Source: Myxococcales bacterium (GTDB lineage: Bacteria > Myxococcota_A > Polyangia > Polyangiales > Polyangiaceae). Taken from it: a stretch of DNA of 48,655 nucleotides. Location: assembly GCA_003153495.1 (NCBI GenBank), contig PLYU01000259.1, positions 481 to 49,135 of the forward strand, read 5' to 3'. This document shows positions 1-48,655 of the stretch, one piece after another; the stretch's first letter is position 1; every line of letters starts with the position of its first letter. The notes under the pieces are model-generated. The model made no database searches and was not told the DNA's origin. It saw nothing but the letters and a program-made list of their open reading frames with translations. Both the position numbers and the translations under genes were made by a program.

Positions 1-1235
1 CCGAGGCGCTCGACCGCGCGCTGGCGAGTCCCGGCGCGCTGTCGGCCGAGCGGTTGGCGACGGCGCGGCGAACGCGCGACGAGCAGTCGACGCGCGTGGC
101 CGAGGTCGCGGTGGCGGCGAGCGTCGAGGGCGCCACGGTCGAGGTGGACGGGGTGGAGGCTGGCAAGACACCCCTGTCGCAGCCGCTGCGCGTGACGAGT
201 GGCACCCACGTGATCGGCGCGGTCGCGCCGGGCTTCGTGCCTCAGCGCAAGGAGGTGACCATCGCGGGCGGGGAGAAGCAGGCGCTCCAGCTCGAGCTGG
301 TCGCCATGCAGGGGCGCCTCGCGCACCTCGCGGTCAGGACGCACCTGCCCGGCGCGGACGTGCTCGCCGACGATCAGCGCGTCGGCACGACGCCGCTCTC
401 CGCCTCGGTCTCGCTGGCGCCGGGGAGCCACCGCGTCGAGCTGCGCCGGCCCGGGTACGCGACGGCGCGGGCCGAGATCGTCCTCGGCGACGGGGCGACG
501 GGGGAGGTGACGCTCGAGCCGGAAGAGGACCCGGCGGCGCTGGCGACGATGGCGGGAGAGCTCAGGCTGGAGCTCCCCGAGACGCAGGCGGTCGTCACGG
601 TCGACGGGCGCGCTCGCGGCGTCTACACGCAGCCGCTGCGTCTCGCGCCGGGCCCCCACCGCCTGCTGGTCGAGCGAGGCGATTTCCAGCCGGTGGCGCG
701 CGACGTCACCGTCGAGCTGGGTCGCACGGCGACGGTCCGCGTCGACCTCGAGCCGACGTCGGACTATCGCGCGCGGTACGTGTCGCACGCGCAGACCCAG
801 CGCACCTGGGGCATCATCAGCATCGTAGGTGGCGCGGTCATCGCGGCGGGCGGAACGGGCCTCGTCCTGTACGACGCGAAGCAGCGCAGCGACGGCCGCG
901 CGACGATCACCTCGATCGACGCGCAGAGCACGGCCCACTCCAACCAGCTCTGCGATCCGGGCCAGCTGACGGCGATCCTCCAGGCGAACTGCATCGACCC
1001 GAAGAACGCCGCGCAGGCCCAGGTCGACGACGCCAACACGCGCGACTACATCGGCTGGGGCGCTGTCGCGCTCGGAGGCGCTGCGGTGGTCCTCGGCGTC
1101 ACTCTCTTCGTGACGGCCGACGACCCCCACGCGTACGACCGCGCCAGGCCCGCCGACGCCGCCTCGGTCAGAGTCGTACCGACCCTCTCGCCCGCGCGCG
1201 GCGGCGGCACCGTGGGTCTCGTCGGGACGTTCTAG
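1..1235 (+). CDS. PEGA-domain repeat protein, 5'-truncated by window edge
   Basis: Frame is open from the window start (EALDRALASPGALSAERLATARR...); several PEGA-like repeats (VEVDGVEAGKTPLSQPLRVTSGTH, VTVDGRARGVYTQPLRLAPGPHRLLVERGDFQPV) followed by TM-like segments; stop TAG at 1233-1235. Confidence 0.8.
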   Translation, partial: EALDRALASPGALSAERLATARRTRDEQSTRVAEVAVAASVEGATVEVDGVEAGKTPLSQPLRVTSGTHVIGAVAPGFVPQRKEVTIAGGEKQALQLELVAMQGRLAHLAVRTHLPGADVLADDQRVGTTPLSASVSLAPGSHRVELRRPGYATARAEIVLGDGATGEVTLEPEEDPAALATMAGELRLELPETQAVVTVDGRARGVYTQPLRLAPGPHRLLVERGDFQPVARDVTVELGRTATVRVDLEPTSDYRARYVSHAQTQRTWGIISIVGGAVIAAGGTGLVLYDAKQRSDGRATITSIDAQSTAHSNQLCDPGQLTAILQANCIDPKNAAQAQVDDANTRDYIGWGAVALGGAAVVLGVTLFVTADDPHAYDRARPADAASVRVVPTLSPARGGGTVGLVGTF

Positions 1236-1372
1236 GAGCCCGGTGTCTTTCGGCCGATCCCGTCGCGCTGGCGTCGTCGGCCGCGCTCGAAATACGCTGT
1301 GTATTCCTCGCGCGGCCTCCTAGCCATCGCTCGGTCTCGGCCGAAATACACCGGTCTCCTGCGCGGGGACGT
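1236..1372. repeat. Left arm of a long imperfect inverted repeat (~130 bp) flanking a transposase remnant
   Basis: gagcccggtgtctttcggccgatcccgtcgcgctggcgtcgtcgg... matches the reverse complement of ~1862-2009 (gagcccggtgtttttcgccgatcccatcgcgatggcgtcgtcgg...). Confidence 0.75.
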
Positions 1373-1823
1373 GCCCGCGGGGCGCGGTGTGTGGTCTCGG
1401 GGCCCTCAGCCGGTCTGCGCGGGTCGCAGGTGCACCGCGAGCATTGCCAGGCGCGCCAGGTTGACGCAGCACCGTGTGCACGAAGGCCGGGTAGTCCAGG
1501 TCGACACCGGCCGCGTACTTCCAGCGAAGGTCGAAGGCGAAATGGTCGACCGCCTCGCGGTCGCTCCCCCCCTCGATGCGCTGCAGCACCATGACCGTGG
1601 CCACGATGCGCGGCGGCACCGAGCGGCGTCCCACGTCCTCGAACAGGTCGGCGAACGCTTCGTCGGCGAACAGCCGGTGCCCTTGCTCGGCCAGCAGCCG
1701 GTAGATCGACGTCGCGCTCAGCTTCGGCTCGCACAGCTCGCGCGTCGAGCGCTGCAGGTCGGCACTCGGAGGCGTGAGGCCCAGGCTCATGCCCCTGTGG
1801 GTGGTTTGTCCCCGCCGAGTCAT
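1320..1823 (-). pseudogene. Truncated/frameshifted transposase N-terminus (DUF772/IS1182- or IS5-like)
   Basis: LSATSIYRLLAEQGHRLFADEAFADLFEDVGRRSVPPRIVATVMVLQRIEGGSDREAVDHFAFDLRWKYAAGVDLDYPAFVHTVL is typical of DUF772 N-termini; the reading then degenerates and no DDE domain follows. Confidence 0.7.
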
Positions 1824-1861
1824 TCACCTCGCGTACGCAAAACGCGTGCGAATCTCCAGTC

Positions 1862-2009
1862 TCCTCGCCGCGCAGGAGCCCCAGGTGGTTTTCGTCGAGA
1901 CCGAGCGAGGGCTAGGAGGGCGAGCGAGGGCTACTACGCGTAGCTCGAGCGAGCCCGACGACGCCATCGCGATGGGATCGGCGAAAAACACCGGGCTCGT
2001 AGGGCGCCG
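1862..2009. repeat. Right arm of the long inverted repeat
   Basis: See 1236-1372; contains gagaccgagcgagggctag, which also occurs at the window end. Confidence 0.75.
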
Positions 2010-2018
2010 TCCCGCGCC

Positions 2019-4391
2019 TCACCTCGTCGGGCCGGCGCCGCCGCCGCACTGCCCCGGCGCCCCGCCGCCTCCGCAGGTCGCCGGAGGCGTGCACGTCCCG
2101 CAGTCGAGCTGGCTGCCGCACCCGTCTCCTGCCGGTCCGCAGTCGTACCCCAGCTGCTGGCACGTCACGGGCGTGCACGTTCCCCCCGCGCCGCACTGCC
2201 CGAGCGTCCCCGCGCCGCCGCAGGTCCGGGGAAGAGGGCACGACCCGCAGTCGATCTGGTTGCCGCAGCCGTCTCCTGCCGGGCCGCAGCCGACGCCCTG
2301 CTCCGCGCAGGTCTGCGGCGTGCAGGGGGCGTTCCCTCCGCACTGGCCGAGCTCGCCGCCACCGCCGCACGTCAGCGGGGCGGGGCACGTCCCGCAGTCG
2401 ATCTGGTTGCCGCACCCGTCGCCCGCCGGCCCGCAGCCGAACAGCTGCTGCGCACACGTCTGCGGGAGGCACGACGGCGGCGGCGGCCCCGGCGGGCACG
2501 AGGCGAGGTCCCAGATCATGTACTCGAGCATCTTCTCCTGCGCGATCATGGATCCGGGGCCGCACTCCGCCGGGAACGTCACGCTCGTCGTGTTCGGCTG
2601 CAGATCGGTCACGTGGAAGTCGCTGTAGATGACGTGGCCGCACTGGTTGGGCTGGTTCCACGGCATGTCGAACGTGTAGTGAAGGAGCATCGGCGTACCG
2701 TCGAAGTCCGTGGTGTCGACCCAGTCGACCGCGCCGGGGTTGACCGCGTCGACGTCGTGCCGGGGCACGCTGATGGTCACCTCCGGCGGGCTCGTGTTCG
2801 ACAGCGCGCCGACCGCGTTCAGCCACGCGGCGAAGACGGCGCCCTTCGGGTTCGTCGACACGTTGACGCTGGCCACCTTGAAGTTCCACGCCGTATGGTT
2901 CACGTTCCACTGCGCGGTCCGGTCGAACGGGCTGGTCTGATAGAGCCACGCGTAGCTGAAGTGGGTGGCGAAGAAGTGGCCGCCTCCGTTGGCGTAGGTG
3001 ACGAGGTTCGCCTCCTCGGCGGGGGTCTTCCGGTTCGCGCTTCCGGCCGCGGTCGGGTCCACGCCCCAGCAGGGCAGGAGGATCTGGTCGTAGTCCATGA
3101 ACGAGCCTCCGCTGCCCATCAGCGCGGTCTCCTCGGGCGTGCCGGGCCCGACGTCGGCGCCGTTGCCCACGTAGACGTGGACGCGACCGCTGCCCCCGGC
3201 GGCCGTGAACTCGGTCCGGTCCACCCCCATCTTGAGCAGGACGCACTCGAGCGCGTCGACGTTGCCGGTCGAGATGGCCGTCAGCGGGATGTTGGCGCTC
3301 CCCGGGATGTCCGCGTCGATCTGGCTGCGCGGCATGTGGATGTCGCCGACCGCCGTGGTCGCGCACGCGCTGGTGACGTCGAGCAGCACGCCGCGTCGCC
3401 ACCGGCCGAGCTGGATCACGACCGGGATGCCGCGTCCCACCGGGACGTTCGCGAGGGTGAAGGCGCCGTCGAACGCCGTGGTCGTCGAGACCAGCGGCCG
3501 ACCCGAGACGCTGGCCCCGCACTGGTCGCACTGGACGCCTCGGGTGAAGCGCTGCAGCGGCGCGTTCGGGACGTAGACGACCACGTTGGGCACCGGGTCG
3601 GGGCCGCCGTACTGCGGCAGGGTCCCGGCCACCACCCGGCCCGTGATCGTCGTGGTCGTCCCGCCGTCGCACGCGACCTGTTGCGTGCAGAGGCCCGTGC
3701 ACGCCGGCCGGGTCCCGCACACTCCGGGCTGGCCGCCGCCGCACACCTCCGGCAGCGTGCACGCGCCGCACTGGAGCAGGCCGCCGCAGCCGTCGCCGGC
3801 AGGGCCGCAGTCGAAGCCGAGCGTCTGGCACGTCGCCGGGGTGCAGGCCGGCGCGCCGTCCTGGGTGACGCCGCTGTTGCCGCCGCAGATGTCGAAGCCC
3901 CCGCCGCCGCAGTACGCGGGCGCGGTGCACGCGCCGCACTGGAGGAGCCCGCCGCACCCGTCGCCAGTGAAGCCGCAGTCGTGGCCGACGTCCTTGCAGG
4001 TCCTCGGGTTGCAGAGCAGCGCGCCGTCGCGCGCGAGCAGCGCGTCGCCGCCGCACTGGCTGTAGCCTGCGCCGCCGCAGTAGGTCGGCAGCGGGCACGT
4101 CCCGCAGTCGATGAGGCCTCCGCATCCGTCCCCGTTCGGGCCGCACGTGTAGCCGAGGTCCTGGCAGGTCCTTGGAACGCAGGCGCCGTCGAGGTTTCCG
4201 TCGAGGGTGAAGGTCGGGCCGTCGTCGATGGCGGCCGGCCCTGCCTCTCCGACGGCGAGCGAGCTGTCCTGGGCCTCGGGGACCCTGGCGAACGTGCTTC
4301 CGCCGTTTCCGCCGCAAGACGCCGCTGCCGCGAGCCACGTCCCGACCAGCGCGAGCACCCCAGCGAAGCGACGGAGTCTGAATCCCTGCAT
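2019..4391 (-). CDS. Cys-rich repeat lipoprotein paralog A (3+3 repeats) with central carboxypeptidase-regulatory-like region
   Basis: MQGFRLRRFAGVLALVGTWLAAAASCGG lipobox; repeats CxPxTCxxLGxxCGPAGDGCGGxLxCGTCxxPxxCGGGG; core TITGRVVAGT...PDPVPNVVVYVPNAPLQ...FDGAFTLANVPVG; ORF start re-set from 4613 to the signal-peptide Met. Confidence 0.85.
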   Translation of the reverse strand: MQGFRLRRFAGVLALVGTWLAAAASCGGNGGSTFARVPEAQDSSLAVGEAGPAAIDDGPTFTLDGNLDGACVPRTCQDLGYTCGPNGDGCGGLIDCGTCPLPTYCGGAGYSQCGGDALLARDGALLCNPRTCKDVGHDCGFTGDGCGGLLQCGACTAPAYCGGGGFDICGGNSGVTQDGAPACTPATCQTLGFDCGPAGDGCGGLLQCGACTLPEVCGGGQPGVCGTRPACTGLCTQQVACDGGTTTTITGRVVAGTLPQYGGPDPVPNVVVYVPNAPLQRFTRGVQCDQCGASVSGRPLVSTTTAFDGAFTLANVPVGRGIPVVIQLGRWRRGVLLDVTSACATTAVGDIHMPRSQIDADIPGSANIPLTAISTGNVDALECVLLKMGVDRTEFTAAGGSGRVHVYVGNGADVGPGTPEETALMGSGGSFMDYDQILLPCWGVDPTAAGSANRKTPAEEANLVTYANGGGHFFATHFSYAWLYQTSPFDRTAQWNVNHTAWNFKVASVNVSTNPKGAVFAAWLNAVGALSNTSPPEVTISVPRHDVDAVNPGAVDWVDTTDFDGTPMLLHYTFDMPWNQPNQCGHVIYSDFHVTDLQPNTTSVTFPAECGPGSMIAQEKMLEYMIWDLASCPPGPPPPSCLPQTCAQQLFGCGPAGDGCGNQIDCGTCPAPLTCGGGGELGQCGGNAPCTPQTCAEQGVGCGPAGDGCGNQIDCGSCPLPRTCGGAGTLGQCGAGGTCTPVTCQQLGYDCGPAGDGCGSQLDCGTCTPPATCGGGGAPGQCGGGAGPTR

Positions 4392-4422
4392 GGCTGCGCG
4401 GCACGCCCCGCGCTCGTCTCCT

Positions 4423-7400
4423 TTACTGAGTGCCGCCGCCGCACACCCCGGGTGTGCCTCCGCCTCCGCACGATTGCGGGATGGTGCACGAGCCGCACTG
4501 GACCAATCCTCCGCAGCCGTCGCCTGCCGGCCCGCAGTTGTAGCCGAGCGCCTGGCACGTCTGCGGCGTGCAGGCGCCGTTGCCGCCGCACACCCCGGCC
4601 GTCCCTCCGCCACCGCACGTCTGGGGCGGCGTGCAGACGCCGCAGCCGCCGGCGATCAGGTTTCCGCAGCCGTCACCGGCCGGTCCGCACGTGATGCCCT
4701 GCTGGGCGCAGGTCTCCGGCACGCAGCCAGCCGTGCCTCCGCACTTGCCGGGGACGCCCCCTCCGCCGCAAGTCTGAGGCGGCGTGCACTTGCCGCAGCC
4801 GCCGGGGATGAGGTTCCCGCAGCCGTCGCCGGCGGGCCCGCAGCTGATGCTCTGCTGCGCGCACGTCTGCGGCGCGCACACCGAGCCGTCGGTGGTCCCG
4901 CAGTGGCCGGCCACGCCTCCCCCGCCGCAGGTCTGGCCTGCCGGGCACGTCCCGCACCCGTTCGGGATCTGGTTGCCGCAGCCGTCGCCGGCCGGTCCGC
5001 AGGCGATGTTCTGCTGCGCGCACGTCTGCGGCGTGCACGTCCCGCCGTCGGGTGCGCCGCAGTGACCGGGAACGCCCCCGCCGCCGCAGGTCTGCCCGGT
5101 CGGGCACGATCCGCAGCCACCGGAGATGAGGCTCCCGCAGCCGTCGCCCGCGGGGCCGCACGCGATGTTCTGCTGAGGGCACGTCCGCGGGAGGCAGCTC
5201 CCGGCGTCAATCACGCCGCACTGTCCGGGCACGCCGCCGCCCCCGCACGTCAGGGGCGCCGTGCACGTGCCGCAGTCGAGCAAGCCGCCGCAGCCGTCGC
5301 CGGCGGGCCCGCAGCCGATGTTCTGCCCGGCGCACGTCTGCTTCACGCACGCCCCCGCGTCCGGATACCCGCACTGCGACGCGACGCCGCCGCCGCCGCA
5401 CGTCTGCGGCGCGGTGCACGTCCCGCAGCCGCCCGGGATCAGGTTGCCGCACCCGTCGCCCGTCGGTCCGCAGTGCGAGCTCATCTGCTGGCACGTGCGC
5501 GGCGTGCACGTCGGCCCGCTCGGCACCACGCACGACGCGAGATCCCAGATCATGAACTCGAGGATCTTCTCCTGCGGGGTGAAGCTCTTGGTGCACTCGG
5601 CCGGGAACACCTGTCCGTTGGTGTCGGGGCCGTTCGCGATCCCGGCGACGTGGAAGTCGCTGAAGATCGCGTGCCCGCACGTCGGCGAGCCGCCCACCGG
5701 CGTGTCGAACGTGAAATGCTCGACGAGGGAGTTGTTGTGGTCAGGGTCCGTGCCGTCGATCCAGTCGATCGACCCGTTCGCGACGCCGTCCGCGTCGTGG
5801 CGCGGATTGCTGATCGAGACCTGCGGGTTGGCCGGCAACGTCGGGCCCGAGTTGGAGAGCGCCCCGATCAGGTTCAGCCAGCTGGCGAACGTCCCGGCCG
5901 TAGGGGCCGGCGGCGACGGCGGCACCGCCTTGTTGACGTCGAGCGTCCAGGACACGTTGCCGGGGTTGTTGTAGTCCGGATTCCAGCTCGCCACCGTGTC
6001 GAACTCACCGTTGCCGACGAGCCACGAGTAGCTGTAGTGCGTCGCGAAGAAGTGTCCGCCGCCGTCGGCGTACGTGATCAGGTCCGCCCGCTCGCCGGCC
6101 GTCTTCGCGGTCGGGCTGCCCCAGCACGGCAGCATGATCTGGTCGTAGTTCATGTACGTGCCGCCCGTGTCGAGCAGAGCGGCCTCCTGGCGCGTGCCCG
6201 CGCCCGCGGTCGCCCCGGGGCCGTGGCGCGACCCGCCCCCGCTCAGCGTCCCGCCGCCGTACACGTGGATGCGTCCGGTGCCGCTGTCCGGGGTGAACTC
6301 GGTCTGATCGATGCCCATCTTGAGGAGCACGCACTCGAGCGGGTCGACGTTGCCCGTCGAGATGGCCGAAAACGGGATGTTCCCTTCGCCCTGGTTGCGG
6401 GGCATGTGCAGGCTGCCGACGTCCGCCGTGGTGCATGCCGTGACGGCCGAGATGGGGAACTCGCGGCGCCACCGGCCGAGCTGGATGACCAGGGGGAAGC
6501 CGACGCCCGCCGGGACGTTCGGCAGTGTGAAGGTCCCGTCGAAGTTGGTGTGCGTCGAGACGAGCGGAGACCCGGAGACGTCCGAGCTGCACTGCCGGCA
6601 CGCGGCGCCCGTCGAGAAGCCCTGCAGGGGGGCGTTGCGGACGTAGACAAGGACGTTCGGCACCGGGTCCGGCGCCTGTGCGGGATTCAGCCAAGCCGAT
6701 ACCCCCGCGAGGATCTTCCCGGTGATCGTCGTCAAGGCCCCGCCGTCGCACGACACCTGGTTCTGGCAGAGGCCCGTGCACGGGATCGTCTGCCCGCAGA
6801 CGTTGGGTTGCCCGCCGCCGCCGCAGATGTCCCCCGACGTGGCGCACGTGCTGCCGCACTGGAGCGTTCCGCCGCAGCCGTCGCCCGCCGAGCCGCAGTT
6901 GAAGCCGAGGCTCGCGCAGGTCGCCGGAGTGCAGATGACCGCGCCGTCGGGCGCGATCCCGGTGTTCCCGCCGCATACGCTGGGGGCGCCGCCGCCGCCG
7001 CACGACTGGGGCGCCGTGCACGTCCCGCACTGGAGCGTGCCGCCGCAGCCGTCGCCCGCGGGGCCGCAGTTGAAGCCGAGCTGCGGGCAGGTCTTCGGAG
7101 TGCACGTCGAGATCGGCCCGCCGTCGGGGCCGAAACCCGAGTTGCCGCCGCACAGGTCGAAGCCGCGGCCGCCGCAGAACTGAGGCGCAACGCACGTCCC
7201 GCATTGCAGCAGGCCCCCGCAGCCGTCCGCCGCCGGCCCGCAGTTGTAGCCGAGGTTCGCGCAGGTCCTCGGCGTGCACGAGGAGACGCCGCCGTCGGCC
7301 GGCTTGTTGCCGCCGCACTTGTCGAAGCCCCCGCCGCCGCAGAACTGGGGCGCCGAGCACGTGCCGCAGTCGAGCAGCCCGCCGCAGCCGTCGCCCGCCG

Positions 7401-8127
7401 CCCCGCAGTTGTAGACGAGCGACTGGCAGGTCGCCGGGACGCACGGGGACACCGGGCCGCCGTCCGGCGCGCCGTGCCCTCCGCACAGGTTGAACCCGCC
7501 TCCGCCGCAGAACTGGGGCGCGGTGCACGTGCCGCAGTCGAGCGTCCCCCCGCAGCCGTCGCCCGCCGCTCCGCAGTTGTAGCCGAGATTCGCGCACGTC
7601 TTCGGCGTGCAGCGCGGCCCGCCGTCGGGGTTCGTCCCCCCGTCGCCGCCGCCGCACTTGTCGAAGCCGCCGCCGCCGCAGAAGTCGGGCGCCGTGCACG
7701 TGCCGCACTGCACGAGGAGGCCGCATCCGTCCGCGGAGGGACCGCAGGTGTAACCGAGGTCCGTGCAGGTCTTCGGGGTGCACGCCTGACCGCCGTCGGC
7801 ACCTTGATAGATGCTGCCGCCGCACTGGCTGTAGCCGCCGCCGCCGCAGTACTCGGGGGCCGTACACGTGCCGCAGGCGAGGGTGCCGCCGCATCCGTCC
7901 CCGTTCCCTCCGCACGTGTACCCGAGGCTCTTGCACGTCCCCGGGACGCACAGGCTGCCCGAGTCCTGGAAGAGGAGCGACCCGTCGCCGCCGCTGCCTC
8001 CGACCGAGGCGTCGTCGCCCCCGGCGACCGGGGTGCCGGCCCCCGAGCTGCCGCACGATACCGCGACCGTGCCGGTGAGGGCGATGAGCAGCGTACAGAT
8101 GAACCGTCCAAAGAAAGGTGATTTCAT
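4423..8127 (-). CDS. Cys-rich repeat lipoprotein paralog B (7+7 repeats)
   Basis: MKSPFFGRFICTLLIALTGTVAVSCGSSG signal/lipobox; same architecture as paralog A; ATG overlaps the stop of the upstream gene (TGATG). Confidence 0.85.
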   Translation of the reverse strand: MKSPFFGRFICTLLIALTGTVAVSCGSSGAGTPVAGGDDASVGGSGGDGSLLFQDSGSLCVPGTCKSLGYTCGGNGDGCGGTLACGTCTAPEYCGGGGYSQCGGSIYQGADGGQACTPKTCTDLGYTCGPSADGCGLLVQCGTCTAPDFCGGGGFDKCGGGDGGTNPDGGPRCTPKTCANLGYNCGAAGDGCGGTLDCGTCTAPQFCGGGGFNLCGGHGAPDGGPVSPCVPATCQSLVYNCGAAGDGCGGLLDCGTCSAPQFCGGGGFDKCGGNKPADGGVSSCTPRTCANLGYNCGPAADGCGGLLQCGTCVAPQFCGGRGFDLCGGNSGFGPDGGPISTCTPKTCPQLGFNCGPAGDGCGGTLQCGTCTAPQSCGGGGAPSVCGGNTGIAPDGAVICTPATCASLGFNCGSAGDGCGGTLQCGSTCATSGDICGGGGQPNVCGQTIPCTGLCQNQVSCDGGALTTITGKILAGVSAWLNPAQAPDPVPNVLVYVRNAPLQGFSTGAACRQCSSDVSGSPLVSTHTNFDGTFTLPNVPAGVGFPLVIQLGRWRREFPISAVTACTTADVGSLHMPRNQGEGNIPFSAISTGNVDPLECVLLKMGIDQTEFTPDSGTGRIHVYGGGTLSGGGSRHGPGATAGAGTRQEAALLDTGGTYMNYDQIMLPCWGSPTAKTAGERADLITYADGGGHFFATHYSYSWLVGNGEFDTVASWNPDYNNPGNVSWTLDVNKAVPPSPPAPTAGTFASWLNLIGALSNSGPTLPANPQVSISNPRHDADGVANGSIDWIDGTDPDHNNSLVEHFTFDTPVGGSPTCGHAIFSDFHVAGIANGPDTNGQVFPAECTKSFTPQEKILEFMIWDLASCVVPSGPTCTPRTCQQMSSHCGPTGDGCGNLIPGGCGTCTAPQTCGGGGVASQCGYPDAGACVKQTCAGQNIGCGPAGDGCGGLLDCGTCTAPLTCGGGGVPGQCGVIDAGSCLPRTCPQQNIACGPAGDGCGSLISGGCGSCPTGQTCGGGGVPGHCGAPDGGTCTPQTCAQQNIACGPAGDGCGNQIPNGCGTCPAGQTCGGGGVAGHCGTTDGSVCAPQTCAQQSISCGPAGDGCGNLIPGGCGKCTPPQTCGGGGVPGKCGGTAGCVPETCAQQGITCGPAGDGCGNLIAGGCGVCTPPQTCGGGGTAGVCGGNGACTPQTCQALGYNCGPAGDGCGGLVQCGSCTIPQSCGGGGTPGVCGGGTQ

Positions 8128-11100
8128 CACTGAGTTCCTCCACCACAGATGCCTGCGAGCCCGCCGCCGCCGCACGTCTGCGGCAGCGTGCACGACCCGC
8201 ACTGAATCAGACCGCCGCAGCCGTCGCCGGCCGGGCCGCAGTTGAAGCCGAGCTGCTTGCAGGTCTTCGGGACGCAAGTCCCGCTGCACTGTCCCGGGAC
8301 TCCGCCGCCGCCGCAGGTCTGCCCGGCCGGGCACGGCCCGCAGTCGAGCGAGGTGCCGCAGCCGTCCCCGGCCGGCCCGCAGGCGATCTTCTGCGCCTGA
8401 CAGCTCTGCGGTGTGCACGTCGGGCCGCCGCACTTACCGGGGACGCCGCCGCCGCCGCAGGTCTGCCCCGCCGGGCAGGTGCCGCAGCCGCCCGCGATCA
8501 GGTTGCCGCAGCCGTCACCCGCGGGGCCGCAGTTCACGCCTTGCTGGGTGCAGGTCTGGGGCGCGCACGTGCCCGCGTCGGGCGGCGCGCACTGTCCGGG
8601 CACCCCACCGGCGCCGCAAGCCTGTCCGGTCGGGCAAGTCCCGCAGCCTCCGGGGATCAGGTTGCCGCAGCCGTCGCCCGCCGGCCCGCAGGTGATGTGG
8701 GCCTGCGGACAGCTCTGCGCCCGGCACGTCCCGCCGTCGGGCGGCGCGCCGCACACGAAGGGCGTGCCGCCGCCGCCGCAGGTCTGACCCGACGGGCACG
8801 AGCCGCAATCGAGCGTCCCGCCGCAGCCGTCGCCCGCGGGCCCGCAGCCGACGTTCTGCTGCTGGCACGTCCGCGGCGTGCACTGGGGAAGGGGCGGTCC
8901 CGAGCACGACTCGAGGTCCCAGATCATGAACTCGAGCACCCGCTCCTGCGACGTCAGCTGGCTTGCCGGGCCGCACTCCGTCGGGAAAGGCAGGGCGGTC
9001 CCGCCGCAGCCGATGCTCGCCGCGCTGCCGCACTGGTTGCCTCCGCCTCCGCCCCCCGTGTTGACATGGAAGTCGCTGAAGATGGCGTGCCCGCACGCCT
9101 TCGCCGCGCCCACCGGCGTGTCGAAGGTGTAGTGCAGGAGCATGCCGCTACTCGCGGGATCGCTGATGCACGGGTCGGCGCCGTCGATCCAGTCGACCGA
9201 CGCCCCGGCCACTCCGTCGACGTCGTGTCGCGCCTGGTGGATCACGAGCTGCGGCGGGCTGGTGCTCGTCAGCGCGCCCACCGCGCCCAGCCACTGCGCG
9301 AACACGCCGGGGCTCTTGGGAGGCACCGACGCGCTGACGTTCGCGGTCATGCTGTCGATGTCGGCCTGATCGACGTTCCAGCTCGCCGTCGTGCTGAAGG
9401 GGGCGTTCTGATACAGCCACGCGTAGCTGAAGTGCGTGGCGAAGAACCGCCCGCCGCTGTCGGCGTAGCTGACCAGGTTCGCGAGCTCGGCAGGGGACTT
9501 GCGGGCGCAGGCGCTGACGACCGGATCGACGCCCCAGCAGGGGAACAGGATCTGGTCGTAGCTCATGAAGGTGCCGCCGCTGCCCATGAGCGCCGCCTCG
9601 TTCGGCGTCAGGCCGCCGGTGCTGGCTCCGTTGCCGGTGTAGAGGTGGATGCGGCCGCCGCCGGCGTTCGAGGTGAACTCGGACTGGGCGACGCCCATCT
9701 TGCGGAGGACGCACTCGATCGGGTCGAGCTGTCCGGTCGAGATGGCCGTCAGAGGGATGTTCGAGCTGCCCGGGATGTCGCCGGCGTCGCCGCCCTGCGT
9801 GCGCGGCATGTGGATGTCGCCGACGCGCGTCGACGTGCACGCGCTCGTGATGTCGAAGGTGACCCCCCGGCGCCACTTGCCGAGCTGGATCACCACCGGG
9901 ATGCCCGTTCCCACCGGGACGTTCGGGAGCGTGAAGGTGCCGTCGAAGCCCGTGGTGGTCGAGACCAGGGGGGTGCCCGACACGTCCGCGCCGCAGCCGC
10001 CGCACGACGCGCCCGAGCTCACCGGCCCCAGCGGCGCGTTGGGGATGTAGACCAGCACGTTCGGCACGGGATCCGGCGAGCCGAACCCGGTCCCCGTCGT
10101 CCCGCTCACGACGCGCCCGGTGATGGTCGTCGGCGTCCCGCCGTCACACGCCGCTTGCTGCGTGCACAGGCCGACGCATGTTCTGCCGCACTTGCCCGGC
10201 TGGCTGCCACCGCCGCAGACGTTCGGCGCCGTGCACGTCCCGCACTGGAGCGCCCCGCCGCAGCCGTCGCCCGCCGGGCCGCAGTCGAAGCCGAGGTCCT
10301 GGCAGGTCCGGGGAATGCAGCCGCCGTCGGGCAAGAGGCCGGGGCCGACTCCGCAGACACTGGGTCCGGCCGCGCCGCAGAACTGGGGCGCCGGGCACGT
10401 GCCGCACTGGATCACCCCGCCGCACCCGTCGCCGTTGTCCCCGCAGCCGTAGCCCAGCTGCTGGCACGTCTTCGGGTTGCACACCGGCGCCGGACCGCCG
10501 TCGGGAAGGAGCGGGGGAGCGGGCACGCCGCACTTGTCGAAGCCGCCGCCGCCGCAGAGCTCGGGCGCGTTGCACGTCCCGCACTGGATCGTGCCGCCGC
10601 ACCCGTCGCCCGCGGCGCCGCAGTCGAGCTTGAGATCCTGGCAGGTCTTCGCCACGCAGGTGCCGCCGTCGATCAGGACGTCGCACTTGTCGAACCCGCC
10701 GCCGCCGCAGATGCTCGGCGCCGCGCACGTGCCGCACTGGAGCAGGCCCCCGCAGCCGTCGGCCGCGGGGCCGCAGTCGTACCCGAGATCGTGGCAGGTC
10801 TCGAGGGTCGGGCAGGGGCCGCCGTCGGGAGCGGGCGGGGGCGGGTTGCCGCACTTGCTGTAGCCGCCCCCGCCGCAGTAATCCGGCGCGGTGCACGTGC
10901 CGCAGTCGATGACTTGGCCGCAGCCGTCACCGTTCTTCCCGCAGGTGTACCCCTGGCCCTTGCACGTCTGCGGGCGACAGAGGCCGGCGTCGCTACCGGG
11001 AAAGCTGGGGCTGTCGGACGCCGCGCCGTCGCCGATGGACGCATCGGTGCCGGCGCCCCTGGGGGCACCGCCGGAGCTCCCACACGAAATCGCCGTTATC

Positions 11101-11159
11101 GCCGCGCTCGTCGCGATGACGAGCGTGGAAATGAACCGGCTCACGTTGCGCAGGCGCAT
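8127..11159 (-). CDS. Cys-rich repeat lipoprotein paralog C (5+5 repeats)
   Basis: Shine-Dalgarno AGGAGGAG upstream of MRLRNVSRFISTLVIATSAAITAISCGSSGG; same repeats and core as A and B. Confidence 0.85.
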   Translation of the reverse strand: MRLRNVSRFISTLVIATSAAITAISCGSSGGAPRGAGTDASIGDGAASDSPSFPGSDAGLCRPQTCKGQGYTCGKNGDGCGQVIDCGTCTAPDYCGGGGYSKCGNPPPPAPDGGPCPTLETCHDLGYDCGPAADGCGGLLQCGTCAAPSICGGGGFDKCDVLIDGGTCVAKTCQDLKLDCGAAGDGCGGTIQCGTCNAPELCGGGGFDKCGVPAPPLLPDGGPAPVCNPKTCQQLGYGCGDNGDGCGGVIQCGTCPAPQFCGAAGPSVCGVGPGLLPDGGCIPRTCQDLGFDCGPAGDGCGGALQCGTCTAPNVCGGGSQPGKCGRTCVGLCTQQAACDGGTPTTITGRVVSGTTGTGFGSPDPVPNVLVYIPNAPLGPVSSGASCGGCGADVSGTPLVSTTTGFDGTFTLPNVPVGTGIPVVIQLGKWRRGVTFDITSACTSTRVGDIHMPRTQGGDAGDIPGSSNIPLTAISTGQLDPIECVLRKMGVAQSEFTSNAGGGRIHLYTGNGASTGGLTPNEAALMGSGGTFMSYDQILFPCWGVDPVVSACARKSPAELANLVSYADSGGRFFATHFSYAWLYQNAPFSTTASWNVDQADIDSMTANVSASVPPKSPGVFAQWLGAVGALTSTSPPQLVIHQARHDVDGVAGASVDWIDGADPCISDPASSGMLLHYTFDTPVGAAKACGHAIFSDFHVNTGGGGGGNQCGSAASIGCGGTALPFPTECGPASQLTSQERVLEFMIWDLESCSGPPLPQCTPRTCQQQNVGCGPAGDGCGGTLDCGSCPSGQTCGGGGTPFVCGAPPDGGTCRAQSCPQAHITCGPAGDGCGNLIPGGCGTCPTGQACGAGGVPGQCAPPDAGTCAPQTCTQQGVNCGPAGDGCGNLIAGGCGTCPAGQTCGGGGVPGKCGGPTCTPQSCQAQKIACGPAGDGCGTSLDCGPCPAGQTCGGGGVPGQCSGTCVPKTCKQLGFNCGPAGDGCGGLIQCGSCTLPQTCGGGGLAGICGGGTQ

Positions 11160-11370
11160 CGTGCGTCTCCTCCTCATGATCACTTCAAGCCACGACGCGG
11201 TCTGGTACCCCGCGCCGCCAGACAGGCGCCTGTTACAGTCTTCCCGCTACATTATGGCGGTGGCTGAGTCACGTAGCAATGGCCGCGGCGCTCCGATTCA
11301 GTCGGAACGCAGGGCGCTGGGCGCTGTCGCCCTGTAGTCCTCGAGGCGCCGGGGAAGGTGTAGGGGGCAC

Positions 11371-12414
11371 ATGGGGGCGGCGACGGCGTACCGCCCGGGG
11401 GGCCTGCCAGGGGCCCTGGCTTTGCGATCGCATTTGCCGCCCGCGGTGACTTCTGCTCAGTTCCGGCCCGTGCGCCAGAAACCACCGACGATCCCCAGGC
11501 GGCACAAGGTGACCCTCCTCGGCCTCGGGGCCATGGGCCAGCGGCACGCCCGGGTCCTCGGCGCGCTCGGCCATCGCTTCGAGGTGGTCGGCGTCTACGA
11601 CGTCCGGGGCGACGCTCCGGCTCCCCCGGACGTCGCCCGTTTCACCAGCGAAGCCGAGGCGATTGCTCGCGCCGAGGTCGTCGTCGTCGCGACCCCGATC
11701 GGCGGGCACGCGAGCGTCGTCGCACGCGCCCTCGGGGCGGGACGCCACGTGCTCGTCGAGAAGCCACTCTGCGCCACGGCCGCCGAGGCGCGCGCTGCGG
11801 CCTCGGCGTCGCGCGAGGGCGCCCGCCTGTTCGTCGGTCACTCGGAGAGGTTCAACCCCGTCGTCCGGGCCCTCGCGAAGCTCGTCCGGTGCGAAGACGT
11901 GGTGTCCGTGGACCTGCGCCGGGTCGGCCCGGCGAAGCCGAGCGATTACGGCGTCCTGGTCAACCTCGGCGTCCACGATCTGGACCTCGCGGCGTACCTC
12001 GGTGGCGGGCCGATCGCGCTGCGCGGGGCCTTCGGCGGCGACGAGCGCGCGCACGTCCTTTACTCGACCGCCGGTGGCGGCGTCGGCCACCTGTTCGTCG
12101 ATCGCACCCTGCCCGTTCGCCAGCGCGCGATCGAGCTCCTGACCAGCCGCTGGCTGTACGAGGGGGATCTCGTCGCCCACCGCCTCGTCCGCTCGCCCCG
12201 CGGGGGCGGACCGCGCACCGACGTCCCGCTGCCGCTCGAGGAGCCGCTCGCCGCCCAGGCCCTGGCCCTGGCCGACGCGATCGACGGCGCGCCGCCGCGC
12301 GAGATCGCCACAGGGGCCGACGGCGCGCGCGCCGTGGAGGCCGCTGAGGATGCGGCCGCTATTTTCTGCCGGAAAGTTGTCGCTGGCGCACGGGGCTTGA
12401 TACCTGGGGTGTGA
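11371..12414 (+). CDS. Gfo/Idh/MocA-family oxidoreductase (start uncertain; GTG at 11509 also possible)
   Basis: KVTLLGLGAMGQRHARVLGALGHRFEVVGVYD Rossmann motif; VLVEKPLCATAAEA; SERFNPVVRAL. Confidence 0.85.
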   Translation: MGAATAYRPGGLPGALALRSHLPPAVTSAQFRPVRQKPPTIPRRHKVTLLGLGAMGQRHARVLGALGHRFEVVGVYDVRGDAPAPPDVARFTSEAEAIARAEVVVVATPIGGHASVVARALGAGRHVLVEKPLCATAAEARAAASASREGARLFVGHSERFNPVVRALAKLVRCEDVVSVDLRRVGPAKPSDYGVLVNLGVHDLDLAAYLGGGPIALRGAFGGDERAHVLYSTAGGGVGHLFVDRTLPVRQRAIELLTSRWLYEGDLVAHRLVRSPRGGGPRTDVPLPLEEPLAAQALALADAIDGAPPREIATGADGARAVEAAEDAAAIFCRKVVAGARGLIPGV

Positions 12415-13202
12415 TGGCCCAGGGAGAGCACTTCGAGCCGTTTCGCCCGATGTTGCGCTCGGGCGGCGCGCGGTTCTCCCGTGACGCCGCGAAGCGTCCG
12501 ATCTTGGCGTTCGAAGAAGTGTACAAATCGTACCGTCAGGGCGCCCCGGTCCTGCGCGGGATGAGCCTGACGATCGAGCGGGGCGAGTTCGCGTTCATCA
12601 CGGGATCGAGCGGTTCGGGCAAGTCGACGCTCCTCCGCCTCCTCTACTGTGGCGAGACCGTCGACGACGGTCGCATCCTCTTCCTCGGCCGCGACGTGGC
12701 CCGGCTCCGTCACGACGCGATCCCCTTCTTGCGGCGCAACCTGGGGATCGTGTTCCAGGACTTCAAGCTGGTGCCCTCGTGGACCGCTTACGAGAACGTC
12801 GCGATCGCCCTCGAGGTGCTCGGGCTCTCTCGCAGGCTGGTCCGAGCCCGCGTGGGCGAGGCGCTCGAGCGCGTCGGCCTTGGCGGGCGCGGCGAGGACC
12901 TCGCGGGCGTGTTCTCCGGCGGGGAGAAACAGCGGATCGCCATCGCGCGCGCGATCGTCGGCGAGCCCGCACTCATCCTCGCCGACGAGCCGACCGGCAA
13001 CCTCGATCCGCAGCTCGCCATCGACATGCTGGGCCTCTTCGAAGAGATCCACGAGAGCGGTGCCACCGTGCTCTTCGCGACGCACGATCGCACGCTGCTC
13101 GAAGCGCGCTCGCGGCGGGTGGTCGTCCTCGACGAGGGCAAGGCCATCGACGTCCCGCAAGGGATCGCCACCGACGAGTACGAGACTCACTTGCCGCATT
13201 GA
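12414..13202 (+). CDS. ftsE: Cell division ATP-binding protein FtsE
   Basis: Walker A GSSGSGKST, signature FSGGEKQRIAIARAI, Walker B LILADEPTGNLD; followed by ftsX. Confidence 0.92.
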   Translation: MAQGEHFEPFRPMLRSGGARFSRDAAKRPILAFEEVYKSYRQGAPVLRGMSLTIERGEFAFITGSSGSGKSTLLRLLYCGETVDDGRILFLGRDVARLRHDAIPFLRRNLGIVFQDFKLVPSWTAYENVAIALEVLGLSRRLVRARVGEALERVGLGGRGEDLAGVFSGGEKQRIAIARAIVGEPALILADEPTGNLDPQLAIDMLGLFEEIHESGATVLFATHDRTLLEARSRRVVVLDEGKAIDVPQGIATDEYETHLPH

Positions 13203-13242
13203 GTGGATGCCCCAGCGGACGACGAGAGGTCACGGAGGACAC

Positions 13243-14124
13243 ATGCTGTCGGTCAGCACCACGCGAAGGGCGAGGCGAGGGATGGTGCGCGAGTGGCGAC
13301 TTCACGCCCTCAGCGTGTTCTCGCTCGCCGTCGCGTTCGTTTGCCTGGGGGCGGCGCTCCTCGTCGTCACCAACCTCGTTGCGCTCGAGGAGCGGTGGGC
13401 CCACTCGGGGCGCGCCTCGGTCTACCTGAAGGACCGCGCCACCCAGCACGAGGTGGACGCGCTCCGCGCGGCGCTCGCCCGCGTGCCGGGGGTCACGGGC
13501 GTGCGATACGTCTCCAGCGGAGACGCCAGGGTCGAGTTCGGGCGAGAGACGGAAGGCCGCAGCGAGCTCGCGGGCCTGCCGATCGAGGCCTTTCCAGCCT
13601 CGATCGAGGTCGACGTGGCCCCGGGCATGCCGGACCGCGATCTCGCCGACGCCGTGGTCAAGATAAAGCAGCTCCCTTCGGTCGACGACGTGGAGACGTA
13701 CCAGTCGTGGACCGAGCGGCTCGCGCGGCTGGTGCGCGGCGGCGTCACGGCGTCCGCGCTCCTGGCGATCGTCGTGCTCGCGGCCGTGTTGGCGGTGGTC
13801 GGGTCGACGATGCGCCTGGTCTTGCAGCGGCGGCGCGCCGAGGTCGAGGTCCTCAAGCTGGTCGGCGCGACCGACGGCTTCGTGAAGAAGCCGTTCGTCG
13901 TCGAAGGGGGCGTCCAGGGGGCCCTGGGCGCGCTCGGCGCCCTCGCGCTCCTCGGGCTGCTCTTCCTCGTGGTGCGCGGTCCGCTGGACTCGGAGCTTGC
14001 GGCTCTTCTCGGGATCGAGCCGAGCTTCTTGCCGTGGCAGGTCGCCCTGGGAATGGTCCTGCTCGGCGGCACGCTCGGCGCCGGCGCGGCGCTGGCGAGC
14101 CTGCGCAAGCTGGTGGCGGTATGA
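13243..14124 (+). CDS. ftsX: Cell division permease FtsX
   Basis: FtsX-like topology; SVYLKDRATQHEVDALRAAL...EVEVLKLVGATDGFVKKPFVVEG; Shine-Dalgarno ggagg before the ATG. Confidence 0.92.
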   Translation: MLSVSTTRRARRGMVREWRLHALSVFSLAVAFVCLGAALLVVTNLVALEERWAHSGRASVYLKDRATQHEVDALRAALARVPGVTGVRYVSSGDARVEFGRETEGRSELAGLPIEAFPASIEVDVAPGMPDRDLADAVVKIKQLPSVDDVETYQSWTERLARLVRGGVTASALLAIVVLAAVLAVVGSTMRLVLQRRRAEVEVLKLVGATDGFVKKPFVVEGGVQGALGALGALALLGLLFLVVRGPLDSELAALLGIEPSFLPWQVALGMVLLGGTLGAGAALASLRKLVAV

Positions 14125-15080
14125 AGCGAGCGATCGTCCTCGCGACCGCCCTGGCCGTCGCGTCGCCGATCTTCACCTCGGGCAAGAGCGGCGCGCCGTC
14201 CGACCCGGCGCTCGCGCTTGCCGCGCTCGATCGCAAGATCGCCGATCTCGATTCCGAGGAGCAGTCGGACAAGGGCGAGCTGGCGCGGCTGGGCGGGCCG
14301 CTGGCGCTCGCCCACGCGCGCGTCCTCGCGCACGGTAGGGGCCTCTACAAGCTCACCCGCGCAGGCTTGCTCCCCGTGGGCGGCGGCTTCGCCGCGCTCG
14401 TGACTCATGCGATGCACGTGGAGCGCGCGCGGCGGCGGCTCGTCAGCGATGTCGACGAAGAGACGAACATGCACAAGCGCGCCGCAGAACTGGCCGGGGA
14501 GCTGGAGCGGGTGGCGCGCGATCGCGAGACCCTCGCGAGCCAGCGCACGGCGATGGACGCCGCCCGCATCGCGGTGGAGGACGAGCGGCGGCGCCAGGAG
14601 GCGTTCGACAAGGCGTTCGAGACCTCGACGGGGACCGGCTCGGAGTACGTGGCCGTGTACGGCGGCGCGGCGGGCGCGGGCCCTGGAGCCTCCGTGCAGG
14701 GCTTCGGAGGCGGCGCGGGGCGCCTGCTCTTCCCGGTCGTGGGGCGCGCCGAGGTTCACCCCGCGCACCGCGACGGAACGGACGGACCGGGGCTGGAGAT
14801 CCAGGCGGCCGCGGGCTCGATCGTCCGGGCCGTCGCCGCCGGCCGCGTCGCGTTCGCCGATCGCTACGGGCCGTACGGCCGGATCGTGATCCTCGATCAC
14901 GGCGACCACTACTACACGGTGAGCGGAGACCTCGACGAGATCGACGTCAAGATCGGGCAGGACGTCGGCGCCGGCGATCGCATCGGCACGGTGGGAGACG
15001 ACGGACAGGGGCCGATGCTCTACTTCGAGGTGAGGCACGGCTCGCAGGCCGTCTCCCCCGGGCCCTGGCTCGGGCTGTGA
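14121..15080 (+). CDS. envC: EnvC-like murein hydrolase activator, M23 domain
   Basis: Signal peptide, coiled coil, LytM/M23 C-terminus (GRIVILDHGDHYYTVSGDLDEIDVKIGQDVGAGDRIGTVG...LYFEVRHG); ATGA overlap with ftsX. Confidence 0.85.
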   Translation: MKRAIVLATALAVASPIFTSGKSGAPSDPALALAALDRKIADLDSEEQSDKGELARLGGPLALAHARVLAHGRGLYKLTRAGLLPVGGGFAALVTHAMHVERARRRLVSDVDEETNMHKRAAELAGELERVARDRETLASQRTAMDAARIAVEDERRRQEAFDKAFETSTGTGSEYVAVYGGAAGAGPGASVQGFGGGAGRLLFPVVGRAEVHPAHRDGTDGPGLEIQAAAGSIVRAVAAGRVAFADRYGPYGRIVILDHGDHYYTVSGDLDEIDVKIGQDVGAGDRIGTVGDDGQGPMLYFEVRHGSQAVSPGPWLGL

Positions 15081-15086
15081 GGCGCT

Positions 15087-15212
15087 TCAGAAGGTGAAGC
15101 GGACGAGGCCCGCGCCGCCGCCCGCGACGGCGACCCCGCCCGCGATGACCGCGACCGTCGAGAGGGTCGCGTCCTGCCGAAGCGAGATCCCGTTGGGGTT
15201 GCAGTGGTCATG
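15087..15212 (-). pseudogene. C-terminal tail fragment of a membrane protein (degraded gene)
   Basis: Minus-strand reading HCNPNGISLRQDATLSTVAVIAGGVAVAGGGAGLVRFTF*, with no long upstream ORF. Confidence 0.5.
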
Positions 15213-15225
15213 AACCCTCGCACGC

Positions 15226-16695
15226 TCACGTAAGGAATAGAGGTTCTACCCGCTCATAGAGGGCCCGACGCCGTGTGAATATCTCTTGCAGGCGGACGCC
15301 TGAGCCCTTGTCCGGAGCGTGGCGCACACCGGCGGGGCGGATCCACTCGCGTGCCTCGCGGGCATTCGCGAGCACTCCGGTGCCGAGGCCGGCAAGGATC
15401 GCCGCTCCCACGACGGTGCCGCTTCCGCCCTGGACCCATGTGAGCGGAACGCCCATGGCATCCGACAGTGCCTGACGGAGCAAGGCGCTCCTCCCTGCGC
15501 CGCCCTCCGCGACGACCTCTTCCAGACGCAGGCCCTTCTCCTCCGCGACCGCCAGGCAGTGGCGGAAGCCGAGCGCGATTCCGTCGACGAGGGCGCGATA
15601 CAGGTCTCCACGCCCGTGAGTCAGATCCAGCCCGAAGAAGACGCCGCGGGCCCGCTCGTTCCACACGGGGGTCCGCTCGCCCTGGAAGTAGGGCAGCACG
15701 ATGGGCCCGACCGCCCGCGCGTCGACCGCGCGCGCCTCGCGCTCGAGCTCGTCGTGGTCGACGCCCGGCGCGCACGCCCGGCGGAACCACTCGAGCGCCG
15801 CGCCGCAGAGCGTGGCGCCGAGCGACAGCCACAGGTCGCAGCCGACGTGGTGGCTGTTCACCAGGCGCGGATCGAAGCGTGGCTCGACGGACGGAAGCAG
15901 CAGGTTGCCGGCCGTTCCGAGCATCAGACACGCCTCGCCCTCGTCAATCACCCCGGCGCCGAGGGCGCTCGCCGCGAAGTCGCCGCCGCCGGCGACCACG
16001 GGCGTGCCCTGGCGAAGGCCGGTCTCCGCGGCCGCCCGGTGCGTCACCGCCCCCACGACGTCGTGCGCGCGCGCGATGCGAGGCAAGAGGCGAGGTTCGA
16101 CGCCAGCGGCACGGGCCCCTTCGGGCGACCACGCCCCCTTCCGCGCGTCGTAGAGCGGCGAGCAGAGCATCGCGGTGGACGGATCGCAGGCCGCCTCGCC
16201 GGTCAGGCGCATGGCGAGGAACGCGTGCGACTGGAGCACGAACGCGGCCCGCTCGAGCACCTCGGGCTCGTGGGCGCGCAGCCAGGCGAGCTTCGGGCCG
16301 AGGTAGTACGCGTGCATCCGGTTGCCGCCGAGCGCCTCGGCGCGCGGGCCGAGCGCCTCGCCCAGCATGCGGGCCTCGTCGGCCGCGCGCACGTCGAGCC
16401 AGAGAATCGCGGGTCGAAGGGGCCGGCAATCCGCGTCGATCGGGACCGCCGTCGGGGCCTGCCCGACGACGCCCACGCCGTGGATCCTCTCGAGCGGCGC
16501 GCTCCGGCCGATCCGTGCGATCACCGTGCACGACGCTCTCCACCACGCCTCGGCGTCGGCTTCGACGCGACCGGGCGCCGGCATCTCGGGCGGGCACGGC
16601 TCGCTGGCCTCCGCCACGATGCGCCCGCGCTCATCGACCGCCGCGCCCCGCACGCCGGTCGTTCCCACGTCGATGCCCAGGAGCAAGCGGTTCAC
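15226..16695 (-). CDS. FGGY-family carbohydrate (xylulokinase-like) kinase
   Basis: LLLGIDVGTTGVRGAAVDERGRIVAE; FQGERTPVWNERARGVFFGL; VVAEGGAGRSALLRQALSDAMGVPL; GTG start chosen. Confidence 0.88.
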   Translation of the reverse strand: MNRLLLGIDVGTTGVRGAAVDERGRIVAEASEPCPPEMPAPGRVEADAEAWWRASCTVIARIGRSAPLERIHGVGVVGQAPTAVPIDADCRPLRPAILWLDVRAADEARMLGEALGPRAEALGGNRMHAYYLGPKLAWLRAHEPEVLERAAFVLQSHAFLAMRLTGEAACDPSTAMLCSPLYDARKGAWSPEGARAAGVEPRLLPRIARAHDVVGAVTHRAAAETGLRQGTPVVAGGGDFAASALGAGVIDEGEACLMLGTAGNLLLPSVEPRFDPRLVNSHHVGCDLWLSLGATLCGAALEWFRRACAPGVDHDELEREARAVDARAVGPIVLPYFQGERTPVWNERARGVFFGLDLTHGRGDLYRALVDGIALGFRHCLAVAEEKGLRLEEVVAEGGAGRSALLRQALSDAMGVPLTWVQGGSGTVVGAAILAGLGTGVLANAREAREWIRPAGVRHAPDKGSGVRLQEIFTRRRALYERVEPLFLT

Positions 16696-16778
16696 TTGAG
16701 CGCGGTCCTCATGAGCCGGCTCGCGCGATCGCCGTCCGGGGTGAACGCGGCCATCGCGTGAAGTATAGGACATGGGCC

Positions 16779-17885
16779 GTGGACAAGCTCCAATCCGCCC
16801 AACTGCAGGCCGTCCTCCCGGGCACGCGCGCGAGCTTCCGCCGCCGGATCATCGACGCGATGAGCGCGCTCGTGCCCGCGTCCGGCGCGTTCTTCTTCTT
16901 CGGCAACGAGGACGCTCGCGCTTACCGGGACGCGACGCGCCTGGTCGACGGCGCCGTCCGCCCGGTGCCCGGCACCGACCGCGTGCGGCTCTCGGCCGCG
17001 TTCGGCTACGACCCGGCGCGTGTCGTCGTAACCCCGCGCCGGGCGTACACGTCGGGCGAGCTCTGGCCGGCCACGGAGCGGGCGCGCCTGCCCTACTTTC
17101 GCGACGCCTCGGGCCCCGACGGCTTCGCCGACGTGCTGCTGCTCTTCCTTCACGAGGGCGGCGTCCTCTTCGGTCTCGCGGGGCTCGAGCGGCGCGCCGG
17201 CGAGCCCCCGTTCGGCGAGGCCGACAAGCGCATCCTCGAAGAGCTGGCCCCCTTCGTCGTGGCCGGCGCGCGCGCGCAGCTCCAGCACGACGAGCTCGCG
17301 CGCGAGGCGGCGACGCTGCGTGCGCTCGGCCGCGCGAGCGGGACCCTGTACGTCATCGATCGCGAGAGACGGCGCATCCTCTGGGCAGCGGATCGTGAGC
17401 GGGGGATCGACTGGGAGGAGGATGTCGAGCCGTTCGAGGACCAGCTCGTCGCCGCCGTGCAGAGCTTCCTCGACGCCGCTGCGCGCGACGACGCGCTCCC
17501 CACGCCTCCGCGACTGCCGATCGGCACGATCGTCGCCGTGGTCAGGCTGGACGGCGACCCGCTGTTCGGCGTCGCGCGCTGCGCGGCTGTGCGCGTGGAG
17601 CGCCCGCTCAGACCCGCGCCCATGGACGGCCTGAGCAAGCGCGAGCGCGAGATCGCGCGGCTGCTCGTCGCCGGCTACAGCGGCGTCAACGTGGCGGCCA
17701 TCTCGGGCCTGAGCGAGAACACCGTGCGCACCTACGTCCGGAGGCTCTACGCGAAGCTCGACGTGAACAACCGGGCGGACCTGGTGCGCCGGCTGATGAC
17801 GCCCGAGCCGAACGACGGCCCCGCCTCGCAGATCGGGCCGCCGCCCGACTCGTCGCTGGCCGTGGGGGACGACACGCTGGACTGA
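16779..17885 (+). CDS. LuxR-type HTH transcriptional regulator with N-terminal GAF-like region
   Basis: C-terminal GLSKREREIARLLVAGYSGVNVAAISGLSENTVRTYVRRLYAKLDVNNRADLVRRL. Confidence 0.85.
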   Translation: MDKLQSAQLQAVLPGTRASFRRRIIDAMSALVPASGAFFFFGNEDARAYRDATRLVDGAVRPVPGTDRVRLSAAFGYDPARVVVTPRRAYTSGELWPATERARLPYFRDASGPDGFADVLLLFLHEGGVLFGLAGLERRAGEPPFGEADKRILEELAPFVVAGARAQLQHDELAREAATLRALGRASGTLYVIDRERRRILWAADRERGIDWEEDVEPFEDQLVAAVQSFLDAAARDDALPTPPRLPIGTIVAVVRLDGDPLFGVARCAAVRVERPLRPAPMDGLSKREREIARLLVAGYSGVNVAAISGLSENTVRTYVRRLYAKLDVNNRADLVRRLMTPEPNDGPASQIGPPPDSSLAVGDDTLD

Positions 17886-17904
17886 GCGGCGCCGTTCGGG
17901 TCAC

Positions 17905-18318
17905 ATGGGGCGCGTGAAATACGTCCTCGACGCGTCCGTTGCCGTAGCGGCGTTGAGGAAGACGGAGCCATTCCACGTCGAATCGCTGCGGCACTGCATG
18001 CCGCTGTTCCGGGGCAAGGATCAGATCCTCGTCCCGGCCACGTTCGAAATCGAGGTGGTCTCCGCGCTCGTCCGGCGCGGCGCCGCGCCGGCTCGCGTCG
18101 CCGTCCTCTTCGAGAGGAGCTTCGCCGCGCGTCGAGCGGTGACCATCGGCCCGCGCGCCGCACTGGCCGTCCGCGCCATCGTCGGCCGGACGCGCCTCCC
18201 CGCGGCGGCCGCGCTCTACGCGTGGCTCGCCGCGCGCGACAACCTGCCCCTGGTGACCATCGACCGGGAGCTCCTCGACCGCGCGTCGCTCGCCGGCGCG
18301 CGCGCGATCACGCCTTGA
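17905..18318 (+). CDS. PIN-domain protein (VapC-like)
   Basis: YVLDASVAVAALRK...ATFEIEVVSALVRR...LPLVTIDRELLDRASLAG. Confidence 0.75.
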   Translation: MGRVKYVLDASVAVAALRKTEPFHVESLRHCMPLFRGKDQILVPATFEIEVVSALVRRGAAPARVAVLFERSFAARRAVTIGPRAALAVRAIVGRTRLPAAAALYAWLAARDNLPLVTIDRELLDRASLAGARAITP

Positions 18319-18351
18319 ATTCCAGGAGGTCTCTTCCCATGCGTCGTCGAC

Positions 18352-19221
18352 TCAGAAGTAGACCACCCCGCCGAGCGTGAGCAGCCAGCCTGCCGACGTG
18401 TTCGAGGTCCTGCCGCTCACGTCGGTGAACTCGGGCTGCACCGTGGCCAGCGCGTCGGTGCGGCCCCGGAGAAAGCCTCGCAGGTCCGCGTCGAGTGCGA
18501 ACGTGCGGTTCAGGCGTCCCTCGACGCCGGCGCCGATCTGCGCGCCGAAGTAGCGCCAGTCCTGGTCGAGGGGCGCCCCGCAGCTCATCGTCGCGTCGCA
18601 GGTGACGTGGGCCCACGACCAGCCGAGGCCCGCCAGCAGGTACACCTGCGCGCGCGACCGCGGGTTGACGAAGAACAGCGCGTTGAACGTGAGCGCCGTC
18701 TCGCCGCGGCTCTGTCCCAGGTAGTCCTTGCCGCCGGAGAAATCGAGGTCGCCTTCGATGCCGAAGCGGCGCGTCGGCTTGAAGCGAGCGCCCGCCCCGA
18801 GGCCACCCATGGCAGAGTCGCCCCCGCTGCCGCGCCCGAAGAACGACCCCTGCAGGTGCAGGCTCATCCCCCATTCTCTGGCCCGGGACTCGAACGGCGC
18901 GCGGGGCGGCGGCTGGTACACGTAGGGCTCCGGCGTCTCCTGGCGTGCCATCGCCGGCGGCGGAGGCGGGGACTCGACGACCACCATCGGGGGCTCGAGC
19001 GGCGGGAGGGGGGCGCTGGCTGGCGTGGGCGTGGGCGTGGGCGTGGGCGGAGCTGCGTGGACGGGCTGGCCTGCAGGGAGGGGCTGGAGCTGCGGCGCGT
19101 CGCCGCAGAATCCGCTCCCGGGGGGACACGAGCTGGCGCCCGGCGACGGCTGCGGCGCAGCGCTCGCGGGGGCCGCGATCGCGAGCAGCGCGGCCGTCGA
19201 GGCGAGCAGTGACTTCTTCAT
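18352..19221 (-). CDS. Outer-membrane beta-barrel protein with Pro-rich linker
   Basis: MKKSLLASTAALLAIAAPASA signal; PTPTPTPTPA linker; barrel-like alternation with C-terminal aromatic (LLTLGGVVYF). Confidence 0.7.
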   Translation of the reverse strand: MKKSLLASTAALLAIAAPASAAPQPSPGASSCPPGSGFCGDAPQLQPLPAGQPVHAAPPTPTPTPTPASAPLPPLEPPMVVVESPPPPPAMARQETPEPYVYQPPPRAPFESRAREWGMSLHLQGSFFGRGSGGDSAMGGLGAGARFKPTRRFGIEGDLDFSGGKDYLGQSRGETALTFNALFFVNPRSRAQVYLLAGLGWSWAHVTCDATMSCGAPLDQDWRYFGAQIGAGVEGRLNRTFALDADLRGFLRGRTDALATVQPEFTDVSGRTSNTSAGWLLTLGGVVYF

Positions 19222-19365
19222 GGTACCGAGGTGGAGTCGCAAGGGCGGTACGGGGCAGCTTGGGCCCGGCGGCGATCAAAATCAACGCGCGCACCTGGGA
19301 CGCGCCCGCGAGCTCGACTATTCATCGACAGGGGGCCCCGTCCGGCCCTACCTATCTCCTGCGCC

Positions 19366-20547
19366 ATGCCCACCGTCCGGCTCAAAGCGGGTCACGTGCA
19401 GCCCCTCTGGGCCGGCCACCCGTGGGTGTACGCGCAGGCCATCGACGCGGTCGAGGGCGGGGCATCGTCCGGCGACGAGGTGAGCGTGGTCGACCCGCGC
19501 GGCAACCTGCTCGGACGCGGCTTCTACTCGCCGAAGTCAGCCATCCCGGTGCGCCTGCTCGTGCGCGACGCCACTACGCCGCTCGACGCCTCGTTCTTTC
19601 GCATGCGGGTCGAGCAGGCCATCGCGCTCCGCGCTCCGCTCGGCCTCCCGAGCGAGCACACCAGCGGCTTCCGGCTCCTGCACGCCGAGGGAGACGGCGT
19701 GCCGGGTCTGATCGTGGACCGGTACGGCGACGCGCTCGCGGTGCAGCTCGGAACCGCCGGGATGAAGCAGCGCGAGCACCTGGTCTACGAGGCGCTCACC
19801 ACCGTGCTCGCGCCGCGCGCGATCATCGACCGCACGAGCGGCCAGACCGCGAAGCGAGAGGGGTTCGAGGCCGCCTCCGGCGTCGTCCGCGGGGACGACG
19901 TGCGCACGCTCGAGATCGTCGAGCGCGGCCTGAAGTTCAGCATCCCCCTCGAGATCGGGCAGAAGACCGGGTTTTACTTCGACCAGCGCGCCTTGCGCGC
20001 GCGTGTCGAGCAGCTCGCGCACGGCAAGCGGGTCCTCGACGCGTACTCGTTCATCGGGGCGTTCGCGATCGCGGCGGCCCGCGGGGGCGCGCGCGAGGTG
20101 GTCGCGGTGGACGAGAGCGCGCTCGCGGTCGAGGTCGGGGCCTCGTGCGCGGAGCTCAACGGCGTGTCCGATCGCGTCCGCTTCGCGAAGGAGGACGCGC
20201 GCCGCGTGCTGGCCGACTCGAAGGGGACGTTCGACCTGGTCATCGCGGACCCTCCGCGGCTCGCGGCCACGCGGAGCGCGCGCGAGCAGGCGCTCGTGGC
20301 CTATACCAAGCTCGCGGAGAACGCGTGCCGCGCGACGCGGCCGGGCGGGATCCTCGTCCTGTGCTCGTGCTCGGCGGCGGTCGACCTGACCGCGCTGACG
20401 CGGGCTCTGGCGACGGGGGCGACGCGGGTGAACACGCAGGCCATCGTGCTCGAACGGTGGTTCCAGGGGGCCGACCATCCGGTACCGGCGGCGTTCGGGG
20501 AGGGGCTGTATCTCAAGGCGCTGATCGCGCACGTGGAGAAGCGCTGA
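19366..20547 (+). CDS. Class I SAM-dependent rRNA methyltransferase, RlmI-like
   Basis: PUA-like N-terminus LKAGHVQPLWAGHPWVYAQAI; TGFYFDQR; VLDAYSFIGAFAIAAARGGA; DLVIADPPRLA. Confidence 0.87.
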   Translation: MPTVRLKAGHVQPLWAGHPWVYAQAIDAVEGGASSGDEVSVVDPRGNLLGRGFYSPKSAIPVRLLVRDATTPLDASFFRMRVEQAIALRAPLGLPSEHTSGFRLLHAEGDGVPGLIVDRYGDALAVQLGTAGMKQREHLVYEALTTVLAPRAIIDRTSGQTAKREGFEAASGVVRGDDVRTLEIVERGLKFSIPLEIGQKTGFYFDQRALRARVEQLAHGKRVLDAYSFIGAFAIAAARGGAREVVAVDESALAVEVGASCAELNGVSDRVRFAKEDARRVLADSKGTFDLVIADPPRLAATRSAREQALVAYTKLAENACRATRPGGILVLCSCSAAVDLTALTRALATGATRVNTQAIVLERWFQGADHPVPAAFGEGLYLKALIAHVEKR

Positions 20548-20607
20548 GGGCGGGCGGCGCGCGTGATGGCGGTGCAGGACGCCGCGAGAGGGACGCGCCC
20601 GCTCACC

Positions 20608-21261
20608 TCACTTGGGGGCGACGCAAACCTCGATGTCCAGGTCACCCGCGAGCATGTAGTCGCCGCTCTGCAAATCGATCTTCATCTTGCCCGTGGAGCT
20701 CGCCGCCGTCGGCGCCGCCAGGATGGTCACCGTCCCGCTCGGCTTGAACGTCGACGACACATCCTTCTTGTTGCCCGCCCCGATGCGCGCGAACCCGATC
20801 TCGGCCGGCCCGCCCTTCGCCGAGCGCTTGAGGGCCGACAGATCGGCCTTCTCGCCGGCGTTCCACGGGACCGTCATCGTCAGCATCGCGTCGCCGGCCT
20901 TCGCGGCCGACTTGCAGTCGCCGTGCTCCAGCAGCGTGACCACCACCCGCCCGTCCTTCTGCATCTTCGCCGTCACCCGCCCCAGCGTGGGCTGGAACGG
21001 CTTGCCGTCGATCGACCCCGTGACGGCAGGAGCGGCGTGTGGGGCTGTCGCCGGCGCGGCGGCCGCCGCAGCCGGAGCCGCGGAGGCCGCGGGCGCGTCG
21101 GCCTTGGTCTCCTTCGTCGAGTCGGTCGACGCGGCCATGTCGGGCGCCGACGACGCGGCCGGCTCGGTGGACGTCTTCTCTTCGGCCGCGTTCTCGGCAG
21201 GTTTTTGCGCTCCGCCGCAGGCGACGAGCACGAGGAGCGACGAGGCAATGGCGATGCGCAT
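20608..21261 (-). CDS. Lipoprotein of unknown function, Ala-rich linker
   Basis: MRIAIASSLLVLVACGGAQKPAEN lipobox; SDGKPF/GRVTAKMQKDGRVVVTLLEHGDC globular part. Confidence 0.75.
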   Translation of the reverse strand: MRIAIASSLLVLVACGGAQKPAENAAEEKTSTEPAASSAPDMAASTDSTKETKADAPAASAAPAAAAAAPATAPHAAPAVTGSIDGKPFQPTLGRVTAKMQKDGRVVVTLLEHGDCKSAAKAGDAMLTMTVPWNAGEKADLSALKRSAKGGPAEIGFARIGAGNKKDVSSTFKPSGTVTILAAPTAASSTGKMKIDLQSGDYMLAGDLDIEVCVAPK

Positions 21262-21411
21262 GGGAGGTCTCCTTCGGGGACGCCAGCGTCGCGCAGGACC
21301 GCCGGCCCCGTCCAGTCTCCCGAGCGCATCCGTCGGCGCGCAGGTCACTTCGCACCCGGGGGTCACGTCGTTCTCCAATCTTCGCGGCCTCTGGGCTACA
21401 CGACGGACGTA

Positions 21412-22197
21412 GTGCAGCCCCTGTCCGCCCTCGGCACCGATGAAGCGCGCGGCCTCCGCGGTCTGCTCTTCGACCTCGACGACACCGTGCTCACTCACGG
21501 CGTGCTGACGCGCGCCGCCTACGAAGCCCTCTGGAGCCTGCGCGACGCAGGGCTCTTGCTGGTCGCGGTGACGGGGCGGCCCAGCGGCTGGGGCGAGGTG
21601 CTCGCGCGCCAGTGGCCCATCGCGGGATGCGTGACCGAGAACGGCGCGGTGTACGTCGTGCGCGAGGGCCCGGGCGTGGCGCGCCGCGACGCGTGCGACG
21701 ACGCCGAGCGGCACGCGAGGCGCCTGCGCCTCGCGAGGCTCGTCGAGCGTGTGCGCGAGGCGGTGCCCGAGGCCCGGCTCACCGACGACGTCGACGCGCG
21801 CCGCAGCGACGTCACCTGGGACGTGGGGGAGCGCACCCGCCTGCCCGAGGACCGCGTCGCGGCGGTGGTGCGCGAGATCGCGGCCGCCGGCGCGCGCTGG
21901 TCGCAGTCGAGCGTCCACTTGCACGCGACGTTCGACGCCGACGACAAGGCCAGCGGCGCCGTCCGGTTCTGCGCGCGCGAGCTCGGCGAGGAGCCGGGCT
22001 CGGCGAGGGTGCGCTTCGCGTTCGCCGGCGACAGCGGTAACGACGCGCCGTGCTTCGCCGGCTTCGCCACGACCTTCGGCGTCGCCAACGTCCGCGCGAG
22101 CATCTCGCGCCTGAGCGTGCCGCCGCGCTACGTCGCCAGCCAGGAGATGGGCGCGGGGTTCGCGGAGATCGCAGCGGAGATCCTGCGGAAGAGGTGA
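21412..22197 (+). CDS. HAD-IIB family hydrolase (sugar-phosphatase/MPGP-like)
   Basis: LLFDLDDTVLTHG; VAVTGRP; ENGAVYV; FAFAGDSGNDAPCF. Confidence 0.82.
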   Translation: MQPLSALGTDEARGLRGLLFDLDDTVLTHGVLTRAAYEALWSLRDAGLLLVAVTGRPSGWGEVLARQWPIAGCVTENGAVYVVREGPGVARRDACDDAERHARRLRLARLVERVREAVPEARLTDDVDARRSDVTWDVGERTRLPEDRVAAVVREIAAAGARWSQSSVHLHATFDADDKASGAVRFCARELGEEPGSARVRFAFAGDSGNDAPCFAGFATTFGVANVRASISRLSVPPRYVASQEMGAGFAEIAAEILRKR

Positions 22198-22261
22198 GAG
22201 GGAGAGAGGCCCCTCCGCTCCTCGGCTTTCGCCGCCGCCATGTGCTACTTCTCCCCTCGAG

Positions 22262-23482
22262 ATGGCCTCGAACTCCGACCTCGTCGCGCTCGCGCGACAG
22301 CGCCTCTACCCGAACTACAAGCAAGCGCCGCTGGTCTTCGTCCGCGGTCGCGGGTGCGAGCTGTTCGACGTCGACGGCCGCCGCTACCTCGACCTCTGCG
22401 CGGGCGTCGCCGTCTGCTCCGTCGGGCACGCCCACCCCGCGCTCGCGCGCGTGATCGCCGACCAGGCGGCCACGCTCATGCACGTCTCCAACTACTTCTA
22501 CAACGAGCCGAACATCCGGCTGGCCGACGAGCTGTGCCGCCGCAGCGGCTTCGACCGCGCTCTCTTCTGCAACTCGGGCACCGAGGCTAACGAGGCCATG
22601 CTCAAGCTCGCGCGCCACCACTTCTTCGGGCTCGGGCAGGGCGGTCGCGTGCGCGTCGTGGCGTTCGCCGACGCCTTCCACGGGCGGACGCTCGGCGCCC
22701 TCTCGATGACGGGCACCCCGAAGTACCGCGAAGGCTTCGGCCCGCTCGGCCCCGTGACGCACGTGCCGTACGGCGACGTGGCCGCGGTCGAGCGCGCGAT
22801 GGGGCCGGATGTGTGCGCGATCATCGTCGAGCCGGTGCAGGGCGAGGGCGGAGTGCAGCCCGCGCCCGCGGGGTTCCTGGCGAAGCTGCGATCCATCGCG
22901 GACGCCCACGGCGCGCTGCTGCTGGCGGACGAGGTGCAGACGGGCATCGGTCGCCTCGGCCGGTTCCTCGGGAGCGACGTGAGCGGAGTCCGGCCGGACG
23001 CCGTCGCCCTGGCGAAGGGCCTCGGCGGGGGCTTCCCGATCGGCGCCATGCTGACCACCGAGAAGCTCGCCGGCGCGCTCCCCCCGGGGACGCACGGGTC
23101 GACGTTCGGCGGCAACGCGCTCGCCTGCGCGACCGCGCTCGCCGTCCTGCGCATCGTCGACGACGAGGGCCTAGTGGACGGGGCGTCTACCAAGGGCGAC
23201 GCGCTCGGCGCGATGCTGCAGCAGCTCGCGGACGACCTGCCAGACGTCTGCGAAGGCACGCGCGGGCAGGGCCTGCTCCGGGGCCTCGTGCTCCGGCCGG
23301 GACTCGTCGCCCGGGACATCTTGCCGCTCATTCAGGAGGCTGGCGTGCTGGTGATCGCCGCCGGAGAGCACGTGCTGCGCTTCGCGCCGCCGCTGGTCGT
23401 GTCCATCGCGCAGCTCGAGGAGGGCGTCCGCGCCACTCGCCGCGTTCTCTCCGAGCTCCGCGCGCTTCGCGCGAGCGCCTGA
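22262..23482 (+). CDS. argD: Acetylornithine/class III aminotransferase
   Basis: LDLCAGVAVCSVGHAHP; NSGTEANEAMLKLARHH; FHGRTLGALSMTG; LLLADEVQTGIGRLG; GSTFGGNALACATALAVL. Confidence 0.88.
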   Translation: MASNSDLVALARQRLYPNYKQAPLVFVRGRGCELFDVDGRRYLDLCAGVAVCSVGHAHPALARVIADQAATLMHVSNYFYNEPNIRLADELCRRSGFDRALFCNSGTEANEAMLKLARHHFFGLGQGGRVRVVAFADAFHGRTLGALSMTGTPKYREGFGPLGPVTHVPYGDVAAVERAMGPDVCAIIVEPVQGEGGVQPAPAGFLAKLRSIADAHGALLLADEVQTGIGRLGRFLGSDVSGVRPDAVALAKGLGGGFPIGAMLTTEKLAGALPPGTHGSTFGGNALACATALAVLRIVDDEGLVDGASTKGDALGAMLQQLADDLPDVCEGTRGQGLLRGLVLRPGLVARDILPLIQEAGVLVIAAGEHVLRFAPPLVVSIAQLEEGVRATRRVLSELRALRASA

Positions 23483-23493
23483 CCGCTTCGTCC

Positions 23494-25635
23494 ATGGCGG
23501 CGTCCACATGCCCTGGGTGTGGGCAGGGGTTGGATCCCCTGAGGGCCGGGCACGTAGCGATCCTCGACGGGCAGTTTCTCTACTTCTGCGGCCCGGACTG
23601 CAAGCAGGCGTACCTGAAGCGGCAAGGGCGGCCGCCCGAGGAGGAGGTGTCCACCGCCGCTCCCCCGGGTGTCGCGTTCGGCCCGCCGCCGTCGCTCCGG
23701 CCCCCGACCTCGACCTCGACCTCGACCTCGACCTCGACCCCGACCCCGACCCCGTCCGCCCCCGCCCGCGTCCTCGCCACCCTCGACGTCCTCGGCCTCG
23801 GCTTCGGCATGCTCGCGCCTGCCATCGGCCTCCTCGGCGACGTCGCGGACGTCGCTCGCCCACCGCTCGTCGTCGCCGCGTGGGCCATGCTGGCGCTTCG
23901 CGTCGTCAGGCAGCCCCGCGACCCCGCCGACCCTCATGCGCTCGTCGTCCTCGCGCCGGCCGCCGGGGCCGTCGTCGCCGCCTGCTGGGCGCCGATCGTC
24001 GACGACCCGCGGGCGGTCTCCATCGCCGTGCTCGCCGGGGTCGCGTGCGCCGTCGCGATCGCCGTGGAGGTCCTGGTGGCTCGGGCGCGCCATCGCATCG
24101 ACGCTGCCCGCCAGCGAGTCGTGCAAGCCCTCGACGTCGGCGTGCGGGTCATCCACGGCGACGACGCGGTCGCCATGTCGGCCGCCGACGTCAGGCCGGG
24201 CGAGCAGTTCGTCGTCGAGGCCGGCGAGGTCGTGGGCGCCGACGGGACCGTCGTCGCCGGAGAGGCGCGCGTCGCCCCGTGGCTGGATGCGTCCGTCGAG
24301 GTCCTTCGCAGAGAGGGCGATCCGGTCGTCGCTGGCGCTCGCGTGGTCGCCAGTCGCCTGCGCCTCACCACGACGTTCTCCGGCCCCGACCGCGCCTGGG
24401 TGAAGATGCTCTCGCTCGCGCCGTCACGGATCGACGTCGCGGCGCCCACAGCTCGCGCGCTTCGGCTCACGATCGAGCGAGGCGCCCCGGTGGCCGGGCT
24501 CCTCGCGGGGGTCGGGGCGTTCCTCGGGAACGCGACGCCCGTCGAGACCCTGGCGGCGACGGCCGCGGGAGCCATGGCGTTCGGCGCCAAGACGCTCTCG
24601 TCGCTCGTCGCCTGCCACTTCGCTCGCGCGCACCTCGAGGCGCTGAGGAGCGGCATCGCGTACAAGGACCCGCGTGCGTTCGAGCGCGCCGCCTCCGCCA
24701 ACGTGGCCGTCCTGAGCGCCCGCGGCACGGTGCTCATGGGCGAGCCGGACATCGTCGCCATCGAGCCGATCGGCGCCGGAGCCGACGAGGTCGACCGGGT
24801 GCTGTCACTCGCCGCAGGTGCGGAGACCGCCTCGACGCACCCGTTCGCAGCGGCCATCCTGCGCGCCGCGCGCACCCGCGGCGTTCGCCCCGATCACGTG
24901 CGCAACGCGACGGCGCACGCGAGCCTCGGCGTCACCGCGTTCGCCTCGAGCGGCGAGCGCCTCGTCGTCGGGGGGCGCGCGATCATGCTCGAAGAGAAGA
25001 TCGGGGTCGCCGTCGCCGACGCGCGCACCACCGAGCTCGAGGCGCAGGGTCGCAGCGTGCTCCTCGTCGCCCTGGGCGACCGCCTCGTAGGCCTCATCGC
25101 CCTGCAGGACGGCCTGCGCCCCGGGGCGCGCGCGGCCGTCCAGATGCTGCTCGACGCGCGCATCGAGCCGGTGCTCCTGAGCGGCGAGGCGCGCGACACC
25201 TGCGAGACCATCGGGCGCGCGCTCGACATCGACCACGTGCGGCCCGAGGTGCCCGATGCCGACCGGGGCCCCGAGGTGCGAGCCCTCGGCGAGGGGGGCC
25301 ACGTGATCGCCGTCATCGGTCACCCCTCGGGGGACGACGGGGCCCTCGGTGCAGCCGACGTGGCAGTCGCGATGGCGGCGGCCGGGTCGACGCCGGGAGA
25401 GTGGGCCGTCGCGATCGCCGGCGACGACCTGCGCGATGCGGCGCGCGCGCTCGCGATCCCTCATGCGACGCGCGCGAGGGTTCGCGTGGCGATCGCGCTC
25501 GGCGCGACGCCGGGGCTCATCGCGCTGCTGGCCGTGGGGTTCGGGATCGCGCCGCTGGCGGTGGCGCCGCTGGCGACGATGCTGGGGGCCGCGGCGGTGG
25601 CGGCGCACGCGAGGGACGCGGCGGGGCGGGGGTAG
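23494..25635 (+). CDS. P-type-ATPase-like protein lacking canonical catalytic motifs, with N-terminal TRASH/YHS-like Cys motif
   Basis: N-terminal CPGCGQGLDPLRAGHVAILDGQFLYFCGPDCKQAYL; overall heavy-metal P-type ATPase layout, STHPFAAAIL retained; DKTGT replaced by SARGT. Confidence 0.75.
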   Translation: MAASTCPGCGQGLDPLRAGHVAILDGQFLYFCGPDCKQAYLKRQGRPPEEEVSTAAPPGVAFGPPPSLRPPTSTSTSTSTSTPTPTPSAPARVLATLDVLGLGFGMLAPAIGLLGDVADVARPPLVVAAWAMLALRVVRQPRDPADPHALVVLAPAAGAVVAACWAPIVDDPRAVSIAVLAGVACAVAIAVEVLVARARHRIDAARQRVVQALDVGVRVIHGDDAVAMSAADVRPGEQFVVEAGEVVGADGTVVAGEARVAPWLDASVEVLRREGDPVVAGARVVASRLRLTTTFSGPDRAWVKMLSLAPSRIDVAAPTARALRLTIERGAPVAGLLAGVGAFLGNATPVETLAATAAGAMAFGAKTLSSLVACHFARAHLEALRSGIAYKDPRAFERAASANVAVLSARGTVLMGEPDIVAIEPIGAGADEVDRVLSLAAGAETASTHPFAAAILRAARTRGVRPDHVRNATAHASLGVTAFASSGERLVVGGRAIMLEEKIGVAVADARTTELEAQGRSVLLVALGDRLVGLIALQDGLRPGARAAVQMLLDARIEPVLLSGEARDTCETIGRALDIDHVRPEVPDADRGPEVRALGEGGHVIAVIGHPSGDDGALGAADVAVAMAAAGSTPGEWAVAIAGDDLRDAARALAIPHATRARVRVAIALGATPGLIALLAVGFGIAPLAVAPLATMLGAAAVAAHARDAAGRG
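23706..23755 (+). repeat. GACCTC/GACCCC hexanucleotide microsatellite encoding a Thr-Ser/Thr-Pro linker
   Basis: gacctcgacctcgacctcgacctcgacctcgaccccgaccccgaccccg. Confidence 0.85.
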
Positions 25636-25660
25636 GGGAGGGCGGCTCGGCCTTCACGCC

Positions 25661-26245
25661 GAGAAGCGCGTCCGCGAGCGGCGTGGGCGTGGCTGTCGCG
25701 CCGAGAGGCGCACGTGTTCGGGGTGCGGTCGCGCCCGTCCCACCGAGAGGCGCGCCGACGAGCCGCACCGATGCATCCGTTGCGTCGAGAGGCGCCTCAC
25801 TTAGCGGCACCGACGTACCCGTCGGGCCGAGAGGTGCACCACGGAGCAGGACGGCCGCACCCGTCCCGCCGAGCGGCGCATCCGTCAGCGGGACCGACGC
25901 GCGTGTCTCGCTGAGAGGCGCATCCGTCAGCGGGACAGGCGCGCGTGTCTCGCTGAGAGGCGCATCCGTCAGCGGGACCGATGCGCGAGTCCCGCTGAGA
26001 GGCGCGTCCGTCAGCGGGACAGACGCGCGAGTCCCGCAGAGAGGCGCGTCCGTCAGCGGGACCGATGCGCGAGTCCCGCAGAGAGGCGCGCCTCTCAGCG
26101 AGACGCGGGCGCGCGTCCCGAGGACAGACGTGCCTGTCAGCGACGTCGACGCGCGTGTCCCGAGGACCGATGCCCGGATGAGCGAAGCTCACGTCCCAGT
26201 CCCGAGCGCAGACGCGCCTCTCAGCGACGACGGCGCGCCCGTCCC
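25661..26245 (+). repeat. 42-bp tandem repeat array (~14 units, the first ~10 well phased)
   Basis: Units start gagaggcgc...; e.g. gagaggcgcatccgtcagcgggaccgatgcgcgagtcccgct; + frame encodes 14-aa RGASVSGTDARVPL repeats. Confidence 0.9.
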
Positions 26246-26270
26246 GCGTGCACGTTCACGTGCACGCGGG
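26243..26270. other. Perfect 12-bp stem/4-nt loop hairpin
   Basis: cccgcgtgcacg-ttca-cgtgcacgcggg. Confidence 0.85.
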
Positions 26271-26308
26271 AAGGCCGGTCGGAACGCGACCTCATTTCGG
26301 GCACTTAC

Positions 26309-26338
26309 GAAAATCGACATGCCCCCATGTCGATTTCG
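26309..26338. other. 11-bp stem/4-nt loop hairpin
   Basis: aaatcgacatg-cccc-catgtcgattt. Confidence 0.8.
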
Positions 26339-26506
26339 GGGTCCGCGCGCCGGAATTCTCGCTCCCGCACAGCTTAGTCCATTGAAGGCAGTCGATGAGC
26401 GCAGCCGGGCGATGGTGCCCGGCGTCGCTCGGCCAGTCTCGGCCCCGGCACGCAAGTCAACGTTCGGCACGGATCGCCTCGCCTTCGGAAAGGAGGTGAA
26501 ACAGTC

Positions 26507-27070
26507 ATGGCAACGAACAACAGAGGTAAAAGCACGGTGGTCGCCCGCGCGACGCAGCTCATCGCGGGGGCGAACAAGCACCTCGCGAGCGTCACGAAAC
26601 TGACGCTCGCGGGGGGCTCGTACACGCCGGCGGAGCTCACGACCCAGCTGCAAAGGGTCGTGAGTCTCCGTGACGACGTGGACACCGCCAAGGCAACGGC
26701 CAAGGCGAAGCTCGCTGTCGAGACGGCCGACATGCCGTCACTCCGCACTCTCATGAGCGCGGTGGTGACGTACGTGAAGGCCGCCTACGGCAACGCGCCC
26801 GACGTGCTCGCGGATTTCGGAGTGCATCCGAAGACGCGGGCACCGCTGACCGCCGTCGCCAAGGCGGCCGCCGCCGTGAAGCGCAAGGCAACTCGCGCTG
26901 CACGGAACACGATGGGGTCGACGCAGAAAAAGGGAGTCAAGGGTGACGTCACAGGCATCACCGTGACCCCCGTGACTGCGCCGAAGCCCATCACGGCGAC
27001 GCCCGCCAGCCCGACTGCCGGGAGCAGCACCCCCGGCGCGACGGCTGGCGTGACGCCGCACACCGCCTAA
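26507..27070 (+). CDS. Conserved hypothetical protein with Lys/Ala-rich helical N-terminal region and Thr/Pro-rich tail
   Basis: Strong Shine-Dalgarno aaaggaggtgaaacagtcATG; MATNNRGKSTVVARATQLIAGANKHLASVTKLTLAGGSYTPAELTTQLQRVVSLRDDVDTAKA. Confidence 0.8.
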   Translation: MATNNRGKSTVVARATQLIAGANKHLASVTKLTLAGGSYTPAELTTQLQRVVSLRDDVDTAKATAKAKLAVETADMPSLRTLMSAVVTYVKAAYGNAPDVLADFGVHPKTRAPLTAVAKAAAAVKRKATRAARNTMGSTQKKGVKGDVTGITVTPVTAPKPITATPASPTAGSSTPGATAGVTPHTA

Positions 27071-27211
27071 AAGCGGTGACGACGAGGGAAGGGGGCCGCC
27101 GCGCCGGTGAGAGAGGCGCGGCGGTCCCCGGCCCGCTACGCGGTGTGGGTGGTTGTCTGGGTCGGCACGGAAACGCACGCTAAGTCAGCGGGCCCGGACA
27201 GGGGAGGGTGC

Positions 27212-27748
27212 ATGGGTGTTCGCTCGCTGTCGAAAAAGGACATTCGGGAGGCGCACAGAGCGGCGATGGTCGTCGCGCTGGCGCTCACTCGCAACCGGTC
27301 TCGCGCGGAGGACGTCGTGCAAGACGCGTTCGAGCGCGTGATGACCACGCGGCCCTGGGATCCCGCCAAGGGTTCGCTCGAGCGGCACCTGGCGGGCATC
27401 GTGCGCAGCCTGGTGAACATCGCGCACCACGCGGCCGCGCCGCGGCTCGAGGCGGAGGCGCAAGAGACGCTCTACGACGAGGTGGGGCGAACCACGGGCT
27501 CGGCAGAGGAGAAGATGCTCGACGCGGCAGAGGTCGCGGCGCGCGACGCGCACGCGGAGGGCGAGCTCGCCCGTCTGGGCGCCGGGGTGGCGAATCACGC
27601 CGTGGCGAGCGGCGTGCTGAGGTGCCGCGCCGAGGGGATGGAGAAGTCGGCGGAGATCGCCCGGGCGCTGGACGTGCCCATCGACCAAGTGTACCGGGCC
27701 AACGAGCTGCTCAGCGAGCGGCTCAGGAAGATGCGTGAGGCGAAGTGA
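27212..27748 (+). CDS. RNA polymerase sigma-70 family (ECF-like) sigma factor
   Basis: ALALTRNRSRAEDVVQDAFERVMTTRPWDPAKGSLERHLAGIVRSLVNIAHH; sigma4-like C-terminus. Confidence 0.8.
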   Translation: MGVRSLSKKDIREAHRAAMVVALALTRNRSRAEDVVQDAFERVMTTRPWDPAKGSLERHLAGIVRSLVNIAHHAAAPRLEAEAQETLYDEVGRTTGSAEEKMLDAAEVAARDAHAEGELARLGAGVANHAVASGVLRCRAEGMEKSAEIARALDVPIDQVYRANELLSERLRKMREAK

Positions 27749-28380
27749 TGCCCAAGCGAACCCCCGAGGAGATCCTCGAGTCCATCGAGGAGGCGACGAT
27801 CGACGACGAGATCGAGCGCGTGCTCGCGATGAGCCCGGAGGAGAAGCAGCGCGAGCTGGAGGCGGCCGGCTACGACATGGCCGAGCTGGACGCGCAGGCG
27901 GACGCGCTGTACGCGCGGATGCAAGGCGGTGCGGCGAAGCAAGCGCCCGCGGCGGACCACGACGGAGAGGAGGCGCCGCGGAGCGCAAGCGCCTGGGTGA
28001 CCGGGGCGCCGCCGCCGCCGGTGAAGCGAGCGGCGGTGGGGAGGTGGACGACGCTCCTGGCGGCGGCGCTCACCCTGGCCGTCGTGGGGGGGCTGTTCTA
28101 CGCGAAGGACGTGATCGACCGGCGCGACGCGCGGCGGAACGAGGCCACGCCGGATGCGGGGGGCACCATGACATCCGCCCGGCAGATCCGCGCGCACGCG
28201 CTCGACGCATGCAACCGTGGCTCGTGGCAGGAGTGCCTGGACGGGCTGGGCGCGGCGAGGGCGATGGATCCGGCGGGAGATGCGGATCCGCAAGTGCAAG
28301 CGGCGTGGGAAGCGGCGCGCCGGGGGGCTGCGCGCGAGGCCCCGCGTGGGCCGCGTACTCCGGACACGAAATGGCCATAG
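27748..28380 (+). CDS. Single-TM membrane protein, possible anti-sigma partner
   Basis: Start overlaps the sigma factor stop (TGATG); TM TTLLAAALTLAVVGGLFYA; Cys pair in the C-terminal region. Confidence 0.7.
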   Translation: MPKRTPEEILESIEEATIDDEIERVLAMSPEEKQRELEAAGYDMAELDAQADALYARMQGGAAKQAPAADHDGEEAPRSASAWVTGAPPPPVKRAAVGRWTTLLAAALTLAVVGGLFYAKDVIDRRDARRNEATPDAGGTMTSARQIRAHALDACNRGSWQECLDGLGAARAMDPAGDADPQVQAAWEAARRGAAREAPRGPRTPDTKWP

Positions 28381-28384
28381 TGGG

Positions 28385-28405
28385 TCGTAAATGAAATGAC
28401 TATGG
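28385..28405 (+). repeat. 21-bp direct repeat, left copy
   Basis: tcgtaaatgaaatgactatgg; 20/21 identical to 33161-33181. Confidence 0.85.
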
Positions 28406-28458
28406 ATGCTCCCCTGGCCGCGCTGCTACGGACCGGGGGGAAACCGGGGGTATGGGCG

Positions 28459-28716
28459 GTGATCAGCGTCTTTCCCGAGCTGCCCGGCTGGCGCTTCGTC
28501 ACCAGCGAGGTCGAGCCTGGCCTCTACGAGGTCTTCGGCGCGGACGGGGCGGGCCGGCGGGTTGCGTCCAGGGGCCGTGACCCGAACGTGGTCATGAGCC
28601 AGTGCCGGCAGGCGGCAGCTTGCATCTGCTCGCCGGAGCCCGGAAGTGGCCGTGGCGCACCGGCGGGTCGCGCAGCATCGTCCGGTCTTCCGGGCACGGA
28701 TCCGAGCAGAGATTGA
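28459..28716 (+). CDS. Small ORF paralogous to 38715-38969
   Basis: VISVFPELPGWRFVTSEVEPGLYEVFGADGAGRRVASR...; conserved in two copies; start uncertain. Confidence 0.5.
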   Translation: MISVFPELPGWRFVTSEVEPGLYEVFGADGAGRRVASRGRDPNVVMSQCRQAAACICSPEPGSGRGAPAGRAASSGLPGTDPSRD

Positions 28717-28857
28717 TCGAGCCCGAGGCAAAGGCGCTGGATGGTGTACCGCCCCGCGCTCGGCACGGCGGTTCGTCCCGCAGTCGTCGCGTGAAGCGGG
28801 TCGCTGCTCCGCGCCGGCGAGACGCTGGGGGGTGCGCGAGGCTTTCGCCGGCACGGG

Positions 28858-28965
28858 GCTCGACGTCGAGGGAGGTCGAGGTAGCTCCGCGTCGGGCGTG
28901 AGCGCGTAGGCAGTGGGGCGGTCGCGGGACCTCGCGCCGATGAGCGACCTCCCTCGACGTCGAGC
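28858..28965. repeat. 21-bp perfect inverted repeat (arms 28858-28878 and 28945-28965)
   Basis: gctcgacgtcgagggaggtcg ... cgacctccctcgacgtcgagc. Confidence 0.85.
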
Positions 28966-28999
28966 ACGCGGGCGTTCCCGTTCCCGTTCCGGCCGCGCC

Positions 29000-29983
29000 T
29001 CAGGGGAGACGGGAATGGGAATCGGGAATTGCCCAGCAATCGCCGACCCGGCGGACGGCGCCGGTGTCGACGAGGCGAGAGAGCGTCTCACCGAGGCGTT
29101 CGTTGCGGACGCGGAGTCGAGCGCGCAGGTCGGCGCGGGCGAGCGGAGCCGCGGCGAGGGCGGCGAGCACGGCCTGCTCGAGGCCGCCGGCGTTCCCGTC
29201 GGTGGCCGTCGCGCCAAGATCGTTCTCGGAGGTGGCGACGACATCGAGACGGACGTCCTCGTCGCCGGCGAGGTCGAGTGCGAGCGGCTCGGGGGCGGGA
29301 GCGCCGCGATGCTCGACGGACAAGAGCAGCTGTCCGCGGTGGCGCCGCACGTAGAGCAGCGAGTCGGCCCACGCAAAGAAGTCGCCGGAGCCACGCAAGC
29401 TCTGGCCGGGTTGGCCGGCATGGCCGTTCTTGCGCGCGTGGTGGACGACGAGCACGGCGAGGTCGTGCGCGCGCTGCAGCTCGCGGAGGTACCCCAGCAA
29501 GGCGGATACCTGGCCGGCGTCGTTCTCGTCGATGCGGTGCAGCCGCACGAAGGGATCGAGCACGAGCAGGCGCGGCGCGTACTTGGCGACGGCATCGCGC
29601 AGGCGCACCTGATCGTGGCCGCGATCGAGCCGTAGCGCCGGCGCGATGATGAGGTGGATGGGCAGGGCGGCGAGGTCGAGACCGCGGTGGCGACAGATGC
29701 CGGCGAGGCGCGCCTTGACCACGACGGCCGCATCCTCGGCCATGTACAGGAGCACACCGCCCACGTCGCCGACCTCGAAGACACCGAGGCACGGCGCGCC
29801 GCTCGCGACCGCGAGCGCCATCTCGAGCGCGAGCCACGACTTGCAGCACTTGGGCGCACCGCCGAGGATGCCGACGCCCGCACGCGCCCAGAGCGACGCC
29901 ACGAGCCACCGCGGGCGCCCCTCGGCGTCGTCGATGTCCGCCGCGCGCACGACGGGCAGAGCGTCGTCGTCGCCGCCGGTCAC
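29000..29983 (-). CDS. RepA-like (AAA_25/RecA-fold) ATPase
   Basis: GILGGAPKCCKSWLALEMALAVASGAPCLG; LLYMAEDA; LLVLDPFVRLHRIDENDAGQVS; LVVHHARKN; GTGA overlap with the AAA gene. Confidence 0.82.
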   Translation of the reverse strand: MTGGDDDALPVVRAADIDDAEGRPRWLVASLWARAGVGILGGAPKCCKSWLALEMALAVASGAPCLGVFEVGDVGGVLLYMAEDAAVVVKARLAGICRHRGLDLAALPIHLIIAPALRLDRGHDQVRLRDAVAKYAPRLLVLDPFVRLHRIDENDAGQVSALLGYLRELQRAHDLAVLVVHHARKNGHAGQPGQSLRGSGDFFAWADSLLYVRRHRGQLLLSVEHRGAPAPEPLALDLAGDEDVRLDVVATSENDLGATATDGNAGGLEQAVLAALAAAPLARADLRARLRVRNERLGETLSRLVDTGAVRRVGDCWAIPDSHSRLP

Positions 29984-30792
29984 GGAGCGCTGCCCAGCTC
30001 GGCCACCGCCGCTTCGAAGATGTGCTCGTCGAGGAAGGCCTGGTTCTTCTCGTGCGCCATGCGCATCGCGACGCGAAGGATCTTCGCGGCCACGCGCAGG
30101 ACGCCGCGGCTCGCGCGGAAGAGAAGCTCCACCGCCGGATCGGAGAGCACCGCCTGCGTTGCGCCCGCGGCCTCGAAGGCGTGCTCGACGGCCGCGCCGA
30201 AGGCCTGCCGGTCGAGAGCCTCCAGGCGCATCTCGACGGCGATGCGCGTCCGCAGCGCGTCGTGCTGCTGCTGGTGCAGCCGCTTGACCAGCGGCGGCTG
30301 GCCCACCAGCCACAGCGGCAGCACGTCGCGGCTGTCGAAGGCGAAGTTGAGAAAGCCCGCGAGGTCCGCGAGGAAGCTGTCCGACAGACGATGCCCCTCG
30401 TCGAGCACGATCACCGGCACGACCCCCTTCTCGTCGACCATATGCACGACCGTCTTCTTGATGTCGGTCCACAGCTCGCCGCGCCGATGCGACGAGCGCA
30501 CGCCGATCTCCGCGGCGATCGCCCGGTACAGGTCGAGCGGCGAGCCCGACGTGTTGCACAGGTAAAGGACCTGGTAGTCAGGCCGCGGCAGCTCGGCGAT
30601 GAGGTTGCGGATGGCCGTCGTCTTGCCGACACCCGGCTCGCCCGACAGCACGCCGAGCGTGCGATCGTCGATGGTCTGCTGGAAGGCCCGTCGCAGACGG
30701 GCGTGGCCCGGGCCCTTGTCGAAGAAGGTCTTGCCCTGCGCGTTCTTCGGCAGGGGGTAATGGGTGAGCGAGAAACGCGTCTTGTCGTTCAT
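29980..30792 (-). CDS. AAA ATPase, ExeA/TnsC/TniB-like transposition regulator
   Basis: LSGEPGVGKTTAIRNLI Walker A; VIVLDEGHRLSDSFL Walker B; downstream of the DDE transposase. Confidence 0.85.
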   Translation of the reverse strand: MNDKTRFSLTHYPLPKNAQGKTFFDKGPGHARLRRAFQQTIDDRTLGVLSGEPGVGKTTAIRNLIAELPRPDYQVLYLCNTSGSPLDLYRAIAAEIGVRSSHRRGELWTDIKKTVVHMVDEKGVVPVIVLDEGHRLSDSFLADLAGFLNFAFDSRDVLPLWLVGQPPLVKRLHQQQHDALRTRIAVEMRLEALDRQAFGAAVEHAFEAAGATQAVLSDPAVELLFRASRGVLRVAAKILRVAMRMAHEKNQAFLDEHIFEAAVAELGSAP

Positions 30793-30797
30793 GGGTG

Positions 30798-32225
30798 TCA
30801 GTCCTCCTCTTGGTCGTCGGTCACGTCATCCTGGGTCGCGAGATGCGTGAGGCGCGTCGCCTGCGCGTGCTCCTCGACCATCTGCGCGAGCGGATCGATC
30901 CCGGTCGGCTCCACGCCGGGCGCGGGCTCGCCCGCGATGCGTCGCCGCTCACGGTGGGCGTTGGCGATCCGGTCGAGCCGCACCGTGTCGCAGTAGAAGC
31001 GTCCCTCGCGGAAGACCTTCGGCAGCGCATCGCCCCGCGGGTCGAAGCGCAGCTCGATCTTCTTGCCCACCAGCTCGGGGCGCACCTCCAGCCAGCCCCC
31101 CTCCCAGCGGATCGCGCCGTCCTTGCGCACCGTGCGGGTCTTGCGGTGCAGGAAGATCGCCGCGAGCTTGTCGGCCGAAGGCGCGGCGCGAAGCTCGCTC
31201 ACCTCGGCCAGGAAGCGGGCTCGGGGAGCCGCCCCCGTCGTGGCGTGCACCCGCAGGTGGTACTCGCGCGCCAGCCACGCGTAGTGCGCCGACGCCAGAT
31301 CGCTCAGCGCGAGGACGCCGGGCGGCAGCTCGTCCTCGACCTTCTCGCGCCACGTCCGGTGCCACCGCTCGATGACGCCTTTGGCCTCGGCGTCCTTGCG
31401 CCCGGCGTGCAAGAGCCGGCAGCCCAGCTCCGCGCAGATCGCCACGAGCGACCCGGCCACGTACGCCGGCCCACGGTCCACGTAGTAGGTGCGAGGCACG
31501 CCGTACTTGAGGATCGCCTGCCGCAGGCCGTGCTCTTGATCGCTGTCCTCTTCGTGCGGCGCGAAGTAGCTGTGGGGCACGTACCGAGACGCGCTGTCGA
31601 TCTGCGTGAGCATGTACGCCTTGCCGACGTAGCCGCCGGGGAAGGCCACGGGACGGCGCACGTGCAGCGCGTCGCCCACCCACAGGTCGCCCACGTGCTC
31701 GGCGATGTAGCTGCGACGCTCGACGCGCGAGCCCGCGACCTGGCCGTCGTCATCCTCGGCCCGCGTCGGCCTCTGCGAGATCCCTTGGCCCGCCAGCAGG
31801 CGGTGCACGCTCGACCGCGACAGCTCCCCGGGGCGTACGCGCCCGGCACGCTCCAGCATGCGGATGATCCGCCGGATCGATCGCCGGGGCTTCTCGCGTT
31901 TGGCCCGCAGCACCAGATCCGCCACCTCGGCGGACATCGCGCGGCTCGTGCCGCAGTCCCCGCGCGAGGCGGGGCCCAGGCCCGCAAGCCCCTGCTTGCG
32001 ATAGGCGTAGTACCAAGCCTCGATCGTCCGTGCCGAGATGCGCACGATGCGACCGCCCGGCGTGACCCAGTCGCGCGCGGCCACCGCCTCGAAGTGCGCG
32101 CGTCGGTCGCCGTGTTCCAGACGGGCGCTGACCAGTGGGCCGAGCACTCCGAAGCGAAAGAGCGCGATGGCCCGCTTCGTGTCGTCGTCCATGGCGGCCA
32201 TCCTGGCGGCAGGCCCGCACCACAA
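30798..32225 (-). CDS. DDE-type (rve) integrase/transposase with Mu-type C-terminal region
   Basis: HTH N-terminus; LWVGDALHVRRP (D), TYYVDRGPAYV (D), AEAKGVIERWHRTWREKVE (E). Confidence 0.85.
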   Translation of the reverse strand: MWCGPAARMAAMDDDTKRAIALFRFGVLGPLVSARLEHGDRRAHFEAVAARDWVTPGGRIVRISARTIEAWYYAYRKQGLAGLGPASRGDCGTSRAMSAEVADLVLRAKREKPRRSIRRIIRMLERAGRVRPGELSRSSVHRLLAGQGISQRPTRAEDDDGQVAGSRVERRSYIAEHVGDLWVGDALHVRRPVAFPGGYVGKAYMLTQIDSASRYVPHSYFAPHEEDSDQEHGLRQAILKYGVPRTYYVDRGPAYVAGSLVAICAELGCRLLHAGRKDAEAKGVIERWHRTWREKVEDELPPGVLALSDLASAHYAWLAREYHLRVHATTGAAPRARFLAEVSELRAAPSADKLAAIFLHRKTRTVRKDGAIRWEGGWLEVRPELVGKKIELRFDPRGDALPKVFREGRFYCDTVRLDRIANAHRERRRIAGEPAPGVEPTGIDPLAQMVEEHAQATRLTHLATQDDVTDDQEED

Positions 32226-32284
32226 ACGATGGGATCGAATCGGGCGCCGGCCGTGTCCCTCGGCCGGTCGGCGCTCGACGACGC

Positions 32285-32932
32285 TTACATGAGACGGAGA
32301 CCTCGCTCCAGTCGATGGATCAGACCCGCCAGCGGTGACAGCCGCTCACCCGCCGCCCCGCCGACGACCTGCTGGAACGCGTCGACCAACGCGCCGCGCG
32401 TCGCGTCCAGGCCCACGATCATCGCCACCTCGGTCAGCACGGCGCCGCCGCTCGCGGCCAGCAGCGCGCAGAGCACGCGCGCCGTCGAGCCGAGCCGTGC
32501 GCGCCACCGCCGCTCGGTCTGCGCTGGCACCGGCGGGGCCGTGGCCTTCGGCAACGCCGCGCTCGGGCGCACAACCCGCTCCACCGTCTTCCACGCGTGC
32601 CACAAGTGCCGGGCGAGAAACAACGGCAGGATCCGCCACGTCGCTCCGCACTCCGTGTCGGCGCACCGAAACTGGAGCACTGTCACCACCGGCGGCAGCG
32701 ACGGCTCGCGCTTCGGGTGGCGCTCGGGGCGGCTGTGCACGTGCAACGTCGCGTGGCCGCAGGCCGGGCACCGCCACGGACGGTACGCGTCAGCGTCGCT
32801 CATCCGGCGCACGTGCTCGACCAGGTCGCGAACATCCTCCGCGATGAGCGTGCCTCCCAGGAATCTGGACACTCGCGACGTATCGAGGCACGTTTCTGCG
32901 CACGGAGGAGGGAGTCCGATGGTCGGGCTCAT
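32285..32932 (-). CDS. Zinc-ribbon-like accessory protein of the transposition module (DUF6431-like)
   Basis: WRCPACGHATLHVHSRPERHPKREPSL...RCADTECGATWRILPLFLARHLWHAWKTVE; Shine-Dalgarno acaggaga before MSPTIGLPP; family name from memory. Confidence 0.65.
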   Translation of the reverse strand: MSPTIGLPPPCAETCLDTSRVSRFLGGTLIAEDVRDLVEHVRRMSDADAYRPWRCPACGHATLHVHSRPERHPKREPSLPPVVTVLQFRCADTECGATWRILPLFLARHLWHAWKTVERVVRPSAALPKATAPPVPAQTERRWRARLGSTARVLCALLAASGGAVLTEVAMIVGLDATRGALVDAFQQVVGGAAGERLSPLAGLIHRLERGLRLM

Positions 32933-33160
32933 GAGGGTCTCCTGTTCGGTTGGGAAACCCAGACGATCCTCGCCTCCTCCGAGCTTCTCAACTTTCCGGC
33001 GGACGCCGACCACCCCTGTCCCATCCCGCGCACCGCGCGAGAGCGCGCCGCCCGTTCCCGCGAAGCCCCCCCCGCTCAGCCCGGGACGGAAGCCCTCAGC
33101 AGGACGCGCTCAGCTCGGGACCGAACAGATGGTCAGGGGCGGGCGCGCTGGAGCCGACGC

Positions 33161-33181
33161 TCGTAAATGAAATGACCATGG
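33161..33181 (+). repeat. 21-bp direct repeat, right copy
   Basis: tcgtaaatgaaatgaccatgg. Confidence 0.85.
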
Positions 33182-33558
33182 TCGGGGGTCGGCCGAGCTG
33201 ATTGGGTTCTCGCCGTGGCGATGCCTGGATCGACGATCGAGACCGTCTTGCGGCCGAAAGTGCCTTCGGTCGGGCGCCTGGCAGGCGTCGTTCCGGCCGG
33301 CAACTTCTTCTCCCTGTACCCATCGGGCCGGCTTCGGACTGCGTGTACCTGGGCTCCCCGGTCCCCGATGAGTTCGAGATCGTCGCGATCCGAGCCGGCT
33401 ATCTGTCCGTCATTGTGGACGGAAGAAATAGCTCTGTAACGACCAACGGGTGTGCCGAGGTGGTGTCCGAAGGGGGGGGTCAGCAGAGGGCAACGATAGC
33501 GGCAACGACGTAGTGCATAGCCTGATGTAAAACCGAACAACCACAAATGAGGTATTGC

Positions 33559-34830
33559 ATGCAGCTCCATCGAACCATCGTACGAAGTGCCCGAACGCTA
33601 ACCGTGGCGACGGGCCTGCTCGCAGCAGCGTGCAGTTCTGAGGGCGGAGCGCAAACGAAGGAAGAAACGAAACAAAGCGCCGCAGCCCTCAGTACCGCCA
33701 CAGCCACGATACATATGCCGGTACCCCCCAATTGGATAGGAGCGCAACTCGGGATCCCCGCGCCAACGTTGACACCGATCGGTCACGTCAACGTCGTGCC
33801 CATGGCTCCGGACTGGCGACCGATGGACAGCGTTTACAATCCGACGAAAACCGACCCGCCTTCGTCGACCGACAGTCAATTGGTCAGGTTGGCGAGTGAC
33901 GGAACCATCTACCAGCTGAATCTAACCGGCGAACATATGCAGCACATAGGCGCCTACTTCAAGGATCACGGTCTCAATGGATCTAGTCAGCCGGGACAGT
34001 CGGCCAATGTCCCCAAGGGCTTTCCCAACGGTCAAGACGATCGCACATACTGGCCGTACAATCCGAGCGGAGATTTTCCACGTACCCCGATCGGTACTAT
34101 AGGATCCATCAATAATTGTTCGGCGACGATGTTTTCATCGCGACTCGTAATTACTGCCCAGCATTGCTGGTGGAATGGGACCAACACTTTTACTTGGCCG
34201 AGTCAATTCCGGCCTGGTGTGGATAGAAACTATACTCCGTTCGCTGGCGTCGGAGTTCAAGCCGTTTGGTGGGATAGCGCGTGGTACACGAACGGATGCG
34301 GAGCTGCGGGTGCCCCTAACAACCTTTGCAACACGTGGGATTGGGCGATCTTCGAGCTAAACAGTCCGATCCCTGGCGCTGGGTATATGGGCTTCGCTTA
34401 CGGCACGGTTCCACAGCTGCAGAGCTGGCTCCTTCTTACTGCCGGCTATCCAGCCTGCAACGACGTGGGATCGCCCAGTGGCTGCGTGTATCCCAGCAAC
34501 TACCGTTCAAACGGGCGTACGGGGATGCAAGTCGGCCCGTTCTTCAATCCATTTAACGGGTGTAATGGTGGTGTCTGCGAAAACAACTGGGACCGAAGCT
34601 TCTGGAGTGGATATAGCATCTCCCCTGGGGACAGCGGTAGTCCTTGGTTCAGCTGGAGCCCAGGGTCGAATGGCCCGTACGTTGTCGGCGTTGTCGGCGG
34701 CGAGACTTGCGACGGTCCGCCCAACGTCAATGGCGGATGCCAAGTCGGCAACACAACGCCTAACATAAGCCTAGCGCTGGATCCCGTCCTGTTTAACAGG
34801 ATGAGTACACTGAAGTCGTCGATGCCATAA
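33559..34830 (+). CDS. Secreted/lipoprotein trypsin-like or V8-like serine protease
   Basis: Lipobox GLLAAACSS; catalytic LVITAQHC, DWAIFEL, SPGDSGSPWF; GAGG Shine-Dalgarno before ATG 33559 (33547 also possible). Confidence 0.82.
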   Translation: MQLHRTIVRSARTLTVATGLLAAACSSEGGAQTKEETKQSAAALSTATATIHMPVPPNWIGAQLGIPAPTLTPIGHVNVVPMAPDWRPMDSVYNPTKTDPPSSTDSQLVRLASDGTIYQLNLTGEHMQHIGAYFKDHGLNGSSQPGQSANVPKGFPNGQDDRTYWPYNPSGDFPRTPIGTIGSINNCSATMFSSRLVITAQHCWWNGTNTFTWPSQFRPGVDRNYTPFAGVGVQAVWWDSAWYTNGCGAAGAPNNLCNTWDWAIFELNSPIPGAGYMGFAYGTVPQLQSWLLLTAGYPACNDVGSPSGCVYPSNYRSNGRTGMQVGPFFNPFNGCNGGVCENNWDRSFWSGYSISPGDSGSPWFSWSPGSNGPYVVGVVGGETCDGPPNVNGGCQVGNTTPNISLALDPVLFNRMSTLKSSMP

Positions 34831-34831
34831 C

Positions 34832-35779
34832 GTGCGCCATCCAAGCTGCGCCTTGGTCCAGACGGCACTGGTCACCTCGTTCATCGTGGCGGTGGTGTCC
34901 GGTGCCGCGGGCTCGGACTCATCGCCTGCCGACGCATTCGCCAACCGCTTGAGAGGCGAGAAAATCATGACGGCGTTGCCCGTCATCGTCGTGGGCTCTT
35001 CCGACGGTCAGTACATTTCGTGCGGAGGTGTGTTCGTGGATTCGCGCTGGGTTCTGACGGCGGCACACTGCGTGGACGTGTCGGGCCAAGGAACTGCCGG
35101 AATAGTGCGCCCGGGAACGGACGGAGCCCCCGTGCTCTCGTTTGCAGAGCTGGTCGTGGTGCACCCAAAGCTGGATGCGGCCCTGCTGAGAACTGAGCAG
35201 CAAACGGATGGCCTTGCCGGTTTGCAGTTTGCTAAGGATGCGACGAAGTATGTCGGGCGCACCGGCGCGGTCAGAGCATTCGGACCGCCGAACGCGCGTG
35301 CGCGTAGGTTCATGACCGAAAAGATTGTCGCCGTCGCGCCCCTTAGTGTGACGGCCCAGGTGGTGTCTGACGCGGGCCCGTGCGTGGGCGACTCGGGCAG
35401 CGCGCTCATCGTGCAGGACGAGAACGGCGGCCCGACGGTCGTTGGCATCCTCTCCGAGGGTTCGATGTCCTGCAAGCAGACGGATGTCTTCGCACGAACG
35501 GCCGCCCTCGTGGACTGGGTGGCTCGTACCGTTGCCGAGCCTCCGCTTGACGATGGCCGGTGGAGGGAGCAAACTTGCGGCCTTGGTCGTGTGTTGGGGT
35601 CAGTGCGCCAGTGCAGTAAGGACGAATGGGTTGCCTGTGGGGCTGGCCCTAAGAAGGTGCGCTTTTGCGAACCAGGTCAGTTGGCGACGTATACCGGTAA
35701 CGGGTGTACCGAGCAGATGGCCGCAGACGCGGACGTCGTGGCTCATTGCGCGCTGGCATTCGCGGAGGATGGCTTATGA
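34832..35779 (+). CDS. Secreted S1/trypsin-like serine protease
   Basis: GGVFVDSRWVLTAAHCVD; KLDAALLRTE; GPCVGDSGSALIV; starts 1 nt after the preceding stop. Confidence 0.82.
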   Translation: MRHPSCALVQTALVTSFIVAVVSGAAGSDSSPADAFANRLRGEKIMTALPVIVVGSSDGQYISCGGVFVDSRWVLTAAHCVDVSGQGTAGIVRPGTDGAPVLSFAELVVVHPKLDAALLRTEQQTDGLAGLQFAKDATKYVGRTGAVRAFGPPNARARRFMTEKIVAVAPLSVTAQVVSDAGPCVGDSGSALIVQDENGGPTVVGILSEGSMSCKQTDVFARTAALVDWVARTVAEPPLDDGRWREQTCGLGRVLGSVRQCSKDEWVACGAGPKKVRFCEPGQLATYTGNGCTEQMAADADVVAHCALAFAEDGL

Positions 35780-36441
35780 TTCTCGACAGGTGCACGGTCG
35801 GTTCGTTTGGGTGCGCGCTTCTGCTTTGGTCCACCACGCAGTGCGGCGGGAACGCAGCTAGCCGTGGGGCCGTAGGAGCGAGCCAAGGGGGCGACGCCGC
35901 ATCGGGTGATGCTGATTCCTCGCCCTCAGTCGTCTGTCCGGCGAACGAACCGATGGAAGGGCAGCCGTGCCCTGTGGCCGTGCCGCCTGCGTGCTGGTAT
36001 GGCGACTCGCCGCGCCCGGAGTGTCGTGACGTTTGGCTGTGTCCGTCGGGCGCGTGGCACGCTAGCCACCAAGGGTGCGCTCCACTGCCGAGCGGGTTCT
36101 GTCCCGCTCCGCAGCCGAGTCCGGGCGCGTCGTGCGCGGTGTCGGACCCATCAGAGAGCGGTGCCAACTGCGCCTACAGCGACGGGACCCTTTGCACGTG
36201 CCAATGCAGCACGTATTCAGGAAGGGGTGCCGGCAGCGGCAACGGCTGTGTTCCGAACATCTTCAGTTGCCGCCCGCCCGCAACGACGCCTGGCTGTCCG
36301 CCGACGGTTCCGAACCTCGGGTTCCCATGCGGAGTGCAGGGAACGCAATGCATCTATGGCAACCCATGCGTTGGAGGTGTCGCGATGTTCTGCCGGTCTG
36401 GCCTTTGGTCGATCGATCCGTATTATGCCTGCTATGACTGA
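35776..36441 (+). CDS. Cys-rich exported protein
   Basis: MILDRCTVGSFGCALLLWSTTQCGG; ~20 Cys; ATGA overlap. Confidence 0.72.
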   Translation: MILDRCTVGSFGCALLLWSTTQCGGNAASRGAVGASQGGDAASGDADSSPSVVCPANEPMEGQPCPVAVPPACWYGDSPRPECRDVWLCPSGAWHASHQGCAPLPSGFCPAPQPSPGASCAVSDPSESGANCAYSDGTLCTCQCSTYSGRGAGSGNGCVPNIFSCRPPATTPGCPPTVPNLGFPCGVQGTQCIYGNPCVGGVAMFCRSGLWSIDPYYACYD

Positions 36442-36997
36442 AAGGATCACTCGGAAGCTGGATGTTGCTGCCGTCCGTTGTCGATTGTTATTGGCCGCGG
36501 TGATTTTGGGAACCTCCATTGCGGCGTGCGGCGGAAGGATCCTGACTTCGACGAGCAGGTCAGAAGGCGCGCCGACAGAGGCAGGCCTCCCGGAGACGGG
36601 GTTGGCGGACGCAACTATTGACGGCGCCTCTCCGTCGTCCTCCAGTGGAGGGGCGGCGCCCCCGTCAGCGACTAAGGATTCATCCGGAGCAGCGCCACCG
36701 GAGGCCTCCACGCTGCCGTTTGTCGAGGCCTGTCGGCTCTACGCGGCTACGGTCGGCAAGCCGGGCTGCAGCCCTTGCGGCCAAGGCTGCAGCTCGATCC
36801 AGAGCCAGATTGAACGCCAATGCCCGGGAGTATTCGACTGCGCGTACCTGGGATGCTACTGCAGTTCATCTTGCGACGCGGGCGCCGTCTGCTCGTGCAT
36901 TTCCGGATGCATTCCGCTTCAACAAGACGATCCGTGCAATCTGCTTTGGCGGCAGTACATGCAGTGCGTTGGAGCGGCGTGCGCCGGGCGTTGCTGA
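36434..36997 (+). CDS. Cys-rich lipoprotein
   Basis: LLLAAVILGTSIAACGG lipobox; C-terminal Cys-dense domain CGQGCSSIQSQIERQCPGVFDCAYLGCYCSSSCDAGAVCSC. Confidence 0.72.
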   Translation: MTERITRKLDVAAVRCRLLLAAVILGTSIAACGGRILTSTSRSEGAPTEAGLPETGLADATIDGASPSSSSGGAAPPSATKDSSGAAPPEASTLPFVEACRLYAATVGKPGCSPCGQGCSSIQSQIERQCPGVFDCAYLGCYCSSSCDAGAVCSCISGCIPLQQDDPCNLLWRQYMQCVGAACAGRC

Positions 36998-37035
36998 CGC
37001 AATGGGGGCTCGTGCTCGTGCTTGTCGCTGAACTC

Positions 37036-37812
37036 ATGCGTCTCGGGCGATGGTCGGCTTCGGTTCACGGGCGGGCCGGCTTGCTTGCCGCCTTCGTCTG
37101 TGGCTGCGGCAGCGCGGCGCCATCGCCCGAGGCGGGCGTTCCCGATTGGAACGCGGCGCTCAAGGGGCTCGGCGCTGCCCAGGGGCGGCTCTACTCGTGG
37201 GTTTACGACGCGCCTCCGGCCGACGGGGCGTTTCTCAGGTTCTCGCTGCACGCCGCAACTGCGGACGTGGCCTGCGGGCGTTACGCCGGGACGAGCTGGT
37301 CTGCTGGCGACTATTGGTATCTCGCGATCGACCTCAATGATCGCAATCCCGGAACGCATGTGCCCACCGATCAGAATGGCCGTCAGCCCGGCACCGCGCG
37401 AGTCGAGCTCTTGCACCGGCGCGACGGAGCCTACGTTGAACACTACTTCGCTGTGGGTGGATACATGGATGTCCTTGCTACGTCGCCAGAGGGCCCTGGC
37501 GACGCTGGGAACGCGCCCGTGGCATGGCGCGGCGATCTCGAGTTCCCGATTCACGCGCTTCAGCTCGGGGCGTGCATGGGCGGCCAGGCGGTGGCGGTGG
37601 ACGCAGCGCCGACCGAGAGCTGCCAGTGCCTCGAAATGGACGGAGGTACGAGTTCCTGCGTGCCGGACGCAGCGAGTGGCGAGACCAACTGCTGCCACGA
37701 TCTCGCGAGTCCGCGCGTGCATTTCGTGGTCGATGCGACCGCGGGTTACTGTTCGCCGATGTGCCGCTACGCGAGCGGGCTGCCCGACTATTGCCAAAAT
37801 GGTGTAAGGTAG
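37036..37812 (+). CDS. Lipoprotein of unknown function (start uncertain)
   Basis: AGLLAAFVCGCGSAAPS lipobox-like; coherent globular sequence SWSAGDYWYLAIDLNDRNPG. Confidence 0.68.
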   Translation: MRLGRWSASVHGRAGLLAAFVCGCGSAAPSPEAGVPDWNAALKGLGAAQGRLYSWVYDAPPADGAFLRFSLHAATADVACGRYAGTSWSAGDYWYLAIDLNDRNPGTHVPTDQNGRQPGTARVELLHRRDGAYVEHYFAVGGYMDVLATSPEGPGDAGNAPVAWRGDLEFPIHALQLGACMGGQAVAVDAAPTESCQCLEMDGGTSSCVPDAASGETNCCHDLASPRVHFVVDATAGYCSPMCRYASGLPDYCQNGVR

Positions 37813-38295
37813 ATGAACATGCGAATCTTTGTCGCGGCCGTCGTGGCTTTCACGTCCTGTGGCGGTGGTACATCGCCGCGGGCTTCGTCGGCGGATTCCG
37901 GTGCTCCGTCCAGCTCGACCTGCGGCTCCTCGGCGTGCGAAGCTCGCATGTGGCCCCGGGTGATCGTCGACATCGCGCCGGATAACGCGGCGACGAGCGA
38001 CGTCAAAGTGGCCGCACTCCTCCCGGATGGCACCCTGCAGGACGGCGCCCGTTTCGGGTGCCCCTCGGGGTTCTCCTCCCTCGTGTGCTCTTATACGTTC
38101 TTTGCCTCGCCTACCCTGACCTCGTTGACGTTGCAGGTATCGCGTGGTGGGGACGTGCGGCTCCTCGTACCCGTTACCTTGGTCGACTTCAACTACTGCG
38201 GGAAAGACGCCGTTTTCGTCGTCGTTTCCGTCGACTCGATGGGGAACCTTTCGGCGACGGTGCCGTCCTATGTTTCGCCCTGTGACAAGATCTGA
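37813..38295 (+). CDS. Small lipoprotein of unknown function
   Basis: MNMRIFVAAVVAFTSCGGGTSP; abuts the preceding stop. Confidence 0.7.
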   Translation: MNMRIFVAAVVAFTSCGGGTSPRASSADSGAPSSSTCGSSACEARMWPRVIVDIAPDNAATSDVKVAALLPDGTLQDGARFGCPSGFSSLVCSYTFFASPTLTSLTLQVSRGGDVRLLVPVTLVDFNYCGKDAVFVVVSVDSMGNLSATVPSYVSPCDKI

Positions 38296-38339
38296 GCGGG
38301 CGTGGATTGCCCTCGGATCTCCGTCGTGCGAGGTCACGC

Positions 38340-38690
38340 GGGCCAGCAGGCGGCAGAGATGATGACGTACCTGGCATCCCAAGCAGGCGCTGGGGCACCG
38401 GCACGAAGAGCTGGAGGAGTACGCCGAGCGCGAGGAGCGCGAGTGGATCCGGCGGAGGCTCCAGGGCCACTACGATCTTCGCGGCGCCGTCGAGCGGGTC
38501 GTGCGCGCGCGCGGCAGCGACGGAGGTGCCGAGCGGGTCGCGTGCGACTGGTCGTCGCGGCGATCAGCCACCGGACGGGCATGACCATCGGCAAGCGGCA
38601 GGTCGAGCAGATGGCGGCCCGTGCCGTGAGGCACTTCGACGGGTTCTACGCGCTGCGCGACGAGCGACGAACGGGCGCCGGTTCGCTCCA
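38340..38690 (+). pseudogene. ISKra4-family transposase N-terminal remnant, frameshifted
   Basis: ALGHRHEELEEYAEREEREWIRRRLQGHYDLRGAVERVV then, in another frame, VVAAISHRTGMTIGKRQVEQMAARAVRHFDGFYALRDER. Confidence 0.65.
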
Positions 38691-38714
38691 TGCGGTCCTT
38701 CACGAGCAAGAGCG

Positions 38715-38969
38715 GTGATCAGCGTCTTTCCCGAGCTGCCCGGCTGGCGCTTCGTCACCAGCGAGGTCGAGCTCGGCCTCTACGAGGTCTTCGGCGCGGA
38801 CGGGGCGGGCCGGCGGGTTGCGTCCAGGGCCAATGCCCCGAAACTTGTCATGGCCGAGTGCCGGCGGGCGGCGGTCTGCATCTGCCTGCCGGAGCCAGCC
38901 GATGGCCGTGGCGTACTTGCGGCTCGCGCAGTATCGTCCGGTCTGGGCTCGGATCCGATCAGAGGTTGA
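38715..38969 (+). CDS. Small ORF paralogous to 28459-28716
   Basis: VISVFPELPGWRFVTSEVELGLYEVFGADGAGRRVASRANAPKLVMAECRRAAVCICLPEP; followed closely by an HTH gene. Confidence 0.5.
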   Translation: MISVFPELPGWRFVTSEVELGLYEVFGADGAGRRVASRANAPKLVMAECRRAAVCICLPEPADGRGVLAARAVSSGLGSDPIRG

Positions 38970-38971
38970 CC

Positions 38972-39340
38972 ATGAGCACGCCGGCTGGCCGCAGGAACGG
39001 AGCCCGAGCCCGAGACAACGCGTTGGACGGTCAGGCCGAGACGGCCGCGCCGCCGGACGGTCTTGAGGTGGCCTGGCTCCGCATCGACGGCGAGCGGCTC
39101 GCGGTGCTGAGCTACCCGCTGGCGGCGCCGCCCGACCTCGCCGCGTTGACGCCGGCCGAGAGGGAGGTCGTTCAGGGCCTCCTCGCGGGGCGATCGAACG
39201 CGGAGATCGCACGGGCGCGCGGCACGTCGGTGCGCACCGTCGCGAACCAGGTGGGGTGCATCTTCCAGAAGCTGGGCCTAGGCTCGCGCAGAGAGCTCGC
39301 GTCCTTCGCGTCAGGGCGCTCGTGCGACGGGAAGGAGTAA
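38972..39340 (+). CDS. Short LuxR-type HTH regulator
   Basis: LTPAEREVVQGLLAGRSNAEIARARGTSVRTVANQVGCIFQKLGLGSRRELASFA. Confidence 0.82.
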   Translation: MSTPAGRRNGARARDNALDGQAETAAPPDGLEVAWLRIDGERLAVLSYPLAAPPDLAALTPAEREVVQGLLAGRSNAEIARARGTSVRTVANQVGCIFQKLGLGSRRELASFASGRSCDGKE

Positions 39341-39342
39341 CC

Positions 39343-40341
39343 GTGACCGACCTCATTCACGTCGTCGAGCGCGCGTATCGAACCGACGCCGCGACGGAAG
39401 CCGATTGGCTGAAGGGTGCGGCGGAAGCGGTTGTCGCGCTCGTGCCCGAAGCCGTCGGAACCATCAGTTACGCATTCGACGTTGCGGACAGCGGCTGGAT
39501 CGACCTTCGATCCGTCACGGAGGTGAACGTCCCGAGCGGGTTCGGTGCCGTCCTGCTCGGCGGTCCGACGACCGCTGCAGACATGGGGTCCGAGTTGCAG
39601 GGGGCGCTCGTCAACCAGTACCTGACGTTGGGGATCGGATCGCTCAAGTCGATCTTGGCGCCATTCCTGGCACAAGCCATAGTTCGCGACTATTACCGGA
39701 ACGCAATCAGCAGACACGGGTTCACCGAGTTCCTCGCCATCTCGGCGACGGACCTCACCTCGTCCGGTTGCGTGATCGGGATGCCATGCTCACGGCAGCC
39801 TGCTCTGGGGCGCTCGCACTCGGTCCGCTGGGGACGCATCGCGACGCACCTCGCAGCCGGCTTCCGGCTGTATCGCAAGCTCCAGAAGTTGCGCGGCGGC
39901 GACCCGAGCCGCGACGCCGAGGCCGTGTTGAGGCCGGACGGCCGCGTGGAGCACGCGACGGGCGGCGCGGCCACGACCGTAGGGCGTGAGGCCCTGCGCG
40001 CTGCCGCTGTTGCGGCGGACAAGGCGCGCGGCCCTATGCGGCGCCGTGATCCGGACGGCGCCGTCGCGATCTGGCGCGGGCTGGTCGCCGGACGTTGGTC
40101 GCTCGTCGACCACTTCGATCGAGATGGGCGCCGCTACGTCCTCGCCCACGTCAACGATTCGGCGACGAAGGATCCGCGTGCCCTGACCGCGCGCGAACGG
40201 GAGGTCGTCGGTTATGCGCGCCGGGGCCACTCCAACAAGCTCATCGCCTACGAGCTCGGCCTCGCGCCCAGCACCGTGGGCGCGCTGCTCACGAGAGCCA
40301 TGACCAAGCTCGGCGTATCGACCGCCGTGGATCTCACCTGA
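39343..40341 (+). CDS. LuxR-type HTH regulator with N-terminal sensor-like region
   Basis: C-terminal LTAREREVVGYARRGHSNKLIAYELGLAPSTVGALLTRAMTKLGVSTAVDL; GTG start 2 nt after the preceding stop. Confidence 0.82.
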   Translation: MTDLIHVVERAYRTDAATEADWLKGAAEAVVALVPEAVGTISYAFDVADSGWIDLRSVTEVNVPSGFGAVLLGGPTTAADMGSELQGALVNQYLTLGIGSLKSILAPFLAQAIVRDYYRNAISRHGFTEFLAISATDLTSSGCVIGMPCSRQPALGRSHSVRWGRIATHLAAGFRLYRKLQKLRGGDPSRDAEAVLRPDGRVEHATGGAATTVGREALRAAAVAADKARGPMRRRDPDGAVAIWRGLVAGRWSLVDHFDRDGRRYVLAHVNDSATKDPRALTAREREVVGYARRGHSNKLIAYELGLAPSTVGALLTRAMTKLGVSTAVDLT

Positions 40342-40427
40342 GCGCGCCGCATCGTCCCCGCACCCCTCCGCGTGCGCGAAAGAGGAAACCGAGCGAGTGG
40401 TTCTGCCCTGTCCGATCTTCTACCCGG

Positions 40428-41855
40428 TCACTTCTCCTCGTCCCCGTCGTCGTCGTCTTGCCCCGAGTCGGGAATCGTCTCCCCGAGGCGCTCCCATCGC
40501 CGCTCGAGGGCCTTGCGGTCCACCCCGACCAGCCGCGCCGCCGCGCTCTTGTTTCCCCCGCACACCTCAATCGCGTGGTGCAAGACCGCGCGCTCGATGA
40601 CGTCCAGCTTCGAGCCGAGCCTGTCCGGAAGCGCGAGTAGCTGCCGAGCCATGCGCTCGATTTCGCCACGGCTGTTGCCCGAGGCGGGCGGTCGCGCCAG
40701 GTCCTCCAGCGTCTCGACGGTCACTGCATCCTCTTCGGCGAGCAAGGCAAGCCGCTCGATCACGTTCCGCAGCTCGCGGACGTTCCCCGCCCATGGCCGA
40801 CGCTCCAGCCAGGTGACAGCGCTCTCGGTGAAGCGCAGCTTGCGAGGGAGCTCGGCGGCGAACGCTGCGACGAGCTCCGGGATGTCCTCCGCGCGCTGGG
40901 CGAGCGACGGAACGCGGATGGTCACCACGTTGAGGCGGTAGAAGAGATCTTCGCGGAACCGCCCTTCGGCGATCCGTCCCTCGAGGTCGACGTGCGTCGA
41001 CGCCAGCACACGCGCCTTGAGGGGGCGCTCCTCCTCCGACCCCAGCGGGCGGAAGCGGCGGTCCTCGAGGACGCGCAGCAGCTTCGCCTGCAGCTCGATC
41101 GGCATCTCGGCGATTTCGTCGAGGAGAATCGTCCCGGCACCGGCCATCTCGAGCTGGCCTCGGGCGCGCCGGTCGGCCCCTGTGAAGGCCCCTCGCTCAT
41201 GTCCGAAGATCAGCGACTCGATTAGGGTCCCTGGCAGCGCGGAGCAATTGACGGCGATGAACGGCTCGCCATGCCGGGCGCTCAGCTCGTGGAGCGCGCG
41301 TGCCACGAGCTCCTTTCCGGTCCCCGTCTCGCCTCGGATGAGCACAGTCGCGCTGGCATCTGCCACCCGTCGCACCATGTGCCGTACGGCCTCTGTCGTG
41401 CGGGACGAGCCGACGATCGCCTTCAGTCCCCAGGTGTGCTCCACGCGCTCGCGTAGCCGCATGACCTCGCCGCGCAGGGCGAGGCGCTCGCGGAAGGTCT
41501 CTACGATCGGCAGGAGCATCTCGGGGGACAACTCCTCCTTGAGAACGTAGTCCTGCGCGCCACTGCGCATGGCCTCGCGGATCTCGCCTAGCTCGACGAG
41601 CGAGGTCACCATGACCGCGGGCACCGTGGAACCGGCCGCCCGCAGCTTCTTCAGCAGATCCAGACCCCCACGGTTGCGGGAGTCATCGGAGAGGCGGATG
41701 TCCAGGAGGAGAAGGTCGGGCGGCGTCCGGTGGATCGTGGCGAGCGCCTCTTCGACGCTGCCCGCTTCCAACACCTCGACGTCCTTCAGAGCAGCCAGGA
41801 TCTGCCGCAGAACACGCCGCGCGCTCCTCTGATCGTCGACGATCAGTACTTTCAA
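40428..41855 (-). CDS. NtrC-family sigma54-dependent response regulator
   Basis: Receiver MKVLIVDDQRSARR...LLLLDIRL; AAA+ GETGTGKE, GAFTGA, C-terminal Fis-like HTH. Confidence 0.92.
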   Translation of the reverse strand: MKVLIVDDQRSARRVLRQILAALKDVEVLEAGSVEEALATIHRTPPDLLLLDIRLSDDSRNRGGLDLLKKLRAAGSTVPAVMVTSLVELGEIREAMRSGAQDYVLKEELSPEMLLPIVETFRERLALRGEVMRLRERVEHTWGLKAIVGSSRTTEAVRHMVRRVADASATVLIRGETGTGKELVARALHELSARHGEPFIAVNCSALPGTLIESLIFGHERGAFTGADRRARGQLEMAGAGTILLDEIAEMPIELQAKLLRVLEDRRFRPLGSEEERPLKARVLASTHVDLEGRIAEGRFREDLFYRLNVVTIRVPSLAQRAEDIPELVAAFAAELPRKLRFTESAVTWLERRPWAGNVRELRNVIERLALLAEEDAVTVETLEDLARPPASGNSRGEIERMARQLLALPDRLGSKLDVIERAVLHHAIEVCGGNKSAAARLVGVDRKALERRWERLGETIPDSGQDDDDGDEEK

Positions 41856-44179
41856 TGGATCTCCCCGATCTCGCGCGCGCCCTCGTGCGCCGTCTCACTG
41901 GATGCCCTCGCGGCTGTCTCCAATACGTCGGAGGCAGGAACGCTGACCGTGAACTGCGTGCGCCCGCACACGCGAACCGCGTCGATTCGCCAGCCGTGCG
42001 CACGGACGATTCGCTGCGTGATCGCGAGCCCCAACCCCGTCCCGCGCGTCTTGGTCGTGAACCACGGGGCGAACAGGCGGGCGGGATCTCCATCGAAGCC
42101 TGGCCCATCGTCCCAGACCACCAGCTCGGCGCCCTCCGCGTCCGAGGTCCATAGCAGCCCGACGTGGCCAGCGATGCCCGTTGCGTCGAGGGCGTTGGAA
42201 ACGAGGTTCACCATCACCTGGGTCACTTGGTCCGGGTCGCATCGCAGCGCGACGCTGGGCGGCACGTCGCTGGCGAGCTCCCGGCCGCTCAGCGCATCGC
42301 GCAAGAGCACCTCGACGCGCACGACCAGGTCTGCCACCGGCACGAGCTGTCGCTCGAGACGCTGCCCCACCATGCGGCGCAGACCCGAGACGAGGCGCTC
42401 GAGGCGGTCGACCTCCTCGCGCCCGATCTCGATCTCCTCGCTTTCGAGCTTGGCGTCTTGCGCGTCGCGCTGGAACACGGAGCGGAAGAAGTTGATCGGG
42501 TAGCGCACCTCGTGCGCGATCTCGGCGGCCACCGTCTCGACGAGGGCGGCGCGCTCCACTTGCCAGGCCGCCACTTGCTGCTGGCGCCGGCGTTCGAGCT
42601 CCGCGTAGCTGTGCGCGTGTGCCAGGGCGAGCGCGGCCTGGTTCGCGATGGTGCGGAGCAGGTCGATATCGTCGCTCGTGAACAGCGCGCCCCCGCGCTT
42701 GTGCCCGACGCGCAGCGAGCCGAGTATTCGTCCCCCGAACTCTGCGAGGATGCTCCGCTCGTCGTCGCTCTCGCTGGGGGCGTCGTCATGTACGCTTGGC
42801 ACGCCATCGCCTTCGGTCGCCAGAAACTCGACCGTTTGGCACGGAAGCCAGCGGCGGACCGTTCGTTCGATGGCCTGCGCTACCTCGCTAGGATCTTTGA
42901 TCGACGTGAGCTCCTCGCTGAGCTGCTCGATCGTAGGCTTGTACTCCGAGAGGGCGGGGAAGAAGCTCCGTTCCACGACACGCATGGCCAAGTAGAGTAA
43001 CGGCGCCGAGACGAGGGCTCCGACGGCGGTGGCGCCGAGCGCGCTCCGGAAGGGAATCCCCAGGGATGCCGAGAGAGCCGCGCCTACGCCGACCGCGAAG
43101 ACGCAGGCGACCGCCCCGGCGACCGCGCGCGTGAGTACGCGCGACAGAAGGGCACGGCTACCCCATAGATCGTGGCGCATGAAGGCGACACCCGTCGCGA
43201 CAGGCGCCAGCCCCATTGCGGGAATTGCGAAGAACGCGGCGACGGACCCACGAGAGCTGAGCTGAGCCACCAGAACGCCGAACCCGACGAGCACGTATGG
43301 CGTTGCCGTCGCGCGGAACAGGACGCGCAGAATGTCCCTCCGGGTTCCGTTGGCGTGTGCGTAGCGCACTCCGAGCACGACCACGAACATGATCAAAGCC
43401 CCGCCGAGAAGGAGCGTGCAGGCGCTTCGGATCCCCGTCACGGGGGCGCCGACTGCGTTTCGCGCAGTCCACACCGCGGCCAGTAGCACTGCGGGGACGT
43501 CGAGCGCGCGAGGCAGCCAGGGAAGGCGCCGAACAAGGGCGACGTCGTCGGGAATCCTGAGCGTCAGTGCCACCAGGGCGAAAGGGGCCCACGCCTGAGA
43601 AGCGTCGAATAGAGGGACCATCGAGCGCGTCGTGTGTGCGTCGAAGAACGTCAAGAAATAGATCGACGTGAGCAGAGCGAACTTCAGGAATGCGCGAGCG
43701 AGAACGCCCCGAGGGCTGCTGCTCAAGGCCACGATCCCGGCGAGCGCGTAGAGCGCGCCGACGAAGATCACCGTGCCGCCGTAGAGCCACCAGCTGGCCT
43801 CGTCGAGCGCTCCCAAACGAAGGTCGAGCTGGCGGGAGCCGGTAGCAGTCAGGACCTCCACGTGCACCGATGGATGTCGTTCCCTGTCGGCCTTCGCAAT
43901 AGCGCGATCCCAAGCGCGCGCGGCGTACTCTCCTCCAGAGGACTTCAGGGGGGCGCCGTCGACCGAGACGATCCGGTCGGGGAAACGTAGCCCTTGCTCG
44001 ATGCCGTCCCACGTCGGCATTCCGATGCTGGAGACGTTCCCTTCGGGGGTAAGGAGGATGCCAGGGAAGGGGTGCTGGTACCACTCTGCCGCTTGCTGGA
44101 GAGCCACCGCCGCAAGGAGGGCCGCCGCCATCGCGATGGCCGCGACGGCGAACGGGACCTTCGGGGCTGTGGTGCTCAT
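41852..44179 (-). CDS. Multi-TM sensor histidine kinase with N-terminal PDZ-like segment and GAF
   Basis: TM1 then GIEQGLRFPDRIVSVDGAPL..., several TMs, GAF-like region, AEIAHEVRYPINFF H-box, NLVSNALDAT / DDGPGFDGD / TKTRGTGLGLAI; ATGA overlap with the RR. Confidence 0.88.
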   Translation of the reverse strand: MSTTAPKVPFAVAAIAMAAALLAAVALQQAAEWYQHPFPGILLTPEGNVSSIGMPTWDGIEQGLRFPDRIVSVDGAPLKSSGGEYAARAWDRAIAKADRERHPSVHVEVLTATGSRQLDLRLGALDEASWWLYGGTVIFVGALYALAGIVALSSSPRGVLARAFLKFALLTSIYFLTFFDAHTTRSMVPLFDASQAWAPFALVALTLRIPDDVALVRRLPWLPRALDVPAVLLAAVWTARNAVGAPVTGIRSACTLLLGGALIMFVVVLGVRYAHANGTRRDILRVLFRATATPYVLVGFGVLVAQLSSRGSVAAFFAIPAMGLAPVATGVAFMRHDLWGSRALLSRVLTRAVAGAVACVFAVGVGAALSASLGIPFRSALGATAVGALVSAPLLYLAMRVVERSFFPALSEYKPTIEQLSEELTSIKDPSEVAQAIERTVRRWLPCQTVEFLATEGDGVPSVHDDAPSESDDERSILAEFGGRILGSLRVGHKRGGALFTSDDIDLLRTIANQAALALAHAHSYAELERRRQQQVAAWQVERAALVETVAAEIAHEVRYPINFFRSVFQRDAQDAKLESEEIEIGREEVDRLERLVSGLRRMVGQRLERQLVPVADLVVRVEVLLRDALSGRELASDVPPSVALRCDPDQVTQVMVNLVSNALDATGIAGHVGLLWTSDAEGAELVVWDDGPGFDGDPARLFAPWFTTKTRGTGLGLAITQRIVRAHGWRIDAVRVCGRTQFTVSVPASDVLETAARASSETAHEGAREIGEIH

Positions 44180-44224
44180 GCGACGGCGACGTATTCGAGT
44201 CGCACGGTACAGGGTCGCCCGACC

Positions 44225-46057
44225 TTAGGCGCTGCGCAAGGTCTCGGAAACGGTAGCCGATTGTCCTTGGGCGGTCGCCGAGGAGCTGGACCACACCGTG
44301 CGGAACAAGTCGAGCACGCCGTTCTCGAGCCGCGCGCAGTCCAAGTCCGAGTCGGCGCACGCGCGGGTCAGGACATCGGTCGTTCGCCGGAGCTCCTCGC
44401 GCACCTTGGGGGGTGCCGTCTGGGCAGCGAGCAGGCTCCGCGCGAGCAGCGCGAGCTGTCTCGCCAGGGCGCCCGGCGTCTGCGTCCTGGCGCGCGAGGG
44501 ACGCGCCGCGATGAGTCGGGCGTGGCGGAGTACGGCGCGAACGGCGTGCTCGATATCGGGGCGCGAGAGAAGCGTTCGGACGGCCCAGCCCGACAAGTCC
44601 GCCGAATACGGGCGCTTGGCGCAAGTCGACCATCCTCGAGCGGCCTCCTCCTCACCCATGGCAAGCAGGGCCAGGGCAAAAGGATCCCGGGCAGCCGCGC
44701 AAGCGCGGGTCGCGTTCAGTCGACCGTAGCCGTGCTTTGCATCGTGGCCGTCCGGATCGCGGCCGAGAGGCAGGACGTCCGCCGGATCGACGAGGTTCGC
44801 TTCCGCGGCCTCGGTCGGCCCGGGAGCGTCCGCCGTACGGCTGAGGATCGAATGCAGCTCGTGCAACTGGAGCGCCGGGTTACAGCCCAAGACGAGAGCG
44901 ACGACGCCCGCGGCGATCGCCGACGCGCCGCTCGACTCGGCGTGGAAGAGGCGTTCGTGAGTCGAGAACGGGTGGGCGATGTCGTCTCCCGGCGCCGTCC
45001 ACCGCACGGCGGGCCCGCGGTTCGCGAATGGACGCAACTTGCCATCGCGGAGGCGCGGGAAAAGAAACCAACCGCCCCGACGTCCCCCCGGCGCTACGCA
45101 GTGGACGCGCGGATCGCTTGCCGGATCACCCAGTGTCAGCGAGAGGCTCGCGTGAACGGACCCTTCGGGGCTGGACGCCTCGCGCCCCGTCGGCAACACG
45201 ACGACGCTTCCGCGCCCTTTGCGGCCCAGCCGAACCGCGACCTCCAGTGCGTCATCGAGCATCGGACTCGTCGTTCCCTCGACGTAGGTGGCGCAGACGA
45301 TCACGTCGGCGCCCTCGAAGACCGCGCGCGCGATGGCCAGCGGAAGTGAGAAGACGTCGATGCCCGCCTTCGAGATGCAATACGCGCGCACCGACGTGTC
45401 AGGCGCGATTCCCGCGAAGTGACTTCCGTCGCTCCGAATGGCGCCGGACGCCCAGGCGATCATGAGGGCGGCGTGCCCGTTGACGGTGGGCGACCGTTCG
45501 ACCCCCACGCAGGTGGTTCGGTCCAGCTCGAGATGCTCGAAGTCGGCGGTGTCGTCGTCAATGACCGCCAGGCGGGTGCCCGCGCCAGTCCTACATACCG
45601 CACGATCCATACGAATCCCGCCGCCTTCGCCTAGAAACCAGAGGCCTCCCGAGGTCGGCGCGACGGCCAAGCTTCGCTGCCGTCGCACTCGCCAACCGGC
45701 GCCATGGACGGGAGGTGCGTCGGCGAAGTCGAGCGATGGAGGGAGCGCCATGGTTCCCACGCGGGCGGAGGCCAGGTATCGGACGGCGATTCGGGCTCGC
45801 GAGAGAATCTCCGCGACGTCCGCGCGCATGATGCGAACGGTGGCGGATCGGACGCGCGTCCAGTAGAGCGGCGCCCGCGCGAGGAGCGTCTCGACTACAA
45901 CGTCCGTTCCGAGATCTTGCAGCGCCTCGCTGAACGCGGCGGTCGGCACGTGGTCGTACGTCGCGATGACCACGTCCAGCAGCTCTCGCCCGTCGCTCGT
46001 CGGCCCGTGCGAAGGCGCTTCGTACGGGAAATCCCAATCGTGGAGTATTCGCTTCAT
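44225..46057 (-). CDS. Subtilisin-like (S8-fold) protease, no signal peptide
   Basis: By-eye catalytic matches: LAVIDDD (Asp), VNGHAALMIAWASG (His), ESSGASAIAAGVVALVLG (Ser); ATGA overlap with upstream gene. Confidence 0.72.
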   Translation of the reverse strand: MKRILHDWDFPYEAPSHGPTSDGRELLDVVIATYDHVPTAAFSEALQDLGTDVVVETLLARAPLYWTRVRSATVRIMRADVAEILSRARIAVRYLASARVGTMALPPSLDFADAPPVHGAGWRVRRQRSLAVAPTSGGLWFLGEGGGIRMDRAVCRTGAGTRLAVIDDDTADFEHLELDRTTCVGVERSPTVNGHAALMIAWASGAIRSDGSHFAGIAPDTSVRAYCISKAGIDVFSLPLAIARAVFEGADVIVCATYVEGTTSPMLDDALEVAVRLGRKGRGSVVVLPTGREASSPEGSVHASLSLTLGDPASDPRVHCVAPGGRRGGWFLFPRLRDGKLRPFANRGPAVRWTAPGDDIAHPFSTHERLFHAESSGASAIAAGVVALVLGCNPALQLHELHSILSRTADAPGPTEAAEANLVDPADVLPLGRDPDGHDAKHGYGRLNATRACAAARDPFALALLAMGEEEAARGWSTCAKRPYSADLSGWAVRTLLSRPDIEHAVRAVLRHARLIAARPSRARTQTPGALARQLALLARSLLAAQTAPPKVREELRRTTDVLTRACADSDLDCARLENGVLDLFRTVWSSSSATAQGQSATVSETLRSA

Positions 46058-47019
46058 GAGAGCACCTCCCCTGCCCAGGCCGCGAGCGCATGCGCCCGCA
46101 CTGCGTATCCGGGATGACGTGTCTCCCCCGCGACCAGCCCCTGAAGTCGCGCCTCCTGCGCTGCGGCCCACGAGGCGAGCCGGGGTGCGTTCAGCGCCGA
46201 CGCGCGCATCCGGGCGAGCCCCATGTGCTGCTGCGCTCGAACGAGCATGCGCCGGAGCACCCCCGAGTGGAGCACGTGCTTGCGCATGCTCGCGCCCGCA
46301 GTCGGCCGCTCCCCCGAGGATGGAGGTGGCACGCTCCCCTTCATGAGGCAGACGGCCCATGCGCCGCCGCCTTTCAGATCGTCCTCCCAGTCCACGACGT
46401 CGTCCGCCATCTGCAGGCCCAGCCACACCGATTCGAGCGTCGTGCGCACCGAGTCGCACCGTCCCTCGCTCCAGCCGGCGACGCGCGCCAGCCCCGTGCT
46501 CGCCACGAGCCCGGCGCACTGCTTGTCGAGCGACGCTCGTTCATAGAGGTCCATGTCCATCGCCTGGCCGGACTCGAGCAGCGAGCGCTCGCTACGGATC
46601 GCGCGCAGGGAAAGGACATCGGCCGGCCCGAAGTCGCAGCCGGGCGGTGCCTGTCCGCCGAAGAGCCGTGCGATGGCGCGATCGCGCTCGTGCCGCGCCC
46701 GTCCGAGGACGGCGGTGACGGTGGGTGACACGGGAATCTGCCCGTCTTCGATCCGGTCGGTCCCGAACGCGTCGATGACGGCAAGAGCGTGCGCCATCAC
46801 CGCGTCGCGGACCGCCTGGCGGGAGACGCCTGGCATGGCTTCGGCGAACAGCGCGGGAGCGCCGAGCGTCGCCTCGTGCGAGAAGACCCGACTCCACGGG
46901 ACACGCTCCGGCGCGAGCCGGAGCGCGCGGGGAAGATCCCGCGCGCTCTCGGCCAGCGGCTCTCCGAGCCCCTCGGCGAACGCCTCGAAGAGCTCATCGA
47001 CAAGCTCGAAGATGTTCAT
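46054..47019 (-). CDS. Isoprenoid-synthase-fold enzyme (polyprenyl synthase/ComQ-like)
   Basis: GQAMDMDLYERASLDKQCAGLVA ... VWLGLQMADDVVDWEDDLKGG, matching the second Asp-rich region of trans-prenyltransferases; TGATG overlap with upstream small ORF. Confidence 0.7.
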   Translation of the reverse strand: MNIFELVDELFEAFAEGLGEPLAESARDLPRALRLAPERVPWSRVFSHEATLGAPALFAEAMPGVSRQAVRDAVMAHALAVIDAFGTDRIEDGQIPVSPTVTAVLGRARHERDRAIARLFGGQAPPGCDFGPADVLSLRAIRSERSLLESGQAMDMDLYERASLDKQCAGLVASTGLARVAGWSEGRCDSVRTTLESVWLGLQMADDVVDWEDDLKGGGAWAVCLMKGSVPPPSSGERPTAGASMRKHVLHSGVLRRMLVRAQQHMGLARMRASALNAPRLASWAAAQEARLQGLVAGETRHPGYAVRAHALAAWAGEVLS

Positions 47020-47333
47020 CAGTAGATGTTCGACTCCTTCCACGGGGACAGCGACACGTTGAACCGCTCCTCGACGACGATCGCTCGCCACTGCAGCGTC
47101 TGCGTCGCGCTGAGCCCGCCGAAGTTGCCGCCGACCCAGGCGCGAATCCTCTCGTTGAGCTTGTCGCGCGCGCTCGCGGCCGCGGTCGGCTCCTCGTCGG
47201 CCTGGCGGGGATCGAAGTCGTAGAGCGCGAGCAGGCGCTTGAACTCGTCGAACCGTTCCTGGTCGGCGAGGAGCGCCTGATAGAGAGAGCGGAGCTGGGC
47301 GTGGGGATCGTTGACCTGAGCTTGTACTGACAT
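47019..47333 (-). CDS. Small 104-aa protein, candidate peptide precursor
   Basis: Shine-Dalgarno aggag upstream of ATG 47333; ends ...RFNVSLSPWKESNIY; coupled to the isoprenoid-synthase-like gene. Confidence 0.7.
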   Translation of the reverse strand: MSVQAQVNDPHAQLRSLYQALLADQERFDEFKRLLALYDFDPRQADEEPTAAASARDKLNERIRAWVGGNFGGLSATQTLQWRAIVVEERFNVSLSPWKESNIY

Positions 47334-47669
47334 GGGGTGTTTCTCCTGGTTGGCGCCCGCACGCTGGTGCGTATGCGTCACAGGACCCCTGAGCACGCTT
47401 CGTGCGAGGTCCCGGACGCGCGAAACTGTTCAGGAAGTCGGCAATGGCAAGAGGTGCCTGTGCCCGGAAGCGACCAGGGCTTGCCCTGATCCGACCAGCC
47501 ATCGTCTCGGGCCGCGGCGCGCGGCCTGGGGTCCGACCGCTGCGGCGCCGACCCTCCCTCATGGAATCTATGCCCCGGGCGGTCCCCGCCCCGACTTCGC
47601 TTGTTTCGTGAGAGTTTCCCTCGCCGCAGCAGGCGCCCCACGAGCTCGCGTGGTACCTATGCGCACCCC

Positions 47670-48614
47670 GTGCGCGAGCTCGTCATCCCCACGCCCCTCG
47701 AAGGGGCCCGCCTCGACAAGGCGCTCGCGGAGCTCGTCCCCGAGCTCTCCCGCGCGCGCATTCGCCGCGCCATCGAGATGGGCGTCGTTCGCGTCAACGG
47801 CCGCCGCATGCCGAAGGGCGGCACGGTGGCGAGCGGCGATAGGGTCCAGATCGAGGTCACGCAGGTCGCCGAGGCGCCGGCGGTGGCCAGCCCGGAGGCC
47901 GAGCTGAGGGTCGTGCTCGAGACCGAGCAGGTCGTCGTGGTCGACAAGCCCTCCGGCCAGCCCACGGCGCCTCTGCGGCCCGGGGAGACGGGCACGCTCG
48001 TCAACGCGCTGCTCGGCCGCTACCCGGAGCTCGTCCCGACCTCCGCCGACGTGTTCATCGGGCACTCGGCGCGCGAGCCGGGAATCATCCACCGGCTCGA
48101 CACCGACACCAGCGGCGCGGTCGTCGTGGCGCGTACGGCGGCGGCGTTCGAGACGCTCAAGAGCGCCCTGAAGGAGGAGCGCCTCGACAAGCGCTACTTG
48201 CTCGTGTGCGCCGAGCAGGGCCTGCCCGACGAGGGGTCGATCGAGTTCCCGCTGACCAACCACCCGAAGGACCAGCGGCGGGTCTATGCCTGCATTCACC
48301 CGCGCGACGTCATGCGCTACGAGCCGCGCCCGGCGTCCACGCGCTACCGCGTCGTGCGGCGGTCGGGGCCGTGGGCCCTGGTCGAGGCGACGGTGGGCAA
48401 GGCGCTGCGGCACCAGATTCGCGTTCACTTCGCGGCGATCGGCCACCCTCTGGCTGGAGACGAGCTCTACGGCGGTCCCGTGATCCGGGCGCTGGGCCAC
48501 CACGTCCTGCACGCGGCGCGCGTCGCGTACGCGGGAGGCGGAGAAGTGCCCGCCTTCGATGCCAGCGTGCCGTTGCCGAAGGACATCGCGGCTCTGCTCG
48601 AAGCCGCGCAGTAG
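47670..48614 (+). CDS. RluA-family pseudouridine synthase with S4-like domain
   Basis: ARLDKALAELVPELSRARIRRAIEMGVVRVNG; IIHRLDTDTSGAVVVART; KRYLLVC; ALRHQIRVHFAAIGHPLAGDELYGG; GTG start chosen. Confidence 0.88.
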   Translation: MRELVIPTPLEGARLDKALAELVPELSRARIRRAIEMGVVRVNGRRMPKGGTVASGDRVQIEVTQVAEAPAVASPEAELRVVLETEQVVVVDKPSGQPTAPLRPGETGTLVNALLGRYPELVPTSADVFIGHSAREPGIIHRLDTDTSGAVVVARTAAAFETLKSALKEERLDKRYLLVCAEQGLPDEGSIEFPLTNHPKDQRRVYACIHPRDVMRYEPRPASTRYRVVRRSGPWALVEATVGKALRHQIRVHFAAIGHPLAGDELYGGPVIRALGHHVLHAARVAYAGGGEVPAFDASVPLPKDIAALLEAAQ

Positions 48615-48655
48615 CCCGGTGGGTTTCGTTAGAGACCGAGCGAGGGCTAGCCCTA
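48615..48655. repeat. Third copy (partial) of the inverted-repeat family seen at 1236-1372 and 1862-2009
   Basis: cccggtgggtttcgttagagaccgagcgagggctagccc; shares gagaccgagcgagggctag with 1862-2009. Confidence 0.65.

Follow-up and report, generated by a model that had tools for sequence, protein, structure and literature searches.

A short reading frame beside an enzyme gene, in the 48,655-nucleotide stretch of myxobacterial DNA analysed here (the window), raises the question of whether it encodes the precursor of a modified peptide signal, comparable with ComX. The sequence-only reading had described a 104-amino-acid product ending in SLSPWKESNIY, with Trp as the seventh residue from the C-terminus and two further Trp residues (RAWVGG and LQWRAI). 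All of this was retrieved on the minus strand: the frame, here termed X, extends from an ATG at 47333, with a ribosome-binding-like AGGAG 5' of it, to a TGA stop at 47021-47019, and the further residues are Trp66 and Trp82. The precursor-like small protein indeed lies beside an enzyme, which has the fold of trans-isoprenyl diphosphate synthases (trans-IDS). That reading had left unmentioned a histidine kinase and a response regulator encoded further downstream.

Organization and distribution of the operon

X is the first of five genes on one strand, in the order X-Q-S8-HK-RR. The features of the locus are:

47461..47497, minus strand: tandem direct repeat TGGTCGGATCAGGGCA-N5-TGGTCGCTTCCGGGCA, putative operator of RR, upstream of X in 13/13 genomes
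47019..47333, minus strand: X, putative signal-peptide precursor of 104 aa, with full-length homologues in 13 genomes and an AF2 model
47022..47060, minus strand: codons of the C-terminal tail of X, residues 92-104 (NVSLSPWKESNIY), the likely core, with invariant Trp98, low diversity and pS>>pN
47040-47042, minus strand: Trp98 codon
46054..47019, minus strand: Q, 321-aa enzyme of trans-isoprenyl-diphosphate-synthase fold, with a FARM-like (DRIED) and a SARM-like (LQMADDVVDWEDD) motif
44225..46057, minus strand: S8 subtilase, 610 aa, with Asp/His/Ser triad motifs (PF00082, 3.8e-5)
41852..44179, minus strand: HK, sensor kinase of 775 aa, with TM1, an extracytoplasmic loop of about 105 aa, further TMs, GAF and HisKA/HATPase
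43790..44101, minus strand: PDZ-like extracytoplasmic loop of HK between TM1 and TM2, from a comparison of the loop profile with the PDB
40428..41855, minus strand: RR, NtrC-type response regulator, with receiver, sigma-54 AAA+ (GAFTGA) and Fis HTH

X is not a chance reading frame. Full-length homologues of about 101-104 residues, 57-76% identical, occurred in 13 genomes, counting that of the window, out of 184 in the order, all belonging to one family (Polyangiaceae, according to the named records) and including Sorangium cellulosum So ce26, So ceGT47 and Minicystis rosea. In each of them Q was located directly 3' of X, and ten loci carried the complete operon in the same order; in G174 the contig stops inside S8, and the G151 and G152 loci kept X, Q, HK and RR, the subtilase being absent there. 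X and Q overlap by one base (TGATG), Q and S8 through ATGA, and HK and RR through TTGA, indicating that these pairs are probably translationally coupled. Beyond the synteny that close relatives show, the X loci of different genera had no other genes in common; conserved exporter or immunity genes were likewise not found across genera at these loci, the operon itself contained no exporter, and a search for a plasmid origin gave no match. A gene for a LuxR/GerE-type regulator of 361 aa (window positions 39256-40341, plus strand) is convergent with the operon end, and no homologue of it was found in the flanks examined at other X loci.

Conservation and architecture of X

Across six genera, diversity (pi) was 0.256 for RR, 0.318 for X, 0.461 for HK, 0.484 for S8 and 0.503 for Q, X thus being more conserved than enzyme, protease or kinase. 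Within X, diversity was high at residues 39-55 (pi 0.57) and lowest at residues 80-104 (pi 0.12; 0.12-0.15 for the tail). Furthermore, pS was 0.44 and pN 0.08 over the last 28 codons, indicating strong purifying selection on the protein sequence. Trp66, Trp82 and Trp98 were invariant in the 13 sequences; in G151 (L024) and G152 (L025) the tail is shortened to WKESN or WRESN, so that the Trp is fifth from the end. The AF2 model placed helices at residues 10-23, 25-37, 50-67 and 76-87, with low confidence from about residue 90 and pLDDT<50 for residues 96-104, suggesting that X consists of a leader and a flexible, conserved tail. This agrees with the helical, leader-like part seen by the sequence-only reading, which had also expected homologues to retain the Trp within about ten hypervariable C-terminal residues. 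The Trp was retained; the prediction of a hypervariable tail was refuted, since no part of X is more conserved than the tail. Nor did the homologues form a uniform globular domain lacking a C-terminal Trp.

The comparison with the ComX profile (PF05952) that had been proposed at the same time gave no match for X at E<=1; genome-wide the profile also matched nothing, in a search that was not very sensitive, as the control too scored only below the cut-off. Similarly, X matched none of the NHLP/RiPP leader-peptide models of NCBIfam, and nothing among solved structures, by sequence or by fold.

The enzyme Q

Pfam returned nothing for Q, including PF00348, for which the best value was 0.011 in one of seven members. 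The Q profile matched octaprenyl diphosphate synthases (E 3e-5), and the AF2 model (pLDDT 92) had trans-isoprenyl diphosphate synthases or relatives as all of its 50 best PDB folds; these included Ord1, a Trp farnesyltransferase, and its Q216A and D219A mutants. One helix of the model ends in DRIxD(x)Q and another in LQxxDDVxDW; the SARM DDxxD is intact and the FARM is altered to DRxxDxQ, DRIxD replacing the canonical DDxxD. In farnesyl diphosphate synthases, the FARM contributes its first and its last Asp to metal binding and the SARM its first; in Q these are D88, D92 and D206. The likely functional members keep them; they are missing or altered in G152, in an additional Q copy of G001 and in the orphan Q genes of G486 and G367. 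In addition, the Gln and the first SARM Asp of the second motif were invariant among likely functional members, with the Gln-x-x-Asp spacing of Q216/D219 in Ord1. As canonical trans-IDS also show an FQxxDD pattern, this element is weakly diagnostic. In Ord1, a review ties Q216 to Trp recognition (PMC13290415).

Copies of Q without X were retrieved as well. The second, tandem copy of G001 (L007:8835-9791, plus strand) has its own tandem operator, and the first Asp is gone from its FARM-like motif (TARIED). Orphan relatives were present at L093 (G486), L094 (G367), L064 (G005) and L065-L067 (G158-G160), those of G486 and G367 perhaps having a non-enzymatic role. A candidate relative in G398 was rejected as an unrelated polyprenyl-synthase-like gene.

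Protease, sensor kinase and putative operator

The S8 triad motifs were conserved in the ten complete homologues and an obvious signal peptide was absent; S8 is the probable maturation protease. Full-length homologues of HK contained about 7-12 hydrophobic segments each. Compared with the PDB, its loop profile matched almost exclusively PDZ domains (best 2.8e-4). Domains of this kind bind free C-termini; the conserved precursor ends of this and the sister systems described below (-SNxY, -LIY and -LGW) fit such a role, and the loop may contact them. In G152, the kinase has no N-terminal sensor or loop and Q shows degraded motifs; in both G151 and G152 the circuit appears to be in decay.

The repeat unit upstream of X comprises 16 bp (TGGTCGGATCCGGGCA), with 5-6 bp between the copies in the 13 genomes, and mononucleotide shuffles never scored as high as the observed repeats. 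A search with a pattern spanning both copies, single half-sites being outside its reach, and allowing up to three mismatches, found one site per genome in nine genomes and two each in G001 and the window's own genome; the copies of G151 and G152, which diverge more, escaped it, and a reversed control pattern gave 0 matches. The tandem repeat thus occurs upstream of X and nearly nowhere else, which suggests tight autoregulation. The second site of G001 belongs to its second Q copy. That of the window's genome (G000:C229:1561-1596; L083) lies about 120 bp upstream of a gene for a predicted secreted protein of 334 aa, which had no family matches and did not recur elsewhere among the genomes of the family. 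No sigma-70 promoter was found upstream of X, and in a search for sigma-54 -24/-12 elements only Sorangium and G033 showed GG-N10-GC candidates, near -57, while the window offered no convincing one.

Sister systems in two other families

Searches with profiles across the order and the phylum revealed two further layouts, with other proteases. G075, of another family, contained a precursor ending in GGAGQPGILGW, Q, a C39-like cysteine protease that Pfam matched weakly (E 0.06), and a kinase and regulator that share their types with those of the window (30% and 49% identity). In G060 and G062, of a third family, the precursors end in APYNLPPGGLIY, APYNVPSTGLIY and APYNVPATGLLY, each with a clostripain-like protease beside it, and the loci also hold Q, kinase and regulator. 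These proteases were assigned through a Pfam C11 match for one (E 0.001) and ISHG and QSCxAGG motifs seen by eye in all. Clostripain cleaves after Arg or Lys, and each of the three precursors has such a residue immediately ahead of its conserved tail (Arg before QSAPYNVPSTGLIY and QSAPYNVPATGLLY, Lys before AAAPYNLPPGGLIY). The tails of G060 and G062 lack Trp, which is conserved only at the N-terminus, so that the group as a whole cannot be taken to prenylate Trp. Subtilase, C39-like and clostripain-like enzymes, unrelated to one another, thus pair with three precursor types; of all the evidence, it is their shared position that speaks most strongly for maturation by proteolysis. A tandem operator was not evident at the sister loci.

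The G075, G060 and G062 loci further encode class II terpene-cyclase-like alpha/alpha-toroid proteins with a DxDxTA-like motif, whose profile, run against the PDB, matched drimenol synthase and squalene-hopene cyclase with values of about 1e-6 to 1e-7 (best 2e-7); such a protein was found at none of the X loci.

L068, 2196..3266, plus strand: class II terpene-cyclase-like protein, sister locus with Q
L095, 15600..16628, minus strand: class II terpene-cyclase-like protein, sister locus with Q
L096, 9187..10461, minus strand: class II terpene-cyclase-like protein, sister locus with Q

Comparison with known prenylated-peptide systems

In ComQXPA (ComX, PF05952; ComQ, IPR033965), too, a precursor with a near-C-terminal Trp adjoins a trans-IDS-fold enzyme and is followed on the same strand by a multi-TM kinase and a regulator, and X has its Trp within the 5-10 C-terminal residues typical of ComX. 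X is longer (about 101-104 aa) than the B. subtilis ComX precursor (52-73 residues; PMC4008528), its tail is invariant and it is not the least conserved member of its operon. In Bacillus, the order of conservation is ComA>ComP>ComQ>ComX, ComX being the most variable (PMC4008528); its diversity of 0.63-0.70 compares with 0.32 for X. The X operon differs further in its dedicated protease, its PDZ-like sensor loop and its Myxococcota host. ComQ and Q share the isoprenoid-synthase fold, although Q has no PF00348 match, and their motifs are reversed: ComQ keeps the FARM and has a degenerate SARM (PMC10853753), whereas in Q the SARM is intact and the FARM changed. ComP and HK both have a multi-TM N-terminal sensor, but ComP/ComA combine HisKA_3 with REC-GerE, and HK/RR combine HisKA and HATPase_c with an NtrC-type regulator.

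The PalX/PalQ/PalP system of Paenibacillus alvei (PMC10853753) likewise unites a kinase, a precursor and a remote trans-IDS-like Trp prenyltransferase. PalX ends in Trp, as does only the G075 sister precursor, whereas X ends in WKESNIY; PalQ tolerates no C-terminal extension and Trp98 stands six residues before the end of X. PalX carries an NHLP-type leader, for which no model matches X, and protease and regulator lie within the operon only here. Ord1 (PDB 9v4g) resembles the Q model (TM about 0.6) and shares the Gln-x-x-Asp of the second motif, but acts on free Trp. ChrPC (PMC13290415) pairs prenyltransferase and cyclase domains, and Q likewise has a terpene-cyclase-like partner at the sister loci; ChrPC is a fusion, and the window locus lacks a cyclase gene. 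X would work like a ComX or PalX precursor while failing the family tests for ComX, ComP/ComA and NHLP leaders, as a variant of prenyl-peptide two-component signalling.

Proposed function and alternative explanations

The gene set, conservation, folds, catalytic motifs and putative operator can be read together as a self-contained, autoregulated ComQXPA/PalXQP-like module, in which X is, with somewhat better than even probability, a ribosomally made precursor that gives rise to a secreted peptide signal. Q, translated in overlap with X, would bind the helical leader and put a prenyl group on the tail, most likely on Trp98, a plausible acceptor. The subtilase would then remove the leader in the cytoplasm, yielding a short C-terminal peptide around NVSLSPWKESNIY that would leave the cytoplasm, and its free C-terminus (-SNIY) may be bound by the PDZ-like loop of HK. 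HK would phosphorylate RR, which would bind the tandem repeat and turn on the operon in a positive loop. Several findings count against a signal precursor: the near-invariant tail, unlike known pheromone pherotypes; the modified FARM (DRIxD); the operon without exporter; the G151/G152 loci without subtilase; G152 without sensor loop; the lack of a leader-peptide family for X; and the Trp-less clostripain-type tails.

The strong conservation of X relative to Q and its almost invariant tail, together with the one-base overlap and the trans-IDS fold, would also suit a stable small partner or adaptor of Q, whose small terpenoid product would be sensed by the kinase, with the protease serving turnover. 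This is improbable, as disorder is predicted for the conserved tail, each of three unrelated precursors comes with a protease unrelated to the others, the sensor loop resembles a C-terminus binder and DRIxD stands in place of the canonical DDxxD. Slightly less probable still is a bioactive RiPP, a lipopeptide antibiotic that, like nisin, induces its own operon and is not a communication signal; a dedicated protease and modifying enzyme, the terpene-cyclase-like genes at the G075, G060 and G062 loci and the autoregulatory putative operator point that way, whereas an exporter or immunity gene is conserved at none of the loci and the product region is near-constant between genera, which is unusual for antibiotics. 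That X is a true ComX acquired from Firmicutes by horizontal transfer, as gene content (precursor, trans-IDS-fold enzyme, multi-TM kinase and regulator) and the Trp seventh from the end might suggest, is very improbable: PF05952 is unmatched, Q has no PF00348 match above the cut-off, kinase (HisKA, not HisKA_3) and regulator (NtrC type, not GerE) are of other classes and the conservation order is reversed relative to Bacillus. Membership of the ComX family is therefore contradicted by the profile, kinase/regulator class and conservation tests.

If X is indeed a signal precursor, it and its sister systems might, more speculatively, represent Gram-negative lipopeptide pheromone circuits in which the periplasmic PDZ domain of the kinase reads the free C-terminus of a prenylated (in the sisters perhaps also cyclised) ribosomal peptide, with interchangeable maturation proteases and a change from Trp to another acceptor in one lineage. 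In a 2014 census, ComX-type prenylated peptide signalling was found in Firmicutes only (PMC4008528), and our literature searches, with most subscription journals outside their coverage, retrieved no earlier description and no myxobacterial case. If the signalling role is true, Gram-negative social bacteria would have a version of their own, in which the protease is built in and the receptor is of PDZ type, and questions on ComX, such as precursor cleavage and peptide recognition by the kinase, would become testable in Sorangium cellulosum So ce26 and Minicystis rosea.
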